From Pseudomonadota bacterium (lineage in GTDB: Bacteria; Pseudomonadota; Gammaproteobacteria; Burkholderiales; Thiobacillaceae), in assembly GCA_021826065.1 (NCBI GenBank), contig JAKADY010000007.1:1-64000 (forward strand): 64,000 bases of DNA. The letters run 5' to 3'. The notes beneath the pieces were generated by a model that ran no database searches, had not been told where the DNA came from, and saw nothing but the letters and a program-made list of their open reading frames with translations. A program made the translations under genes and the position numbers. Position 1 is the first letter of the stretch. Every line of letters begins with the position of its first letter. This document shows positions 1-64,000 of the stretch, piece by piece.

Positions 1-123
1 ACAACCAGTCCATCCCGCAGAAGGCGCTCGGCCATATCACTCCTCAAGAGGCCCTCAAAAACTGGTACGCTAAACGCCCCGATCTGTTCAAAAAACGTGT
101 TTACAATCAGGCGGGACCTGACA
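1..123 (+). mobile_element. Right end of an IS481-family insertion sequence (transposase C-terminus)
   Basis: Read from base 3, the first 120 bases encode the C-terminal tail of an IS481-type DDE transposase: NQSIPQKALGHITPQEALKN, then a WYAKRPDLFKKRVYNQAGPDT-like end. This family commonly ends in KRVYNQAGLDx. The bases at about 104-123 (AATCAGGCGGGACCTGACA) look like a terminal inverted repeat ending in TGACA, so the element probably ends near 123. The transposase frame has no stop before the element ends and stays open into the flanking gene as far as 1148. The left end and the rest of the element lie outside the window, so target duplication cannot be checked. The family call rests on the protein tail only. 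Confidence 0.75.
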
Positions 124-1422
124 CGTACCGACACCCGCACCACCGTCTTCGCCCGCAACACCGCCGTTGCCGACGCCATCGACATGATCCTGGCCACCAG
201 CCAGCTCAACAAGAAGGTGCTCAACGCCAACACCCTGCTCATCTTCCCGAACCAGCCGGCCAAGCTGCGCGAATACGAGGAGCTGGTGGTGCGCGCCTTT
301 TTCCTGTCCAACCTCGAGGCCAAGGGCGCGCTCACCCTGGTCAAGACCCTGACCAAATCGCGCGACGTCTATGTGGACGAAAAGCTGAACCTGCTGTTCG
401 TGCGCGACACCCCCGACGCCATCCGCCTGGTGGAGAAGATTCTGGCCGTGGCCGACCAGGCCGAGCCGGAGGTGATGCTGGAGGTGGAGATCCTGGAGGT
501 CAAGCGCAGCCGGCTGCTGGATCTGGGGGTGCAGTGGCCGAATCAGTTTTCCGTGCTCGCGCGCGAGACCCAAACCAGTGTGGCCCCCATCGGCCAGACC
601 ACTCAACAGATCCAGACCAAGGTCAATGCCCCCTTGACGATCGAGTTGCTCAAGGGTCTGGATGCCTCGGATATCCTGGTCAGTCCGACACCCACCGTGA
701 ACCTGCGCAAGGACGACGCCGACGTCAACATCCTGGCCAACCCCCGCATCCGGGTGCGCAACAAGGAAAAGGCCAGGATCCATATCGGCGACAAGGTGCC
801 GGTGATCACCTCCAACGTCACCGCCACCGGCGTGACCTCGGAGTCGGTCTCCTACCTGGACGTGGGTCTCAAGCTGGACGTGGAGCCGCAGGTCTATCTG
901 CAGGGCGAGGTGGCGATGAAGGTGGGGCTGGAGGTGTCCAACATCGTCCAGCAGGTCAAGAGTGCCGGTGGCAGCCTGACCTACCAGCTCGGCAGCCGCA
1001 ATGCCAACACCGTGCTCCGGCTCAAGGATGGAGAGACCCAGGTGCTGGCGGGTCTGATCTCGGACGAGGAGCGCGCCGCCGCCAGCAAGGTGCCTGGACT
1101 AGGCGACCTCCCGGTGTTGGGGCGGCTGTTCTCCACCCAGCGCGATGACAAGAACAAGACCGAGATCGTCCTGCTCATCACCCCGCGCATCCTGCGCAAC
1201 CTGGAGCGGCCCGAGCTCGCCCAGTCGGAGTTCTTCGCCGGGACCGAGGGCGCGGTGTCCGACCGGCCGTTGCTGCTGCGGCCGGGACGCCCGGCACCCC
1301 GCGCCGGCGGGCCGACCCCGGAGCCGCCGCAGATCGAGCCGCCGGGCCCTGAGGTGCCAGAGCCTGCGCCGGCCGAGACGCCCAGCCCGGCCGTGCCGGG
1401 GCTGCTGAACGCGCGGCCATGA
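97..1422 (+). CDS. Secretin of a type II/IV pilus or MSHA-like system, 5' end lost to the IS
   Basis: The outer-membrane secretin would form the exit pore of a type II secretion or pilus system. The protein keeps the end of the N1-like region (about residues 12-110, including RTTVFARNTAV and LLFVRDTPDAI) and the whole secretin domain, with VPGLGDLPVLGRLFSTQR and the late TEIVLLITPRIL motif at about 330-370. It ends in a proline-rich tail. Homologues have a signal peptide and further N-domains, which are missing here. The only start is a GTG at 97 inside the IS end, without a visible ribosome binding site. Native sequence resumes near 124 (DTRTTVF). The gene is therefore probably non-functional as it stands. 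It overlaps the next gene by ATGA. Confidence 0.8.
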   Translation: MFTIRRDLTRTDTRTTVFARNTAVADAIDMILATSQLNKKVLNANTLLIFPNQPAKLREYEELVVRAFFLSNLEAKGALTLVKTLTKSRDVYVDEKLNLLFVRDTPDAIRLVEKILAVADQAEPEVMLEVEILEVKRSRLLDLGVQWPNQFSVLARETQTSVAPIGQTTQQIQTKVNAPLTIELLKGLDASDILVSPTPTVNLRKDDADVNILANPRIRVRNKEKARIHIGDKVPVITSNVTATGVTSESVSYLDVGLKLDVEPQVYLQGEVAMKVGLEVSNIVQQVKSAGGSLTYQLGSRNANTVLRLKDGETQVLAGLISDEERAAASKVPGLGDLPVLGRLFSTQRDDKNKTEIVLLITPRILRNLERPELAQSEFFAGTEGAVSDRPLLLRPGRPAPRAGGPTPEPPQIEPPGPEVPEPAPAETPSPAVPGLLNARP

Positions 1423-1895
1423 GTCAGGGCGAGCGCGGCTTCACCCTGATCGAGCTGGTCATCGCCGTGGCCATCGTCGGCGTGCTGGCCTGGCTCGCCG
1501 CGCCGCTCATCGAGGTCACGGCCCAGCGTCAGAGGGAGGCCGAGCTGAGGCTCGCGCTGCGCCAGATCCGCGGCGCCATCGATGCCTATCACCAGGCGGT
1601 GTTGGACAAGAAGGTGGAGGCCCCGGCCGATGCCTCCGGCTATCCGCCCAATCTGGAGGTCCTCGTCGCCGGCGTGCCCGACATCACCCATCCGGAGCGA
1701 CGGCCGATCTATTTCCTGCGCCGCCTGCCGCGCGACCCCATGCACCCGGACGCGGGCGTGCCGGCCGCCGAAACCTGGGGCAAGCGCAGCTATGCCAGCC
1801 CCCCGGACGAGCCGCGCGAGGGGGCCGACGTCTTCGATGTGTACTCGCTCTCCGACAAGGTCGGGCTCAACGGCGTGCCGTATCGGGAATGGTGA
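1419..1895 (+). CDS. Type II secretion/pseudopilin protein (GspG-like), first of three
   Basis: This is a prepilin-like protein of 158 residues. The N-terminus MSQGERGFTLIELVIAVAIV is a short positively charged leader followed by the G-FTLIE prepilin peptidase site. Cleavage would fall after Gly7, and Glu5 of the mature protein is present. A single hydrophobic helix follows, then a soluble C-terminal domain with PRDPMHPD and VYSLSDKVGLNG, typical of GspG-like pseudopilins. The ATG overlaps the secretin stop (ATGA), so the genes are translationally coupled. The exact system (general secretion or MSHA-like) is not decided by the sequence. Confidence 0.85.
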   Translation: MSQGERGFTLIELVIAVAIVGVLAWLAAPLIEVTAQRQREAELRLALRQIRGAIDAYHQAVLDKKVEAPADASGYPPNLEVLVAGVPDITHPERRPIYFLRRLPRDPMHPDAGVPAAETWGKRSYASPPDEPREGADVFDVYSLSDKVGLNGVPYREW

Positions 1896-1905
1896 GAGAC
1901 GAAGC

Positions 1906-2277
1906 GTGAGAGGCGAGGCGAGGGGATTTACGCTGGTCGAGCTGCTGGTGGTGCTGGCCATCATTGCCACCCTGCTCGCCCTGGCGGCACCGCGTTACTT
2001 CCAGCACGTCGAGCGTTCCAAGGAAGCGGTCCTGCTCGAGAACCTGGCGACGATGCGCGACGCCATCGACCAGTACCACGCCGATACCGGGCGCTGGCCG
2101 GAGAGCCTCGCCACCCTGGTGGACAAGCGCTATCTGCGCGCCGTGCCGGTCGACCCCGTCACCGAACGCAACGACACCTGGGTCGAGGTGCCGCCCAAGG
2201 AGGGCAGCGGGGTGCAGGACGTGCGCAGCGGCGCAGAGGGCACGGGTCGGGATGGGACGCCCTACGCGGAGTGGTGA
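1906..2277 (+). CDS. Type II secretion/pseudopilin protein (GspG-like), second of three
   Basis: This is a 123-residue prepilin-like protein. A GTG at 1906 gives a leader MRGEAR-G followed by FTLVELLVVLAIIATLLALA, the prepilin cleavage site plus hydrophobic helix. The mature part has DQYHADTGRWPESLATLVDK, VPVDPVT and a C-terminal GTPYAEW, much like the end of the preceding protein (GVPYREW), which indicates a duplicated pseudopilin. The upstream frame is open, but the start at 1906 is the only one giving a normal prepilin leader. The gene lies 10 nt after its neighbour. Confidence 0.85.
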   Translation: MRGEARGFTLVELLVVLAIIATLLALAAPRYFQHVERSKEAVLLENLATMRDAIDQYHADTGRWPESLATLVDKRYLRAVPVDPVTERNDTWVEVPPKEGSGVQDVRSGAEGTGRDGTPYAEW

Positions 2278-2326
2278 CCAGACCCGGCGCCGCGATGACG
2301 TCTCTGGAGGCGAGGCCGGTTGGGTC

Positions 2327-2902
2327 ATGCTGGCGCTGCTCTTCCTTCTGGCCGTGCTCGGGATCGGTATGGCCGCCTTGGGCACGGTCTGGTCGACCGC
2401 GGTCAAGCGCGAAAAGGAGGCCGAGCTGCTGTTCATCGGCGCGCAATTCAGCCGGGCGCTGGAAAGCTACCACCGCGTCAGCCCCGGCCCCGAAAAGTCC
2501 TATCCGCAGACGCTGGAGGCGCTCGTCCTCGACCCCCGATTCCCCAATACCGTGCGCCACCTGCGTCGCATCTACTCCGACCCGATGACCGGCGCACCCG
2601 AGTGGGGTCTCGTCCGCGACGCCCAGGGCGGCATCATCGGTGTGCACAGCCTGTCCGAGGCCACGCCCCTAAAGCAGACCGGTTTCGCCCCCGGCCAGGA
2701 AGGGTTTGCCGAGGCGGCGAGTTATCGCGATTGGGTCTTCAAGGCAAAGGCCGAGTCTGGCTCACCGACGACCACGGCAGCTGAGGGTGGTCAGGGGGTT
2801 AGGCCGGGCGGGCCGTCACCCGGCGCGCCAGCCGAAACGAATGGGCCCGGATCACCGCCAGGATTCAGTCCGCCAGCCCCTCCGACCAGATCAGCGCATT
2901 GA
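2327..2902 (+). CDS. Atypical third pseudopilin-like protein
   Basis: This protein of about 191 residues has an N-terminal hydrophobic helix (MLALLFLLAVLGIGMAALG) and a pseudopilin-like body with KREKEAELLFIGAQFSRALE, YPQTLEALVLDPRFP, RRIYSDPMTG and GIIGVHSLSE. The canonical G-F-T-L-x-E processing site is absent: the in-frame sequence just before the helix reads GGEAGW. The start is uncertain. ATG 2327 is the first available codon, with GGAGG at 2306-2310 rather far upstream, and translation could begin inside the overlap with the preceding gene. The C-terminus is proline/glycine rich and overlaps the convergent HDOD gene by 38 nt. Confidence 0.7.
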   Translation: MLALLFLLAVLGIGMAALGTVWSTAVKREKEAELLFIGAQFSRALESYHRVSPGPEKSYPQTLEALVLDPRFPNTVRHLRRIYSDPMTGAPEWGLVRDAQGGIIGVHSLSEATPLKQTGFAPGQEGFAEAASYRDWVFKAKAESGSPTTTAAEGGQGVRPGGPSPGAPAETNGPGSPPGFSPPAPPTRSAH

Positions 2903-4160
2903 CATGGGCCAGGTTGACCGCCTCCGCACTGAGTCCCGCCTGGTCGCAGAGCGCGGCGATCGTTGACTGGTCGAACTGTTCGCAGGCCCGTGCGAGCTGC
3001 AGGTAGGGCGCGTAGGGGCCCGTGTCGCGCAGGAGGGCGTCGAGCACACCCGGGGGCAGTTGCAGACCGTCGAGCGCCTGGGCCAGGGGCAGGCCCAACA
3101 GGCTGTCCAGCATGGAGAGGATACCGGCGATGAACAGACCGCCCCGCTCGGCCTTGGGCAGGTGGGCCTCGCCCAGGAGCTCGGTGAGACGGCCGCGCAC
3201 GACCGCGTGTCTGAGCAGGGCCCGGCTGCGGGGGTCGCCCTCCGTATGCGCGAAAAGCAGCAGGGTGAGCCAGCGGTAGAGCTGGTCGTGACCCAGCACG
3301 ACCAGGGCCTGGCCGATCGACTTCACCGGATAGCGCAGCCCGACCGCCGCCGAGTTGATGTAGCGCAGCAGTTTGTAGGACAGCGCCGCATCCTGCTTGA
3401 ACTTGGCCTCGATGACCGGGAAGTCGGCGTGTCCCATCACCAGGTTGAGCAGGTCCATGATCAACACGCGCCCTGCTTGTAGCTGGCGCCCGGCGCTCGC
3501 CAGCGCGTGCAGGTAATACTCGCCCTGAACAAGATCGAAGCCCAGACGGCGGCAGGCCTCGAACATCTCCCAGGTGTCGACATGGCGGGCGATGAGACCC
3601 TGTACCCCCAGCTGGCGGGCGTGGACCGCGCTGTGGCCCAGGCTCATGGCGTTGTGCTGGCGCAGGTCGATGCGAACGTAGCGACGGGTCGGGATTGGGG
3701 GCATGGAGGCCACCCCCTGCGCATCATCCAGGACCAGCCCAAAGCCTTCCTGCAGGCGCTGGGTGAGGTTGGACGCAGACCCATCCAAGGGCAGAAGATC
3801 GGGGACGAACAGCAGGGTTCGCGCCGGCTGCAGCATGGACAGAAGGGGTGAAGCCAGGCTTGCGGAAGAGAGCGCGAGAATAGTGAGCTTGTCGCCCAGG
3901 GCCTGCTGATACTCCAGATCGATCACCGCACTGAGCAGCGCCTCATCCTCGATCTGGGCGCGGGTGTGCGCCCCGGGCAAGACCGGCAGCGGCACGTGCG
4001 GGCGCACCCCCAGTTCATAACCCACGATGCGGCCCTCAGGGTTGAGCAGCGGCGCCCGGGTGATATACGGTGCGACCGGCAGGGGATCGATGGTGTGAGT
4101 GTGTTCGACGGCGGTCGTTGCGACGTGGCCGGCTTGGTCGTGGGGCCTGATCTCGTGCAT
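2865..4160 (-). CDS. Degenerate EAL + HDOD signalling protein (paralogue 1)
   Basis: This 431-residue cytoplasmic protein has a YuxH/CdgJ-like architecture. Residues of about 25-220 form an EAL-like domain (APLLNPEGRIVGYELGVRPH), but the EALxR signature is replaced by ELGVR and the metal ligands appear lost, so no c-di-GMP hydrolysis is expected. Residues of about 225-420 form an HDOD domain (LLRYINSAAVGLRYPVKSIG, YRWLTLLLFAHTEGDP). Such proteins are thought to act as c-di-GMP-linked or protein-interaction switches. The gene is 9 nt downstream of the short DUF1631 gene, so they form one unit. A clear paralogue is encoded at 17882-19195. Confidence 0.85.
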   Translation of the reverse strand: MHEIRPHDQAGHVATTAVEHTHTIDPLPVAPYITRAPLLNPEGRIVGYELGVRPHVPLPVLPGAHTRAQIEDEALLSAVIDLEYQQALGDKLTILALSSASLASPLLSMLQPARTLLFVPDLLPLDGSASNLTQRLQEGFGLVLDDAQGVASMPPIPTRRYVRIDLRQHNAMSLGHSAVHARQLGVQGLIARHVDTWEMFEACRRLGFDLVQGEYYLHALASAGRQLQAGRVLIMDLLNLVMGHADFPVIEAKFKQDAALSYKLLRYINSAAVGLRYPVKSIGQALVVLGHDQLYRWLTLLLFAHTEGDPRSRALLRHAVVRGRLTELLGEAHLPKAERGGLFIAGILSMLDSLLGLPLAQALDGLQLPPGVLDALLRDTGPYAPYLQLARACEQFDQSTIAALCDQAGLSAEAVNLAHVNALIWSEGLAD

Positions 4161-4169
4161 GGTCTGATC

Positions 4170-5393
4170 TCAGCGGCGATGGATGGTGCGGTGATTGGAA
4201 CGGTCTTCTCCGATCGATGACGCGGCGGCGTTTGCGGCGGCGACCGTACTGGTCGGCGTCACTGGGGCGATCAGCGCGGCCTGGGCCTGCATCCACTGCA
4301 CCAGGAAGCGGTCACGGATCTCGGCAGGGAGGCCCATCGCCGCCATCCCCGTGCGCAACGCCTGCAGCAGGGCCGGCATCTGCCGCAGACGGGCCGGCGC
4401 CGCCTGACTGGCGTCGGGGGCAAGACTACTGATCAGGGCGTCCATGACTGTGACGGCTTCACGCCACTCCGGGCTGTCCGGCCCGTGTCGTCGGTGGCAG
4501 TCGGCCAGCCAGCGCTGCCAGTGTTCCGTCAAAAAGACGCGTATGGCCTCGGGCAGCGTTTGGCCCGCCAGACGCGCATTGACGTCCTCGCGCGCATAGT
4601 GTCGGGAAGCGTCGTGTGCCACATCCGGCACTGCAACGTTTTCTGCGCCAGTCGGGGCTATCTCGGGCGGTGGCAGCTCCGGCAACGGGGGTGTCAGGTC
4701 CGACAGGCTCGTCGCCGTCTCAGCGAGCTGAGAGCCGATGTAAGCATCCAGGTCGCGGTACACCGACAGCATGAGCTCGGGGAGGTGCACAGCCAGTGCC
4801 TGCAGCAGGCGCTGCTTGGGGGCGCTGAGCGAGGGGTGCTCCGCCAGTGCCCGCTGCAGCGCCTGGGCGATCAGATGTGGGCCGATCGGCAGGCTCGCGG
4901 CGGGGAGATCTCTCGCCTGCAGCAGGCGGCGGTAGTGGTGCAGAAGGGCGTGCAGGGGTTGTTGGCAGCCGTCCTGCAAGGCCTGGATCAGGTCGCGCGC
5001 ATCCAGGGCCTCCAGCGCGGCGGCATCATCCAGCACGCGGAGCTGATCCGGCTCGATCTCGTGCAGCAGACCGAACCGGTGAAGTGGATCGTAGCGGCAG
5101 GCGCGGGGATGGAGTCGGTCGAAGTGGCGCCTGAAGTCCGCCGGCAGCTGACCAAGGCGATGCTGGGCGAGACGGGCCGCCTCCAGGCTCAGCAGCCGCT
5201 TGTCCAGGTCCGGCGTCTCCGCTGCCTGCCGGTTGAGGCTGGCGGCGGCGCGATTCAACGCGACGGGCAGCAGCTGGGCCATGCGCGCGGCCAGGATCTC
5301 GGCGATCTCGCGCAGGGTCTCGGCGGCCGGCAGCCCCGCATAGGGGTCGTGCCCCGCGTCCCTACTGGACAGGGTGAAGGTGTGCTGGGACAT
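4170..5393 (-). CDS. Short DUF1631-family protein, paralogue of the protein at 19198-21582
   Basis: The 407-residue protein starts MSQHTFTLSSRDAG at 5393. Longer in-frame extensions overlap nei and look non-coding. Two stretches match the 794-residue DUF1631 protein at 19198-21582. One has the pattern GCxxxL-x-RRLLQARDLPA-IGPxxIAQAL and LAVHLPELMLSVYRDL. The other, near the C-terminus, reads FLTEHWQRWL, WREAVTVMDALISSLAPDAS and RLRQMPALLQALRTGM. The central region and the C-terminal PilZ-like part of the long paralogue are missing. Function is unknown. Pairing with an HDOD gene and a sigma-28-like promoter suggests a role linked to motility or c-di-GMP. Confidence 0.75.
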   Translation of the reverse strand: MSQHTFTLSSRDAGHDPYAGLPAAETLREIAEILAARMAQLLPVALNRAAASLNRQAAETPDLDKRLLSLEAARLAQHRLGQLPADFRRHFDRLHPRACRYDPLHRFGLLHEIEPDQLRVLDDAAALEALDARDLIQALQDGCQQPLHALLHHYRRLLQARDLPAASLPIGPHLIAQALQRALAEHPSLSAPKQRLLQALAVHLPELMLSVYRDLDAYIGSQLAETATSLSDLTPPLPELPPPEIAPTGAENVAVPDVAHDASRHYAREDVNARLAGQTLPEAIRVFLTEHWQRWLADCHRRHGPDSPEWREAVTVMDALISSLAPDASQAAPARLRQMPALLQALRTGMAAMGLPAEIRDRFLVQWMQAQAALIAPVTPTSTVAAANAAASSIGEDRSNHRTIHRR

Positions 5394-5435
5394 CAGGCCG
5401 CTCGGCGGTCGGGCAAGCTCAGGGTCATAGGTGCA

Positions 5436-5462
5436 GTATCGGCGCGGCTGCGCAAATCTTGA
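5436..5462 (-). promoter_or_regulatory. Sigma-28 (FliA)-like promoter for the short DUF1631-HDOD unit
   Basis: On the minus strand TCAAGATT (5462-5455), an 11-nt spacer and GCCGATAC (5443-5436) match the FliA consensus TAAAGTTT-N11-GCCGATAA at 6/8 and 7/8 positions. The start codon of the DUF1631 gene is at 5393, giving a leader of about 36 nt. The spacing is exact. The call is inference until transcripts are mapped. Confidence 0.6.
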
Positions 5463-5499
5463 TCCCCATGGCCGGGTATGGCCCCGGTGGCGGGATGCA

Positions 5500-6294
5500 T
5501 CACCCGCAAGGCGGCTGGCAGGCCGGACACCAGTAGGTGGAACGCAGGTGTCGGCCGAGGCGGGCCTGGACGATGGGCGTTGCGCAGCGCAGACAGGGCA
5601 TGCCTTTGCGGCCATAGACCCACAGCGGCCCCCCGGCCTCGAGCTTGCGTCGGGTCACGCGCGGGCCGGGACCGAGGTTGGCGTGCAGCAGCTCGGCCGC
5701 CTTGCGGTAGAGGGCGACGAGCTGCGCGTCCGTCGTCTGACCGAGGGGACACAAGGGATGCAGGCCTTCCAGGAACAGGATCTCGGACTTGTAGACATTG
5801 CCGATCCCGGCGGCCACCCGCTGATCGAGCAGGGTGTCTGCGAGCGGGGTGGCGGGTGTCAGCAGCGCACGTGCCCGCGCAGGCAACTCGTCGAACGGCG
5901 CCTCGGGCGACAGGAGATCGGGCCCCAACGCGGTCGTGAACGTGCGCTGCGCCCTCCATCCCGCTGGCAAGACCTCGGTCTGCATGGGGTTGAAGCAGAC
6001 GAAGACCTCAGCGGCGATCTGCAGGACGATGGCGGCCTGATATGCGGGTTTGTCCCAGGGCTCAGCGGCACGGTAGTGGTGCCAGCTGCCTGTCATGCCC
6101 AGGTGGCTGCGCAGAATTCGCCCGTCGTCCAGCTCGATGAAGAGGTGCTTGCCGTGCGCGCGCACCGCCGTCACCTGGCGGCCTGCCAGCACGTGTTCGG
6201 GATGGTCGCGCAGGTGCGCGTGCGTCAGGGTCTGCCCGCAGAGTCTTTGTGCCAGATAGCGGGCCAGCTTGTGGACGGTGTCGCCCTCAGGCAC
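5500..6294 (-). CDS. nei: Endonuclease VIII-like DNA glycosylase/AP lyase (Nei2 type)
   Basis: This base-excision repair glycosylase of the Fpg/Nei family has 264 residues, the normal length. It starts MPEGDTVH, with the catalytic Pro2 and Glu3 and the DTVH signature seen in Nei2-type enzymes rather than in MutM or E. coli Nei. The helix-two-turn-helix region is present (about 150-225). The C-terminal zinc finger reads CLRC followed 16 residues later by CPAC. Loss of oxidised bases followed by strand cleavage is the expected activity. It lies between two signalling units on the same strand with short gaps and may be co-transcribed with them. Confidence 0.85.
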   Translation of the reverse strand: MPEGDTVHKLARYLAQRLCGQTLTHAHLRDHPEHVLAGRQVTAVRAHGKHLFIELDDGRILRSHLGMTGSWHHYRAAEPWDKPAYQAAIVLQIAAEVFVCFNPMQTEVLPAGWRAQRTFTTALGPDLLSPEAPFDELPARARALLTPATPLADTLLDQRVAAGIGNVYKSEILFLEGLHPLCPLGQTTDAQLVALYRKAAELLHANLGPGPRVTRRKLEAGGPLWVYGRKGMPCLRCATPIVQARLGRHLRSTYWCPACQPPCG

Positions 6295-6303
6295 GCGCAG
6301 GGG

Positions 6304-8490
6304 TCAGGCGTGGAGGTTCGGGGTGAGCCCGTCCTGGCTCAGCCAGGCCTCGAGCTGATGGGCCGGTATCGGCTTGCTGATGAGATAGCCCTGGATCTCG
6401 CGGCAACCCTGCTCGCGGAGGAAGCGCAGCTGCGCCTCGGTCTCCACCCCCTCGGCGACGAGATCCAGGCCCAGCCCCTGGCCGATCGAGATGATGGCCT
6501 TGATGATGGTGTGCTGGCTCGCGTCCCGGTCGATCTCCCAGACGAAGGATTTGTCGATCTTCAGCGTGTGGATGGGGAATTTCTGCAGATAGCCCAGGGA
6601 GGAGTATTGGGTGCCGAAATCGTCGATGGCGATGCGCACCCCGCGTGCGGCAATCTCGTTGAGCCTCGAGACCACGGCGCTGGGGTCATGGATGAACAGG
6701 TTTTCGGTGATCTCCACCTCGATGCGCCCGGGCGGAACGCCGTGCATGTCCACAGTGCCCAGGAAGCAATCGACGAAGCTGGGCAGGTCTAGGCAGCGGG
6801 GCGAGAGGTTGATGCCGATACGCGGCGGGGCGATGCCGCGGTCCAGCCAGGCGCGCATCAGACGGCAGCATTCGCCCAAGACCCATTTGCTCAGTGGGAT
6901 GATGAGCCCCGTCTCCTCCGCCACGGCGATGAACTCCCCGGGCGGCAGGAGCCCCAGCTGTGGGTGGTTCCAACGCACCAGGGCCTCGACCCCGCGGATA
7001 CGCCGGTTGACGATGTCCACTTGCGGCTGGAAGTAGAGCTCCAGCTGCCCCCGGTCGATGGCCTGCTGCAATTGATGCTCGATTTGCAGGCGCTGATCGA
7101 TGTCGGCGCGCATCGCCTCCTGGAAGAAGGCGTGGCCCCCCAGGCCGGCGCGTCGCCCGTGGTAGAGGGCGATGTTGGCGTGGCGGATCAGGCTCTCGGG
7201 CGTGTCGCCGTGCTCGGGGTAGAGGGAGACCCCGGTGCTCAATGTCAGTTTGTGTGGGTTGCCCTCCACCAGGAATGGGGTGGCGAGCTCCTCGCCGATA
7301 CGCTCGATCACGGCGTAGACGCTGGCCTCGTCGCGCATGGGCATGTTGAGCAGCAGGAATTCGTCGGCGGCCAGACGTGCCAGCGTGTCGCCACCGCGCA
7401 AGCAACGCTGGATACGCGCCGCCACCTCCTTCAGCACGGCGTCGGCCCGGACGTGGCCATACAAGTCGTTGATCGCGCTGAAACGGTCGAGGTTGAGGTA
7501 GAGCACGGCAAAGCGCTCGCGATTCCGCTTGGCCTGGGCGATGGCCAGGCCCAAGCGGTCGCGGAAGAGCTGGCGGTTGGGCAGGCCGGTGAGGGCGTCG
7601 TGATTGAGGTAATAGTGCGCCCACTGTGCGGCGTCGCGCTGTTCGGTGACATCCCGGGCGACGCCATAGCAACAGGCGGCATCGGTCTCGACGGGTTCGC
7701 CGGCCTGGAGGGCGGCGCAGTTGCCATCGGGAATGGTGGTCAGGAGGACCTGGAAATGGCGATAGCCCCGCGCATCGACCGTGCTGACGAGCCGTACATC
7801 GAGTTGCTGTTGGTGCTGGTGCAGACGCCTACGCTCCCTGAGCAGATAACGGGTGCGCTCGCGATCATCGACATGCACGAGCTCCAGGAGCGGGCTGCCG
7901 AGCAGACTTTGGCGGTTCAGACCCAATGCCTCCTGCACCCGGTCGTTGACGAAGGTGATGCAGTCGTGTTCGTCGAGGGTGAAGATGATGTCGGGCGAGT
8001 TGTCCACCAGGAAGCGGTGCACGCGCTCCGACTGGCTCACCAGCAGCTGGAAGGAACGGTATTCGCGTTCCAGCCAGCGCTGCTTGAGGACCGTGCGTAT
8101 GCGGTGGATGACGAACTCCGGTTCTATCGGTTTGCGCACGAAATCGGCCGCCCCCAGCCGCAGGGCCTCGATGGCGGCGTCGATCTGGGTCTCGCCGCTG
8201 ATGACCATCACGGGCACGCGGTCGCCCTTGTCGCGCACCGCGCGCACGACCTGGTGACCGTTCATGTCGGGCAGGTTGATGTCCACCAGCAGCAGGTCGT
8301 AGGGTTCCCCGACCAGGCGTGCAAGCCCTGCGCCCCCCGTGGGACAGGTCTCGGCACTCCAGCCGGCGTTGGCCAGCAGTGAAACCAGGCTGGCGGCGAA
8401 ACGGGCATCGTCCTCGATGAGCAGGATGCGGGCACGCTCGTCGGCCTGAGCCGTTGTTACACTAGCGCCTCTGTCGCCCCAGTAGATCAC
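6304..8490 (-). CDS. Response regulator: REC-PAS-GGDEF(degenerate)-EAL, predicted c-di-GMP phosphodiesterase
   Basis: The GTG start at 8490 overlaps the stop of the upstream kinase gene (GTGA), which fixes the start and implies translational coupling. The 728-residue protein has a REC domain (residues 20-135, phosphoacceptor Asp70 in LLLVDINLPD), a PAS domain (about 165-290), a GGDEF domain whose signature reads RLAADEF instead of GGDEF and is probably inactive as a cyclase, and an EAL domain (about 470-725). The EAL residues look intact: GVEALVRW, NLSPRCLD, EITENL, IDDFGTQYSSLGYL, LKIDKSF and VAEGVE. It should hydrolyse c-di-GMP under control of phosphorylation, presumably by the adjacent HDOD-kinase. 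Confidence 0.9.
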   Translation of the reverse strand: MIYWGDRGASVTTAQADERARILLIEDDARFAASLVSLLANAGWSAETCPTGGAGLARLVGEPYDLLLVDINLPDMNGHQVVRAVRDKGDRVPVMVISGETQIDAAIEALRLGAADFVRKPIEPEFVIHRIRTVLKQRWLEREYRSFQLLVSQSERVHRFLVDNSPDIIFTLDEHDCITFVNDRVQEALGLNRQSLLGSPLLELVHVDDRERTRYLLRERRRLHQHQQQLDVRLVSTVDARGYRHFQVLLTTIPDGNCAALQAGEPVETDAACCYGVARDVTEQRDAAQWAHYYLNHDALTGLPNRQLFRDRLGLAIAQAKRNRERFAVLYLNLDRFSAINDLYGHVRADAVLKEVAARIQRCLRGGDTLARLAADEFLLLNMPMRDEASVYAVIERIGEELATPFLVEGNPHKLTLSTGVSLYPEHGDTPESLIRHANIALYHGRRAGLGGHAFFQEAMRADIDQRLQIEHQLQQAIDRGQLELYFQPQVDIVNRRIRGVEALVRWNHPQLGLLPPGEFIAVAEETGLIIPLSKWVLGECCRLMRAWLDRGIAPPRIGINLSPRCLDLPSFVDCFLGTVDMHGVPPGRIEVEITENLFIHDPSAVVSRLNEIAARGVRIAIDDFGTQYSSLGYLQKFPIHTLKIDKSFVWEIDRDASQHTIIKAIISIGQGLGLDLVAEGVETEAQLRFLREQGCREIQGYLISKPIPAHQLEAWLSQDGLTPNLHA

Positions 8491-10586
8491 ACGTGAGTCC
8501 CCGTCGCTTCGATCTGCACGGGCAGCAGCAGCTTGAACCGCGTGCCCGCGCCCGTGCTGTGGCACTGTATCACCGCTCCCAGCTCTGCGACCAGCCGTCC
8601 GACGATGGCGAGCCCGACGCCGGCATGTCCGCCGCCCTTGCGAGTGGCCACAGGGCTGTAGAGCTGCTGCAGGACTGCGTCCGGGATGCCCGGCCCGGTG
8701 TCCTCCACCCCCAACTCGATCTGGCCCTGCTGCCGTCCGGTGTGCCAGAAGGCCGAGGAAAGGGTGAGGCGCCCGCCCCCCGGCATGGCCTCGACGGCAT
8801 TGAAGACCAGGTTGATGAGGATCTGTTTGAGCTTGTTGCGGTCGCTGCGCACCGTCGGTAGATCCTGCTCCAGCCGGAAATGCGTCTCGATACCGGCCAT
8901 CTCGGGCTTGCCCCTGCGGCAGAACTCGACCACCCGGTGGATCAGGGCGTTGAGATCGACCGCCTCGGGTGTCAGCGTGGCGGGTATTTCGCCAAGTCTC
9001 AGCTGCTGCAGGATACCGCTCACACGGCGAAGCTCCTCGCGCATCAGGTCGATCTCGGCGGCACCGGCCTCACCTGCCAGGCGGTCACGCAGGAGGGCGA
9101 GATAGTTGTGGACCACCCCCAGCGGGTTGGCCACCTCGTGGATCACTTCGCGCACCCGGCTCTGGTAGGCCGTCTCGACCGCGCTACGGGTCTCGACCAG
9201 GGCCTGTGTCCGTGCGCGAGCCGCGGCCAGGCAGCGCGCCGCCTCTGCGGCGAAGCTCGACAGCAGGGCCCGACGTTCGCGCAAGTCGGCGGCGGAGGCC
9301 TCGTCCAGCGCAAGGACCAAGACCCCCATGCGTTCCCCAGCGTACGCGAGGCCCAGGCAGAGCAGGGCCGGGGCGGCCAACAAATGAAGCAGGTGCCGAT
9401 CCGGCAGCCCCAGGTCTGCCTCTCTGGCCAGCAGGATCACGGTTTGGTCCATGGCCTGCGCGATGCGGGAGGCGGTAGAGGACAAGGGGATGCGAATCTC
9501 GCGTAAGCGGTCGTCCTGGCCTTCCGGGCTGACCCCACAGAGTTTCCCGTCGGCGAGCTCCAGCCAGGCCGCCCGGCCGGTGCCGAAGATCAGGCTCGCA
9601 CTGCGCACGATGGCCGACATGGCCTCTTGCTGCCGGTCCGGGGGAGAGCCCTCATCGCAGGCACTTCCGGCGACCAGGCGCGACTCTGCTGCACGGGCCA
9701 GGGCGTGCAGGGCGGCCTCGCTGTCTCGCGGCGAGCCGGCGATCTTCCGTTCCGCCTCGCTCGGTGGGATGCCGAATGCCTCGGCACTCTGTCTGAACGC
9801 ATCCTGTGCGGTTGTGAGTACTGTCTCTAACCGTGCCGTATCGAGACCCCATATCCCGGTATCGATGCCGGTTAGACCCCGGGTGGCCAGATGATTGGCC
9901 AGGTGGACGACCTGGACGAGGGGATGGGCATCGCGCAGCCGTGCGGCGCTCTCATGGTGGAAGCGCAGGCTGTCACAGAAGAGGGGATCGAGCCGCCAGC
10001 GCTCCGCCAGCCAACCACCCGCCTCCGCGTGGGTCAGGCCGAAGCGCGAACGTTCCTCGGCCAGGAGCGTCTCCCCTTCGCTGTCGAAAAGCGGTGCATA
10101 GTCGTCTGGTGCGGCCGCCAGCAGGGCCAGCCGTCCGATGTCGTGTAGCAGCCCCGCCAGATAGGCCTCCTCGGCTCGGGGATAACCCACTTCACCGGCG
10201 ATACGCTGCGCCATCAGGGCGCTGAGCAGCGAATGGCACCAGAAGGGGATGAGATCGACCCTGGCTGCGCCCTGGAAGCGACCGAGCAGGTCGTAGATGG
10301 CCTGGTTGAGGGCGATACGCCGCACGGTCTGCGTGCCCAGCACGGCCAGGCATTGGTTCAGGTTCTCCAGACTGCGGCCGCGGTTGTAATGGGGGGAGTG
10401 CGCGACGCGCATGACCTGCGCGCTGATGGCGGCGTCCTGACCGACGATGGCGGCGATCTCGGTGAGCCCTGCCGCCTCGTCCTCGCACTGCTGCATCACC
10501 TGCAACACGACCTGCGGCAGGGCGGGCAGGCGGGCTGCAGCGAGCTTTTGGTGGATCGTCGCGGGTGCCTCGAGGACGGTGGCCAT
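8487..10586 (-). CDS. HDOD-GAF-histidine kinase hybrid sensor
   Basis: This 699-residue protein carries three modules. An HDOD domain (about 12-270) contains LLAGLLHDIGRLAL and FHHESAARLRD. A GAF-like region spans about 310-440. The C-terminal histidine kinase has the H-box VREVIHEVANPLGVVHNYLA (phosphorylatable His near residue 480), the N-box LINLVFNAVEAMPGGG (about 595), VEDTGPGIP and a G2 box GGHAGVGLAIV. There is no membrane segment, so it is a cytoplasmic sensor. The following gene overlaps it and is a response-regulator phosphodiesterase, the likely partner. A sigma-28-like promoter lies 28 nt upstream of its start. Confidence 0.88.
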   Translation of the reverse strand: MATVLEAPATIHQKLAAARLPALPQVVLQVMQQCEDEAAGLTEIAAIVGQDAAISAQVMRVAHSPHYNRGRSLENLNQCLAVLGTQTVRRIALNQAIYDLLGRFQGAARVDLIPFWCHSLLSALMAQRIAGEVGYPRAEEAYLAGLLHDIGRLALLAAAPDDYAPLFDSEGETLLAEERSRFGLTHAEAGGWLAERWRLDPLFCDSLRFHHESAARLRDAHPLVQVVHLANHLATRGLTGIDTGIWGLDTARLETVLTTAQDAFRQSAEAFGIPPSEAERKIAGSPRDSEAALHALARAAESRLVAGSACDEGSPPDRQQEAMSAIVRSASLIFGTGRAAWLELADGKLCGVSPEGQDDRLREIRIPLSSTASRIAQAMDQTVILLAREADLGLPDRHLLHLLAAPALLCLGLAYAGERMGVLVLALDEASAADLRERRALLSSFAAEAARCLAAARARTQALVETRSAVETAYQSRVREVIHEVANPLGVVHNYLALLRDRLAGEAGAAEIDLMREELRRVSGILQQLRLGEIPATLTPEAVDLNALIHRVVEFCRRGKPEMAGIETHFRLEQDLPTVRSDRNKLKQILINLVFNAVEAMPGGGRLTLSSAFWHTGRQQGQIELGVEDTGPGIPDAVLQQLYSPVATRKGGGHAGVGLAIVGRLVAELGAVIQCHSTGAGTRFKLLLPVQIEATGTHV

Positions 10587-10613
10587 GACGTGTCGCCTCA
10601 GGGTTATGGGCCA

Positions 10614-10640
10614 TTATCGGCGCGGCGCGAGCGATCTTTA
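10614..10640 (-). promoter_or_regulatory. Sigma-28 (FliA)-like promoter for the HDOD-kinase/phosphodiesterase operon
   Basis: On the minus strand TAAAGATC (10640-10633), an 11-nt spacer and a perfect GCCGATAA (10621-10614) match the FliA consensus. The kinase ATG is at 10586, giving a leader of about 20 nt. Of the four candidate sigma-28 sites in the window this has the best -10 element and exact spacing. Confidence 0.7.
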
Positions 10641-10666
10641 GGAATATCGAGCCCTGGCGGTGAATT

Positions 10667-13600
10667 TCATTCTGGGACCGGCGTGCCGTGGGCACCCGGG
10701 TAGACCAGGCCCCCGTAATCGCGCGTGAAACCGAGTTCCATGAGGCGCGGATAAAGCGGCGAATCCTCGACCGCGACGCCATCGATGCGGGCCAGGCGCA
10801 TGCGCCGCCGGCCCCCGGGTGGCAGGTCCGCGAGGGCGGCCAGGGCGAGGGGGAGCTGGGTGTCGGGTTCGGGGAGCTCGGCCGGGAAGGTGATGAGCCC
10901 TTGTCCACCCGGTTGCAGGTAGAGGGCCAGCCGTCCGTCGATCAGGACCACCCAGGCGCCGGCCACACGTCTGGGGGTCGCGTCGCTCTCCGTCGCCGCC
11001 GGCCAGGGGAGTAGCGCGCCGTAGGGATTGGCCGGGTCCAGTGCGGCCAGGGTTCGAACAGGGGTGACGTCCGATTCGGTCTCGCGGCGCAGGACCTCGA
11101 CGGCGCCGGGTCGCGCGTACTGCACCCCGGACAGCCCCTCGACGAAATAGCCGCGGCGCACCCGCCCCGTCTCCTCCATGGCCTTGAGGGCCTGACGCAG
11201 AGGTCCCCAGCCCGGTGGGGCCTGTTCGTAGCGCACGGCTTCGCGGCAGACGATGCCGTAGCGGTTGAGCAGGACCTCGGCCCAGGCGACGGCGCGCTCG
11301 GTGGGTCCGACGTCTGCTGTGAGCAGGTCGGTGACCAGGGACCAGCGGCCGCCGGCCAGGGTATGTCGGGCATGGCGGGGTGCGCCCGACTCACGCGGGC
11401 CACCGCGCAGCAATTGGCGCAAGGGGGCGAAGCTGTCGTTGGTGATACGGCCGGCCCAGACGAGGTCCCACAGGGCGGCCTCGAACTCGTGCGCGGGCGT
11501 GCCCGGCAGGTCCCGGCCCACGGCGTTCTCGATCTCGGTCATGAAAGATGCCCCGCGGCGGGTGAGATGCTCGAGGATGGCCGCGTGCAGGGGGGAGGGC
11601 GGCGTATAGTCGCTGGCGCTCATGAGCCGGCCGACCTGCTCGCGGCGCAGCAGCATGACGCGCCCGTCGCGCGCCCCCAGCGGGCCGACGCCGAGCCAGA
11701 CCAGGGCACCGGAGCCCGCGAGCCAGTCCAGCAGCTCCGGCCGGAAGCCCGGCAGACGCATGGGCAGCAGGGTGAGCGAGAGCACGCTCCAGGGCAGGGC
11801 GAGCGCCTCCAGCGGCAGGATGGCCGCCATGAGCGTATCGGCCGATGGCGGGGTGCTCAGGCGTGCCCCGGTCTGGTCGGGGAAGCCATGCCAGTGCGGC
11901 AACAGCCGGCCCAGCGCCGCCGGCTCCTGCGGTGCGGCCTGCTGTCGCAGGCGGGCGAGACTCGCCCGCTTGATCTGTTTCAGGACCTCGACGTCGACCC
12001 ATTCCGCGGCATGGCCGCCCGGCCGGATGCGCCCCTGCTGCAGCACACCGTCACGCGCGAGCAGGGCGAGCACGGGCTCGACCTGGGCCGGGGTGAGGCC
12101 GTAGCGCTGGGCCAGTGTCTCGCTGGTGAACGGGCCATGCCGCCGCGCCCAGCGCCGGACGAGCCGGGTCAGGGCGGCCTCGACCGGGGCGAGGTATTCC
12201 GTCGGCAGCCCGGGCGGGTACGGCACGCCAAGGGCATCGCGGTAGAGGCCGGCGTCCTCGGCGGCGATCCAACGCCGCTCGCTGGCGACCTGGACCGGGA
12301 TCGCCCGTCGGGCAGCCTGCAGCGTCTCCAGCCAGGCGGCGCAGTCGGCCCCCGCCGCACAGCGTGCGGCGATCTCCTGCGGGCGCAGGTCACCGAGCTG
12401 GCGCAGCAGGTCGTGCAGGTCATCGGCGTCCGTCACCTGGTGTTCGGGGGCCAGGCGCTGGAGTCGGGCCTCCACCGTTTGGATGGCGTCGGCGTCGAGC
12501 AGGTCCGCCAGTTCCGCCTCGCCGAGCAACTCGGCCAGCATGCGGCGGTCCAGGGTGAGCGCCTGGGCGCGCTTCTCCGCCAGCGGTGCATCGCCTGCAT
12601 AGAGGTTGGCGGCGACATAGGCGAAGACCAGGGAACGGGCGAAGGGGGAGGCCGTGCGCGTCTCCACCTCGCGCACGCGGATGCGGCCGCTGCGCAGGTC
12701 GCTGAGGATGCGGCGCAGGCCGTCCAGGTCGAACAGGTCGGACAGGGCCTGGCGGTAGGTCTCCAGGACGATGGGGTAGTCGGGGTGGCGGCTCACGCTG
12801 GCCATGAGCTGCTGAGCCTTGATGCGCTGGGCCCAGAGCGGGCGCCGCCCCTGGGCCTGACGCCGGGGCGTGAGCAGGGCGCGGGCGGCATTCTCGCGGA
12901 ACAGCCCGGCGAACAAGGCCGTTTGCGGCAGGTGTTCGGTGACGAGGCGGCTGACCTCCTCGGGCTCCGGCAGCAGCAGGGCAGGGTCCGGCAGCTCGTC
13001 AGTGTCGGCGAAGCGCAAGACGATCCCATCGTCGGTGTAGAGCACCTGCACCTCGAAGCCGGCCCGGCTGGACAGGATCTCCTGCAGGGCGATCGCCCAG
13101 GGGGCATGGACACGGGCACCGAAGGGGGAGAGCAGGCAGACCCGCCAGTCGCCCAGCTCGTCACGGAAACGCTCGATGACCAGCGTGCGGTCGCTGGGCA
13201 GGGCCCCTGCCGCGCGTTGCTCTTTGAGATAGGCGGCCAGATCGGCCGCGGCGCCCGCGTCCAGCGGCGCCTGAGCGCGCAACCACTGGGCCAGGTCGTC
13301 CTCGGCGTGGGCAGCCGCCTCGCGCAGGAAGGCGCCGATGGCCTGCCCCAGCTCCAGGCTGCGTCCGGGCCCGTCCCCGTGCCAGAAGGGCAGCTTGCCC
13401 GGCTCCCCCGGCGCGGGCGAGACCAGGACGCGATCGCGTGTGATCTCCTCGATGCGCCAGCTGCTCGCCCCGAGCTGGATGACCTCACCCTTGCGCGACT
13501 CATAGACCATCTCCTCGTCGAGTTCACCCAGTCGTGGCCCCCCTTCGCCCAGGTGGACGGCGTAGAGGCCGCGGTCGGGGATCACGCCGGCATTGAGCCG

Positions 13601-15133
13601 CACCGTCATGCCTGCCCCCCGGCGCGGGCTGATCAGGTCGCGCGCCCGGTCCCAGGCGATCAGCGGGCGCACCTCGGCGAACTCCCCCGCCGCATACTGG
13701 CCCGCCAGCATCGCCAGGACCGCTTCCAGCACCGGGCGGGCGAGGTCGCGGTAGGGCAGGGCGCGCTGGCAGCGCGCCAGGATCCCCTCGACCGGCATCG
13801 GTTGCGCCTCCACCCAGGCCACCAGCTGTTGCGCCAGGACGTCCAGGGCGTTGACCGGCAGACGCACCGCCTCGATCTCGCCGCGGCGCATGCGCGCGGC
13901 GATCACCGCGCACTCGAGCAGGTCGCCGCGGTGTTTGGGATAGAGCCGCGCGCGACTCACCTCGCCGACACCGTGGCCGGCGCGCCCAGCCCTTTGCAGT
14001 CCGCGTGCGACGCTGCCAGGCGACTCGACCAGCAGGACCTTGTCCACCGCCCCCATGTCGATGCCGAGTTCCAGCGAGCTGGTGGCGACGATGGCGCGGA
14101 TGCGTCCGGCCTTGAGGGCGTCCTCGATCTCGACGCGACGCTCGCGCGCCAGGCTGCCGTGGTGGGCATGGGCGATGACCTCGCCGGCCAGTTCGTTCAG
14201 CTGGTTGACCAGGCGTTCGCACAGACCCCGGCTGTTGACGAAGACGATGGTCGAGCGCGCAGCGGTGATCTCGGCGAGCAGGGCGGCGATGATGCGCGGC
14301 CAGAGACCGCGCTGTTCCTCCGAGGCGGCGGGGACGGCCTGGCGATAGAGCCGGGCCAGGATGGAGCCGCCGGCCGGCTCGGCCACCGGGGCGATCCCAC
14401 CCGTACGGGGCGGCGTGTCGTTGTTGCCGTCCCCCGGCACGACGATGGCGAGGTCCAAAGCGGGCGGGCGCGAGGCATCGACTACGCCCGCCGCACGTGT
14501 ACTACCGGCGAGCCAGGCGGCGACGGCCTCGGCCGGCCGCACGGTCGCCGACAGGCCGATGCGTTGCGGATCGCGCTCGGCGACCTCGGCCAGCCATTCG
14601 AGCGAGAGGGCAAGATGGCAACCCCGCTTGACCGGGGCCAGGGCATGCACCTCGTCGACGATCACGGTGTGCACGCTGCGCAAGGTCTCCCGCGCCCGTG
14701 AGGCGAGCATCAGGAATAGCGACTCGGGCGTGGTCACCAGGATGTCGGCCGGATGGCGCAATTGTCGGCGCCTGGCCTGTTGGGGGGTGTCGCCGGTGCG
14801 GATGTCCACCGTGACCGGGCGCACGGGCTGCCCCATGCTGGCCGCCAGGCGGGTGATCCCGGCCAGCGGCGCGCGCAGGTTGCGCTCGACGTCGTAGACC
14901 AGGGCCTTCAGCGGCGAGACATAGAGCACCCGCACGCCGGGCGGCGCGTCGGCCGGCTGCGTGAGGCAGCGGTCGATGCCGGCCAGGAAGGCGGCCAGGG
15001 TCTTGCCGCTCCCGGTTGGGGCGATGAGCAGGGTGTTTTGGCCCGCGGCGATCGACGCCCAGCCGCGCCGCTGGATCTCGGTCGGGGCGGCGAAGACGGC
15101 GTCGAACCAGGCTTGGGTGGCGGCGGAGAACAC
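10667..15133 (-). CDS. lhr: Lhr-type superfamily 2 DNA helicase (Lhr-HEL with long C-terminal region)
   Basis: This is an ATP-dependent 3'-5' DNA helicase linked to repair. At 1488 residues it is close to E. coli Lhr (about 1538). Motif I APTGSGKT is near residue 41, motif II VIVDEVHAL near 158, motif III LSATVRP near 195 and motif VI QRAGRAGHG near 383. These are followed by the winged-helix and Lhr core, and the very long C-terminal extension typical of bacterial Lhr. No frameshift was seen. Long open frames on the opposite strand (for example 11363-14701) are shadows of high GC3. The gene ends 80 bp before the HDOD-kinase gene. Confidence 0.93.
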   Translation of the reverse strand: MFSAATQAWFDAVFAAPTEIQRRGWASIAAGQNTLLIAPTGSGKTLAAFLAGIDRCLTQPADAPPGVRVLYVSPLKALVYDVERNLRAPLAGITRLAASMGQPVRPVTVDIRTGDTPQQARRRQLRHPADILVTTPESLFLMLASRARETLRSVHTVIVDEVHALAPVKRGCHLALSLEWLAEVAERDPQRIGLSATVRPAEAVAAWLAGSTRAAGVVDASRPPALDLAIVVPGDGNNDTPPRTGGIAPVAEPAGGSILARLYRQAVPAASEEQRGLWPRIIAALLAEITAARSTIVFVNSRGLCERLVNQLNELAGEVIAHAHHGSLARERRVEIEDALKAGRIRAIVATSSLELGIDMGAVDKVLLVESPGSVARGLQRAGRAGHGVGEVSRARLYPKHRGDLLECAVIAARMRRGEIEAVRLPVNALDVLAQQLVAWVEAQPMPVEGILARCQRALPYRDLARPVLEAVLAMLAGQYAAGEFAEVRPLIAWDRARDLISPRRGAGMTVRLNAGVIPDRGLYAVHLGEGGPRLGELDEEMVYESRKGEVIQLGASSWRIEEITRDRVLVSPAPGEPGKLPFWHGDGPGRSLELGQAIGAFLREAAAHAEDDLAQWLRAQAPLDAGAAADLAAYLKEQRAAGALPSDRTLVIERFRDELGDWRVCLLSPFGARVHAPWAIALQEILSSRAGFEVQVLYTDDGIVLRFADTDELPDPALLLPEPEEVSRLVTEHLPQTALFAGLFRENAARALLTPRRQAQGRRPLWAQRIKAQQLMASVSRHPDYPIVLETYRQALSDLFDLDGLRRILSDLRSGRIRVREVETRTASPFARSLVFAYVAANLYAGDAPLAEKRAQALTLDRRMLAELLGEAELADLLDADAIQTVEARLQRLAPEHQVTDADDLHDLLRQLGDLRPQEIAARCAAGADCAAWLETLQAARRAIPVQVASERRWIAAEDAGLYRDALGVPYPPGLPTEYLAPVEAALTRLVRRWARRHGPFTSETLAQRYGLTPAQVEPVLALLARDGVLQQGRIRPGGHAAEWVDVEVLKQIKRASLARLRQQAAPQEPAALGRLLPHWHGFPDQTGARLSTPPSADTLMAAILPLEALALPWSVLSLTLLPMRLPGFRPELLDWLAGSGALVWLGVGPLGARDGRVMLLRREQVGRLMSASDYTPPSPLHAAILEHLTRRGASFMTEIENAVGRDLPGTPAHEFEAALWDLVWAGRITNDSFAPLRQLLRGGPRESGAPRHARHTLAGGRWSLVTDLLTADVGPTERAVAWAEVLLNRYGIVCREAVRYEQAPPGWGPLRQALKAMEETGRVRRGYFVEGLSGVQYARPGAVEVLRRETESDVTPVRTLAALDPANPYGALLPWPAATESDATPRRVAGAWVVLIDGRLALYLQPGGQGLITFPAELPEPDTQLPLALAALADLPPGGRRRMRLARIDGVAVEDSPLYPRLMELGFTRDYGGLVYPGAHGTPVPE

Positions 15134-15219
15134 CGGCGGTGGGCTTGCGTCAAAGACGTCAGCTTACCGCAGGGCGGCCGCCGCTGCCGGCTGGCCACCC
15201 CAGCCTGACCGGATGCCGC

Positions 15220-16346
15220 TCAGCGCGGCGGCAGCGCGGCGTAGTAGTCGGCGATGGCCTCGATGTCGGCGTCGGTGAGTGGCATGCCCATGGCGTGCAT
15301 GGCCGACTGGTGCCGGTGGCCATCGCGGTAGGCGCGCAGCACGCGGGCGAGATAGCTCCTCGGCTGGGCCTCGATGTAGGGCACGACCATGTTGGCCGGT
15401 GTAGCCGCGGGGCCGTGGCAGCGGTCGCAGCGCTCGGCCCATTCCGTGGCCGTGAGCGCCGCCTTGACCGGCTCGGCCGACGGGGTCTGCACGGCATAGA
15501 AGGCGGCGATGTGAACGAGGTCGCTCTCCTTGACGGCCGCGAGCATCTCGCGCATCTCGGCGTGCGCCCGGCTGCCGTCACGATAGGCCTTGAGGGCCGC
15601 GAGCAGGTATTGCGGGTCCTGCCCCGCCAGTGCCGGGGTCTCGGCATTGAGGGTGTGGCCCTTGAGGCCATGGCAGGTGCCGCAGCCGGCGCTCAAGCGT
15701 TCGCCCTGAGCGACATCGCCGCTTGGCTTGCGAGCCAGGGGCCGCGCCGGCTGGGCCGCATAATAGGCCGCCAGGTGCTGCATGCCGAGGGTGTCGATCT
15801 GGCTGAACTGGGCGTCCATCACCGGGTGCTTGCGGCGGCCCTCCTTGTAGGCCTGCATGGCGGCGATCAGGTAGTCGCGGTGCTGCCCGGCCAGGTTCGG
15901 CACGCCCGCCTGCGGCGCATTGCCGTCATCCCCATGACAGCTGGCACACACCGACTTCGCGGCGTCACGGGCCTTCTCGAGATCCGCCGTCGTGACGGGC
16001 GCCGCTGGGGCAATACGTGGTAGACCGGCGTAATAGGCGGCGACGTTTGCCAGCTGCGCCTCATCGAGCTGGGAGAACAGCTGCTGCAGCGCGGCATGCG
16101 GCCGCGCCCCGCTGCGGTATTCCTTGAGCGCGAGCTGTAGGTATTCCAGGCGCTGGCCGGCCAGATGCGGGATATCGGCGCCCGCGCTGCGCCCATCCAG
16201 GCCATGGCAGTTCATGCATTGCGATTCGGCCACGGCGCGCCCGCGGCAGTATCCGCCGTGGCAGCGGGCTGGGTGGTCGGGATCTGCTCACGTCCACAGG
16301 CGGCGAGCAGCAGGGAGAGCACGGTCAGCGTCAGCAGTTTGTTCAT
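15220..16346 (-). pseudogene. Tetrahaem cytochrome c lipoprotein (cytochrome c4/c553-like), frameshifted near its 5' end
   Basis: The body (from about 16233) holds four c-type haem sites, CMNCH, CASCH, CGTCH and CDRCH, each in a unit with a PxLAGQ-like or YI-Q motif, YL--A--AY--G-R and an AAYYA end. It looks like two fused cytochrome c4-type di-domains. In that frame a TGA lies upstream and no signal peptide is available. An ATG at 16346 in another frame gives MNKLLTLTVLSLLLAAC, a lipoprotein signal peptide with lipobox LLAAC, followed by a Thr/Ala/Pro linker. Gaining one base between about 16240 and 16300 would join them into 375 residues. A single-base deletion or a sequence error is the simplest reading. 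The intact product would be an exported electron carrier. Confidence 0.8.
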
Positions 16347-16388
16347 GGTGTGTCGGGGCTCACGTCGGCAGCATTGGTACGTGAGTAT

Positions 16389-16394
16389 ATTATA
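16389..16394 (-). promoter_or_regulatory. Candidate -10 element (TATAAT) upstream of the cytochrome gene
   Basis: The 16375-16415 stretch is markedly A+T rich against the surrounding sequence. It contains a perfect minus-strand TATAAT 43 nt upstream of the cytochrome ATG. No convincing -35 hexamer was found at 16-18 nt, so an activator-dependent promoter is possible. Confidence 0.4.
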
Positions 16395-16465
16395 AAAGAC
16401 TTAAAGATAAACTGGTCCGGCATCCCACCCGGACACTCGGCAGGCCAAAGCGCCGGTGCTGGCGC

Positions 16466-17185
16466 TCAGGGCCGGCGAAAGCGCAACATGAAATTGTAGC
16501 GCAGCAGCGGGATCTCCTCGATCAGTGTGAAGCCGGCCGCCTCGATCTCGCGGATCACCGTCGGCTTGCCGGCACGCACGTGCGCCAGGACCCAGGGCGA
16601 GGACAGGCCGGGGATGCGCTCGAAATCGATGACCACCAATTCGCCGCCGGGCCTGAGGCTGCGGTGGATGGAAGCGAGCATGGCTTGTGGATACTCGAAG
16701 TGGTGGTAGGTGTCGGAGGTGAAGACTAGGTCCACTGAGCCCTCGGGCAGGCCCGTGCGATCCGGCGGATTGACCACGCCGCGTATCCAGGTCTGGCCGT
16801 CCTGTTGGGCGCGCCGCTCGATGGCCTCGACGAAGTTGCGGGCGATGTCGACGGCATAGACGACCCCTTGCGGTCCCACCCGATCGGCCATGAGACGCAC
16901 GAAGAAGCCGGTGCCGGCACCGACGTCGGCCACGCGCATGCCGGGGCGCAGCCCGAGCGCATCGACGATCGCAACGCGCTTGTCCCAGATCTCGCGCCCC
17001 TCGCGTTCGAAGGCCTCGATCCATTGGGTGACATTGGGATTTTCGAAAGGGGCGTTGATGCCTGGCGGTGGCAGCGCCGACTCTCGCACCTGCGCCGCAA
17101 GAGGCAGGCTGAGTCCCAGGGCCAGAAGGACGACGCTCAGACGGCGCGCGCGGCGCAACAGCAGGGCGAGCGGGTTTCGGGTCAT
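16466..17185 (-). CDS. Exported class I SAM-dependent methyltransferase-like protein
   Basis: The 239-residue protein starts with a charged N-terminus and a hydrophobic stretch (LSVVLLALGLSLPLAAQ), a signal peptide that predicts export. The mature part has a Rossmann-type methyltransferase fold with the SAM motif VADVGAGTGFF (87-95), the acidic loop VYAVDIA, and DLVFTSDTYHHF and LRPGGELVVIDFE. A methyltransferase with a signal peptide is unusual, but this family (FENP-VTQWIEAFEREGREIW) is widespread in proteobacteria. Substrate is unknown. Its ATG overlaps the stop of the metallo-hydrolase gene (ATGA). Confidence 0.8.
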   Translation of the reverse strand: MTRNPLALLLRRARRLSVVLLALGLSLPLAAQVRESALPPPGINAPFENPNVTQWIEAFEREGREIWDKRVAIVDALGLRPGMRVADVGAGTGFFVRLMADRVGPQGVVYAVDIARNFVEAIERRAQQDGQTWIRGVVNPPDRTGLPEGSVDLVFTSDTYHHFEYPQAMLASIHRSLRPGGELVVIDFERIPGLSSPWVLAHVRAGKPTVIREIEAAGFTLIEEIPLLRYNFMLRFRRP

Positions 17186-17829
17186 GTCGGGTCTGCCACG
17201 AAGGGGTTGTGCAGGCGTTCCTGCCCCAGGCTGGTCATGGGGCCGTGTCCTGGGACGACGCGGACGTCATCACCCAGCGCAAAGAGCCGCTGGCGGATGC
17301 AGGTGAGCAGGCTGTCGAGGTCGCCGCGTGGGAAGTCGGTGCGGCCGATCGAACCGCGGAAGAGCACGTCGCCGACGAAGGCCAGCCGGTGTCGCGGCGA
17401 GTAAAAGACGACATGCCCGGGGGTGTGGCCCGGGCAGTGGATGACCGTCAGGGCCTCGACCCCGATCTGGACCTCGTCGCCATCGTCGAGCCAGCGATGG
17501 GGGTTGAAGGCCTGGCAGGGTGGGAAGCCGAACAGGGCCGCCTGCTCGGGCAGGCGGCTCAACCAAAACGCGTCCTCGGCCTGCGGACCCTCGATCGGGA
17601 CGCCGAGGCGCTGGGCGATCGCCTGCGCGGCACCGACGTGGTCGAGGTGCCCATGGGTGAGCAGGATGCGCTCCAGGGTGAGCCCCTCGGCCGCGACCGC
17701 CGCCAGCAGGCGCTCGACCTCGCCGCCCGGATCGATGAGGGCGGCCCGGCGGCTCGCCTCGCACCACACGAGGGAGCAGTTTTGCTGGAAGGGTGTGACG
17801 GGCAGGATGCGGAACTGCATGCCCGCCAT
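17182..17829 (-). CDS. MBL-fold metallo-hydrolase, YcbL/glyoxalase II-like
   Basis: The 215-residue protein contains the metallo-beta-lactamase zinc motif THGHLDH (58-64), the later ligands in HCPGHTPGHVVF and the bridging Asp in LAFVGDVLFRGSIGRTDFPRG, ending with VVPGHGP. It is close in length and motif layout to YcbL-type type II glyoxalases, which hydrolyse S-lactoylglutathione-like thioesters. It overlaps the methyltransferase-like gene by 4 nt. ATG 17829 was taken. ATG 17820 (MQFRILPV) is equally possible. Confidence 0.88.
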   Translation of the reverse strand: MAGMQFRILPVTPFQQNCSLVWCEASRRAALIDPGGEVERLLAAVAAEGLTLERILLTHGHLDHVGAAQAIAQRLGVPIEGPQAEDAFWLSRLPEQAALFGFPPCQAFNPHRWLDDGDEVQIGVEALTVIHCPGHTPGHVVFYSPRHRLAFVGDVLFRGSIGRTDFPRGDLDSLLTCIRQRLFALGDDVRVVPGHGPMTSLGQERLHNPFVADPT

Positions 17830-17881
17830 TCTAGCCGGTCTGCTGTGCTGACCAAGCCTTATGTCTGCGCTCGTCCGCGGC

Positions 17882-19195
17882 TCAGAACTCCAGCTGCTCG
17901 GCCCAGATCATCGCCTTGACATGCGCCAGATTGACCTCGCCGGCGCTGGCGCCCAGCAGCGCGGCGTCATGCGCCACCCGTTCCTGGTCGAACTGTTCGC
18001 AGGCGAGCACGAGTTCGAGGTAGGGGGCGTAGGGCCCCTCCCGGCGGGTCAGCGCCGCCATCACCGCGTCGCTCAGGCGCAGTTGGCTCAGGGCCTGCAT
18101 CATGGGCAGGTTGAACAGGGCGTCGAGTGTGGAGAGGATGCCCACCAGGAACACCTCGCCCTGCTGGGCGAGGGCGAGCCGCGATGCCCCCAGCGTCTCG
18201 GCGAAGCGGGCGCGGACCAGGGCCTGGCGCAACAGGGGTTGGGCGCGCGGGTCGGCCGGCCCCTGGGTGAACAGGAGCAGGGTGAGCCAGCGATACAGGG
18301 GTTGGTAGCCGAGCAGCATGAGGGCCTGGCCGATCGACTTCACCGGATCGCGCAGGCCAAAGGCGGATGAATTGATCAGGCGGAGCAGCTTGTAGGTCAA
18401 CCCCGCATCGGCCTTGAAACGGGCCTCCAGTGCACCGGCATCCGCCTGGGTCATGATCAAATTGAGCAACTCCAGGATGCGCTGCCGGCTGCTGTCGATG
18501 CGATGACGGTAGCCCGCCTGCAGACGGGTGAAGAAGTGGCCCTGGAACAGATCGAAGCCCAGCTTGCGCGCGGCCGCGAAGGCCTCCTCGGTCTGCACGT
18601 TGCGGGCGACGAGACGCAGCTTGGGTACGCGCCGCAGGCCTTGGACCAGGCCAATCAGGGTGGGGACGTCGTAGCGCGAGAGGTCCAGGCGGGCATAGCG
18701 GAAGTGGGCAAGCCAGGGTGCCTGCACGACATCGGGCGCAGGATCGTCCAGGGCGAGGCTGTGGGAGCCGCGGGCGTGGGCCTCGGCCACGCCCGCGGTG
18801 GCAGCGGCGAGTTCCGTCGCCGCCAGGCACAGCACTACACGATCCTTGGGCAATTCGTTCAGGACCGGGTTGAGCAGGGTGTCGGTCGCCACCGCCGTGA
18901 AGGTCAGCCGCTTGCCCAGGGCCTGCAGGTAGGCCAGATCGATCACACTGGTGAGCAGCATCTCGTCGCGCATCTGCTGCAGGCTTTGCGCGCCGGGGAC
19001 CACCGGCACCGGGACACGCTCGCGCAGGGCGAGCTCATGGCCGACCACACGGTATTGGGCGTCGAGGATCGGCTGGCGGATCAGGAAGCGTTGCAGATGG
19101 GCTGGTATGCCCTCCTCGCCGGCAGGGCCGGCGGTCTGAGGCTGTGTGCTGCCGGCAGGGCGCCGCTCGGCGGGGGAGGGTTGCTGCGGGGGCAT
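17882..19195 (-). CDS. Degenerate EAL + HDOD signalling protein (paralogue 2)
   Basis: The 437-residue protein has the same architecture as the one at 2865-4160. Residues of about 40-240 form an EAL-like domain with FLIRQPILDAQYRVVGHELA, where EAL is replaced by ELALR. Residues of about 245-430 form an HDOD domain with LLRLINSSAFGLRDPVKSIG and YRWLTLLLFTQGPADP. The C-termini also match (VNLAHVKAMIWAEQLEF against VNLAHVNALIWSEGLAD). The degenerate EAL argues against catalysis. It follows the long DUF1631 gene by 2 nt and so falls under the same riboswitch and promoter. Confidence 0.87.
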   Translation of the reverse strand: MPPQQPSPAERRPAGSTQPQTAGPAGEEGIPAHLQRFLIRQPILDAQYRVVGHELALRERVPVPVVPGAQSLQQMRDEMLLTSVIDLAYLQALGKRLTFTAVATDTLLNPVLNELPKDRVVLCLAATELAAATAGVAEAHARGSHSLALDDPAPDVVQAPWLAHFRYARLDLSRYDVPTLIGLVQGLRRVPKLRLVARNVQTEEAFAAARKLGFDLFQGHFFTRLQAGYRHRIDSSRQRILELLNLIMTQADAGALEARFKADAGLTYKLLRLINSSAFGLRDPVKSIGQALMLLGYQPLYRWLTLLLFTQGPADPRAQPLLRQALVRARFAETLGASRLALAQQGEVFLVGILSTLDALFNLPMMQALSQLRLSDAVMAALTRREGPYAPYLELVLACEQFDQERVAHDAALLGASAGEVNLAHVKAMIWAEQLEF

Positions 19196-19197
19196 GT

Positions 19198-21582
19198 TCA
19201 GGCCGTGTTCTGCAGCCTGGTGAGCAGCGCGTCGACCGCCCGGTCCATCAGCGGCACGCTGTCGAGCAGCTGGATCTCTCCAGCGCGCAGTTTGGCGGCC
19301 AGGCCGTTGGCGTGGATGGACATGGCCCGTTGACCCAGGCGGTTGGTGAACAGATAGAGCCCGCGCATGGGGCTGATCCAGGCGAGTTTGGCGCGTGCGA
19401 ATGAGCCGTCCTCCTGACGGATCTCGATCCAGCTGCCGCGTTTGAGCTGGCGCACCTGTGCCTCGTATTGATCCCCTTCCGGTTCGCCGCCTGCCAGCCA
19501 GCCCACGTCGGTGAGGGTGATCTCCTCGGCCACGGCGTGGGGGCTCACGGCGGGCAGGGCGCTCACCTCCTCGATGAGCTTCGGGTCCACGTCCACTGCC
19601 GCCGTTTGCACCGGAATCTCCTCGAATTCGGCCGGCGGCTCGACAGCCGGCGGGGGCGGCGGAGCCGCCGCGCGCTCCACGGCCGGGGCCTCTTCAGGCG
19701 TGATGCCGTGCATGCCATTCTTCACCGCCTCGGCATGGCACTTGACCAGGGCAGCGAAGAAGCGGTCCTGCTCCGCTTGCGGGTGTTCGGTGGCCTTCAG
19801 CCCGTCGGACAGACGCTTGAGCAGGTTCGGCAGGCGCTGGACCAGCAGCCGGCGTTCCTCGGCCGTGGCCTTGGGGGCCACGCTCCAGATCAGGTCGGCC
19901 ATGGTCTGCACGGCCCCATTCCAGGCCTCGCTGCCCTCGCCGGACTGGCTGTAGATCAGGGTGAGCAGCTGTTTCCAGGGACCGTACAGGAAATCCCGGA
20001 TCAGGCTGGGCACCGTATGGCTGAAGAGCTGGGTGTGGATCGTGTCCTGGGCGACGATGCCGGCGACCTCGCGCTGCTCCCGCGTGTAGAGGATTTGCGC
20101 GCCGCGCGAGGTGAGGACGTCGATCTGGCGCTTCTCCTCCGCGAGATAGCGCTCCAGGTCCTCCAATACGGCGACGAACACATCGAGCTTGTCGTCGAAT
20201 TCGTTCAGGATGCGCTGCACCGACTCGTCCACCTTGCGGTAGAGGCCGCTGTCGTGGCCTTCCTGCGGGTCCCAGCCCATGGACACCTCGGCCAGCACGT
20301 CCAATAGGCGGCGGGCCGGGTGCGCCTTCTGTGAGAAGAAGGCGCGATCCATCATGGCGACCTTGAGCACGGGGATCTGCAGGCGTCCGATCAAGGCCTT
20401 CATCGCGTCGGGCACGCGACGGTCGTCGAGGATGTAGTCGAAGATCAGGGCGACGATGTCCAGGGTCATGACATCGAGCTGACCCATGCCGGCGGTCACG
20501 GCGCTGTTCTTGATCTCGCGTAGGACGTTGACCTGCCCGTCGGTGAGAAGGCTCGCATCCAGGCCCTGAAGGTCGAGGCCTTCGGTCTGGCCGCGCTGCA
20601 ACTGGGTCAGGGTCTGGACGAAGACCGGGACCGGACCGGGGACCGCCTGGGCGGGGGTGGCTGCAGAGGTGGGCAGACTGGGGGCCGTCGTACCTGTCAC
20701 TGCGATCCCGTGTGCCGGGACACTGGTATGCGCACCTGGCACCGCCCTGTCCTGCGGTGGCAAGACGCCAGGGCCGTGGGCCGCCCCGCCGAGCAGTTGC
20801 TGCAGGACAGCCAACAGGTCGGTGTTAGGCGCAGCTACCGTCTGGCCGCCCGCGCCGGCACCAGACGCCTCGGCCGTCGTAGTCGTAGGGTTCTTCCGCA
20901 GGCCGACCCGGATGCTGGGCAGCACCCCCTTGTCGGCAAGGAAGCGGTTGAGCGTCTGATAGACCGTTTTGACCCGCTCGGGCAGGTGCTTGCTCAGCGT
21001 GGAGATCAATATCAGCCGTACTTTGAGCCGATCACCCAGGCTCTTGAAGGTGTCGAGCAGCGCCTGGCTGATCACCTCCGGGCCGAGCGGGTTGTCCTCG
21101 GCGGCGAGGTCGCGTTGGTTCAGCAACAGCCCCACGCGCTGGTTGAGGCCGAAGAGCTCCTCGCCGCAGCCGTTGTGGATCGCGTTGGCAAGGTTGTTGG
21201 CGGCCAGGCTCTCCTCCAACGCGTCGGGGTCCATGAGGCTCAGCGTCGTCTCCGAGAGTTGCGCGGGACTGGTGCGCAAGAGCCACTTGCGGCAGGACTG
21301 TTTGAAACTCTGGAAGAAGGTCTGACGGAAGCCGACCTCGATGGCCTCGGCGTGGTCGCGCAGGAACTCCATGCCCTCGAGATAGAGCATGCTCATCTCG
21401 TGCAGCCGGGTGTTGGCCGCCAGTTGGTGCAGTTCCGTGCGCGCTGCGGCTGCGGCCTCCTTGACGGCCTCCACCAGGCGGTTGGCGGCCAGTTCCCCGC
21501 AGTCGTCCAGCACACGATTGCCCACAGGCCCGTTCGAGCGACGGGACTGGCTGAATTCCACGACGTTGTGCGCTTCCTGCAT
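19198..21582 (-). CDS. DUF1631 family protein with C-terminal PilZ-like region
   Basis: The 794-residue protein begins MQEAHNVVEFSQS with AGGAGG 6 nt upstream. Domains are an alpha-helical DUF1631 N-terminal part (about 20-270), an Ala/Pro/Thr-rich linker (270-330), a second helical DUF1631 block (about 335-640, with VIFDYILDDRRVPDAMKALI) and a C-terminal beta-rich region of about 100 residues. In that last region LKRGSWIEI, ARAKLAWIS and LYLFTNRLG resemble a PilZ-like barrel, although no clear RxxxR motif was identified. The molecular function of the family is unknown. The gene is preceded by a c-di-GMP riboswitch and a sigma-28-like promoter and is followed at once by an EAL-like/HDOD gene. 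Confidence 0.88.
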   Translation of the reverse strand: MQEAHNVVEFSQSRRSNGPVGNRVLDDCGELAANRLVEAVKEAAAAARTELHQLAANTRLHEMSMLYLEGMEFLRDHAEAIEVGFRQTFFQSFKQSCRKWLLRTSPAQLSETTLSLMDPDALEESLAANNLANAIHNGCGEELFGLNQRVGLLLNQRDLAAEDNPLGPEVISQALLDTFKSLGDRLKVRLILISTLSKHLPERVKTVYQTLNRFLADKGVLPSIRVGLRKNPTTTTAEASGAGAGGQTVAAPNTDLLAVLQQLLGGAAHGPGVLPPQDRAVPGAHTSVPAHGIAVTGTTAPSLPTSAATPAQAVPGPVPVFVQTLTQLQRGQTEGLDLQGLDASLLTDGQVNVLREIKNSAVTAGMGQLDVMTLDIVALIFDYILDDRRVPDAMKALIGRLQIPVLKVAMMDRAFFSQKAHPARRLLDVLAEVSMGWDPQEGHDSGLYRKVDESVQRILNEFDDKLDVFVAVLEDLERYLAEEKRQIDVLTSRGAQILYTREQREVAGIVAQDTIHTQLFSHTVPSLIRDFLYGPWKQLLTLIYSQSGEGSEAWNGAVQTMADLIWSVAPKATAEERRLLVQRLPNLLKRLSDGLKATEHPQAEQDRFFAALVKCHAEAVKNGMHGITPEEAPAVERAAAPPPPPAVEPPAEFEEIPVQTAAVDVDPKLIEEVSALPAVSPHAVAEEITLTDVGWLAGGEPEGDQYEAQVRQLKRGSWIEIRQEDGSFARAKLAWISPMRGLYLFTNRLGQRAMSIHANGLAAKLRAGEIQLLDSVPLMDRAVDALLTRLQNTA

Positions 21583-21676
21583 GGTCGGCCTCCTGGTATC
21601 AACAGCCGCTCAAGACGTGGTGATGGGCCAGGCCCCCCGAGGGGCAGGCAGGCGCGCGGTCAGGCAAAAGGCAAGG

Positions 21677-21695
21677 CGATGGCCATAGGCCATCG
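21677..21695 (-). promoter_or_regulatory. Hairpin just downstream of the riboswitch aptamer (candidate expression platform)
   Basis: A perfect 8-bp inverted repeat CGATGGCC/GGCCATCG with a 3-nt loop lies 3' of the aptamer on the transcript. The RNA that follows is only moderately U-rich, so it is not a classical intrinsic terminator. It may still act in switching or Rho access. Confidence 0.4.
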
Positions 21696-21701
21696 TGCGG
21701 T

Positions 21702-21794
21702 TGGCATCCTGGCGATCCCGCCGTCATAGGGTTTGCACCCCTTAGACCGGTGATTTTGCGTCCCCGCCTTTCGGCGCGTTTGCCCTTGCAGGTT
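21702..21794 (-). promoter_or_regulatory. Cyclic-di-GMP-I (GEMM-I) riboswitch aptamer
   Basis: Read on the minus strand, the sequence contains the GEMM-I core in order. These are AGGGCAAA, a helix capped by a GAAA tetraloop (CGCGCC-GAAA-GGCGGG), the hallmark GGGACGCAAA, CACCGGTCTAAGGG, a loop, CCCTATGACGG, and GCGGGATCGCC followed by TGCC. The closing GGCA/TGCC and the P2 and P3 helices can form. This class binds c-di-GMP. The aptamer lies about 120 nt upstream of the DUF1631 start codon and just downstream of a sigma-28-like promoter. Boundaries are approximate. Confidence 0.88.
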
Positions 21795-21820
21795 GCACCA
21801 ACGCTTGGCTGCTGGAACCG

Positions 21821-21848
21821 TTAACGGCAGGCCGAAGCAAAAACTTTA
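21821..21848 (-). promoter_or_regulatory. Sigma-28 (FliA)-like promoter upstream of the c-di-GMP riboswitch
   Basis: On the minus strand TAAAGTTT (21848-21841, a perfect consensus -35) is followed by a 12-nt spacer and GCCGTTAA (21828-21821, 7/8). The spacer is one longer than the usual 11. The predicted transcription start near 21813 places the riboswitch at the beginning of the transcript. Confidence 0.6.
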
Positions 21849-21934
21849 GGGGCAGTTTGTGAGTACTGATCCACCCGGCATCGGCGGTCTGGGGGTCCCA
21901 TTCGCGCAGTGCCCGCCGTCGTCTCGGCCCGGCC

Positions 21935-23029
21935 TCAAGAGGACGCCATGCCCGCGTCGAGAAACGGGTAATCGGTGTAGCCGCGCTCGTCGCCACCGTA
22001 GAACGTCGCGGGGTCGGGTGTGTTGAGCGGGGCGTTGCGCCTGAGGCGCTCGACCAGATCGGGGTTGGCGATGAAGAGCGTGCCAAAGGCGACCAGGTCG
22101 GCCTCGCCGTTGGCGATCGCGGCCATGGCGGCGGCACGGTCATAACCGTGGTTGGTCATATAGACGCCGCGCCACAGCCGGCGCAATCGAGCAAGATCGA
22201 AGGCAGGGCCGGCGGCGCCAGGCGCGTCGATCCCCATGCGGGTGACGTGCAGGTAGGCAAGGTCGAGCGGGTTCAGCAGTTCGACTACGCGGCAGAAGGT
22301 CGCCTCTGGGTTGGAGTCCCGCATGTCGTTGAAAGGCTGTAAGGGTGAGAGCCGGACACCCACACGATGACTGCCCCACACCCCGCACACGGCATCCAGG
22401 ACCTCCAGTAAAAGCCGCGCGCGGTTGTCCACGCTGCCGCCGTAGGCGTCGTTGCGATGGTTGCTGCCGTCGCGCAGGAACTGGTCGAGCAGGTAGCCGT
22501 TGGCGGCGTGCACCTCCACCCCATCGAAACCCGCCGCCTGGGCGTTCTTGGCCGCCACGCGATATTGCTCGACGATGCCGGGTAGCTCATCGGTCGCCAA
22601 GGCGCGCGGGGTGACGAAGGGTTGCGGGCCTTCGTGGGTCATCGCCTCGCCGGCCGGCCTGATCGCCGAGGGCGCAACAGGCAGGGCACCGCCGGGCTGC
22701 AGGCTGGGATGCGAGACGCGGCCAACATGCCAGAGCTGACAATAGATGTGGCCGCCGTGGGCGTGCACGGCCTGGGTCACGCGGGCCCAGCCGCCCACCT
22801 GGGCCCCGTTCCAGATACCCGGGGTCGACGGATAGCCCACCGCCTGCGGCGAGATGCAGGTCGCCTCGGAGATGATGAGGCCTGCACTGGCCCGCTGGGC
22901 GTAGTACTCCGCCATCAGCGCGGTGGGCACGCCGTCGCGGCCGGCGCGATTGCGGGTGAGGGGGGCCATGACGATGCGGTTGGGGAGGAGGCTCGGGCCC
23001 AGCGGGAGGGGTGAAAAGAGGTCGGGCAT
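21935..23029 (-). CDS. Old Yellow Enzyme family alkene reductase (NemA-like)
   Basis: This FMN-dependent ene-reductase has 364 residues from ATG 23029. It carries NRIVMAPLTRNRA, the His/Asn-type substrate motif in GFDGVEVHAANGYLLDQFL, the motif SNHRNDAYGGSVDNRARLLLEV, and a C-terminal FMN-binding VAFGTLFIANPDLVERL. The family reduces activated C=C bonds or nitro esters with NADPH. Upstream in-frame extension to 23122 overlaps the divergent thioredoxin-like gene and is unlikely. Bases 21849-21934 before the gene's 3' end hold no further recognisable feature. Confidence 0.92.
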   Translation of the reverse strand: MPDLFSPLPLGPSLLPNRIVMAPLTRNRAGRDGVPTALMAEYYAQRASAGLIISEATCISPQAVGYPSTPGIWNGAQVGGWARVTQAVHAHGGHIYCQLWHVGRVSHPSLQPGGALPVAPSAIRPAGEAMTHEGPQPFVTPRALATDELPGIVEQYRVAAKNAQAAGFDGVEVHAANGYLLDQFLRDGSNHRNDAYGGSVDNRARLLLEVLDAVCGVWGSHRVGVRLSPLQPFNDMRDSNPEATFCRVVELLNPLDLAYLHVTRMGIDAPGAAGPAFDLARLRRLWRGVYMTNHGYDRAAAMAAIANGEADLVAFGTLFIANPDLVERLRRNAPLNTPDPATFYGGDERGYTDYPFLDAGMASS

Positions 23030-23093
23030 GAAGGGGCTCAGTGACGGGTTGGACGCACTTGACGGACGGCCGCACGGTATCGATTCTACAGGT

Positions 23094-23732
23094 ATGGCCG
23101 CCCCTGATGCCCTCTTGTTCATCTCCAGTCACTGTCCCAATTGTCCGGCCGTCCTCGCCGCGCTGGCAGAGATGGTCAAGACCGGCCGCCTGGGCGAGCT
23201 GCGGGTGGTCAACGTGGAGCAGCGGCCGGAGATTGCCCAAGCGCTTGGGGTACGCGCCGTGCCCTGGGTGCGACTCGGCCCCTTCCAGCTCACAGGCCTG
23301 CGCAGCCGGCAGGAGCTGGAGACGTGGGCGGTCCGGGCAGGCAGTGAGTCGGGTATTGCCGAGGGCTTTCACGTCATGCTCAAGGATGGCGCGCTCGACC
23401 CGGTGATCGCCGCCGTGCGCGAGGACCCTGCTCGCCTTGCCGCCATCCTGCCCATCGTCGCCAACCCGGAGGCGAGCCTCAACGTGCGCATCGGCGCCGG
23501 CGCCGTGCTGGAAGCCTTCACCGGCGAACCCGCCCTGCGCGCGCTGATCCCGAGGTTGGCCGAGCTGTCGGTCCATGCGGATCCCCGTGTGCGGGCCGAT
23601 GCCTGTCACTACCTCGGGTTGACGGGCGACCCTGCCGTCCGGCCGATCTTGCAGGCCCGTCTCGACGACCCCGACGCCGATGTGCGCGAGATTGCGGCGG
23701 AGAGCCTGGCAGCCCTGCCGGTCGAGGCCTGA
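23094..23732 (+). CDS. Thioredoxin-fold protein fused to HEAT repeats
   Basis: The protein of 212 residues has an N-terminal thioredoxin/glutaredoxin-like domain with the redox pair CPNC (residues 14-17 from ATG 23094), LRVVNVEQRPEIAQALGVRAVPWVRLGPF (cis-Pro in AVPW) and LTGLRSRQEL. After about residue 115 it turns into HEAT-like alpha repeats (ALRALIPRLAELSVHADPRV, CHYLGLTGDPAVRPIL, DPDADVREIAAESLAAL). The fusion suggests a redox protein acting on or docking to a partner protein. An earlier ATG at 23028 would overlap the divergent reductase start. Confidence 0.8.
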   Translation: MAAPDALLFISSHCPNCPAVLAALAEMVKTGRLGELRVVNVEQRPEIAQALGVRAVPWVRLGPFQLTGLRSRQELETWAVRAGSESGIAEGFHVMLKDGALDPVIAAVREDPARLAAILPIVANPEASLNVRIGAGAVLEAFTGEPALRALIPRLAELSVHADPRVRADACHYLGLTGDPAVRPILQARLDDPDADVREIAAESLAALPVEA

Positions 23733-23754
23733 TCACCGCCGCCTCAACCCGCCT

Positions 23755-23782
23755 TAAGTCCCAGCAGCAGGGCGTCGATATC
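23755..23782 (+). promoter_or_regulatory. Weak sigma-28-like promoter upstream of the FliK-like gene
   Basis: TTAAGTCC (23755-23762), a 12-nt spacer and GTCGATAT (23775-23782) match the FliA consensus at 5/8 and 6/8. It ends 25 nt before the start codon. Taken alone the match is weak. It gains weight only because the downstream genes are flagellar-like and three better sites exist in the window. Confidence 0.35.
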
Positions 23783-23807
23783 GCATCCATCACGGGAGTC
23801 GTGTCAG

Positions 23808-25034
23808 GTGAATCTCTCCGCCCTACCTGAACTACTGATCGCCTGGCTCAAGAACCAGGGGGTGGGGCTTGTCCAGACGCAACGCGGCCAGGAGACGGGG
23901 CTTGCCTTCAAACCGGGCCAGCAATACGAGGGCGAGGTGTTGCAAAACCTCGTCAACGGGCGCAGTCTGGTCCGGGTGGGCAAGGAGGTGTTAGATATGG
24001 CCCTGCCGGGCGGGCAGGCAAGGCCGGGGGAGGCGCTGCGGCTCACCTACCTCGCCGACGGGCCGCGTCCGACCTTCTTGCTGAGCCAGACTGCAACGGC
24101 GGTGCAACCGGTGCGGTTGAGCGATGCGGCGCAGCAAGTGAGCGCCCTCATCCGCCTGGCCCAGGCGGCGACGACACCCACTGCCCAGTCTGCGGCGGCC
24201 CCGTCTTGGCCGAACCCCGGCGCCACACCGGCACCTGGTGGAGGCGCGAGCGCGGCGCCCCCGGCCGCACAGCGGCCCATCGTCAGCGACGTCAGCCTGC
24301 TGGTCAAGACCGTTGCCGACGGCAACCTCAGCGCCGCCGTGGCCAGCCGCACGGCCGTGCCGGCCCTGGCGATGGCCGGCCAGGCGGTGGACGGCCTGCG
24401 CGCCGCCCTGGCCACCGGGACCCCACTCGCCACCCAGGGGGTGGGGCAGGCCACCCTGGCCAGCCAGGCCGTCATACCCCAGCGCCTGCGCCAGGTGGTG
24501 CGCGAGAGCGGGATGTTCTACGAATCCCACCTGGCACGGTGGAGCCGGGGCGAACTGCCGCTGGAGGGCATCATGCGCGAGCCGCAGGCCCGACTGGGCC
24601 CGTCTGCGCCGACCGTGGCCGGTGCGCCGGAACTGCGCCACATGCCGGAGGAGGCGGCGCGACTGGCCGGGCGCCAGCTCATGATGCTGGAGGGCGGCCC
24701 CTTCGTCTGGCAGGGCCAGGTCTGGCCCGGCCAGCCGCTCGAATGGCGCATCGAAGGGGATGCCCATGGTGGAGCTGAGGCCGAGGCTCAGCCGGAATGG
24801 CGTACCGAGCTGCGCCTCAACCTGCCGCGCCTGGGTGAGGTGCATGCAGCGCTGACGCTGTCGGCGCAGGGGCTCGCCGTGAGCCTGGCGGCGCATGACG
24901 CCGAGGCTCGGGCGGCCCTGCGTACGGCCCTGCCGGCGCTGGCGGATCGCCTGCAGGCGGCCGGCCTCCACCTCTCGGGGCTCGCGCTGCGCGCGGTGGA
25001 GGTGGACGATGCCCGACAGGCCGACGCGGCGTGA
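23808..25034 (+). CDS. FliK-like flagellar hook-length control protein
   Basis: The 408-residue protein has a variable Ala/Pro/Gly-rich middle and a C-terminal Flg_hook-like domain. That domain includes FVWQGQVWPGQPLEWRIE, WRTELRLNLPRLGEVHAALT, LAVSLAAHDAEARAALR and LPALADRLQAAGLHLSGLAL. FliK acts as a molecular ruler and switches export specificity at FlhB. The start GTG at 23808 begins MNLSALPELLIAWL. No fli cluster is in the window, so this is a stand-alone FliK/FlhB-like pair. The downstream FlhB-like gene overlaps it by 26 nt. Confidence 0.75.
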   Translation: MNLSALPELLIAWLKNQGVGLVQTQRGQETGLAFKPGQQYEGEVLQNLVNGRSLVRVGKEVLDMALPGGQARPGEALRLTYLADGPRPTFLLSQTATAVQPVRLSDAAQQVSALIRLAQAATTPTAQSAAAPSWPNPGATPAPGGGASAAPPAAQRPIVSDVSLLVKTVADGNLSAAVASRTAVPALAMAGQAVDGLRAALATGTPLATQGVGQATLASQAVIPQRLRQVVRESGMFYESHLARWSRGELPLEGIMREPQARLGPSAPTVAGAPELRHMPEEAARLAGRQLMMLEGGPFVWQGQVWPGQPLEWRIEGDAHGGAEAEAQPEWRTELRLNLPRLGEVHAALTLSAQGLAVSLAAHDAEARAALRTALPALADRLQAAGLHLSGLALRAVEVDDARQADAA

Positions 25035-25335
25035 GGCCGTCGCCCTGGCCTATCTGCCCGAGGCCGGCGCGCCGCGGGTGGTGGCCAAGGGACGCGGACT
25101 CGTCGCCGAGGAGATCATCGCCCGCGCCCGCGCCGCCGGGGTCTACGTGCACGAGTCGCCGGAGTTGGTCGCGTTACTGATGCAGGTGGACCTGGACGAG
25201 CGCATCCCGCCGGCCCTCTACGTGGCGGTGGCCGAGCTGCTGGCCTGGCTCTACCAGCTCGAACACGGCCTGCTGGCACCGGGCTTGTCCTCCGGCCCGC
25301 CCTTGCGCAATGATGGCGATATTGACGTAAGTTAG
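25009..25335 (+). CDS. FlhB-like protein (C-terminal cytoplasmic domain only)
   Basis: This 108-residue protein corresponds to the cytoplasmic domain of FlhB/YscU without the membrane part. It contains AVALAYLPEAGAPRVVAKGRGLVAEEIIARARAAGVYVHESPELVA, the pattern that follows the NPTH autocleavage site in full-length FlhB, and DERIPPALYVAVAELLAWLY. The NPTH site itself is replaced by the N-terminus. Stand-alone proteins of this kind commonly follow FliK-like genes and are thought to substitute for or modulate the FlhB C-domain. Confidence 0.85.
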   Translation: MPDRPTRREAVALAYLPEAGAPRVVAKGRGLVAEEIIARARAAGVYVHESPELVALLMQVDLDERIPPALYVAVAELLAWLYQLEHGLLAPGLSSGPPLRNDGDIDVS

Positions 25336-25343
25336 GGCGATAC

Positions 25344-25904
25344 ATGGGACATCCTGCCGCGAAACCGGCGACCTACGAAGACCTCTTCGATCTGCCCGAG
25401 CATCTGGTTGGCGAGATCATCAACGGCCGCCTGGTCACGCACCCGCGTCCGGCGCCGCGGCATTCGCGCAGTTACTCCAGTCTGGGGGTGCAAATTGGGG
25501 CCCCCTATGACTTCGGGCGGGGTGGCCCCGGCGGCTGGTGGATCCTCGATGAACCCGAGCTGCATCTGGGCGGACACATCCTGGTGCCGGACCTCGCCGG
25601 TTGGCGGCGCGAACGCCTGCCCAGGCTGCCGGAGACCGCCTGGTTCGAGCTCGCGCCCGACTGGGTCTGCGAGATCCTGTCGCCGGCCACGGCGCGCGTG
25701 GACCGGAGCGAAAAGCTGCTGATTTACGCGGGGTTGGGTGTCAGCCATGCCTGGTTGGTCGACCCCGATCTGCGTCTGCTGGAGGCCTATCAAAACGAGG
25801 CAGGGCGTTGGGTCCTGCTGGGGGCCTGGCGGGATGACGATCGTGCGGCCATCGCCCCGTTCGACGCGATCGAGCTGGAGCTCGGCTTGTTGTGGGCGGA
25901 ATAG
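25344..25904 (+). CDS. Uma2 family (DUF820) putative restriction-like endonuclease
   Basis: The 186-residue protein has the Uma2 fold signature. It includes TYEDLFDLPEHLVGEIINGRLV, VPDLAGWRRERLP and WVCEILSPATARVDRSEKLLIYAGLGVSHAWLVDP, with PD-(D/E)xK-like acidic residues in PDLAGW and CEIL. Uma2 proteins are widespread, often in mobile or cyanobacterial settings, and their biological role is unclear. It follows the FlhB-like gene by 8 nt and converges on glnD with 4 nt between stops. Confidence 0.88.
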   Translation: MGHPAAKPATYEDLFDLPEHLVGEIINGRLVTHPRPAPRHSRSYSSLGVQIGAPYDFGRGGPGGWWILDEPELHLGGHILVPDLAGWRRERLPRLPETAWFELAPDWVCEILSPATARVDRSEKLLIYAGLGVSHAWLVDPDLRLLEAYQNEAGRWVLLGAWRDDDRAAIAPFDAIELELGLLWAE

Positions 25905-25908
25905 GCCC

Positions 25909-28479
25909 TCAGACCGCCACCCGCATGACGGCCAGCAGGTCCTGCTCCAGTGCCAGCCGCTCGCTCGGCCGCTCAAGGGCGGTGCCCTCCAGAACGAAGG
26001 CGTCCTCCGCCCGCTGCCCCAGTGTGTCGACCTTGGCCGAACGCACACTGACCTGGTAACGGTCCAGCACCCGCGCGATGTCGTAGAGCAGCCCGGGCCG
26101 ATCACCGGCAGTGAGGCTGAGCAGGTGGCCGTGGCCCGACTCCACCGGGCTCAGGTTGAGGCTGGGCTCCAGGGGGAAGGACTTGAGCTGGCGCGGCAGC
26201 CGGGCGGATGGCGCGGCATCGAGGGGGGCGCGTTCGCGGATGCGGGCGGTGAGCTCGTATTCGATGAAGCTCAGCATGTCGCGATAGGGCACGCCGCGGT
26301 TTTCCGGGTCCATGACCAGGAAGCCATCCAAGGCGTAACCGTCGCGGGTGGCGTGCACCTTGGCCTCGAGCACGGATAGGCGGGCGGCGGCGAAAAAGCC
26401 GCAGATGCGGGCGAACAGCCCTGGCTCATCCGGGGCGTAGACCATCACCTCGACGCCCTCGCCAATGGGGGCGAGCCGCGCCCGCACGACGATGTCCTCC
26501 CGCGCCAGCAAGGGCAGCAGCCGCCGCGTCTGCCAGGCGATCTCATCGGCGGACAGGCGCAGAAACCAGATGTCGTCCAGGCGCGACCACAGGGCCGTCT
26601 CGGCCCCGTCGGGGTAGCCGTAGAGCCGCAGCGCCGCGCGCGCCTGCTCTTTCTTTTGCTCGACCGGGTCCAGCGCGGGCCGGCCCTCTTCGAGCACACG
26701 CCGGGCCGCCAGATAGAGCTCGCGCAGCAGCTTTTCCTTCCAGGCATTCCAGATGCCGGGATTGGTGCCGCGAATGTCGGCAACGGTGAGGAGATACAGC
26801 GCGGTCAGCCGCTCTACGCGACCGCAGAGCCGGGCAAAGCGCTCGATCACCGCGGCGTCACTCAAATCCTGCTTCTGCGCGGTGGTGGAGAGGACCAGGT
26901 GATGGCGGACCAGCCAGGTAACGAGATCCACGTCCTCTACGGCGAGGCCCAACAGCCGGCAGAAGCGGCGCGCGTCCACCTCGCCGAGGGTCGAGTGATC
27001 GCCCCCGCGCCCCTTGGCGATGTCGTGGAACAAGGCGGCCAGCAAGAGCAGGTCATGGCGCGGGAAGGCCGCCATGAGCCGGTGCGCGAGCGGCAGCTCG
27101 TGCGCGTATTCCGGCAGGGCCAGGCGACGCAGGTTGCGGATGACCATCAGGATGTGTTCGTCGACCGGGTAGACGTGGTAGAGGTCGTGCTGCATCTGCC
27201 CGGTCACGCGGCCGAAGGCGGGCAGGTAACGGCCCAGGATGCCGAGCCGGTGCATGAGCCGCAGCGCGCGGGTGACCCCCCTGGGTTCGCGCAGCAGCGC
27301 CAGGAACTGGGCCTGGTGCGCGGGCGAGTGGCGGAAGGTGTGGTCGATGTGCTGCCGGGTCCGCCACAGGGCGCGCAGCAGGCGGGGCGACAGGCCGTTG
27401 AGCTCGGGGTGGCGCGCCAGCGCGATGAAGCTGTCGAAGACGGCGGCTGGCTCGCGGGCGAGGTGGTCTTCGTCGGCAACGTCCAGCAGGTCCCCGGTCT
27501 GCAGGAAGCCCGGCGCGTCCGGCAGCGGTTGCCGCACCTCGATGGGACGGATGCGGCAGCGCAGGGCCGAGAGCAGGAACTCGTTGGCCAGCGACAGCTC
27601 GCGCGCGCCCTGGAAGTAACGCTGCATCAGCCGCTCGGATGCCCGGCGCGGGGGTTTGGGCGAGAGGCCCATCTGCGCGGCCAGGGGTTCCTGCAGCTCG
27701 AACAGCAGCCGGTCCTCGCGGCGGCCGGCGTTTAGGTGCAGCCGGATGCGCAGGTCGGCGAGGAAACGGGCGTGTCGGGCGATGCGGTGTGCCTCGGCGA
27801 GGTTGAGCAGTCCCTCACGCACCAGCCCGTTCAGCGTCGTCGGCAGGCCGGCCACCCGGCTGATCCAAAAGACGGTCTGCAGGTCGCGTAGCCCGCCCGG
27901 GTGTTCCTTGATGTCCGGCTCCAGGCGCAGCGCACGGTCTTCGGCCCGGCCGTGTCGGTTCTGCTGCTCGAGCTGCTTGGCCTCGAAAAACGCGAAGGGG
28001 TCGATGCCTTGCCGATAGCGTTCGACGAACCGGCGGTAAAGCCTTTTGTTCCCCGCCAGCAGCCGGGACTCCAGCAGATTGGTCTGGATGGTCACGTCGC
28101 GGGCCGACTCGGCGAGACATTCCGTGACGGTGCGCACACTGTGGCCGACTGGCAGCCCCACGTCCCAGAACAGCCCGATCAGCGGTTCGAAGCGGGCGTG
28201 TTCCGCCTCGGGCAGCGCATCGTCGAGCAGGACCAGGACATCCACGTCGGAATGGGGATAGAGCTCGCCGCGGCCGTAGCCGCCCACTGCCACCAGCGCG
28301 GCAGCCGCGGGCAGGTCCAGAGCATGCCAGACGCGGACCAGCAGCACATCGGCCGCATGGGACAGGCCAGCGAGCAGGCGGTGGGGGCGGGGGTGGGCGA
28401 GATAGTCGCGGATCAGTGCGTCGCGCCTGGCCTGGTAGTCGGCCCGCCAGGCGGCAACACCGGCCGTCTCCGGCTTCAT
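25909..28479 (-). CDS. glnD: Bifunctional uridylyltransferase/uridylyl-removing enzyme (PII regulator)
   Basis: GlnD uridylylates PII when glutamine is low and removes UMP when it is high, setting nitrogen assimilation. The protein has 856 residues. The nucleotidyltransferase motif GGYGRGELYPHSDVDVLVL lies near residue 70 and the HD domain ALFHDIAKGRGGDHS near 486. Two ACT domains for glutamine sensing are at the C-terminus (about 690-770 and 790-856, with DRPGLLYDIARVLD). The start ATG 28479 overlaps the map stop (ATGA). Longer upstream frames overlap map and are rejected. Confidence 0.95.
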   Translation of the reverse strand: MKPETAGVAAWRADYQARRDALIRDYLAHPRPHRLLAGLSHAADVLLVRVWHALDLPAAAALVAVGGYGRGELYPHSDVDVLVLLDDALPEAEHARFEPLIGLFWDVGLPVGHSVRTVTECLAESARDVTIQTNLLESRLLAGNKRLYRRFVERYRQGIDPFAFFEAKQLEQQNRHGRAEDRALRLEPDIKEHPGGLRDLQTVFWISRVAGLPTTLNGLVREGLLNLAEAHRIARHARFLADLRIRLHLNAGRREDRLLFELQEPLAAQMGLSPKPPRRASERLMQRYFQGARELSLANEFLLSALRCRIRPIEVRQPLPDAPGFLQTGDLLDVADEDHLAREPAAVFDSFIALARHPELNGLSPRLLRALWRTRQHIDHTFRHSPAHQAQFLALLREPRGVTRALRLMHRLGILGRYLPAFGRVTGQMQHDLYHVYPVDEHILMVIRNLRRLALPEYAHELPLAHRLMAAFPRHDLLLLAALFHDIAKGRGGDHSTLGEVDARRFCRLLGLAVEDVDLVTWLVRHHLVLSTTAQKQDLSDAAVIERFARLCGRVERLTALYLLTVADIRGTNPGIWNAWKEKLLRELYLAARRVLEEGRPALDPVEQKKEQARAALRLYGYPDGAETALWSRLDDIWFLRLSADEIAWQTRRLLPLLAREDIVVRARLAPIGEGVEVMVYAPDEPGLFARICGFFAAARLSVLEAKVHATRDGYALDGFLVMDPENRGVPYRDMLSFIEYELTARIRERAPLDAAPSARLPRQLKSFPLEPSLNLSPVESGHGHLLSLTAGDRPGLLYDIARVLDRYQVSVRSAKVDTLGQRAEDAFVLEGTALERPSERLALEQDLLAVMRVAV

Positions 28480-29297
28480 GCCACTTGGGCGAGGGCGGTC
28501 TCGACGAAGGCGGGGGGCGGCGGGCTGCCGGACGAGACGGTCAGGACCTCGAAGCCGGTCTCGGTGACCAGCACGGTGTGCTCCCATTGTGCCGAGAGCG
28601 AGTGGTCCTTGGTCACCACCGTCCAGCCGTCGCCCAACACGCGGATGTCGCGCCGGCCAGCGTTGATCATGGGTTCGATGGTGAAGGTCATGCCGGGCTT
28701 GAGTTCGACGCCGCTGCCGGGCTTGCCGTAGTGCAGGACCTGCGGCTCCTCGTGGAACTTGCGGCCGATACCGTGGCCGCAGAACTCGCGCACCACCGAA
28801 AACCCGTGCATCTCGGCATGACGCTGGATGGCATGGCCCACGTCGCCCAGCCGGGCGCCCGGCCGCACCGCCAGGATGCCCTTCCACATGCACTCGTAGG
28901 TGATGTGGATCAGTCGGCTGGCGAGGATGGAGGGGTTGCCGACCACGAACATGCGCGAGGTGTCGCCATGCCAGCCGTCCTTGATGACGGTGACGTCGAT
29001 GTTGACGATGTCGCCGTTCTTGAGCCTCTTGTCGCCGGGAACGCCATGGCAGACCTGGTGGTTGACCGAGGTGCAGATCGACTTGGGATAGGGCTGGTGG
29101 CCGGGCGGCGCGTAGTTGAGCGGCGCCGGCACCGTGCCCTGGACGTTGACCATGTAGTCGTGGCAGAGCCGGTCGAGCTCGCCGGTGCTGACGCCCGGCT
29201 GCACGAAGGGCGCGATGTAGTCCAACACCTCGGCGGCGAGCCGGCCGGCCACGCGCATCTTTTCGATCTCGGCGGGGGATTTGAGGGTGATGGACAT
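28476..29297 (-). CDS. map: Type I methionine aminopeptidase
   Basis: This enzyme removes the initiator methionine from nascent proteins. The protein has 273 residues, the usual length for type Ia. Metal and substrate residues are visible in SVNHQVCHGVP, NIDVTVIKDGWHGDTSRMF, FCGHGIGRKFHEEP, FTIEPMI and WEHTVLVTETG. Here map lies downstream of acyP and overlaps glnD, rather than standing beside rpsB. Confidence 0.96.
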   Translation of the reverse strand: MSITLKSPAEIEKMRVAGRLAAEVLDYIAPFVQPGVSTGELDRLCHDYMVNVQGTVPAPLNYAPPGHQPYPKSICTSVNHQVCHGVPGDKRLKNGDIVNIDVTVIKDGWHGDTSRMFVVGNPSILASRLIHITYECMWKGILAVRPGARLGDVGHAIQRHAEMHGFSVVREFCGHGIGRKFHEEPQVLHYGKPGSGVELKPGMTFTIEPMINAGRRDIRVLGDGWTVVTKDHSLSAQWEHTVLVTETGFEVLTVSSGSPPPPAFVETALAQVA

Positions 29298-29387
29298 GGC
29301 TGGCAGAAGGCTTGACCTTGCAGATTAATGACGCGCCGGACCGCTGTAAAGCAAGCCCTTGGCGCGCTCAGGGTTATGCGCCTGTAC

Positions 29388-29663
29388 TCACTCGGTCGGG
29401 CGCTTTTCGAAATGCGCGTATTCGCCCTCACCCTCGCGTATGGTGATGTCGCTCACCTCCGCCGCCGGCGGCCCCTGCCAGGCCCAGTCGATCAAGGCCT
29501 GGACCGCGGCCGCCTCGCCTTGCAGCATCGCCTCCACCGTGCCGTCGCGGCGGTTGCGCACCCAGCCTGTGACCCCGAGACGTTCGGCCGCCTGGCGCAT
29601 GGACTCGCGGTACCACACGCCCTGAACGCGGCCGCGGATGACGAGGTGGCGGGTGATGGTCAT
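29388..29663 (-). CDS. acyP: Acylphosphatase
   Basis: The enzyme hydrolyses acyl phosphates such as carbamoyl phosphate. It has 91 residues, the standard length. The phosphate-binding loop GRVQGVWYR supplies catalytic Arg19, and Asn37 lies in GWVRN. Its ATG overlaps the metG stop (ATGA), and the 90-bp gap before map holds no clear signal. Confidence 0.95.
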
Positions 29664-31747
29664 TTGACGCGCATGCCCGGTTCGGCGCCGCTGTCCGGGG
29701 CGAGCAGGAAGGGCCCCCCGCGTTCGTCCGAAGCCGCCAGCACCATGCCCTCGGACAGCCCGAACTTCATCTTGCGCGGCGCCAGGTTGGCCACCATCAC
29801 GGTGAGCCGCCCCACCAGTGACTCGGGCGCGTAGGTGCTCTTGATCCCGGCGAACACCGTGCGTCGCTCACCCCCCAGGTCGAGCGTGAGCCTCAGCAGC
29901 TTGTCCGCCCCGGCCACGTGTTCGGCCGCGACGATGCGTGCCACGCGCAGGTCGATCTTGGCGAAGTCGTCGATGCTGATGACCCCCTCTGCGGGCTGGG
30001 CAGGGGGCAGGGCAGAGGGCTCGGCGGCCTTGGTGACAACCCCATGCTGCTGGTGCTCCCCATGCCGCACCGGCGCCGGCGGCGGCACCAGACTCTCGCG
30101 GTTGTCCGCCAGCATGGCCTCGACCGCCTTGGGGTCCACCCGTGTCATCAGGTGCTGATAAGGCTGGATCAAATGCTCAGTCAGGAGCTGGCCGGCGTCG
30201 GCCCAGGTGAGCGGCGGGATGTTGAGGAAGGCCTCCACCTGGGTGGCCAGCCGCGGTAGCACCGGCTTGAGGTACAGGGTCAGCAGCCTGAAGGTGTTGA
30301 TCGCCACGGTGCAGACCTGGTGCAGCTCGGCCTCGCGATCGGGCTGTTTCGCCATCTCCCAGGGCTTGTGCTGGTCCACGTATTGGTTGGCGAGATCGGC
30401 CAGGGCCATGATCTCGCGCAGGGCCTTGCCGTACTCGCGTGCCTCGTAATGGGCGGCGATGGCCTCGGCCGCGGCCTGTAGGGCGGGCAGGGGGGTGTCA
30501 TGCGCGGGCAGGCTGCCCAGTCGGCCGTCGAAACGCTTGGTGATGAACCCCGCCGCCCGGCTGGCGATGTTGACGAACTTGCCGACCAGATCGCTGTTGA
30601 CGCGGGCGACGAAGTCCTCCAGGTTGAGGTCGATGTCCTCCAGCGTCGGCGTCAACTTGGCCGCGAAGTAATAGCGCAGCCACTCGGGGTTCAAATGGCG
30701 CAGATAGCTCTCGGCGGTAATGAAGGTGCCGCGCGACTTCGACATCTTCTGCCCGTTTACGGTGAGGAAGCCGTGGCAGAAGACGCCCGTGGGGGTGCGT
30801 AGCCCCGCATAGTGCAGCATCGCCGGCCAGAACAGGGCGTGGAAATAGAGGATGTCCTTGCCGATGAAGTGATAGACCTCCGTGCCCTCGGCCGCGGCGC
30901 GCTCGGCGTCCCAATAGGCGTCGAAGTCCAGCCCCTCGCGTGTGGCCAGCGCCTGGAAGCTGCCCAGGTAACCGATGGGGGCATCAAGCCAGACATAGAA
31001 ATATTTGCCCGGCGCGTCGGGGATCTCGAAGCCGAAATAGGGCGCGTCGCGTGAGATGTCCCAGTCGGTGAGCCCGGCGTCCAGCCACTCCCTGAGCTTG
31101 TTGGCCGCCTCCTCCTGCACGCGCGGCGGCCGCGTCCAGTCGCGCAGGAACCCGGCCAGCTGCGGGTCCGACAGCCGGAAGAAGTAGTGGTCCGAGGTCT
31201 TGCGCACCGGCTTCGCCCCTGACACCGCCGAATAGGGCTCGATCAGCTCGGTGGGCTGGTAGGCCGCGCCGCACACCTCGCAGGCGTCGCCATACTGGTC
31301 CTTGGCGTGGCACTTGGGGCACTCGCCCTTGATGAAACGGTCGGGCAGGAACATCTGCTTGACCGGGTCGTAGAACTGCTCGATGGCGCGCACCTCGATC
31401 AGCCCGGCGGCCTTCAGCCGCGCATAGATCGCATGCGCATGGGCGCGCGTCTCCTCGCTGTTGGTGCTGCCGTAGTGGTCGAAGCCGATGAGGAAGCCGT
31501 CGAAGTCGCGCTTGTGCTCGTGCCACACCCGGGCGATCAGCTGCTCGGGGGTGATCCCCTCCTTCTCCGCCCGCAGCATGATGGGGGTGCCGTGCGTGTC
31601 GTCGGCACAGGCATACCAGCACTCATGCCCACGCATCTTCTGAAAGCGCACCCAGATGTCGGTCTGGATGTATTCCACCAGGTGGCCCAGGTGGATGGCG
31701 CCGTTGGCATAGGGTAGGGCGGAGGTGACGAGGATGCGGCGGGACAT
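29660..31747 (-). CDS. metG: Methionyl-tRNA synthetase with C-terminal tRNA-binding domain
   Basis: This class I synthetase charges tRNA-Met. It has 695 residues. The HIGH-type motif is HLGH (about 21-24), the zinc knuckle CPKC-x9-CEVC is near 144-160, and the KMSKS loop QKMSKSRGT is near 336. The C-terminal Trbp111-like domain (about 595-695, [20 protein letters not shown]) supports dimerisation and tRNA binding. A minus-strand TAAAAT at 31780-31775 in the 60-bp divergent gap could be its -10. Confidence 0.97.
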
Positions 31748-31807
31748 GACGTCGAGATACGGGATAATCGCCGTATTTTACCCGGACCGCGCGCCGAGGA
31801 CGCCGAA

Positions 31808-33154
31808 TTGAGCACCAAAGCTGCGAGCACCCTCAACCCTGGCGTGCGCCGCCGTGAGGCCTGGGCCTGGGCGATGTACGACTTCGCCAACTCGGGCTAC
31901 ACCACGGTGGTGATCACCGCCATCTTCAACGCCTACTTCGTCGCCACTGTGGCCGGCAACACCGCCTGGGCGACCCTCGCCTGGTCCAGCGCCTTGGCCG
32001 TCTCCTACGCCCTCATCATCCTGACCGCGCCGGCCATCGGCGCCTATGCCGACCTCAAGGCGGCCAAGAAGCCGCTCCTGGCCGTGACCACCATCGGCTG
32101 CATCGCCGGCACGGCGGCGCTCGCGCTGGTTGGGCCGGGCGACCTGTGGCTGGCCATCGTGCTGATCATCGTCAGCAATTACTTTTTTGGCACCGGCGAG
32201 AATCTGATCGCCGCCTTCCTGCCAGAGCTCGCGCGTGGGCGTGCCCTGGGTCGGCTCTCAGGGCTGGGTTGGGGCCTGGGCTACGTGGGCGGCCTGCTCA
32301 CCCTGGGCGCCTGTCTCGCCTATGTCACCCACGCTCAGACCCTGGGGCAGCCGCCCAGCGCCTTCGTGCCGGTGACCATGCTCATCACCGCCGGCCTCTT
32401 TGCCCTCGCCGCCCTGCCCACCTTCGTCTGGTTGCGCGAGCGCGCCACCCCCCTGCAGAGCCTTGAAACAGGCATCTCCGCCGCCTATGCGCGGGTGCGC
32501 GAGACCCTGCGCCACGCCCGGCGCTACCCTGACCTGTTCCGCTTCCTCGTCTGCATCGTCTTCTACCAGGCGGGGGTGCAGGCGGTGATCGCGCTCGCCG
32601 CCGTCTATGCCCAACAGGCCATGGGCTTCGACACCCGCAGTAGCATCGAACTCATCCTGGTCGTCAACGTCACTGCCGCCCTGGGCGCCGTGGTGTTCGG
32701 CCACTACCAGGACCGGCTGGGGCACCGCCGCGCCATCGCCCTCACGCTCTGGGGCTGGCTCGCCACGGTGGTGCTGGCCTGGTTCGCCACCACTCCGGGC
32801 CTGTTCTGGGTCGCGGCCAACCTCGCCGGCCTGTGCCTTGGCGCCTCGCAGTCGGCCGGGCGCGCCCTGGTCGGATTCCTGAGCCCGGCCACGCATCGGG
32901 CGGAGTTCTTCGGCTTGTGGGGTTTGGCGGTCAAGCTCTCCTCCATCCTGGGCCCCATCACCTATGGGCTCGCCGTTTGGCTCACGGCCGGGGCCCACCG
33001 CCCGGCCATGCTCACCCTGGGCCTGTTCTTCGTCCTGGGCCTCGTCATCCTCTCGAAGGTGGATGTTCGGCGCGGCCGGCGCACCGCCATAAAAAATTCA
33101 CTCGACCGCCTTGCCCGCAACGCGGCGGTGGAATACAATTCGACGCTTACATAG
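31808..33154 (+). CDS. MFS transporter, UMF1/Atg22-like family
   Basis: This integral membrane protein of 448 residues has about 12 hydrophobic segments. It begins with the family signature AWAMYDFANSGYTTVVITAIFNAYF, and has GTGENLIAAFLPELA and LSGLGWGLGYVGGLLTLG in the first half and AHRAEFFGLWGLAVKLSSILGP-like sequence in the second. Substrate is unknown; relatives include vacuolar amino-acid effluxers. The start is TTG 31808, with GATAAT at 31763-31768 as a possible -10. Its TAG stop overlaps the first two bases of tRNA-Val, and the tRNA promoter lies in its last codons. Confidence 0.85.
   Translation: MSTKAASTLNPGVRRREAWAWAMYDFANSGYTTVVITAIFNAYFVATVAGNTAWATLAWSSALAVSYALIILTAPAIGAYADLKAAKKPLLAVTTIGCIAGTAALALVGPGDLWLAIVLIIVSNYFFGTGENLIAAFLPELARGRALGRLSGLGWGLGYVGGLLTLGACLAYVTHAQTLGQPPSAFVPVTMLITAGLFALAALPTFVWLRERATPLQSLETGISAAYARVRETLRHARRYPDLFRFLVCIVFYQAGVQAVIALAAVYAQQAMGFDTRSSIELILVVNVTAALGAVVFGHYQDRLGHRRAIALTLWGWLATVVLAWFATTPGLFWVAANLAGLCLGASQSAGRALVGFLSPATHRAEFFGLWGLAVKLSSILGPITYGLAVWLTAGAHRPAMLTLGLFFVLGLVILSKVDVRRGRRTAIKNSLDRLARNAAVEYNSTLT
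33111..33139 (+). promoter_or_regulatory. Sigma-70-like promoter for tRNA-Val(GAC)
   Basis: TTGCCC (33111-33116), a 17-nt spacer and TACAAT (33134-33139) lie 13 nt before the tRNA 5' end and inside the 3' end of the MFS gene. Confidence 0.6.
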
Positions 33155-33229
33155 GCGCGTAGCTCAGCTGGTTAGAGCATCACCTTGACATGGTGGGGGT
33201 CGTTGGTTCGAGTCCAATCGCGCCTACCA
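33153..33229 (+). tRNA. tRNA-Val (anticodon GAC)
   Basis: The 77-nt sequence folds as a complete cloverleaf. The acceptor AGGCGCG pairs with CGCGCCT, followed by ACCA (CCA encoded). The D arm has GCTC/GAGC, the anticodon stem TCACC/GGTGG encloses TTGACAT, giving GAC, and the T arm has GTTGG-TTCGAGT-CCAAT. It decodes GUC/GUU. Confidence 0.96.
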
Positions 33230-33321
33230 GCTACCACCGGGTACTCTGCGGGATGATCTGGCGAACTTGCACTACTTGTCGTTTGTACGGAGCGGGCTAG
33301 CCGTTTTCTCGCATTCCCAGG

Positions 33322-33350
33322 AAAAAGTGCGGCCCGACCGCACTTTTTTT
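33322..33350 (+). terminator. Rho-independent terminator between tRNA-Val and thrS
   Basis: An 11-bp stem AAAAAGTGCGG/CCGCACTTTTT with a 5-nt loop is followed by a run of T. It ends only 20 nt before the thrS ATG. It can end the tRNA transcript or act as an attenuator for thrS. No Thr-rich leader peptide was found. Confidence 0.85.
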
Positions 33351-33370
33351 ATGCCGGAAGGAAGCCTCGT

Positions 33371-35314
33371 ATGCCTCAGATCACACTGCCCGACGGCTCA
33401 ACAAAAAGCTTCGAAAAGCCGGTCACCGTGGCCGAGGTGGCCGCCAGCATCGGCGCGGGCCTTGCCCGCGCGGCCCTGGCCGGCAAGGTGGACGGCCGGC
33501 TGGTGGACACCTCTTATGTCATCGACCGCGACGCGCAGCTGGCCATCGTCACCGACCGCGACCCGGAGGGCCTGGAACTGATCCGCCACTCCACCGCCCA
33601 CCTGCTCGCCTATGCGGTCAAGGAGCTCTTCCCCGAGGCGCAGGTGACCATCGGCCCGGTGATCGAGGACGGCTTCTACTACGACTTCGCCTACAAGCGG
33701 CCCTTCACGCCCGAGGACCTGGCGGCCATCGAAAAGCGCATGCACGAGCTGGCCAAGCGCGACATCCCCGTCCGGCGCGAGGAGTGGGACCGCGACCAGG
33801 CGGCGCGCTTCTTCGAGTCTATCGGCGAAAAGTACAAGGCCGAGATCATCCGCGACATCCCGCAGGGCGAGACGATCTCGCTCTATCGTGAAGGCGATTT
33901 CGTCGATCTGTGTCGCGGCCCGCACGTGCCCAGCACCGGCAAACTGAAGGTCTTCAAACTGATGAAGGTGGCCGGGGCCTACTGGCGGGGGGACTCGCGT
34001 AACGAGATGCTGCAGCGCATCTATGGCACCGCCTGGACGAGGAAGGAGGACCTGGAGGAATACCTGCACCGCCTGGAGGAGGCCGAGCGGCGCGATCACC
34101 GCAAGCTAGGCAAGCAGCTCAACCTGTTCCACCTGCAGGACGAGGCGCCCGGCATGGTCTTCTGGCATCCGCACGGCTGGATCCTCTGGCAGGAGATCGA
34201 GCAGTACATGCGGCGTCGTTTCCGCGAGTACGGCTACCAGGAGGTGCGCACCCCCACGGTGATGGACCGCAGCCTGTGGGAGCGCTCGGGCCACTGGGAC
34301 AACTACCGCGAGAACATGTTTACCACGGCCTCGGAGAACCGCGACTACGCGGTCAAGCCAATGAACTGTCCGGGCCATGTGCAGATCTTCAACCACGGGC
34401 TGCATTCCTACCGCGACCTGCCGCTCAGGATCGCCGAGTTCGGCTCCTGCCATCGCAACGAGCCCTCGGGGGCGCTGCACGGGCTCATGCGTGTGCGCGC
34501 CTTCACCCAGGACGACGCGCACATCTTCTGCACCGAGGACCAGGTCCAGTCCGAGGTCTCCGCGTTCATCCGCATGCTGCAGGCGGTCTACGCCGACTTC
34601 GGCTTCCACGACGTGCTGGTCAAGCTCTCCACCCGCCCGGAGAAGCGGGTGGGCTCGGACGAATCCTGGGACCGCGCCGAGGCGGCGCTTGCCGCCGCGC
34701 TGGAACAAAACGGCCTGGCCTATGAGCTGCAGCCGGGCGAGGGGGCGTTCTATGGGCCCAAGATCGAGTTCACTTTGAAGGACTCGCTGGGGCGGCTGTG
34801 GCAGGTGGGCACCATCCAGCTCGACTTCAACCTGCCGGTGCGCCTGGGCGCCGAGTACGTGGCCGAGGACAACACCCGCAAGCCGCCGGTCATGCTGCAC
34901 CGCGCCATCCTGGGCTCCATGGAGCGCTTCATCGGCATCCTGATCGAGCACTATGCCGGTAACTTCCCGCTCTGGCTCGCGCCGGTGCAGGTGGTGGTGA
35001 TGAGCATCACCGACGCCCAGGCGAGCTATGCCCAGGAGGTGGCGCAAACCCTGAAAAAACAAGGCTTCCGCGTCGAGGCGGACTTGAGGAACGAAAAGAT
35101 AACCTATAAAATCCGCGAGCATTCCATGCAACGGGTCCCTTATCAGCTCATCGTCGGCGAGAAGGAAAAGGCCCAGGGCAAGGTGGCAGTGAGGGTCCGC
35201 GGCGGCGAGGACCTGGGCCAGATGGGCCTGGAGGCGTTCATCGACCGCCTGCGCGAGGAGATCACACGAGGAGCCGGCGGCGTGTCGGCTCTCGTTGTTT
35301 GGAAAGGGGCTTAA
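33371..35314 (+). CDS. thrS: Threonyl-tRNA synthetase
   Basis: This class II synthetase charges tRNA-Thr. It has 647 residues. It starts with a TGS domain (1-62), followed by the editing domain ([19 protein letters not shown] near 74, [10 protein letters not shown] near 182), the catalytic core with zinc ligands ([31 protein letters not shown]) and the anticodon-binding domain (about 535-640). A GGAAGGA ribosome site follows the terminator. It heads the thrS-infC-rpmI-rplT-pheS-pheT-ihfA-merR cluster. Confidence 0.97.
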
Positions 35315-35316
35315 GC

Positions 35317-35838
35317 ATCGCACTGGACAAGGAGTTGCGGATCAACGGCGAGATCGACGCGCCGCAGGTCCGGTTGATTGGGGAAGACGGCACCCAGCTG
35401 GGTATCGTCAGCTTGAGAGAGGCCTTGCTCAAGGCCGAAGACGCGGATCTGGACCTGGTGGAGATCGCTCCCCAGGCGCAGCCGCCGGTCTGCAAGATCA
35501 TGGACTATGGCAAGTACAAGTACCATGAGCAGAAAAAGCAGCACGAGGCGCGGCTCAAGCAGAAACAGATCCAGGTCAAGGAGATCAAGTTCCGGCCCCG
35601 CACCGACGAGGCCGACTACCAGGTCAAGCTGAGGAATCTGATCCGCTTCCTGAGCGAGGGCGACAAGGCAAAGGTGACGTTACGCTTTCGCGGCCGGGAG
35701 ATGGCCCACCAGGAATTCGGCTTGCAGCTGCTGCAACGCGTCGAGGCGGATCTGGCCGAATACGGGACGGTTGAGCAGCACCCCAAGCTGGAGGGGCGGC
35801 AGATGGTGATGGTCCTGGCCCCGAAAAAGAAGAAGTAG
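35317..35838 (+). CDS. infC: Translation initiation factor IF-3, rare ATC start
   Basis: IF-3 binds the 30S subunit and checks start-codon pairing. The conserved N-terminus [13 protein letters not shown] begins at ATC 35317, 7 nt after AAAGGGG (35303-35309), an ideal Shine-Dalgarno. infC commonly uses non-AUG starts (AUU, AUC), which IF-3 itself discriminates against, giving autoregulation. A TTG at 35299 would add six unconserved residues and lie within the thrS end. The product from ATC has 173 residues and ends [11 protein letters not shown]. The 150-bp gap after it holds no further gene and may contain the L20/L35 leader. Confidence 0.93.
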
Positions 35839-35988
35839 GCGCGACGAGCGTCTCGACACGCCTGTTGAGGCAGAGGCTACACGAGGCACGGCGCGGTCCT
35901 CCGAATCCGCGCCACAAACAAGTGCTGCAGGGTCGTTGAAGCATCCCGGCGTTCGGGGTCACCCGGCGGCATCGAATAGGAGCAAACC

Positions 35989-36186
35989 ATGCCCAAGATG
36001 AAGACCAAGAGCGGGGCGGCGAAACGCTTCCGCGTCCGTGGCAGCGGCAGCGTCAAGCGCACGCACGCCTATCTGCGCCACATCCTCACCAAGAAGAGCA
36101 CCAAGCGCAAACGCAATCTGCGCGGCATGACCGCCGTGCACGAGCGCGACCTGGGCCACATTCGGGCCATGATGCCTTACGCCTGA
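35989..36186 (+). CDS. rpmI: 50S ribosomal protein L35
   Basis: This 65-residue basic protein begins [20 protein letters not shown] and contains [11 protein letters not shown], both typical of L35. AGGAG precedes the ATG. It lies between infC and rplT, the conserved order. Confidence 0.97.
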
Positions 36187-36197
36187 GGAGGAAGACC

Positions 36198-36563
36198 ATG
36201 CCACGCGTCAAACGAGGGACCATCGCCCGCGCCAGCCACAAGAAGGTGATCGCCGCCGCCAAGGGCTATCGCGGCCGCCGCAACAACGTCTTCCGCGTCG
36301 CCAACGAGGCGGTGATGAAGGCGGGGCAGTACGCCTACCGTGACCGCCGTCAGCGCAAGCGCCAGTTCCGGGCGCTGTGGATCGCCCGTATCAATGCGGC
36401 AGTGCGCGACCTCGGTCTGGACATGAACTACAGCCAGTTCATGAACGGGCTGAAGAAGGCTGCCATCGACATCGACCGCAAGGTGCTGGCCGATATGGCG
36501 GTGTTCGATCCGGCCGCCTTCGCCAAGGTGGCGCAGCAGGCCAAGGCCAGCCTGGCGGTCTGA
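36198..36563 (+). CDS. rplT: 50S ribosomal protein L20
   Basis: The 121-residue protein binds 23S rRNA early in assembly and in other bacteria represses its own operon. It contains [40 protein letters not shown] and the C-terminal L20 globular part. It is 11 nt downstream of rpmI with AGGAGGAAG as ribosome site. Confidence 0.97.
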
Positions 36564-36600
36564 ACCCGGTCGAAGCGACCGCGAGCAGTCCTGTATTACA

Positions 36601-36627
36601 GGGAGGTCAGCCGGCCTCCCTTTTGTT
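36601..36627 (+). terminator. Terminator or attenuator between rplT and pheS
   Basis: GGGAGG and CCTCCC form a stem with an 8-nt loop, followed by TTTTGTTTG. It lies 43 nt upstream of pheS and could end the ribosomal-protein transcript or attenuate pheST. Confidence 0.7.
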
Positions 36628-36648
36628 TGTCGTGCCTAAGTCTGCTGA

Positions 36649-37902
<1,254 letters not shown>

Positions 37903-37969
37903 CCAGCCTGGATAGCCGACAGGTCGGGACCGATGACCCGATTCGAACTACGACAAGGGCTCGATAACT

Positions 37970-38007
37970 ATAGAAGCGACGAAAGTTGCGACTGTCGTCG
38001 CTCCTAC
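37970..38007. repeat. Inverted pair of REP-like palindromes (REPIN/BIME-like)
   Basis: The plus-strand ATAGAAGCGACGAAAGTTGC and the minus-strand GTAGGAGCGACGACAGTCGC face each other and overlap. Both fit the REP pattern GTAGGAGCGxC-loop-GxCGCGA found in many gamma- and betaproteobacteria, with GCGAC/GTCGC stems. The rest of the 37903-38180 spacer shows no gene; AGGAGG precedes a 4-codon ATG frame near 38068 that is probably meaningless. Confidence 0.65.
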
Positions 38008-38180
38008 GGCGGGTATCTGCGTTGCCGCCGATTTCTCGGTCGCTTGCGGCGCAGAGGAGGCTCACAATGGCTGAGAGCTGATGTCATGCCGTTGGTTGTA
38101 ACGATGTTGGCTTGCTCAAGTCGTTCGATGGATCGCGCGGCGCTGGCTGCCAAGAAGCGCGTGTAAGGATGGAATAGGCG

Positions 38181-40691
38181 ATGCAATTTTCAGAACGCTG
38201 GCTACGCAGCCTGGTCGAGACCGACCTGGCCATTGAGGACCTGGCGCACCGGTTGACCATGGCCGGGCTCGAACTGGAGGCCATCGTCCCGGTCGCGCCC
38301 GCCTTCGATCGGGTGGTGGTGGCCGAGATCCTGCGCGCCGAGCGGCATCCCAACGCCGACCGCCTGCAGTTGTGCAAGGTCCGCATCGGGGCGGGCGAAC
38401 CCTTGCGCATCGTCTGCGGTGCGCCCAACGCCAGGCCTGGGCTCAAGACCGCCTGCGCCCTCGTCGGCGCCGTGCTGCCGGGAGGGCTGGAGATCCGCCA
38501 GGCCAAGGTCAGGGGCGTGGACTCGCACGGCATGCTCTGTTCGGCCAGCGAGCTGGGTCTCAATCACTTGCTTGGCCAAGGGTATGAGGTGGGGCGTGAT
38601 AATTCGCATCAGGCCAAGCAAGTCCCCTCACCCCCAGCCCCCCGGATCGAGTCCGGGGCAGGCTCTCTCCCGCCAGCGGGAGAGGGGAGCGTCAAGATCG
38701 GCTCAGCCGATAGGGCCGACAAGGCGGCCGGCATCCTGGAGTTGCCGGTGGATGCCCCGGTTGGCGCCGACCTGCGCGACTATCTGCATCTCGACGACCG
38801 TCTGATCACCCTCAAGCTCACGCCCAACCGCGGCGATTGCCTCTCCCTGCAGGGTATCGCCCGCGAGGTGGCGGCGCTGACCGGGGCGCGCCGCAACGAG
38901 GTCGATTGCAGCCCTGTGCCAGCCCGCGTGGCCGCGTCGTATCCGGTCAGCATCGAGGCCACGGACGCCTGTCCACGCTATTGCGGGCGGGTCGTGCGCG
39001 GCATCGACCCTGCCGCGCAGACCCCCGCCTGGATGGCGGAGCGTCTGACCCGCAGCGGCCTGCGCCTCATCCACCCGGTGGTCGACATCACCAACTACGT
39101 CCTCCTGGAACTGGGCCAGCCCATGCATGCCTTCGACCTGGCGCGGCTGCGCGGCCCCTTGCGGGCGCGCAGGGCGGCGGCCGGGGAACGACTCGTGCTG
39201 CTCAACGAGACCGAGATTGCGCTCGAGCCCGACTGTCTCGTCATTGCCGACGACGGCGGCCCGCTCGCCCTGGCCGGGATCATGGGGGGGATCACCAGCG
39301 CGGTGGACACGGCCACCCGTGACATCTTCCTCGAAGCCGCCCATTTCACGCCGTCCGCCGTGGCGGGGCGTGCGCGCCGCTATGGCCTCGCGACCGATTC
39401 CTCGCAGCGCTTCGAGCGCGGGGTCGATCCGTGGCTGCCGCATCGGGCCATGGAGCGCGCCACGCGCCTGATCCTGGAGGTCTGCGGCGGCGAGGCCGGC
39501 GAGGTCATCGAGGCCGGCCCTGGGGTGCCGGCGCGGCCGGCCATCGCCTTCCGGCCGGATCGCGCCCGGCGCCTGCTCGGGGTCGACATCCCCGCTGACG
39601 AGATGCAGGCGATCTTCACGCGGCTGGCGCTCGGCGTCGAAGCCTCGGACACCCCCTGGCGGGTCTCGCCACCCTCCTGGCGCTTCGATCTAAACCTGGA
39701 GGTGGACCTCATCGAGGAGCTCGCCCGTCTTCGGGGCTATGAAAACATCCCCGATGCCGCACCGGCCTCACCGCAACACATGCTGCCGGCCGGGGAGGGT
39801 GAACGCCCGCTTGAAGAGGTCAAAAAACATCTCGTGGCATTGGGTTACCAAGAGATCATCACATATAGCTTCATATCGTCAGAACAACATACTGATTTCA
39901 ATAAGGATATCGAGGCGATCACCCTGGCCAACCCGATTGCAAGTCAGATGAGCGTGATGCGCGCCAGCCTGCTGCCGGGGTTGGTGCAGACCCTGCGCCA
40001 CAACCTCAACCACGGTCAGGACAGGTTGCGCATCTTCGAGAGCGGCCGCTGTTTTCTCGGCGTCGGGGCCGAGGCACAGCCGCAGCGGGTGGCCGGGCTG
40101 GCCTATGGGCCCGCCCTCCCCGAGCAATGGTCAGTGCGCACGCGGCCTGTGGATTTCTATGACGTCAAGGCGGATGTCGCCGCCCTGTTCTGGCCGCGCC
40201 AGCCGGAATTCGTCGCCAGTGAGCATCCGGCTTTGCATCCCGGACAGACCGCGCGTATCCGCATCGATGGGCGAGAGGTCGGCTGGCTGGGCAGCCTGCA
40301 CCCGCGGCTCGCCCAGAAGTACGAGCTTGCGCGCAGCCCCATCCTGTTCGAACTGGAGGCCGAAGCCCTCACCCGGCGTACGCTGCCACGTTATGGCGGG
40401 CTGTCGCGCTATCCGGCGGTGCGCCGGGACATCGCCGTGGTCGTCGATGCCGGTCTCGAGGTCGGCGGGATCCTCGCCGCAGTGCGCGCGGCGCTGCCGG
40501 CGACGGTGACCGAGTTCGAGCTCTTCGACGTCTATCAGGGCCAAGGCATTGAAGCCGGCAAAAAAAGCCTTGCTTTCAGAATGTTGTTGCAACATACTGA
40601 GAAAACACTTACAGATGCCGAGATCGAGGCCGCGGTCGCCGAGGTCTTGGCCCTGCTGTCCGAACGCTTCGGAGCCGTCTTGCGCGCTTGA
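38181..40691 (+). CDS. pheT: Phenylalanyl-tRNA synthetase beta subunit with an in-frame insertion
   Basis: The beta subunit binds tRNA and edits mischarged Tyr. It has 836 residues against about 790 normally. Visible parts are [13 protein letters not shown], the EMAP-like domain (about 40-165), [12 protein letters not shown], the B3/B4 editing region, B5 (about 405-475), the catalytic-like core and the C-terminal FDX-ACB domain (about 740-836). Between ELGL and [14 protein letters not shown], where relatives have only a few residues, lies an extra stretch of about 50 (residues 129-180) built from repeat DNA. Two patches (39820-39912, 40545-40628) are unusually A+T rich for this genome. Confidence 0.95.
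38566..38687 (+). repeat. Palindromic intergenic-type repeat inserted in frame in pheT
   Basis: The insert contains a 12-bp inverted repeat ACTTGCTTGGCC (38566-38577) / GGCCAAGCAAGT (38612-38623). It is followed by CCCCTCACCCCCAGCCC, a hairpin CCCCGGA/TCCGGGG (38640-38658) and a hairpin CTCTCCCGC/GCGGGAGAG (38665-38684) ending GGGGAG. The CCCCTCACCCC...CTCTCCC-GGGAGAGGGGAG pattern is a common proteobacterial intergenic repeat. Here it is translated as part of PheT without a stop. Confidence 0.75.
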
Positions 40692-40701
40692 GGGAACGTT
40701 G

Positions 40702-41013
40702 ATGTCGACGCTGACCAAGGCTGAACTCGCCACACTCCTGTTCGAAAAGGTTGGCCTCAACAAGCGCGAGGCCAAGGAGATGGTGGACGTCTTTTTCGAG
40801 GAGGTGCGCACCGCGCTGGAACGGGGCGACAGTGTTAAGCTCTCCGGCTTCGGCAATTTCCAGCTGCGTGACAAGCCGCAGCGTCCCGGCCGCAACCCCA
40901 AGACCGGCGAGGAGATGCCCATCACCGCCCGGCGCGTGGTGACGTTCCACGCCAGCCAGAAACTGAAGGCCCTGGTCGAGAAGGCGCATGTCGGAACACC
41001 GGCCGAGCAGTGA
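40702..41013 (+). CDS. ihfA: Integration host factor alpha subunit
   Basis: This nucleoid protein bends DNA as a heterodimer with IhfB. It has 103 residues starting [20 protein letters not shown], with the DNA-binding arm [20 protein letters not shown] and [14 protein letters not shown]. The start ATG 40702 has AGGGAA upstream. The position after pheT is conserved. Confidence 0.96.
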
Positions 41014-41359
41014 GCTGCCGCCCATCCCGTCGAAGCGCTACTTCACCATTGGCGAGGTGAGCGAGCTGTGCGGGGTCAAGCCGCATGTGCTGCGCTACTG
41101 GGAGCAGGAGTTCAGCCAGCTCAAGCCGGTCAAGCGGCGGGGCAACCGCCGCTATTATCAGCATCACGAGGTGATGCTCATCCGCCGCATCCGCGAGCTC
41201 CTGTACGAACAGGGTTTCACCATCAGCGGCGCGCGCAACCGGCTGCTCAACGACGCCCAGGCCGCAGAGGCCACGGCCGAGACCAAGTCAGTGCCGGCGA
41301 TCTCCTATGCGGAGATCAAGCGCTCGCTCAAGGAGATCCTAGACCTCCTGAGCCCCTGA
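40988..41359 (+). CDS. MerR-family transcriptional regulator
   Basis: The 123-residue regulator has a MerR winged helix-turn-helix ([43 protein letters not shown]) and a short C-terminal helix. No cysteine cluster for metal binding is seen, so the signal is unknown. It overlaps ihfA by 26 nt, the standard arrangement after pheT-ihfA in many proteobacteria. Confidence 0.92.
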
Positions 41360-41478
41360 CGCCGCGCCGTCCCTCGCCGCGCCTGAGCCGGGCGACGCGG
41401 CCTCCCCTGCAAACCGTGGCATGGCGCCAAACACCACCTGTGCTAGCCTGTAGAGCACGGGGTGCCATGGAGGACTGC

Positions 41479-42909
41479 ATGGGGCAGGAGATCGCCCGTA
41501 CCGTGTTCTCCGCCGCGGACTTCGCCCGCTTCGGCCGGCGACTGCGCGAGGAGACCGGCCGATTGCGGGCATATGCCGAGGCGGGCGGGTTCCGGGATGC
41601 GCGTTTCGTGGCCGGCTTCGAGCTGGAGGGATGGCTGCTCGACCACGCCGGCGCCCCCTATCCCATCAACGAGCCCTATCTCGCAGCCCTGGCCGACCCG
41701 ATGGTGGTGCCAGAGCTCGCGCGCTGCAACATCGAGATCAACGGCACGCCCCAGGTCCTTCGCCCCGGGGCGCTCGCGGCGATGGAGGCGGAGCTCGCCG
41801 CCACCTGGCAGCGCGCCCAGGCGGTGGCCCACGACATGGAGGCGCAGCTCGGCATCATCGGCATCCCGCCCACCTTACGCGAGGGGGACCTGACCCTGGC
41901 GACCATGTCGGCGTTGAACCGCTACGTGGTCCTGAACGAACAGGTCATCCGGCAGCGGGCGGGGCAGCCACTGCGCATCCACATCGAGGGGGAGGAGGCG
42001 CTCGACCTGGGGCGTGCGGACGTCATGCTGGAGGCGGCCACCACCTCCTTCCAACTGCACCTGCAGGTGCCGGAGGGCCTGAGCGCCCGCTACTACAACG
42101 CCAGCCTGATCACCTGCGGGCCATTGCTGGCGCTGGCCACCAATTCGCCGCTGCTGTTCGGGCGGCGCCTCTGGCACGAGACTCGCATCCCGCTGTTCGA
42201 GCAGTCGGTCGAACTGGGCGGCTATGGCGGGCTGGCCGACCCCCAGGCACGCCGCGTGTCGTTCGGGCGCGGCTATGTGCGCGGCAGCCTGATCGAACTC
42301 TTCGAGGAGAACCTGGCGATCTTCCCCGTGCTGCTGCCCATGCCGCAGACGGAACCGCCCGAGCGCTTTCCGCACCTGCGCCTGCACAACGGCTCGATCT
42401 GGCGCTGGGTGCGGCCGCTGATTGGCTTCGATGCGTCGGGCGAGGCGCATGTGCGCATCGAACAGCGCGTCCTGCCGAGCGGGCCGACGCTCATCGACAT
42501 GATGGCCAACGCCGCCTTCTACTATGGGTTGGTGCACAGCCTCGCACAGCGCCCCGAGCCGCCGGAATGCCAGCTCGACTTCGCCACGGCGCGCGACAAC
42601 TTCTACCAGGCCGCCCGTCATGGGCTCAATGCCGAACTCGTGTGGCTCGATGGCGCGAGCCATCCCGTGCGCCGGCTGCTCGGCGAACTGCTGCCTCGGG
42701 CGGCCGAAGGTCTGGTCGCCCTCGGCCTGGGTGACAGGGAGATCGAGCGCGCCATCGGCGTCCTCGAGGCCCGGCGGGCGAGCGGCCAGACCGGTTCGGT
42801 CTGGCTGGTCCAGCACTGGGCACGCTGTTGCCACGACTCTGCCCGGCTGATGGCCGACTACCTCGAAAACCAGCGTTCGGGGACACCCGTGCACGAGTGG
42901 GCGGCATGA
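41479..42909 (+). CDS. Glutamate-cysteine ligase-like carboxylate-amine ligase (GCS2 family)
   Basis: The protein of about 476 residues belongs to the GCS2/YbdK-like family of ATP-dependent carboxylate-amine ligases. Family blocks include GFELEGWLLDHAGAPYPINE, ARCNIEINGTPQVL, EAATTSFQLHLQVPEG and TNSPLLFGRRLWHETRIPLF. Substrates are unknown. ATG 41479 has GGAGG 5 nt upstream and is preferred over ATG 41467. It overlaps the next gene by ATGA, so the two probably act together. Confidence 0.82.
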   Translation: MGQEIARTVFSAADFARFGRRLREETGRLRAYAEAGGFRDARFVAGFELEGWLLDHAGAPYPINEPYLAALADPMVVPELARCNIEINGTPQVLRPGALAAMEAELAATWQRAQAVAHDMEAQLGIIGIPPTLREGDLTLATMSALNRYVVLNEQVIRQRAGQPLRIHIEGEEALDLGRADVMLEAATTSFQLHLQVPEGLSARYYNASLITCGPLLALATNSPLLFGRRLWHETRIPLFEQSVELGGYGGLADPQARRVSFGRGYVRGSLIELFEENLAIFPVLLPMPQTEPPERFPHLRLHNGSIWRWVRPLIGFDASGEAHVRIEQRVLPSGPTLIDMMANAAFYYGLVHSLAQRPEPPECQLDFATARDNFYQAARHGLNAELVWLDGASHPVRRLLGELLPRAAEGLVALGLGDREIERAIGVLEARRASGQTGSVWLVQHWARCCHDSARLMADYLENQRSGTPVHEWAA

Positions 42910-43931
42910 CCCCGCTCACCGTCCTCGAGACCCTGCCGGAGGGCCTGCTCGAGCGCGGCGCAAACCGCCTGCACGAGGTCCTCGATGGCCCAACGCTGAT
43001 CCACCTGCCGGGCCGCCGGCACGAGCCCCTGTTCGTCTCCGTGCTGCTGCACGGCAACGAGGACACCGGCTGGGAGGCCATGCGGCGGGTCCTGGCGCGC
43101 GCCCGCACGCATGGCCTGCCGCGCGCCCTGTCCCTGTTCATCGGCAATGTCGCCGCTGCCCGGCACGGGCTGCGCCGGCTGGCGGGGCAGGTGGACTACA
43201 ACCGGGTCTGGCCGGGCACCCCCGAGCCCCATCTGCCCGAGGCGGCGGTGATGCGCCAGGTGGTCGAGGCCATGGCCGCGCGTGCGGTCTTCGCCAGCGT
43301 GGACATCCACAACAACACCGGCCGCAATCCGCACTATGCCTGTGTCAACCGCCTGGCGCCGCAGTTCCTGCACCTCGCCACCCTGTTCGCGCGCACCGTG
43401 GTCTACTTCCTGCGTCCGCTGGGGGTGCAGTCGGCCGCGTTTGCCGAGCTGTGTCCCGCCGTGACCATCGAGTGCGGTCGTCCAGGCACGGCACATGGCG
43501 AGACCCATGCCGCCGACTTCGTCGAGGCCTGCCTCAATCTGGCGGCCCTGCCCAGTCATCCCGTGGCGCCGCATGACATCGATCTCTACCACACCGTCGC
43601 CACCGTGCGGTTGCCGGGGGCGGTGAGCCTGGGCTTCGACCCCGCCGAGGCGGATGTCGTCTTCCCAGCCGACCTGGACCGGTTCAATTTCCACGAACTG
43701 CCGCCCGGCAGTGCCCTGGGCCGCGTCCGCCCCGGCCTGGCCAACCCGCTGGAGGTGACCGATGAGCACGGCGCCGATGTCGGCCAGCGCCTGTTCGACT
43801 GGGAGGACGGACTTCTACGGCTGCGACGACGGCTCATGCCGGCCATGCTGACCACTGATGCGCGCATCATCCGCCAGGATTGCCTGTGCTATCTCATGGA
43901 ACGCCTGCCCTATCCTTCCGCTACCGCCTGA
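42906..43931 (+). CDS. M14/AstE-AspA-like zinc carboxypeptidase or deacylase
   Basis: The 341-residue protein has the zinc site of the succinylglutamate desuccinylase/aspartoacylase branch: [11 protein letters not shown] (His, Glu) and [18 protein letters not shown] (His). A downstream ECGRPG supplies the likely catalytic Glu. The family removes N-acyl groups or C-terminal residues. It is coupled (ATGA) to the GCS2-type ligase, which suggests that one makes and the other cleaves or recycles an amide-linked metabolite. Confidence 0.85.
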
Positions 43932-43954
43932 CTGGGCAAAGAACCCGCGCGTTG

Positions 43955-43983
43955 TTTACGGACATGCGCGCAGACCTTATAAT
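43955..43983 (+). promoter_or_regulatory. Sigma-70 promoter for tRNA-Pro
   Basis: TTTACG (43955-43960), a 17-nt spacer and a perfect TATAAT (43978-43983) lie 11 nt before the tRNA. Confidence 0.75.
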
Positions 43984-43994
43984 TCAAAGCTTGT

Positions 43995-44071
43995 CGGGGC
44001 GTAGCGCAGCCTGGTAGCGCACCTGCATGGGGTGCAGGGGGTCGGAAGTTCGAATCTTCTCGCCCCGACCA
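43995..44071 (+). tRNA. tRNA-Pro (anticodon GGG)
   Basis: This is a complete 77-nt cloverleaf. CGGGGCG pairs with CGCCCCG, CCA is encoded, the anticodon stem CCTGC/GCAGG encloses ATGGGGT giving GGG, and the T loop is TTCGAAT. It decodes CCC/CCU. Confidence 0.96.
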
Positions 44072-44129
44072 CGAATCCCCAGTCTTACACGCATTGGCTC
44101 CAGGGCCGCTGACAACGCGGCCACGGGCC

Positions 44130-44858
44130 TTATTCGGCGGTACTCGGGCTCCAGAATGCCTGGCGCACCTCGGGCAATGCGGACAACCGCCGCACCAGCG
44201 TGTCGAGCTCGTCGGCCTCGACCGAGGTTGCGGTGAGGGTGGCCTCGATCTCCACGTCGTCCTCGCCGAAGGCGTGTACCTCCAGCTCGCGGATGGGGTA
44301 GCGGTAGCGCTCCAGCTCCATCTCCAACCGCGCCAGCACCTCCTTCTGCCGCGTCTTGTCGGCGATCACAAAGACCGTGTTGGTCACCTCCACAGATTCA
44401 ACGTCCAGCGGCTTACGGTTGATGGCATTGACGATGGGGCGCAGCAGGGTGTTGGCGGAGAGCACGAACAGCGAGCCCAGCACCGCCTCGATGAGCATAC
44501 CCACGCCGGCGGCAACGCCGACAGCGGCCGAGCCCCACAGGGTGGCGGCGGTGTTGATGCCGCGGATGTTGCCCTCCTCGCGCATGATCACCCCTGCGCC
44601 CAGGAAACCCACGCCGGAGACCACATAGGCCACCACGTGCAGCGGGCTGGGTGTGCCGCCGTGCAGGGCGTGGTAGCGCATGGCGATGTCCACGAACAGC
44701 GCCGCGCCCACGGCCACCAGGACGTTGGTGCGCAGCCCGGCCGTGCGTTGCCGGTATTGCCGCTCGAAACCGATGAGGGCACCCAGCACGAAGGCGGTGG
44801 TCAGGGCGAGCAGTGTGTTGGGCAGGCTAGCCAGGTCGAGGTGTTCGAGGGCGGTCAT
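44130..44858 (-). CDS. mgtC: MgtC/SapB family membrane protein
   Basis: The 242-residue protein from ATG 44858 (GGGAG upstream) has an N-terminal membrane domain with the MgtC signature ([61 protein letters not shown]) and a C-terminal ACT-like soluble domain (about 145-240). MgtC proteins are linked to growth at low Mg2+ and modulate membrane ATPases. It lies 10 nt downstream of mgtA in the same direction, so both belong to one unit. Confidence 0.9.
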
Positions 44859-44868
44859 GGGCGGCTCC

Positions 44869-47633
44869 CTACTGCCAGCCATAGCGGCGTACAAAATGCC
44901 GTTTCATCGCCTGCGTGAGCACCATGTAGCCCAGTAGCAGCAGGGGCAGGAAGGCGAAGTACAAGGGGGGCAGGGCCTGCATCTTGAGGGCGTTGGCCAG
45001 AGGGCCCATGGGGATGAACACACCGATGGCCATGATCGCCACGGTCATGAGCATGAGCGGTGGCGCCGCACGGCTCTCGACGAAGGGCAGTTTGGGGGTG
45101 CGGATCATGTGCACGATGAGCGTCTGCGTGAGCAGTCCCAGCACGAACCAGCCGGACTGGAACAGCGTCTGCTCGGCCACGGTGTTGGCGCTGAAGACAA
45201 ACCAGAGCATGGCGAAGCAGAGCAGATCGAACAGCGAGCTGATCGGGCCGAAGTACAGCATGAAGCGGGCGATGTCGAGGGGCCGCCAGTGCTGCGGCTG
45301 GCTGAGCAGTTCGGCGTCGACGTTGTCGAAGGGGATGGCCGTTTGCGAGATGTCGTAGAGAAGGTTCTGCACCAGCAGGTGGATGGGCAGCATGGGCAGG
45401 AAGGGCAGGAAGGCGGAGGCCACCAGCACCGAGAAGACGTTGCCGAAGTTGGAGCTGGCGGTCATCTTGAGGTATTTGAGCATGTTGATGAAGGTGCGGC
45501 GTCCCTCCAGCACGCCCTTCTCCAGTACCAGGAGGCTCTTCTCCAGCAGGATGATGTCGGCCGCCTCCTTGGCGATGTCCACGGCGCTGTCCACCGAGAT
45601 GCCGATGTCGGCCGCGCGCAGCGCCGCCGCATCGTTGATGCCGTCGCCCATGAAGCCGACGACGTGGCCGTTCGCCCTGAGCTGGCGGACGATGCGCTCC
45701 TTGTGCGCCGGGGTCAGTTTGGCGAAGACGTTGTGGTGCTCCACTACGGCGGCGAGTTGCGCATCGCTCATGCCCTCGATGTCACTGCCCAGCAGCAGGC
45801 CGTCGAGCTTGAGCCCCACCTCGCGGCAGATCTTGGCGGTGACCCGCTCGTTGTCGCCCGTGAGCACCTTGACCGCCACGCCATGCGCAGCCAGCGCCTG
45901 CACTGCCGGGGCAGCGGATTCCTTGGGCGGGTCGAGGAAGGCGACATAACCGATGAGGGTGAGGCCGACCTCGTCAGCCACGCCGTAGACCTCCTTGCGC
46001 GGCGGCACCTCCTTCATCGCCACCGCCACCACGCGCAGACCCTCCGCGTTGAGGTCGGCGGTGACTTCGCGGATGCGTGCGAGCAGCGCCGGCGTCAGCG
46101 GCTCGCTCTGCTCTCCGTGGCGGACCTGCGTACAGACGGCGAGCACCTCCTCCACCGCACCCTTGGTGATCAGCTCGTGGTGGTCTTCGCGTTCAGCGAC
46201 CACCACCGACATGCGCCGCCGGGTGAAGTCGAAGGGAATCTCGTCCACCTTGCGATAGTTGCGCGCCGGGTTGAGCGCCTGGTGCACCTCGATGTGCTCC
46301 AACACCGCCACGTCCAGCAGGTTTTTCAGCCCCGTCTGGTAATAGCTGTTGAGATAGGCGAGCGCCAGCACCTCGTCCGACTCCTCGCCCCAGGCGTCCA
46401 GATGCCGTGCCAGGAAGATCTTGTCCTGGTGAGTGTGCCGGTCTTGTCGGTGCATAGCACGTCCATGGCACCAAAGTTCTGGATCGCGTCGAGCCGCTTG
46501 ACGATCACCTTGCGGCGGGACAACACCACCGCCCCCTTGGCCAGGGTGGAGGTGACGATCATGGGCAGCATCTCCGGCGTGAGGCCCACGGCGATCGACA
46601 GGGCGAAGAGCACCGCCTGCAGCCAGTCGCCCTTGGTGAAGCCGTTGATGAGCAGGACGAGCGGTACCATGACCAGCATGAAGCGGATGAGCAGCCAGCT
46701 GACCTGGTTCACACCGGCCTGGAACGAGGTGGGTGTGCGCTCCGTTGCAGACACCCGGCGGGCCAGCGCGCCGAAATGGGTGTGGCCGCCGGTGGCGACC
46801 ACCACCGCCGTGGCCGAACCCGACACCACGTTGGTGCCCATGAACAGGATGTTGTCCAACTCCAGCGGGTTGATGACGCTGGGGTCGCTCAGGGTGGCGA
46901 ACTTCTCCACCGGCATCGATTCGCCGGTCATGGCCGACTGGGCGACGAACAGGTCCTTGGCGGCGAGCACTCGGCAATCGGCCGGAATCATGTCACCGGC
47001 CGAGAGGATGATCACATCGCCCGGCACCAGCAGGCGGACGGGCAGCTCGACCCGCCGCGCCGATTTGGCCGGGATCGACACCCCGTAATAACGCTCGAAA
47101 ACCGGGGCGGCCTCCTCCGTGACGTCACGGCGCAGCACCGTGGCCGTGGTGCTGACCATGGCCTTCAGGGCATCGGCCGCCTTATTCGCCTTGCGCTCCT
47201 GGCTGTAGCGCAGCAGCGTGGCCAGTACGATCATGCTGCCTATGACCGTGGCGGCCTCGAGGTCTTCCGTGAAATAGGAGATGACGCCCAGCACGGTGAG
47301 CAGCAGGCTGAAGGGCGTGCGATAGGCGAGCCAGAGGTGCTGCCACCAGGCCAGGGGTTTTTCGTGCTCGACCTCGTTCGGACCCGCACGCTGGCGGATC
47401 GCGTCGGCCTCGCGCTCGGTCAGGCCGTCTTCATGGCTGCCCAGCCCGGCGAGAAGGGCCGCCGGTTCGGCCTTGGCCGCCTCGACCAGGCGGCGACCGA
47501 GTTCGGCCGGCAGCTCACGAACCAGTCCGCCCGGACGCAGCGTCTCCAGCAAGGCCAGCCGGCGGAAGTGTCGGAGTAGACGGCGGCTGCGCAGGAAGCC
47601 GGCGAAGAACTCTTTCAGCAGGGTCAGGATCAC
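44869..47633 (-). pseudogene. mgtA: Mg2+-importing P-type ATPase (MgtA/MgtB type), disrupted by a one-base frameshift
   Basis: Two frames together give a full-length P3B ATPase of about 921 residues. The 5' part (to about 46430) has the cation-ATPase N-terminus, TGES in AMTGESMPVEKF and the phosphorylation motif LCTDKTGTLT. Right after that motif the frame leaves the family sequence. One missing base at about 46428-46429 restores TGTLTQDKIFLARHLDAWGE and the rest (KVLTGDNERVTAK, GFMGDGINDAAALRAADIGI, the last six membrane helices). The start is GTG 47633, with GAGGAG upstream. Neither fragment alone could transport. A sequence error is the alternative explanation. Confidence 0.88.
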
Positions 47634-47742
47634 AGCGGCACTCCTCTCGCATGCCACCAAAGTCTTCGTGAGTATCAGCCTAGCGCAGAAACATGAAGGT
47701 CAGACAGTCGGCCAGAGTGCGCTCGGGCCGGCAACATCACCC

Positions 47743-48137
47743 TCAGCCGACCGCGGCCGTCAGCTTGAACCACAGGTCGCGCCATTTGGGTTGCACGTCG
47801 CCCACGTCCATGGCGCGGATGACCAGGGTCGCCGACTGGCTGCCAGTGTTGCGGCCAATGTCGATGATGGGGGGGCGGTCAGCATCAGCTCGCGCGACGA
47901 GACACCGGACCCGCCCACTGGGCGTCATGACGTTTCTCCAGAAATTGGGCGAACATCGCCGCGCGCCCGGCAGGCGCCAGGAGCATGAGCAGGGTCACCA
48001 CCGCCTCGGTGTCGATGACGTCGAGGGCCTCGACCAGGTCCGCGAAGGTGGCATGTGGTTGACGCTGGCAGCGAAACCGGCGGCATCACGCGAGGGGACC
48101 AGGGGCGCACGGGGGAGTGCAGGTCTTCACGGTTCAT
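47743..48137 (-). pseudogene. Decayed small gene(s) between the outer-membrane-like gene and mgtA
   Basis: An ATG at 48137 with AGGAGAG 6 nt upstream starts a coherent protein only if frames are changed. It reads MNREDLHS, then in a second frame PLVPSRDAAGFAASVN, then in a third HATFADLVEALDVIDTEAVV, LLMLLAPAGRAAMFAQFLEK and a stop near 47890. A further good-codon segment (IIDIGRNTGSQSATLVIRAM, WRDLWFKLTAAVG) runs to 47743 after a run of seven C. Codon use in each segment is typical of the genome, so at least two frameshifts are likely. The family was not recognised. The bases between 47743 and mgtA hold nothing else clear. Confidence 0.5.
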
Positions 48138-48172
48138 GATGGCTCTCCTAGTTCATGAGCGCTTGACGTGTA

Positions 48173-48880
48173 TCAGGGCAGGAAGGCCGGGCTGACGAAG
48201 ACCAGGCCCACGGTGAAGAGACGGTCGGACCAGCGGCCCCAGGCGCTGCCCACGCTGGCATCGAGCTGGACGTGACCGGGCAGCCATTCATGGCGCATCC
48301 CCAGCTGCCAGTGGGGCCGCTCACCCGAGGTGCCATAGGTCTCCATCGAGGCGCGCTTGGCGGCCGCCACCTCGGCGTCATAGGCCAGGCTCCAAGTGGC
48401 CCGGGTACGGTGACGGCCGTCCGCGTGGGCACGCAGCACGCCGAGGTTCAGGTGCAACACCCCCGCCTCGCCGTCGAGCGGGACGCTGGCGATCCCGTTC
48501 AGGTAGCCATCGCGCACGTCCGTGCGGTGCGTGCGGCTGCCACCCACCGCGAGGGCAAGACCTATCTGGCGCGCGTCCGTGTCGCGCAACATCTGCTTGA
48601 TCTGCCAGCGGCGCAGGTTAAGCCGCTCGCCCCCCTGTGGATGCAGGCGGGCAAAGGCGAAGGCGAATTCGGTGCTGCCGAATGGGTTGCAGCCGGGATT
48701 GGCCCAGACGGCGTGCGCGTCGCGCCCATGCTCGGTCCACATCTCGAGTTGGCAGGCGCCGACGGCGACGATGGCGGCGTCATCGGTGGCCAGCGGACGG
48801 CCGGCCTGGGCAGGCAGCGCCAGGCTGGCGCAGACCGCCACTGCGAGGGCGCGCTCGGTGCTGAGGGTATGGATCGACAT
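48173..48880 (-). CDS. Exported, probably outer-membrane beta-barrel protein of unknown function
   Basis: The 235-residue protein starts MSIHTLSTERALAVAVCASL, ending its signal peptide at about ALPAQAG. AAGGAG lies 7 nt before ATG 48880. The mature part has alternating-residue strands typical of small barrels (RTHRTDVRDGYLNG, GVLHLNLGVLRAHADG, RATWSLAYDAEVAA, HWQLGMRHEWLPGHVQLDAS) and ends LFTVGLVFVSPAFLP. The N-terminal PLATDDAAIVAVGACQLEMW resembles proteins annotated as putative transporters of the MetA-like barrel group. It is the first gene after the leader and may help cation entry, which is inference from position only. Confidence 0.65.
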   Translation of the reverse strand: MSIHTLSTERALAVAVCASLALPAQAGRPLATDDAAIVAVGACQLEMWTEHGRDAHAVWANPGCNPFGSTEFAFAFARLHPQGGERLNLRRWQIKQMLRDTDARQIGLALAVGGSRTHRTDVRDGYLNGIASVPLDGEAGVLHLNLGVLRAHADGRHRTRATWSLAYDAEVAAAKRASMETYGTSGERPHWQLGMRHEWLPGHVQLDASVGSAWGRWSDRLFTVGLVFVSPAFLP

Positions 48881-48925
48881 GGGCATGCTCCTTGTTCGGC
48901 CGGGACGGGGCATGCCCGAACGGGG

Positions 48926-49024
48926 CTAGACCGTCGCGCGCTGACCCCGGCACCTGATGGCCGGCTGGGGTTGAAGACGAGACGTCAGGCTGGCGTACCA
49001 GCAGGGTTCAGTGTCGGGGTCCAT
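48926..49024 (-). CDS. Short leader ORF upstream of the mgt operon (MgtL-like candidate)
   Basis: The frame of 32 codons starts at ATG 49024, 6 nt after GAGGGAGG, one of the best ribosome sites in the region. The peptide begins MDPDTEPCWYASL. Acidic-Pro repeats at the start (D-P-D-T-E-P) resemble enterobacterial MgtL (MEPDPTPLP...), where such residues destabilise the ribosome at low Mg2+ and switch mgtA on. It ends 45 nt before the outer-membrane-like gene. The role is inferred from position, length and N-terminus. No such function has been shown for this sequence. Confidence 0.5.
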   Translation of the reverse strand: MDPDTEPCWYASLTSRLQPQPAIRCRGQRATV

Positions 49025-49383
49025 GACGGCCTCCCTCAGGTTGCACACACACCCGACCGGGGTCGGGCACCTAGACGCGTTCTCGCGTGGCGCCATCCAG
49101 GTTCGGACGGCCTCGCGCGAGGAGGCGCAGCCACCTGCGTCTGGCCGGGGTGACCGGCCTTATGCACGCAACACGCCGACACAGTCCACCGGGGGCTTGT
49201 GTCAGCGATTTCGGTCAGGTATTGGGGATATGCTCAGCCGTCTGGCTGGCGCTCACCGCCACCTGCCTTGCAGCTTCCGAGCAAGGCAGCGGCGGCTGGA
49301 AGACGCGGCTACCTCGCTCCGTATGGGTCGAAGGGGTCTCGACCAGGGCTTGGTCTCAATGCAGTCGGTTCAGTGGAACGAGA
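49025..49383 (-). promoter_or_regulatory. Long structured 5' leader of the mgt unit
   Basis: About 360 nt separate the predicted start of transcription from the short ORF. No other gene is evident on either strand here. Strong hairpins on the transcript include CTGCCTTGC/GCAAGGCAG (49289-49263), CTGACACA with TGTGTCGG (49204 to about 49178), a CG-rich stem near 49115 and CCCGACC/GGTCGGG (49067-49052) just upstream of the leader ORF. A known riboswitch class was not recognised. Confidence 0.4.
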
Positions 49384-49389
49384 TTGCGA

Positions 49390-49417
49390 ATGATAGCCTC
49401 CGGGTCAGCAGAGTCAA
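49390..49417 (-). promoter_or_regulatory. Sigma-70-like promoter for the mgt unit
   Basis: On the minus strand TTGACT (49417-49412), a 16-nt spacer and TATCAT (49395-49390) match 5/6 each. The predicted start near 49383 points into the long leader. The remaining 49418-49591 bases up to surE hold no clear feature. Confidence 0.55.
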
Positions 49418-49591
49418 CCCGCTCGTCCTCATGCCGACCGGCGCTGAGATGCGTCCGGGGGTTCAAAGGCGGAGGGCGTTCGATTAACATAGCCACACTC
49501 CAAAGCTCCATGCTCAGGGCGCCCTTGCGGTCCGGCCGATACCCGCCTGGCTGTGTGGCTTGCCCGCGACGTGATCCGCAATCCCCGGCCC

Positions 49592-50338
49592 ATGCGCATC
49601 CTGCTCAGCAACGACGACGGCTATTTCGCGCCTGGCCTGGCCACGCTCGCCGCCACGCTGTCGGCCCAGGGACACGAGGTGACGGTCGTCGCCCCTGAAC
49701 GCGACCGCAGCGGGGCGAGCAACTCGCTCACCCTGGACCGTCCGCTCACGGTGCGGCGCTCGCCCAACGGTTTCTTTCACGTCAACGGCACGCCGACCGA
49801 TTGCGTGCACCTGGCCGTGACCGGGCTTTTGCCACAACTGCCGGAGATGGTGATCTCCGGCATCAACCATGGCGCCAACATGGGCGACGACACCATCTAC
49901 TCGGGCACGGTGGCGGCGGCCACCGAGGGGTTCTTGCTCGGCATCCCGGCCATGGCGGTGTCGCTCGCCAACGTGCAGGAAGAGAACTTCCAGAGCGCGG
50001 CCGATTTCGTCGCCGGCCTGGTGCGGCGTTTTGCCGAGCGGCCGATTCGCGAATCGCTGCTGCTCAACATCAACGTGCCCGATGTCCCGCCGGAGGCCCT
50101 GCAAGGGGTCGAGGTCACCCGGCTGGGGCGCCGGCACAAGGCCCAGGACGTGGTCAAGACCATCAACCCGCGCAATCAGGTGATGTATTGGGTGGGGGCG
50201 GCCGGGGAGGCCGCTGACGCCGGCCCGGGCACGGACTTTCACGCGGTGGCGAACAACCGCATCTCCATCACGCCGCTGCAGATCGATCTGACGCGCTACC
50301 CGCAGATGGGGTTGATCGAGGACTGGCTGGCATCGTGA
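49592..50338 (+). CDS. surE: 5'/3'-nucleotidase SurE
   Basis: This stationary-phase survival nucleotidase has 248 residues from ATG 49592, starting [15 protein letters not shown] with metal-binding Asp8 and Asp9. [11 protein letters not shown] and [22 protein letters not shown] are also present. The upstream ribosome site is weak. It heads the conserved surE-pcm-nlpD-rpoS cluster and overlaps pcm by 4 nt. Confidence 0.96.
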
Positions 50339-50991
50339 CGGACGCCAACGGCATCGGCATGACCTCGCAGCGCACGCGGGCGCGCATGGTCGAGCGGCTG
50401 CGCGAAGAGGGCATCAAGGACCCCATGGTGCTCGCCGCCATGAACGAGATCCCGCGTCACCTGTTCGTGCAGGAAGGGCTGCAGAGCCGGGCCTACGAGG
50501 ACACCCCACTGCCAATCGGCGAGGGTCAGACCATCTCCAGCCCCTATACCGTCGCGCGCAGCTGTGAGCTCGCCTGCCAGGGCCGGGTCCTGGACAAGGT
50601 GCTGGAGATCGGCGGCGGCTGCGGCTATCAGGCGGCGGTGCTGTCGCGTCTGGCGAAAAAGGTGATCAGCCTGGAACGCATCGCCAAGCTGGTGGGCACG
50701 GCGCGCAACAACCTCGACCGCCTGCGCATCCGCAACGTGCTGGTCAAGGTGGCCGACGGCAGCCGCGGCTACCCGCGCGAGGCGCCCTACGACGCCATCA
50801 TCGTCGCCGCTGCCATGCCCTTCATCCCGCCCGAGCTCACGGCCCAGCTCAAGCCGGGTGGGCGTCTGGTGGTGCCGGTGGGCCTGGGCGAGGATCAGCG
50901 TCTGACCCTGGTCGAAAAGCGTGAGGAAGGGTTGGTGGAGCAGGCGCTGGAGACGGTGAAATTCGTCCCCCTGGTCTCGGGCGTCGCCTGA
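50335..50991 (+). CDS. pcm: Protein-L-isoaspartate O-methyltransferase
   Basis: The enzyme repairs isoaspartyl residues with SAM. It has 218 residues, with [35 protein letters not shown] and the SAM loop [19 protein letters not shown]. The usual GxGSGYQ is here GGGCGYQ. GTG 50335 couples it to surE. ATG 50359 (MTSQRT) is an alternative start. Confidence 0.95.
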
Positions 50992-51030
50992 ACCCACAGC
51001 CAAGCCCGGGTAGCCACACCCATCCCCCTC

Positions 51031-51711
51031 ATGTGGACCAGCCGACGCGCGCGTCTCCCGTGGCCGGCTGTTTTCCTGACCGCTGTCTTCCTGGCCGGCT
51101 GTGCCAATACGCCGCAGCCGGCCCCCGTCGTGACGCGAAGTGACGCACCCGTCGCCGCCAGTCCACCCAGCTATCATGTGGTCCGAGCCGGGGAGAACCT
51201 GTATCGCATTGCGCTCGAGCGCGGCCTCGATTACCGTGATCTGGCGCGCTGGAACGATCTCAAGGACCCCGACCGGCTGCCGGCCGGCACCCGCCTGCGC
51301 CTGCAGCCGCCTGCGCCGGAGGCCGCCCCAGAGCCCACGGCGGCACCCCTGCGCTGGGCCTGGCCGGTACAGGGCAGGGTGATCGCCGATTTCGACCCGG
51401 CGCGCGGGCGCAAGGGCCTGCGCATCGCCGCCCCTTACGGCAGCCCGGTACGGGCCGCTGCCGACGGGCAGGTGGTCTACACGGGACAGGCGCTGCGCGG
51501 CTACGGTAAACTGACCATCATTCGTCACAGTCCGGCGCTATTGTCCGCCTACGCGCACCAGGCCAGGATCGACGTCCGCGAGGGCGAGCGTGTCGTCCTC
51601 GGCCAGACGATCGGTGCGGTGGGCGACAGCGATGCCGAACGGGCGATGCTGCATTTCGAGATCCGGGAATACGGCAGACCGGTGAACCCCAAGAACTACC
51701 TGCCGGGTTGA
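51031..51711 (+). CDS. nlpD: NlpD-like lipoprotein: LysM plus LytM (M23) domain
   Basis: The 226-residue lipoprotein has a signal peptide with lipobox FLAGC (Cys24). A LysM domain spans about 46-92 (YHVVRAGENLYRIALERGLD), and the LytM domain about 115-225. The first zinc ligands are not conserved (KGLRIAAPYG instead of HxGxD), as in E. coli NlpD, so it should activate amidases (AmiC) during division rather than cut peptidoglycan. It lies 18 nt upstream of rpoS. Confidence 0.93.
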   Translation: MWTSRRARLPWPAVFLTAVFLAGCANTPQPAPVVTRSDAPVAASPPSYHVVRAGENLYRIALERGLDYRDLARWNDLKDPDRLPAGTRLRLQPPAPEAAPEPTAAPLRWAWPVQGRVIADFDPARGRKGLRIAAPYGSPVRAAADGQVVYTGQALRGYGKLTIIRHSPALLSAYAHQARIDVREGERVVLGQTIGAVGDSDAERAMLHFEIREYGRPVNPKNYLPG

Positions 51712-51729
51712 TTCGAGGAGCCGCGTGAC

Positions 51730-52662
51730 GTGGAAGACAACGAGCTCGAACCGAACATGGAGCCCCCGATCGAGGAGCTGCTGGACGAGGAGCCTGCCCA
51801 GAACGCAGCCGAGACGGATCATGTCTACGACGAACTGCACGACGTCACCCAGCTCTACCTCAACGAGATCGGCCGTGAGAGCCTGCTCACCCCCGAGCAG
51901 GAAAAGGAGCTCGCCCGCCGCATGCGCCAGGGCGACTTCGAGGCGCGGCAGCAGATGATCCAGCACAACCTGCGCCTGGTGGTGAACATCGCCAAGCACT
52001 ACATCAACCGCGGGCTGTCGCTGCTGGACCTGATCGAGGAGGGCAACCTCGGCCTCATGCATGCCCTGGAGAAGTTCGAGCCGGAGCGCGGTTTCCGCTT
52101 CTCCACCTATGCTACCTGGTGGATCCGGCAGAATATCGAGCGGGCAATCATGAACCAGTCGCGCACCATACGCCTGCCGGTGCACGTGATCAAAGAGCTC
52201 AACGTCTACCTGCGCGCCCAGCGCCACCTGGAGATGCACGGCGTGACCGATGCCGGGCCCGAGGAGATCGCGCACCTGACCGGGCGGCCGGTCGATGAGG
52301 TGCGGCGGGTGCTGCAACTGAACGACCGTGTGGCCTCGCTCGACGCGCCGCTAGAGATCGACCCCTCGCTCTCGATCGGCGAGGCCATCGCCGATGAGAA
52401 CTCCGAGCTCCCGGAGCAGATGTTGCAGGCGGCCGAGATCGAACACTATGTCCATGAATGGCTGGAGGAGCTGTCGGACAAACACCGCTGGGTGATCGAG
52501 CGGCGTTTCGGCCTCAACGGCCAGGACGTGGCCACCCTGGAGGAACTCGCCGAACACCTGGGTGTGACGCGTGAGCGGGTGCGGCAGATCCAGCTCGAGG
52601 CCCTGCACACCCTGCGCCGCATCTTGCGGCGCAAGGGCTTGTCCAAGGACGGGCTGCTCTGA
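51730..52662 (+). CDS. rpoS: RNA polymerase sigma factor RpoS (sigma-38)
   Basis: The general stress/stationary-phase sigma factor has 310 residues from GTG 51730. Regions are 1.2 (DVTQLYLNEIGRESLLTPEQ), 2 (NLRLVVNIAKHYINRGLSLLDLIEEGNLGLMHALEKFEPERGFRFSTYATWWIRQ in consecutive blocks), 3 and 4.2 (LEELAEHLGVTRERVRQIQLEAL). The N-terminus is acidic (EPNMEPPIEELLDEEP). In related bacteria a promoter in nlpD drives it. Confidence 0.95.
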   Translation: MEDNELEPNMEPPIEELLDEEPAQNAAETDHVYDELHDVTQLYLNEIGRESLLTPEQEKELARRMRQGDFEARQQMIQHNLRLVVNIAKHYINRGLSLLDLIEEGNLGLMHALEKFEPERGFRFSTYATWWIRQNIERAIMNQSRTIRLPVHVIKELNVYLRAQRHLEMHGVTDAGPEEIAHLTGRPVDEVRRVLQLNDRVASLDAPLEIDPSLSIGEAIADENSELPEQMLQAAEIEHYVHEWLEELSDKHRWVIERRFGLNGQDVATLEELAEHLGVTRERVRQIQLEALHTLRRILRRKGLSKDGLL

Positions 52663-52753
52663 TCTTAAAGCGGTGGACTGAGGACAGAGGGCTGAAGTTG
52701 GGGGAGTGGCGCTAGACTGCGGCCAGCGCTATCGGGCGGCCTTGGATGGACGA

Positions 52754-53365
52754 TCAGGCCGGCGGGGGCGCCGAGTCGCGGAAGGACGGGCGCTGCATCA
52801 GGCGCTCATGCAGGGCGGAGAGGTTGGGGTGGCGCCGCCGCCAGTCGATCTCGGGAAAGCGGAACTCCAGATAGCCCAGGGCGCAGCCGGTGGCGATGTC
52901 CGAGAGGTTGAAGAACTCGCCGGTGCACCACTCCTGATCGCCCAGGTCCTCGCTCATCATCTCCAAGGCCGCGTCGATCTTGCCCAGTTGCCGTTCGATC
53001 CAGGCCTGGCTTTGCTGCTCGGCCGGACGCTTGCGTTCCAGGAAGACGGTGGCGGCCGCCTCGCAAACGCCGTCGGCAAGGGCCTCCCAGCGTTTGACCA
53101 GGATGCGGGGGCGCGGCTCGCGCGGCAGCAGATGGCCCACGGGGCTCACGCTGTCGAGATATTCGACGATCACGCGCGAATCGAACAAGGTCTTGCCGTC
53201 CTCCAGCACCCATACCGGCACCTTGCCCAGCGGGTTGTACTGCGGCACGCGGGTGTCCTCATTCCAAGGGATGTCCACCACCAGGTCGTAGTCGATGTGT
53301 TTTTCGGCGGCGACGACCCTGACCTTGCGGGCGAAGGGGCTGGTCAGGGAGGCGATCAGCTTCAT
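52754..53365 (-). CDS. Glutathione S-transferase family protein
   Basis: The 203-residue protein has an N-terminal thioredoxin-fold GST domain starting MKLIASLTSPFARKVRVVAA, with NPLGKVPVWVLEDG and LFDSRVIVEYLD (glutathione loop), and an all-helical C-domain (NLSDIATGCALGYLEFRFPEIDW). The Ser in TSPFARKV is the likely catalytic residue. Substrate is unknown. ATG 53365 was chosen over the upstream 53401. Confidence 0.9.
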   Translation of the reverse strand: MKLIASLTSPFARKVRVVAAEKHIDYDLVVDIPWNEDTRVPQYNPLGKVPVWVLEDGKTLFDSRVIVEYLDSVSPVGHLLPREPRPRILVKRWEALADGVCEAAATVFLERKRPAEQQSQAWIERQLGKIDAALEMMSEDLGDQEWCTGEFFNLSDIATGCALGYLEFRFPEIDWRRRHPNLSALHERLMQRPSFRDSAPPPA

Positions 53366-53457
53366 GCGCTGACTGCCGGCATTGGTCGGGCGTATGGCCA
53401 TAGCGGAGGCATTCGTTGTTGTGCGTCGGACCCGCTATTTTACCCTGCCATCGCCGC

Positions 53458-54864
53458 TTATGTGCCCGGCAGGAGCGGCCAGGCCTGCGCGAGGCGGCGC
53501 AGGGTCTCCTCCCGGCCCAGCAGTGCCAGCGTCACGTCGAGCGATGGGGTCTGCGCGGTGCCAAACAGCAGCAAGCGCAGCGGGATGCCGATCTGCCCCA
53601 GCTTGAGGCCATGCGCCTTGGCGCAGTCCTTCAGGGCCTGATTGAGGCTCTCGGGCGACCAGGCGACGGTGGCAAGGGTGGTGCGCAGCGCGGTCAGTGC
53701 GGGCACAGTGGCCGCGTCCAGTTTCTCCCGCAGGGCCTCAGCGGTAGGCAGGCTCTGGCGGAAGAAGATGTGGGCGGCATCGGCCAGCTCCTCGATGGTG
53801 GCGGCCCGGTCCTTGAGCAGGCCCATGAGGGCGGTGAGGTCGGGTCCGCCGTCGGGGACGATGCCCTGACGCGCGAGAAAGGGTCTGACCAGCTCGGCCA
53901 GGCGGGCAGCGTCGGCCTCCTTGATGTACTGCTGATTGAGCCAGGTAAGCTTGGCGGCGTCGAAGCGGGCGGCCGCGTGGCTCACATCGGCCACGTCGAA
54001 CCACTGGATGAACTCCTGTACGCTGAACTTCTCCGCGTCCCCATGCCCCCAGCCCAGCCGCGCCAGGTAGTTGAGCAAGGCCTCGGGGAGATAGCCGTCC
54101 TCGCGGTACTGCAGCACGGAGACCGCCCCGTGCCGTTTCGACAGGCGCTCGCCGTCGTGGCCGAGGATCATCGGCACATGGGCGTAGACCGGGATGGGGG
54201 CCCCCAGCGCCTTCAGGATGTTGATCTGGCGGGGGGTGTTGTTGACGTGGTCGTCGCCGCGGATCACGTGGGTGATGCCCATGTCCCAGTCGTCCACGAC
54301 CACCCCGAAGTTGTAGGTGGGGATGCCGTCGGCGCGCATGAGCACGAGGTCGTCGAGCTCGGCGTTGGCCACCGTGACGTGGCCCTTGATGAGGTCATGG
54401 AAGGTGATCTCGCCCTCGGTTGGGTTGCGGAAGCGGATCACCGGGGTCACGCCGGGGGGGGGTGCCGGCAGTTGCTTGCCCGGCTCCGGGCGCCAGCGGC
54501 CGTCATAGCGGGGCTTCTCGCCGCGTGCGCGCTGCGCCTCGCGCATGGCCTCCAGCTCCTCGCGGCTGGCGTAACAGTAATAGGCCCAACCCGTCTCGAT
54601 CAGCCGCTGGGCGATCTCGCGGTAGCGCTCCAGGCGCTGCATCTGGTAGTAGGGGCCCTCGTCCCAGTCCAGCCCCAACCACTTGAGTCCCTCCAGGATG
54701 GCCTGCTCGGATTCCAGGGTGGAGCGCTCCTGGTCGGTGTCCTCGATGCGCAGGATGAACTGCCCGCCGTGCTTACGGGCATAAGCCCAGGAGAACAGCG
54801 CGGTGCGGGCACCGCCGATGTGCAGATAGCCGGTGGGGGAGGGGGCGAAGCGGCTGCGGATCAT
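53458..54864 (-). CDS. gltX: Glutamyl-tRNA synthetase
   Basis: This class I synthetase has 468 residues. The HIGH-type motif is [20 protein letters not shown] (residues 6-25), the KMSKS-type loop is ERLSKRHGA near 241, and an all-helical anticodon-binding C-terminal domain follows. Length and the anticodon domain set it apart from the short GluQ enzymes. Confidence 0.96.
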
Positions 54865-54929
54865 GCGCGGGCGTGTTAGGCAAAAATCCGAATTCTAAGG
54901 TATGGACGCAGCACTTGCCGAAAAAGGCT

Positions 54930-54958
54930 TTGACCCGTCCGCCACGGCTGGGTAGAAT
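54930..54958 (+). promoter_or_regulatory. Sigma-70 promoter for tRNA-Val(CAC)
   Basis: TTGACC (54930-54935), a 17-nt spacer and TAGAAT (54953-54958) lie upstream of the tRNA, leaving a leader of about 67 nt. Confidence 0.7.
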
Positions 54959-55031
54959 GCGCGCCTTGCCAGCATCGCACCGGTCACGCTGGCGCCGCCA
55001 GGCGCTGGACGATACCGATCGACCCGGATCA

Positions 55032-55106
55032 GGGCAGCTAGCTCAGCGGTAGAGCACCGCCTTCACACGGCGGGGGTCACAGGTTCGAACCCTGTGCTGC
55101 CCACCA
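55032..55106 (+). tRNA. tRNA-Val (anticodon CAC)
   Basis: This 75-nt cloverleaf has GGGCAGC pairing with GCTGCCC and CCA encoded. The anticodon stem CCGCC/GGCGG encloses TTCACAC giving CAC, and the T arm is ACAGG-TTCGAAC-CCTGT. It decodes GUG. Confidence 0.95.
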
Positions 55107-55161
55107 CAATCCCATCGCCAATCTGCGACCATCGGCACAGACCGGTTGATCGCCTGGCCCT

Positions 55162-55437
55162 TCAGGGCCGGCAGAAGACGTCCGTCTCGCGTGCCGCCAA
55201 CACGCCGGGAATGTCAGGGTGGCGGTTGAGCAGTTCGAGCACGCGATCGTACTCGGCATCCATCATGCGCCCGCTGAAGACGATGTGGATGAAGCCGTCC
55301 TCGTGCACCTTGTAGCTGACGTTGGTGATCCCCTCCGACTTCAGGATCCGGGGCAGCGCGGCCTCGGCCGGGGCCTTGCCGGCGGCGGCCGATAGCGTGG
55401 TGAAACCGATCGTAAGTGCCAGAATCCATTGCCGCAT
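55162..55437 (-). CDS. Small exported protein of unknown function
   Basis: The 91-residue protein starts MRQWILALTIGFTTLSAAAG, a signal peptide, with AGGAGG 6 nt upstream of ATG 55437. The mature part of about 70 residues is predicted alpha/beta (LPRILKSEGITNVSYKVHED, FIHIVFSGRMMDAEYDRVLE). One Cys lies near the C-terminus. No family was recognised. It is probably periplasmic. Confidence 0.7.
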   Translation of the reverse strand: MRQWILALTIGFTTLSAAAGKAPAEAALPRILKSEGITNVSYKVHEDGFIHIVFSGRMMDAEYDRVLELLNRHPDIPGVLAARETDVFCRP

Positions 55438-55522
55438 GATCGCCTCCTGTGCAGCCACTCAATGGCTTTGACTATGACGCACAGCGCATGTTTGCGGCAA
55501 GAGACGCTGTACCGGTACGAAT

Positions 55523-56710
55523 CTACAGGCCGCGGACGAACTGGGCGATGCGCCGGACCGCCGTGACGCACGGTTCCAGGCCATCGACCAGGGCGATGCG
55601 CACGAAGCCACGGCCCGGGTTCACGCCGCGCGCCTCGCGGGCGAGGTAGCTGCCGGGCAGGACGGTCACGTGCTGCTGGCGGTAGAGTTCGCGCGCGAAC
55701 TCGGTGTCATCCATGGGCACGCGCGCCCAGAGGTAGAAGCCGGCCTCGGGGATGTCGAATTCCAATACCCCCTTGAGCAGGGGTACGACCTGGTCGAACT
55801 TCTGCCGGTAGAGTCGGCGGTTCTCCCGCACATGGGCCTCGTCGGCCCAGGCAACGGTGGAGGCGGCCTGCACCGCCGGGTTCATGGCGCTGCCGTGGTA
55901 GGTGCGGTAGAGCAGGAACTTGGCGAGGATGTCGGCATCCCCGGCGACGAACCCGGAGCGCATGCCGGGGACGTTGGAACGCTTGGACAGGCTGTTGAAG
56001 ACCACCAGGCGGGAGAGGCTCCGGCCGAGCGCGCGGGCGGCGGCGAGCGCGCCCAGCGGTGGGTGCCCCTCGTCGAAATAGATCTCGGAATAGCACTCGT
56101 CGGCGGCGATGACGAAGTCGTGCCGATCGGCCAGCTCGAACAGCGTGCGCCATTCCTCCAGGGTCATCACCCGGCCGCTGGGATTGCCGGGGGAACAGAC
56201 GTAGATCAGCTGGCACCAGTCCCACACCTCCTCGGGGACGCGTTCGAGCTCCATCCGATAGCCGTTCTCGGGCAGGGTGTTGAGGAAATAGGGCTTGGCC
56301 CCGGACAGGATCGCCGCGCCCTCATAGATCTGGTAGAAGGGGTTGGGCGACAGGACCATCTTGTGATGCCGCGTCGGGTCCACCGCCGCCTGGGCGAAGG
56401 CGAAAAGGGCCTCGCGCGTGCCGTTGACCGGCAGGACCTCGCGTGCGGGGTCGAGCTCGACGCCGAAGCGTGCGCGCACCCAGGCGGCGATGGCTTCGCG
56501 CAACGCTGCCTGACCCTGGGTTGTGGGATAATGCGCGAGCCCATCGAGCCCCGCACACAAGGCCTCGCGGATGAAGGTCGGTGTCGCGTGTTTCGGCTCG
56601 CCGATGGACAGGTTGATCGCCGCGAGGTCCGGGTTGGGTGTGACCCCGGTCAGCAGATCCCGCAGTTTCTGGAAGGGATAGGGCTGCAGTTGGGCAAGTC
56701 GCGGATTCAC
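55523..56710 (-). CDS. dapC: Succinyldiaminopimelate transaminase
   Basis: This PLP enzyme of the lysine/diaminopimelate succinylase branch has 395 residues from GTG 56710 (MNPRLAQLQPYPFQKLRDLL, the family's usual start). It contains SIGEPKHATPTFI, VNGTREALFAFAQA, YVCSPGNPSGRVM, AADECYSEIYFD and the PLP lysine in NSLSKRSNVPGMRSGF near 242. A minus-strand TATAAT at 56743-56738 lies 28 nt upstream and is the likely -10, with no good -35. Confidence 0.93.
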   Translation of the reverse strand: MNPRLAQLQPYPFQKLRDLLTGVTPNPDLAAINLSIGEPKHATPTFIREALCAGLDGLAHYPTTQGQAALREAIAAWVRARFGVELDPAREVLPVNGTREALFAFAQAAVDPTRHHKMVLSPNPFYQIYEGAAILSGAKPYFLNTLPENGYRMELERVPEEVWDWCQLIYVCSPGNPSGRVMTLEEWRTLFELADRHDFVIAADECYSEIYFDEGHPPLGALAAARALGRSLSRLVVFNSLSKRSNVPGMRSGFVAGDADILAKFLLYRTYHGSAMNPAVQAASTVAWADEAHVRENRRLYRQKFDQVVPLLKGVLEFDIPEAGFYLWARVPMDDTEFARELYRQQHVTVLPGSYLAREARGVNPGRGFVRIALVDGLEPCVTAVRRIAQFVRGL

Positions 56711-56733
56711 GGTTCGGGTATCGGTCGCAAAAC

Positions 56734-57639
56734 GTGAATTATAACCCTGGCCCAACGGCCCCTCCCGCACACACCCTGCTCCCGGCCGGTGCCCTGTTGG
56801 TGGCGGCCTTCGTCTGGGGGGTGATCTGGTACCCCTACCGCCTGCTGGAGGCCGCCGGCGTGTCAGGCAGTCTGGCCACGCTGGCCACCTATGCCGTCGC
56901 CCTGGCCGTCTCGCTGCCTTTCTTCGTCAAGCAGACCCTGGCCTACCGTCACCGCTGGCGCGGTCTGCTGGCGGTGGCCCTGGCCTCCGGCTGGACCAAC
57001 CTGGCCTATGTCCTGGCCGTGCTGCACGGCGAGGTGATGCGGGTGATGCTGCTGTTCTATCTGGCGCCGCTGTGGACCGCGATCTTCGCCCGCCTGCTGC
57101 TGGGCGAGCGTCCCCACTTGCTGGGCTATCTGGTCATCGCCCTGGCGCTCACCGGGGCGGTGACCATGCTCTATCCGGGCGATGGCCGCCTGCCGCTGCC
57201 GGCCAATGCGGCGGAATGGCTGGGGCTGTCGGCCGGCCTCGGCTTTGCCCTGGCCAATGTCCTCTCGCGCCGTGTGGGCGACATCCCCGTCGGTGTGCGC
57301 AGCCTTTGGGTTTATGCCGGCGTGCTGGTGATCGCCGTCTTCCCGGTGCTAGGGGAGGGGGCCGCCCTGCCAGCGCTGAACGGGCTCGACGCCCTGGACT
57401 GGGGCCTGGTGGCGGCGATCGGACTGGCGCTCGTGCTGGCGACCCTCACCGTGCAATACGGGCTGGCGCACACCCCCGCCATGCGGGCCATCGTCATCCT
57501 GCTCACCGAGCTGCTGGCGGCGGGCCTGTCGAGCTGGTGGCTGGCCGGGGAGGTGATGGGGCTGCGCGATTGGATCGGCGGCGCCCTGATCGTCGGCGCC
57601 AGTCTGCTTTCAGGCAAGATGGAGCACAAGCATGGCTAG
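56734..57639 (+). CDS. EamA/DMT-family transporter
   Basis: The 301-residue membrane protein has about ten helices in two EamA repeats (LLVAAFVWGVIWYPYRLLEA; later AEWLGLSAGLGFALANVLSR and AIVILLTELLAAGLSSWWLA). Substrate is unknown. The GTG start at 56734 lies within the presumed dapC promoter; a slightly later start is possible. The 3' end overlaps the VOC gene by 8 nt. Confidence 0.88.
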   Translation: MNYNPGPTAPPAHTLLPAGALLVAAFVWGVIWYPYRLLEAAGVSGSLATLATYAVALAVSLPFFVKQTLAYRHRWRGLLAVALASGWTNLAYVLAVLHGEVMRVMLLFYLAPLWTAIFARLLLGERPHLLGYLVIALALTGAVTMLYPGDGRLPLPANAAEWLGLSAGLGFALANVLSRRVGDIPVGVRSLWVYAGVLVIAVFPVLGEGAALPALNGLDALDWGLVAAIGLALVLATLTVQYGLAHTPAMRAIVILLTELLAAGLSSWWLAGEVMGLRDWIGGALIVGASLLSGKMEHKHG

Positions 57640-58006
57640 GATCATCGCACTGCTGCACGCCTCTTTGTTGGTGTCCGACCTCAAACGCGCACGTGCGTTC
57701 TACGAGGGCGCCCTCGGACTCACCCCCAGCCCGGCGCGGCCGGCCATGGGCTTTCCGGGGGTGTGGTACGACATCGGGCCGGCCCAGTTGCATCTGCTGG
57801 TCCTGCCCAACCCTGACCCGGTGACGGGGCGGCCGGCGCACGGCGGGCGCGACCGGCATGTTGCCCTGGGCGTGGTCGGCTGGGAGGGCCTCAGGCAGGC
57901 CCTGGACCGTTCCGGGATCGACTACACCCTGAGCCGCTCCGGGCGTCGCGCCCTGTTCGTGCGCGACCCCGACGGCAACGCGCTGGAGCTGATCGACGCC
58001 GATTGA
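57632..58006 (+). CDS. VOC (glyoxalase/dioxygenase-like) family protein
   Basis: The 124-residue single-domain protein has the beta-alpha-beta-beta-beta VOC pattern (LLHASLLVSDLKRARAFYEG, MGFPGVWYDIGPAQLHLLVL, RHVALGVVG, LFVRDPDGNALELID). Metal ligands could be His9, His-53-like and Glu near the C-terminus. Substrate is unknown. It is coupled to the EamA gene. Confidence 0.88.
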   Translation: MARIIALLHASLLVSDLKRARAFYEGALGLTPSPARPAMGFPGVWYDIGPAQLHLLVLPNPDPVTGRPAHGGRDRHVALGVVGWEGLRQALDRSGIDYTLSRSGRRALFVRDPDGNALELIDAD

Positions 58007-58016
58007 CGGCGCCGTC

Positions 58017-58250
58017 TCAGAAGCCTACCAGTTCGGCGTGCACGCCGCGTTGGCGGACCGTGTCGAGGACGGCGCGGGCCGGTGCACAATCAGCGTTGTA
58101 GCGCACCATGATCAGATGCGGCGCCGCGTCGGAGACACAGGCATCGATCACGCAGCGGTTCTCCAGCAGCCCGTCAGCGAGCGTGGCCATCTCGGCGCCA
58201 GGCAGGGTCTCGTCGACGTGGATCATGAGGTTGTAGGTCCTGGGTATCAT
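58017..58250 (-). CDS. Small HMA-fold-like protein of unknown function
   Basis: The 77-residue protein (MIPRTYNLMIHVDETLPGAE) has a beta-alpha-beta-beta-alpha-beta length and pattern similar to heavy-metal-associated domains, with the stretches RTYNLMIHVDE and HLIMVRYNAD as strands. The CxxC metal motif is missing; the three Cys are scattered. A ribosome site GAGGACGCGC is moderate. Function is unknown. Confidence 0.7.
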   Translation of the reverse strand: MIPRTYNLMIHVDETLPGAEMATLADGLLENRCVIDACVSDAAPHLIMVRYNADCAPARAVLDTVRQRGVHAELVGF

Positions 58251-58385
58251 GCGCGTCCTCCTCTATCCCTCGAGTGATTCCCTGATGAGAGCGGGAATCA
58301 GTCTCTTTATAGATCACGGTCGAGAATTTGCAGGGGCCGCTACGCGGCTCACGTGAGGTCAGGGTTGAAAAGGCCGTGCTCAGGG

Positions 58386-58898
58386 TCAGCCGGATCGGCG
58401 CTGCACCTGCACGGCACGTCGGTGCTGGCAGAAGAGCCATTGTTCCCAGGCCTCGCGCACCGCCTCCGGCATGTCGAGCCAGCGTAGGGCCGTGAGTGAC
58501 CCGGCTTGTGAGACCACCACCGCTGGCAGGTCGAGGGGAAGGGCGAGGGCCGGGTCCGGGCGGAGTCTGATCAGGCAATGTTCACCGGTTTGCAAGGGCT
58601 CGGCGATGCTCCCGCGACAACCCTCGGCCGATAAGGTGATCGCGGCTGGCGCCGGTGCCGGCGTGTCGCCGCCCAGCACGCGGGCGAGCAGATGCAGGGC
58701 GAGATCCAGTTTGGCCTCCAGCCTTGCCGCCGACGCCTCGGCACCCATCTCGCGCGGTGCATTTGGCTGCATCAGGTTCAACACGCGCAGTAGCAGCAGG
58801 GTCTGCTGCCAATGCGTGGCCTGGGCCTGCCGGCTAAGGTCGCCCCGTGCACAAGTCCAGGGCAGGCTCAATTCGACCTGAAGTCCTTGGTCAGACAT
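58386..58898 (-). CDS. PilZ-like (atypical tPilZ) protein
   Basis: The 170-residue protein starts MSDQGLQVELSLPWTCARGD. A helical segment with heptad-like leucines (LEAKLDLALHLLARVLGG) precedes a beta barrel (ITLSAEGCRGSIAEPLQTGEHCLIRLRPDPALALPL) and ends VREAWEQWLFCQHRRAVQVQ. The layout resembles atypical PilZ proteins, in which c-di-GMP-binding RxxxR and D/NxSxxG motifs are degenerate. The start overlaps the stop of the upstream kinase gene by 8 nt. Together with other proteins in the window it adds to the c-di-GMP set. Confidence 0.65.
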   Translation of the reverse strand: MSDQGLQVELSLPWTCARGDLSRQAQATHWQQTLLLLRVLNLMQPNAPREMGAEASAARLEAKLDLALHLLARVLGGDTPAPAPAAITLSAEGCRGSIAEPLQTGEHCLIRLRPDPALALPLDLPAVVVSQAGSLTALRWLDMPEAVREAWEQWLFCQHRRAVQVQRRSG

Positions 58899-60162
58899 GC
58901 TCAAGCCGCGGAAACAGGTCTGTCCCGTCCCTGGCCAGGCAGGCAGCGCCATAGGCGGCCTCCTGTTGCCGCGCGGTGCTGACCGGTACCTTGAGCAGCC
59001 GCGCGCGAATGCGGGTATAGACGGGGTTGCCGGCACCGCCGCCGCTGCTCGCCACGGCCGTAAGCGGCGAGGCACCCAGGTCGCGCAGGCGTTGGTAGCC
59101 CAGGGCCTCGATACGCGCCAGACCCTCCAGCAGACCGTGCAGGAACCGGTGCCGTTCGGGCGGGCGGGGGGTGAGCCGTGGGGGTAGGTGCGGGTCGTTG
59201 TAGGGAAAACGTTCGCCAGGGGCGGGCAGGGGGTAGTAGTCGAGCCCGCTGTCGGTCTCCGGGTCGATCTTCTGCGACAGCGCCTCGATCTCACTGTCGG
59301 CGAAGTGCTGGCGCAGCACGCGGCCGCCCGCATTGGAGGCCCCGCCGGCGAGCCACAGGTCGCCATACCAGTGGCTGTAGACGCCGTACTCAGCCGACTC
59401 GACGCGCCGCGCTGAGAGCAGCTTGAGCACCAGGGTGCTGCCCAGCGAGGTGACCGCCTCCCCCGGCTCGCTCACCCCGGCGGCGATGAAGGCGGCGATG
59501 GAGTCGGTGGTGCCGGCGCGCACCAGGCAGTCCGGACTGAGCCCAAGGTCGCTCGCCCGCGGGCGGGCGATACGGGCGATGGGGCTGCCGGGGGCGAGCA
59601 CCTGCGGCAGGTAGTCCACATCGGCCAGATACTCGACCCAGGGCGGCCACTCCAGCGTCTCGACGTCGAAGCCCATCTTGAGGGCGTTGTGGTAATCGGA
59701 CAGCCCTACCCGGTCGGACAGCAGGGCGGTGAGCCAGTCGGCCTGGTTGAGGTAGAGTCGGGCGCGTTCGAGCCCGAGATGACGCTTGAGCCAGAGCATC
59801 TTGGCCAGGCCCGAGCTGGGGCTGGCCGCCGGGCTGTCGGCGCCGCCGGCGCGGGCGATGGCCGCCGCCTCGGCGCTGGCGCGCGTGTCGTGGTACATGA
59901 GCGGCGGGTGCATGGGGTTCGCCGCCTCGTCGCAGGCGAGCACGGTGCCCGAGGTGGCATCCAGGGCCAGGGCCTTGATGCGACGGCGGCTGCCCCGGGG
60001 GATGGCGGTGATGACGGAGAAGAGCGCCTCCTGCCAGACCCCGGCGGCCTCGTAATCCTCTACGGGACCGAAATCCACCCGCTCGAAGGCGTCGATCTCA
60101 CCACCGTCGGCGATGACGCAAGCGCGGGCGCCGCTGGTGCCGAAGTCTATGCCGAGGTACAT
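58891..60162 (-). CDS. FGGY-family sugar kinase, D-ribulokinase-like
   Basis: The 423-residue kinase has phosphate loop 1 LGIDFGTSGARACVI, LALDATSGTVLACD, MYHDTRASAEA, the sugar-binding GTTDSIAAFIAAGVSEPGEAV, TSLGSTLVLKLL and the adenosine loop VASSGGGAGNPVYTRIRARLL. Its short length and motifs are closest to the plant/cyanobacterial D-ribulose kinase (XK-1) group rather than AraB. It would phosphorylate D-ribulose to D-ribulose 5-phosphate. Confidence 0.85.
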   Translation of the reverse strand: MYLGIDFGTSGARACVIADGGEIDAFERVDFGPVEDYEAAGVWQEALFSVITAIPRGSRRRIKALALDATSGTVLACDEAANPMHPPLMYHDTRASAEAAAIARAGGADSPAASPSSGLAKMLWLKRHLGLERARLYLNQADWLTALLSDRVGLSDYHNALKMGFDVETLEWPPWVEYLADVDYLPQVLAPGSPIARIARPRASDLGLSPDCLVRAGTTDSIAAFIAAGVSEPGEAVTSLGSTLVLKLLSARRVESAEYGVYSHWYGDLWLAGGASNAGGRVLRQHFADSEIEALSQKIDPETDSGLDYYPLPAPGERFPYNDPHLPPRLTPRPPERHRFLHGLLEGLARIEALGYQRLRDLGASPLTAVASSGGGAGNPVYTRIRARLLKVPVSTARQQEAAYGAACLARDGTDLFPRLEHV

Positions 60163-60229
60163 GGATGCGGTGCCGAACTCCGTGCAGCGATTCGAGCGAT
60201 AGCCGGTTCGGAAGGGCCGAATCTCGTCT

Positions 60230-61173
<944 letters not shown>

Positions 61174-61240
61174 GAGGGGTGGGTCGCTATAAAAGTTACA
61201 ATGTCGGGTCCATTATAAGAGCGTTCAGCGGTCCTCTCCC

Positions 61241-64000
61241 TTGCGCCTCAAACACATCCACCTCGCCGGCTTCAAGTCCTTCGTCGACCCGGTCACCATC
61301 CCGGCCAGCGCCATGTTGACCGGTGTGGTGGGGCCCAATGGCTGCGGCAAGTCGAACGTGATCGACGCTGTGCGCTGGGTGCTGGGCGAGTCCAAGGCGC
61401 GCGAGTTGCGTGGCGAGTCGATGCAGGACGTAATCTTCAACGGTTCGGCCACGCGCAAGCCGGCCGCGCGCGCCTCGGTCGAGCTGCTGTTCGACAATAG
61501 CGACGGCTCCGCCCCTGGACAATGGTCCCGCTATGCCGAGATCTCGGTCAAGCGAGTGCTCACGCGCAACGGCGAGTCCTCCTACCACATCAACAACGTC
61601 CACGTGCGCAAGCGCGACATGGCCGACCTATTCCTCGGCACGGGCCTCGGCGGGGACGCCTATGCCATCATCGAGCAGGGCATGATCTCGCGCATCATCG
61701 AGGCCAAACCGGAGGAGCTGCGCGGCTTCCTGGAAGAGGCGGCGGGGGTGTCGAAGTACAAGGAGCGGCGCCGCGAGACCGAGGCGCGTCTGCGCGACAC
61801 CCGCGAGAACCTGGCGCGCGTGGACGACATCCGCGAGGAGCTCGCCCGGCAGTTGGAAAAGCTCTCGGCCCAGGCCGAGGTGGCGCGCCGCTATTTCGCC
61901 CTGGATGCCGAGCGCACGCTGAAGACGCGCTGGCTCGCACTCACCCGCCGGCGCGAGGCCCAGCTGCGCCAGGCCGAGCTGGCGCGCCAGCGCGAGGCCG
62001 CGCACACCGAGATCGAGGCGAAGATGGCCGAGCTGCGCCGCCTGGAGGCCGAGCTGGAGGCCCAACGGCTCGCCCAGTTCACGGCCAACGAACGGCTCAA
62101 CGCGGCCCAGGCGCAGTTTTATGGCGAGAGCGGCGAGGTGGCGCGCATCGAACAGGAACTCAAACATCTGCACGAGACCCGTCAACGGCTCACCGCCGAG
62201 CTGGAGGCCGGCCAGCGCCGGCGTGAGCGCCTGGAGGCGGAGCTCACTGCCCTGCGCGAGGAGATCGTCGAGCGGGAGGCGGAGCATGCGCGTGCCGAAG
62301 CGGAGGCCACACTCCTCGCCGAGCGGGCTGATGAGGCGGGGCAGAGCCTCCCCGAATTGGAGGTCGTCTGGCGCGAGGCACAGGGCCAGGTGGCGTCGCT
62401 GCAGGGCGAGATCCATCGCCTGGAGCAGACCATACGGGTGGAGGAGGCCAACCAGGCGCATGCCGACCGGGCCATCGAGCAGCTCAAGGCGCGCGAGCTG
62501 CGCCTGCTCAACGAAAGACAGGGCCTCGCCGCCCTCGATGAGGGCGAACTCGCCCGCCAGCAGGCCGAGCTGGAGGCGTTGGAAGAGCGCGCCGAGCGCC
62601 TGGCCGAGTACCTGGAGGCGGCGCGCGCCGCCCTGCCCGGGCTGGAGGCGGAGGTGCGTCAGGCACGTGAGCTCCAGGCCGCGGCGCAGGGCGAGATCCA
62701 TCGCCTGGAGGCGGAGCTGGCCGCCCTCCGGAAGCTGCAGCTGGCCGCCCGCCAGGCCGAGAGCGAGGGCGCGGCCTGGCTCGAGCGCCAGGGGCTCTCC
62801 GCGCTGCCGCGCCTGTGGGAACGCATCCGCGTCGAGCCGGGTTGGGAGACCGCGGTCGAGGCCGCCCTCGGCGAGGCCGTCGCGGCCCTGGTGGCGGAAT
62901 GGGCCCCGCACTGGCTGGACGACCTGCCCGAGGCGCGCTTCGAGCTCGCCCTGCCGCTGCTTACGGACGCGGCGCCCAGTCTCACCTTGGCGGCCACGGA
63001 TGCCGCCTTACGCCCGCTGACCGATCTCATCCATACGGACGACCCGCTCGTCGCCCGCTTTCTCGACGACCGCTTGGGACTTGCCTTCGCCGCCGAGGAC
63101 CTGGCCAGCGCCCTGGAATTGCGCCGTTCGTTGCCGCCAGGTGGCTTCATCGCCACGCGCGAGGGCCATCGGGTCGGCCGCGGCAGCCTGGTCCTGAACG
63201 CCCCCGAAAAGGGGCACCACGGCCTGCTCGAACGCATCCGCGAGATCGAGGCGCTTGAGGCCCGTCTGGAGGAGGCCCGCGCCCGCGCCGAGGCGGTCGC
63301 CGAGACGCTCGCGGCAGAGGAGGCGGCCTGGGCGGCCGGCCGCCGCCAGGCCGAATCGCTGCAGGGCCAGTTGAGCCAGGCCCAGTCCGAGGTCCACCGC
63401 CAACAGGTCGCCTTGGTGCGCGCGCAGGAGGCGGCGCAACGGGTGATGGAGCGTAAGGACCAGATCGTCCGGGAGCTGGAGGAGCTCTACCGTCAGCTCG
63501 ACGGCGAGAGCGAGGCCTACAACGCGGCGAGCGAGCGTGAGCGCGCGGCGCGCGAGGCCCACGCCGAGCTGCGCGAGCGCCTGGAGGCGGCACACAGTCA
63601 GCGCCAGGCCATGGAGCAGCAGCTTCAATCCCTACGCGAACAGCACCGGCAAGCTGAACGCGCGGCGCAGGAGGCGGCCTTCCGCGTGCGTACCCTCGCC
63701 GCGCGCCTGCAGGATCTCGCCGAGCGCGTCGCGCAGGGTGAACGGGACCAGCTCGAGCTGGCGCTGGAACTCGACCACCTGCAGGAGGCGCTACAGCAAG
63801 CGCAGGAGGGCGATTTGCAGGCGGCGCTGGACGCAGCCCTCAGCCGCCGCCAGGTGGCCGAAACGGCCCTGGTGCGGGCACGCGAGGACCTGGAGGCCAG
63901 CAACGCAAGGCTGAAGTCGATCGAGACGGCGCGTTTGGCGGCGGAACGGGCCCTTGAGCCGCTGAAGGAGCGCCTGCTGCAGATCGAGCTCAAGGAGCAG
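61241..64000 (+). CDS. smc: Chromosome partition protein SMC (5' 920 codons)
   Basis: SMC is the core ATPase of bacterial condensin. From TTG 61241 the frame is open to the window edge (920 codons; the family usually has about 1170). The N-terminal ATPase head contains LRLKHIHLAGFKSF, Walker A GPNGCGKS (31-38), VIDAVRWVLGESKARELRGE and FLEEAAGVSKYKERRRE. A long coiled coil from about 170 is followed by the hinge (about 510-640, with the G-rich GFIATREGHRVGRG) and the returning coil. TATAAG at 61214-61219 is a possible -10. The C-terminal head lies outside the window. Confidence 0.96.
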   Translation, partial: MRLKHIHLAGFKSFVDPVTIPASAMLTGVVGPNGCGKSNVIDAVRWVLGESKARELRGESMQDVIFNGSATRKPAARASVELLFDNSDGSAPGQWSRYAEISVKRVLTRNGESSYHINNVHVRKRDMADLFLGTGLGGDAYAIIEQGMISRIIEAKPEELRGFLEEAAGVSKYKERRRETEARLRDTRENLARVDDIREELARQLEKLSAQAEVARRYFALDAERTLKTRWLALTRRREAQLRQAELARQREAAHTEIEAKMAELRRLEAELEAQRLAQFTANERLNAAQAQFYGESGEVARIEQELKHLHETRQRLTAELEAGQRRRERLEAELTALREEIVEREAEHARAEAEATLLAERADEAGQSLPELEVVWREAQGQVASLQGEIHRLEQTIRVEEANQAHADRAIEQLKARELRLLNERQGLAALDEGELARQQAELEALEERAERLAEYLEAARAALPGLEAEVRQARELQAAAQGEIHRLEAELAALRKLQLAARQAESEGAAWLERQGLSALPRLWERIRVEPGWETAVEAALGEAVAALVAEWAPHWLDDLPEARFELALPLLTDAAPSLTLAATDAALRPLTDLIHTDDPLVARFLDDRLGLAFAAEDLASALELRRSLPPGGFIATREGHRVGRGSLVLNAPEKGHHGLLERIREIEALEARLEEARARAEAVAETLAAEEAAWAAGRRQAESLQGQLSQAQSEVHRQQVALVRAQEAAQRVMERKDQIVRELEELYRQLDGESEAYNAASERERAAREAHAELRERLEAAHSQRQAMEQQLQSLREQHRQAERAAQEAAFRVRTLAARLQDLAERVAQGERDQLELALELDHLQEALQQAQEGDLQAALDAALSRRQVAETALVRAREDLEASNARLKSIETARLAAERALEPLKERLLQIELKEQ

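Follow-up and report, generated by a model that had tools for sequence, protein, structure and literature searches.

The window analysed here, the first 64,000 nucleotides of contig JAKADY010000007.1 from a Thiobacillaceae bacterium (assembly GCA_021826065.1), carries on its minus strand a gene for a DUF1631 protein of 794 amino acids (PF07793; 21582–19198) with the Shine-Dalgarno (SD) sequence AGGAGG at 21594–21589. In front of this gene lie a FliA (sigma-28)-like promoter (21848–21821) and, 125 nt upstream of the full-length gene, a GEMM-I (c-di-GMP-I) riboswitch aptamer (21794–21708). Behind it, starting 2 nt past the DUF1631 stop, follows a gene for a protein of 437 amino acids with a degenerate EAL-like and an HDOD domain (19195–17882).

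The DUF1631 protein matches PF07793 over positions 8–741 of 741 (E = 1e-182, 609.9 bits at a cut-off of 33.7). Its predicted model (m162c39f6b6b8, mean pLDDT 70.8) consists of a helical body with low-confidence linkers and a small C-terminal beta domain; the C-terminal 89 residues modelled alone (m55522a1f66a0, mean pLDDT 86) form a small beta barrel with helices, whose best structural rows in Foldseek and VIA-align are TraI (Z 8.4–9.0) and the small barrels of Tudor/Spindlin. The predicted Tudor/TraI-like barrel is a common arrangement and gives no c-di-GMP function. Sequence relatives in the PDB were found neither for the whole protein at E values up to 1 nor for the C-terminal domain at E values up to 10, and the fold search with the whole model gave no match at E = 0.001. 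PilZ was recognised neither by Pfam in the protein at E values up to 0.1 nor among the best 50 rows of Foldseek or VIA-align for the C-terminal domain, with which a distant PilZ would be compatible. The sole NCBIfam match at E values up to 0.1 is to PacR (NF058594), and membership in this family was rejected, the match of 246.8 bits being far under the cut-off of 1200; literature searches on PacR brought up nothing relevant.

In genomes of the same family as the window's, paralogues of the protein are fused to other domains: one of 1394 amino acids has the order PilZ-DUF1631-GGDEF-EAL (L145, 1922–6103, minus strand) and another the order DUF1631-GGDEF-EAL (L146, 1553–5350, minus strand). The window itself contains, about 14 kb from the first pair and likewise on the minus strand, a second, short DUF1631-like gene (5615–4170; PF07793, E = 3e-32) beside a second EAL-like/HDOD gene (4160–2865; HDOD, E = 3.4e-11). 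No GEMM-I was found at this short gene when the whole window was searched with RF01051 and with a model built from relatives; in four relatives (L151–L154) a short DUF1631 paralogue does have the aptamer and is then followed by an EAL-like/HDOD gene. Two neighbours may be recorded here: the second pair (5615–2865) adjoins a gene that reads in translation as Fpg/MutM-like, and downstream of a FliK-like gene lies an open reading frame on the plus strand (25344–25904) that looks Uma2-like.

The gene behind DUF1631 was called EAL-like plus HDOD because of its HDOD match (48.5 bits, E = 9.9e-13) and a residual EAL match that stays below threshold (19.8 bits, cut-off 31.3). That the HDOD gene is the real target of the aptamer was considered and rejected, since the aptamer tracks DUF1631 and an HDOD gene lies downstream in only 12 of 51 aptamer-DUF1631 loci, contigs being too short to show it at four others (L116, L067, L115 and L045). 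The first-pass annotation, made from the sequence of the window, had spoken of direct c-di-GMP feedback. This part was given up, as there is no sign of an effect on c-di-GMP levels by either DUF1631 or the degenerate EAL-HDOD protein.

The same annotation had read a full GEMM-I core on the minus strand and had suggested an Infernal search with RF01051, which bore out the reading: when the entire window was scanned with the Rfam 15 models (cmscan), the match scored 74.6 bits (E = 8.6e-13; gathering score 35) and covered model positions 1–87 of 87. With a covariance model of 32 aptamers from relatives, the window aptamer being among them, the score is 96.3 bits and the runner-up in the window reaches only 7.9 bits. 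Within this set of 32 the P2 and P3 helices are conserved, 98.0% of the cells being paired, and two-sided changes occur in 16 of the 21 aptamer pairs, a number equalled in none of 500 shuffles. The strands of P1 also covary across leaders (CCTG/CAGG, TCTG/CAGA, CCTTA/TAAGG, ATTTG/CAAAT). Judged from this match, the leader RNA is a complete GEMM-I aptamer. Its ligand position reads G (AAGGGCAAA), as in all 51 DUF1631 leaders (c-di-GMP-type), and presumably corresponds to G20 of Vc2, where cGAMP variants are taken to have A; Vc2 is a GEMM-I riboswitch of V. cholerae. We infer from homology and covariation that c-di-GMP is the predicted ligand. A separate GEMM-I of a relative (L013, 1586–1501, minus strand) has A at the G20 position, which we take to be the cGAMP-type change, and is a possible cGAMP sensor in this family.

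Two more GEMM-I aptamers are present in the window's genome (2.74 Mb, 74 contigs). As read from the translations, one precedes a subtilisin-like serine protease (L063, 2122–4113, plus strand) and the other PilV/PilW-like minor pilin genes (L003, 1584–228, minus strand). Among the relatives, copies on one strand and 1.2–1.7 kb apart were seen at G058:C7 (141872/143470), G050:C104 (28923/30631) and G075:C1 (2193635/2194863), which suggests neighbouring co-regulated genes.

A search with RF01051 of 101 genomes, the window's own and 100 relatives, gave 138 GEMM-I matches in 71 genomes, and at least 67 of the same 101 genomes have a DUF1631 match. For at least 52 of the 138 aptamers, spread over at least 49 of these 71 genomes, a DUF1631 match on the same strand follows 79–463 nt downstream; among the matches listed, no aptamer has DUF1631 on the opposite strand within 1500 nt. 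One aptamer in front of a short paralogue (G012:C57, L154) comes in addition to these 52. The pairing recurs across many genera. Among 80 named DUF1631 loci, the best 80 of at least 582 confirmed stretches in the species collection, 37 have the aptamer, each time ahead of the gene; it was not found at the other 43, one of which (L097) lacks upstream sequence, and three further minus-strand matches in this search were weak (E = 0.03–0.67) and were taken as noise. Of 30 DUF1631 loci drawn from the listing of the 101 genomes, 22 have it. Absence from the orthologous leaders of close relatives, which the first-pass annotation had named as grounds for abandoning its reading, was not what was found: in both congeners with DUF1631 (G002 and G003) the aptamer stands in front of the gene, while the matches listed include no DUF1631 for the third genome of the genus (G001, 84% complete).

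On a tree of 81 DUF1631 proteins, the window's included and L097 left unlabelled, the label "aptamer" changes 10 times as compared with 26.8 times in shuffles. The proteins nearest to that of the window are from two uncultured Burkholderiales and a Thiobacillaceae bacterium. A mainly gammaproteobacterial clade of 17 rows has no aptamer in any of them, nor has a Hydrogenophilales-like clade of four (L072, L073, L075 and L076). From this pattern the aptamer looks old in the Betaproteobacteria, yet lost or gained repeatedly. For the leader analyses that follow, 8 of 59 aptamer leaders were dropped as duplicates and the start codons of L107, L083 and L051 were reassigned by hand.

FliA promoters have the consensus TAAAGTTT (−35) and GCCGATAA (−10) with a spacing of 11–12, giving 16 positions that can be scored. 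The box in the window, TAAAGTTT-N12-GCCGTTAA, agrees in 15 of the 16 at a spacing of 12 and is near-identical in two species of the same genus. It is the single match of the strict pattern TAAAGTTT-N10-13-GCCGWTA in the 2.74-Mb genome, where the same pattern read backwards finds none. Thus the proposed FliA-like promoter held good; it does precede the aptamer, "within a few nucleotides", as first described, being approximate: the −10-like box ends 26 nt ahead of the aptamer model. It should be noted that the flagellin promoter of the window's genome scores only 10 of 16, which leaves the local specificity of FliA uncalibrated, and the box was therefore called on consensus and conservation rather than on a local standard. 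FliA itself is encoded in this genome (G000:C74).

A score of at least 13 was reached in 18 of 49 DUF1631 leaders, about a third, versus 6 of 1960 dinucleotide shuffles; the 49 are kin, so these counts are not independent events, and L102, which has N upstream, and L092, with 70 nt of upstream sequence, are left out. Where GEMM-I precedes other genes, none of the 16 leaders scored 13 or more, their best being 12. Three DUF1631 leaders outside the 49 scored 11 (L010), 14 (L015) and 11 (L023), and four leaders of short paralogues 16 (L007), 15 (L009), 14 (L025) and 11 (L014), L007 and L009 thus having both the box and GEMM-I. With the unit of aptamer and DUF1631 defined among the matches listed, FliA scores above cut-off in 43 of the 49 unit-bearing genomes as compared with 36 of 52 others. 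Of the six unit genomes with no FliA above cut-off (G015, G029, G036, G048, G070 and G082), G015 has a short DUF1631 match containing a TGA, G036 is 71% complete and G048 has FliA only as pieces at contig ends; in G070 and G082, which are 100% and 99% complete, the DUF1631 frames of the unit are long and open.

These numbers bear on an explanation in which the aptamer regulates little, or regulates a DUF1631 with no special link to motility, the FliA-like box being incidental here. It would agree with the 31 of 49 leaders that have no box of 13 or more, and some c-di-GMP riboswitches of C. difficile are described as non-functional in the available part of one report (PMC6366702). However, the aptamer structure covaries, it has been kept by a large share of the Betaproteobacteria on the sampled tree, and the box occurs in DUF1631 leaders and in none of the other GEMM-I leaders, all of which makes this explanation improbable in our judgement.

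How ligand binding would be passed on to the gene was approached through the leader folds. A candidate for an ON switch in the window is the 5′ strand of an extended P1 with its preceding bases (21804–21787), which can pair in the alternative with the start codon region (21581–21563) over 16 bp with small bulges. The segment is identical in three congeneric species (window, L065 and L066). The pairing is part of the free minimum free energy (MFE) folds of the window and L065 leaders and missing in that of L066, and it may merely mirror the codon constraint of the encoded MQEA. Removal of the aptamer lowers the cost of opening the SD/start region with z = −3.5 in the window and −3.0 in L065 relative to shuffled aptamers, whereas the z for SD/start accessibility in the third congener, L066, is only −0.62. 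The predicted folds of these two leaders, the window's and that of L065, its nearest relative, thus weakly favour ON.

Class I c-di-GMP switches of both directions, ON and OFF, are known according to the portion available of one paper (PMC6366702). As an OFF switch, the aptamer would let c-di-GMP shut translation or transcription of DUF1631, which would then be a factor of the planktonic phase, silenced like the flagellar operon of C. difficile under Cd1. The same source describes all seven functional class I switches of C. difficile as OFF switches, with flagellar genes being silenced by Cd1 (PMC6366702). The raw differences in SD/start accessibility with and without the aptamer also lean this way, 26 of 50 leaders being OFF-leaning versus 8 ON-leaning (one row with N is omitted from the 50), and z is above 1.6 in 8 leaders. 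This lean vanishes, however, against shuffled aptamers: the mean z over the 50 leaders is 0.19, with 5 leaders below −1.6, and the mean difference of 1.84 is mostly matched by the 1.34 of the controls, so that a family-wide OFF lean was rejected. Since the window and its nearest relative, moreover, point toward ON, we regard the planktonic-phase reading as possible, albeit rather unlikely. As to direction taken by itself, ON is our tentative choice at somewhat less than an even chance and OFF a lesser possibility, the remainder being undecided.

Other pairings were also compared across the leaders. Pairing of the aptamer's 3′ core (GCGGGAUUGCC) with a downstream anti-core element, assessed by duplex energies against shuffled spacers, reached p < 0.05 in 3 of 49 leaders (L102 and L107 being outside the 49) with a mean z of −0.19, and was therefore not accepted as a mechanism common to the family. 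Over 46 leaders, the P1 strands or the spacer paired with the SD/start region at a level near chance. For pairing of the 3′ strand of P1 with the core, 6 of 46 leaders were at p < 0.05, and four of the five rows with the lowest z (L096, L087, L098 and L099) belong to one Rhodocyclaceae-like clade. Hence, in these core-to-spacer, segment-pair and accessibility tests over 46–50 leaders, no expression platform conserved family-wide was found.

Just 3′ of the aptamer lies a hairpin of 8 bp, 6 of them GC, with the tail CCTTGCCTTTT (21695–21677). The first-pass annotation was right about its existence and proposed it as a possible switch output, a role that found no support, the tail being poor in U, 3 in the first 8 nt. 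A hairpin is kept at the corresponding place in both congeners examined, again with no proper U tract, the tail in L066 being CCCUGCAACC. If it were an intrinsic terminator whose folding depends on P1, the switch would act by termination. A lax terminator scan does call it terminator-like (1 found versus 0.4 expected, sd 0.7), and hairpins beyond shuffles (p < 0.05) follow the aptamer in 11 of 44 leaders, seven leaders with short spacers being left out. The tails across leaders, however, have 0–4 U in 8 nt, no conserved competing helix was found, and in V. cholerae neither class I switch of the two uses termination, as far as the accessible text states (PMC6366702). Termination is therefore an unlikely output in our estimate and was disfavoured: the predicted hairpin is real, yet would make a poor terminator, and, as the hairpins lack a conserved U tract, control at translation is the more likely.

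The arrangement as a whole probably acts as a two-input gate, in which transcription by FliA and a c-di-GMP aptamer together control DUF1631 as an effector of the surface transition, a proposal that we hold with good, though not high, confidence. As the promoter suggests, FliA would transcribe the mRNA while the late flagellar programme is active in the cell; the leader aptamer would bind c-di-GMP; and, by its position, it would control DUF1631 and the co-directional EAL-like/HDOD protein. In the window and its nearest relative, the start codon region of the free RNA would be paired with the 5′ strand of P1; ligand binding would hold this strand in P1 and so release the start, giving an ON switch, which is the weakest step. 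The product would then appear only where flagellar genes are still expressed while c-di-GMP is increasing, for instance on contact with a surface, and DUF1631 would act as an effector in this transition.

With respect to known systems, the window leader shares aptamer core, fold, position in the leader and a motility/surface context with Vc1 and Vc2 of V. cholerae and Cd1 of C. difficile. It differs from them in its target, DUF1631 behind a FliA-type promoter in Betaproteobacteria, and from Cd1 also in showing no sign of a termination platform. The PilZ flagellar brakes YcgR/FlgZ likewise join flagellar gene expression to c-di-GMP, the expression of YcgR depending on FliA; there, however, the sensor is in the protein, whereas here it is in the mRNA, PilZ not being recognised in the window protein. 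That DUF1631 is a widespread swimming-to-surface effector and the RNA-sensed counterpart of YcgR, its gene being transcribed along with the late flagellar genes and its protein produced only once the riboswitch senses c-di-GMP, with sister proteins fused to PilZ, GGDEF and EAL, is a speculation that we consider doubtful.

The class of riboswitch is known. In the portions of the literature that our searches covered, "DUF1631" occurs in tables or gene lists only, and titles and abstract openings on c-di-GMP riboswitches combined with Betaproteobacteria, FliA, PilZ or YcgR contain no such unit; within these bounds the conserved unit of sigma-28 promoter, GEMM-I and DUF1631 appears undescribed. 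A survey of 2013 counted, in the part available, 114 genes of unknown function under GEMM, the content of the regulon being mostly of unknown function (PMC3766115). The functionally uncharacterised DUF1631 family is widespread, with at least 582 confirmed stretches in the species collection, and as it accounts for at least 52 of the 138 GEMM-I matches in the relatives, it gives this largely uncharacterised regulon a target.

From the recurrent pairing with the aptamer, the FliA boxes and the GGDEF-EAL/PilZ fusions, DUF1631 is probably a sigma-28 and c-di-GMP-gated gene family, and the same evidence upholds the earlier proposal that it belongs to the c-di-GMP response. The recurrence of the arrangement in many relatives suggests that DUF1631 acts where swimming yields to surface life, and riboswitch, FliA-type promoter and fusions to c-di-GMP enzymes together make such a role testable by motility, attachment and reporter assays.
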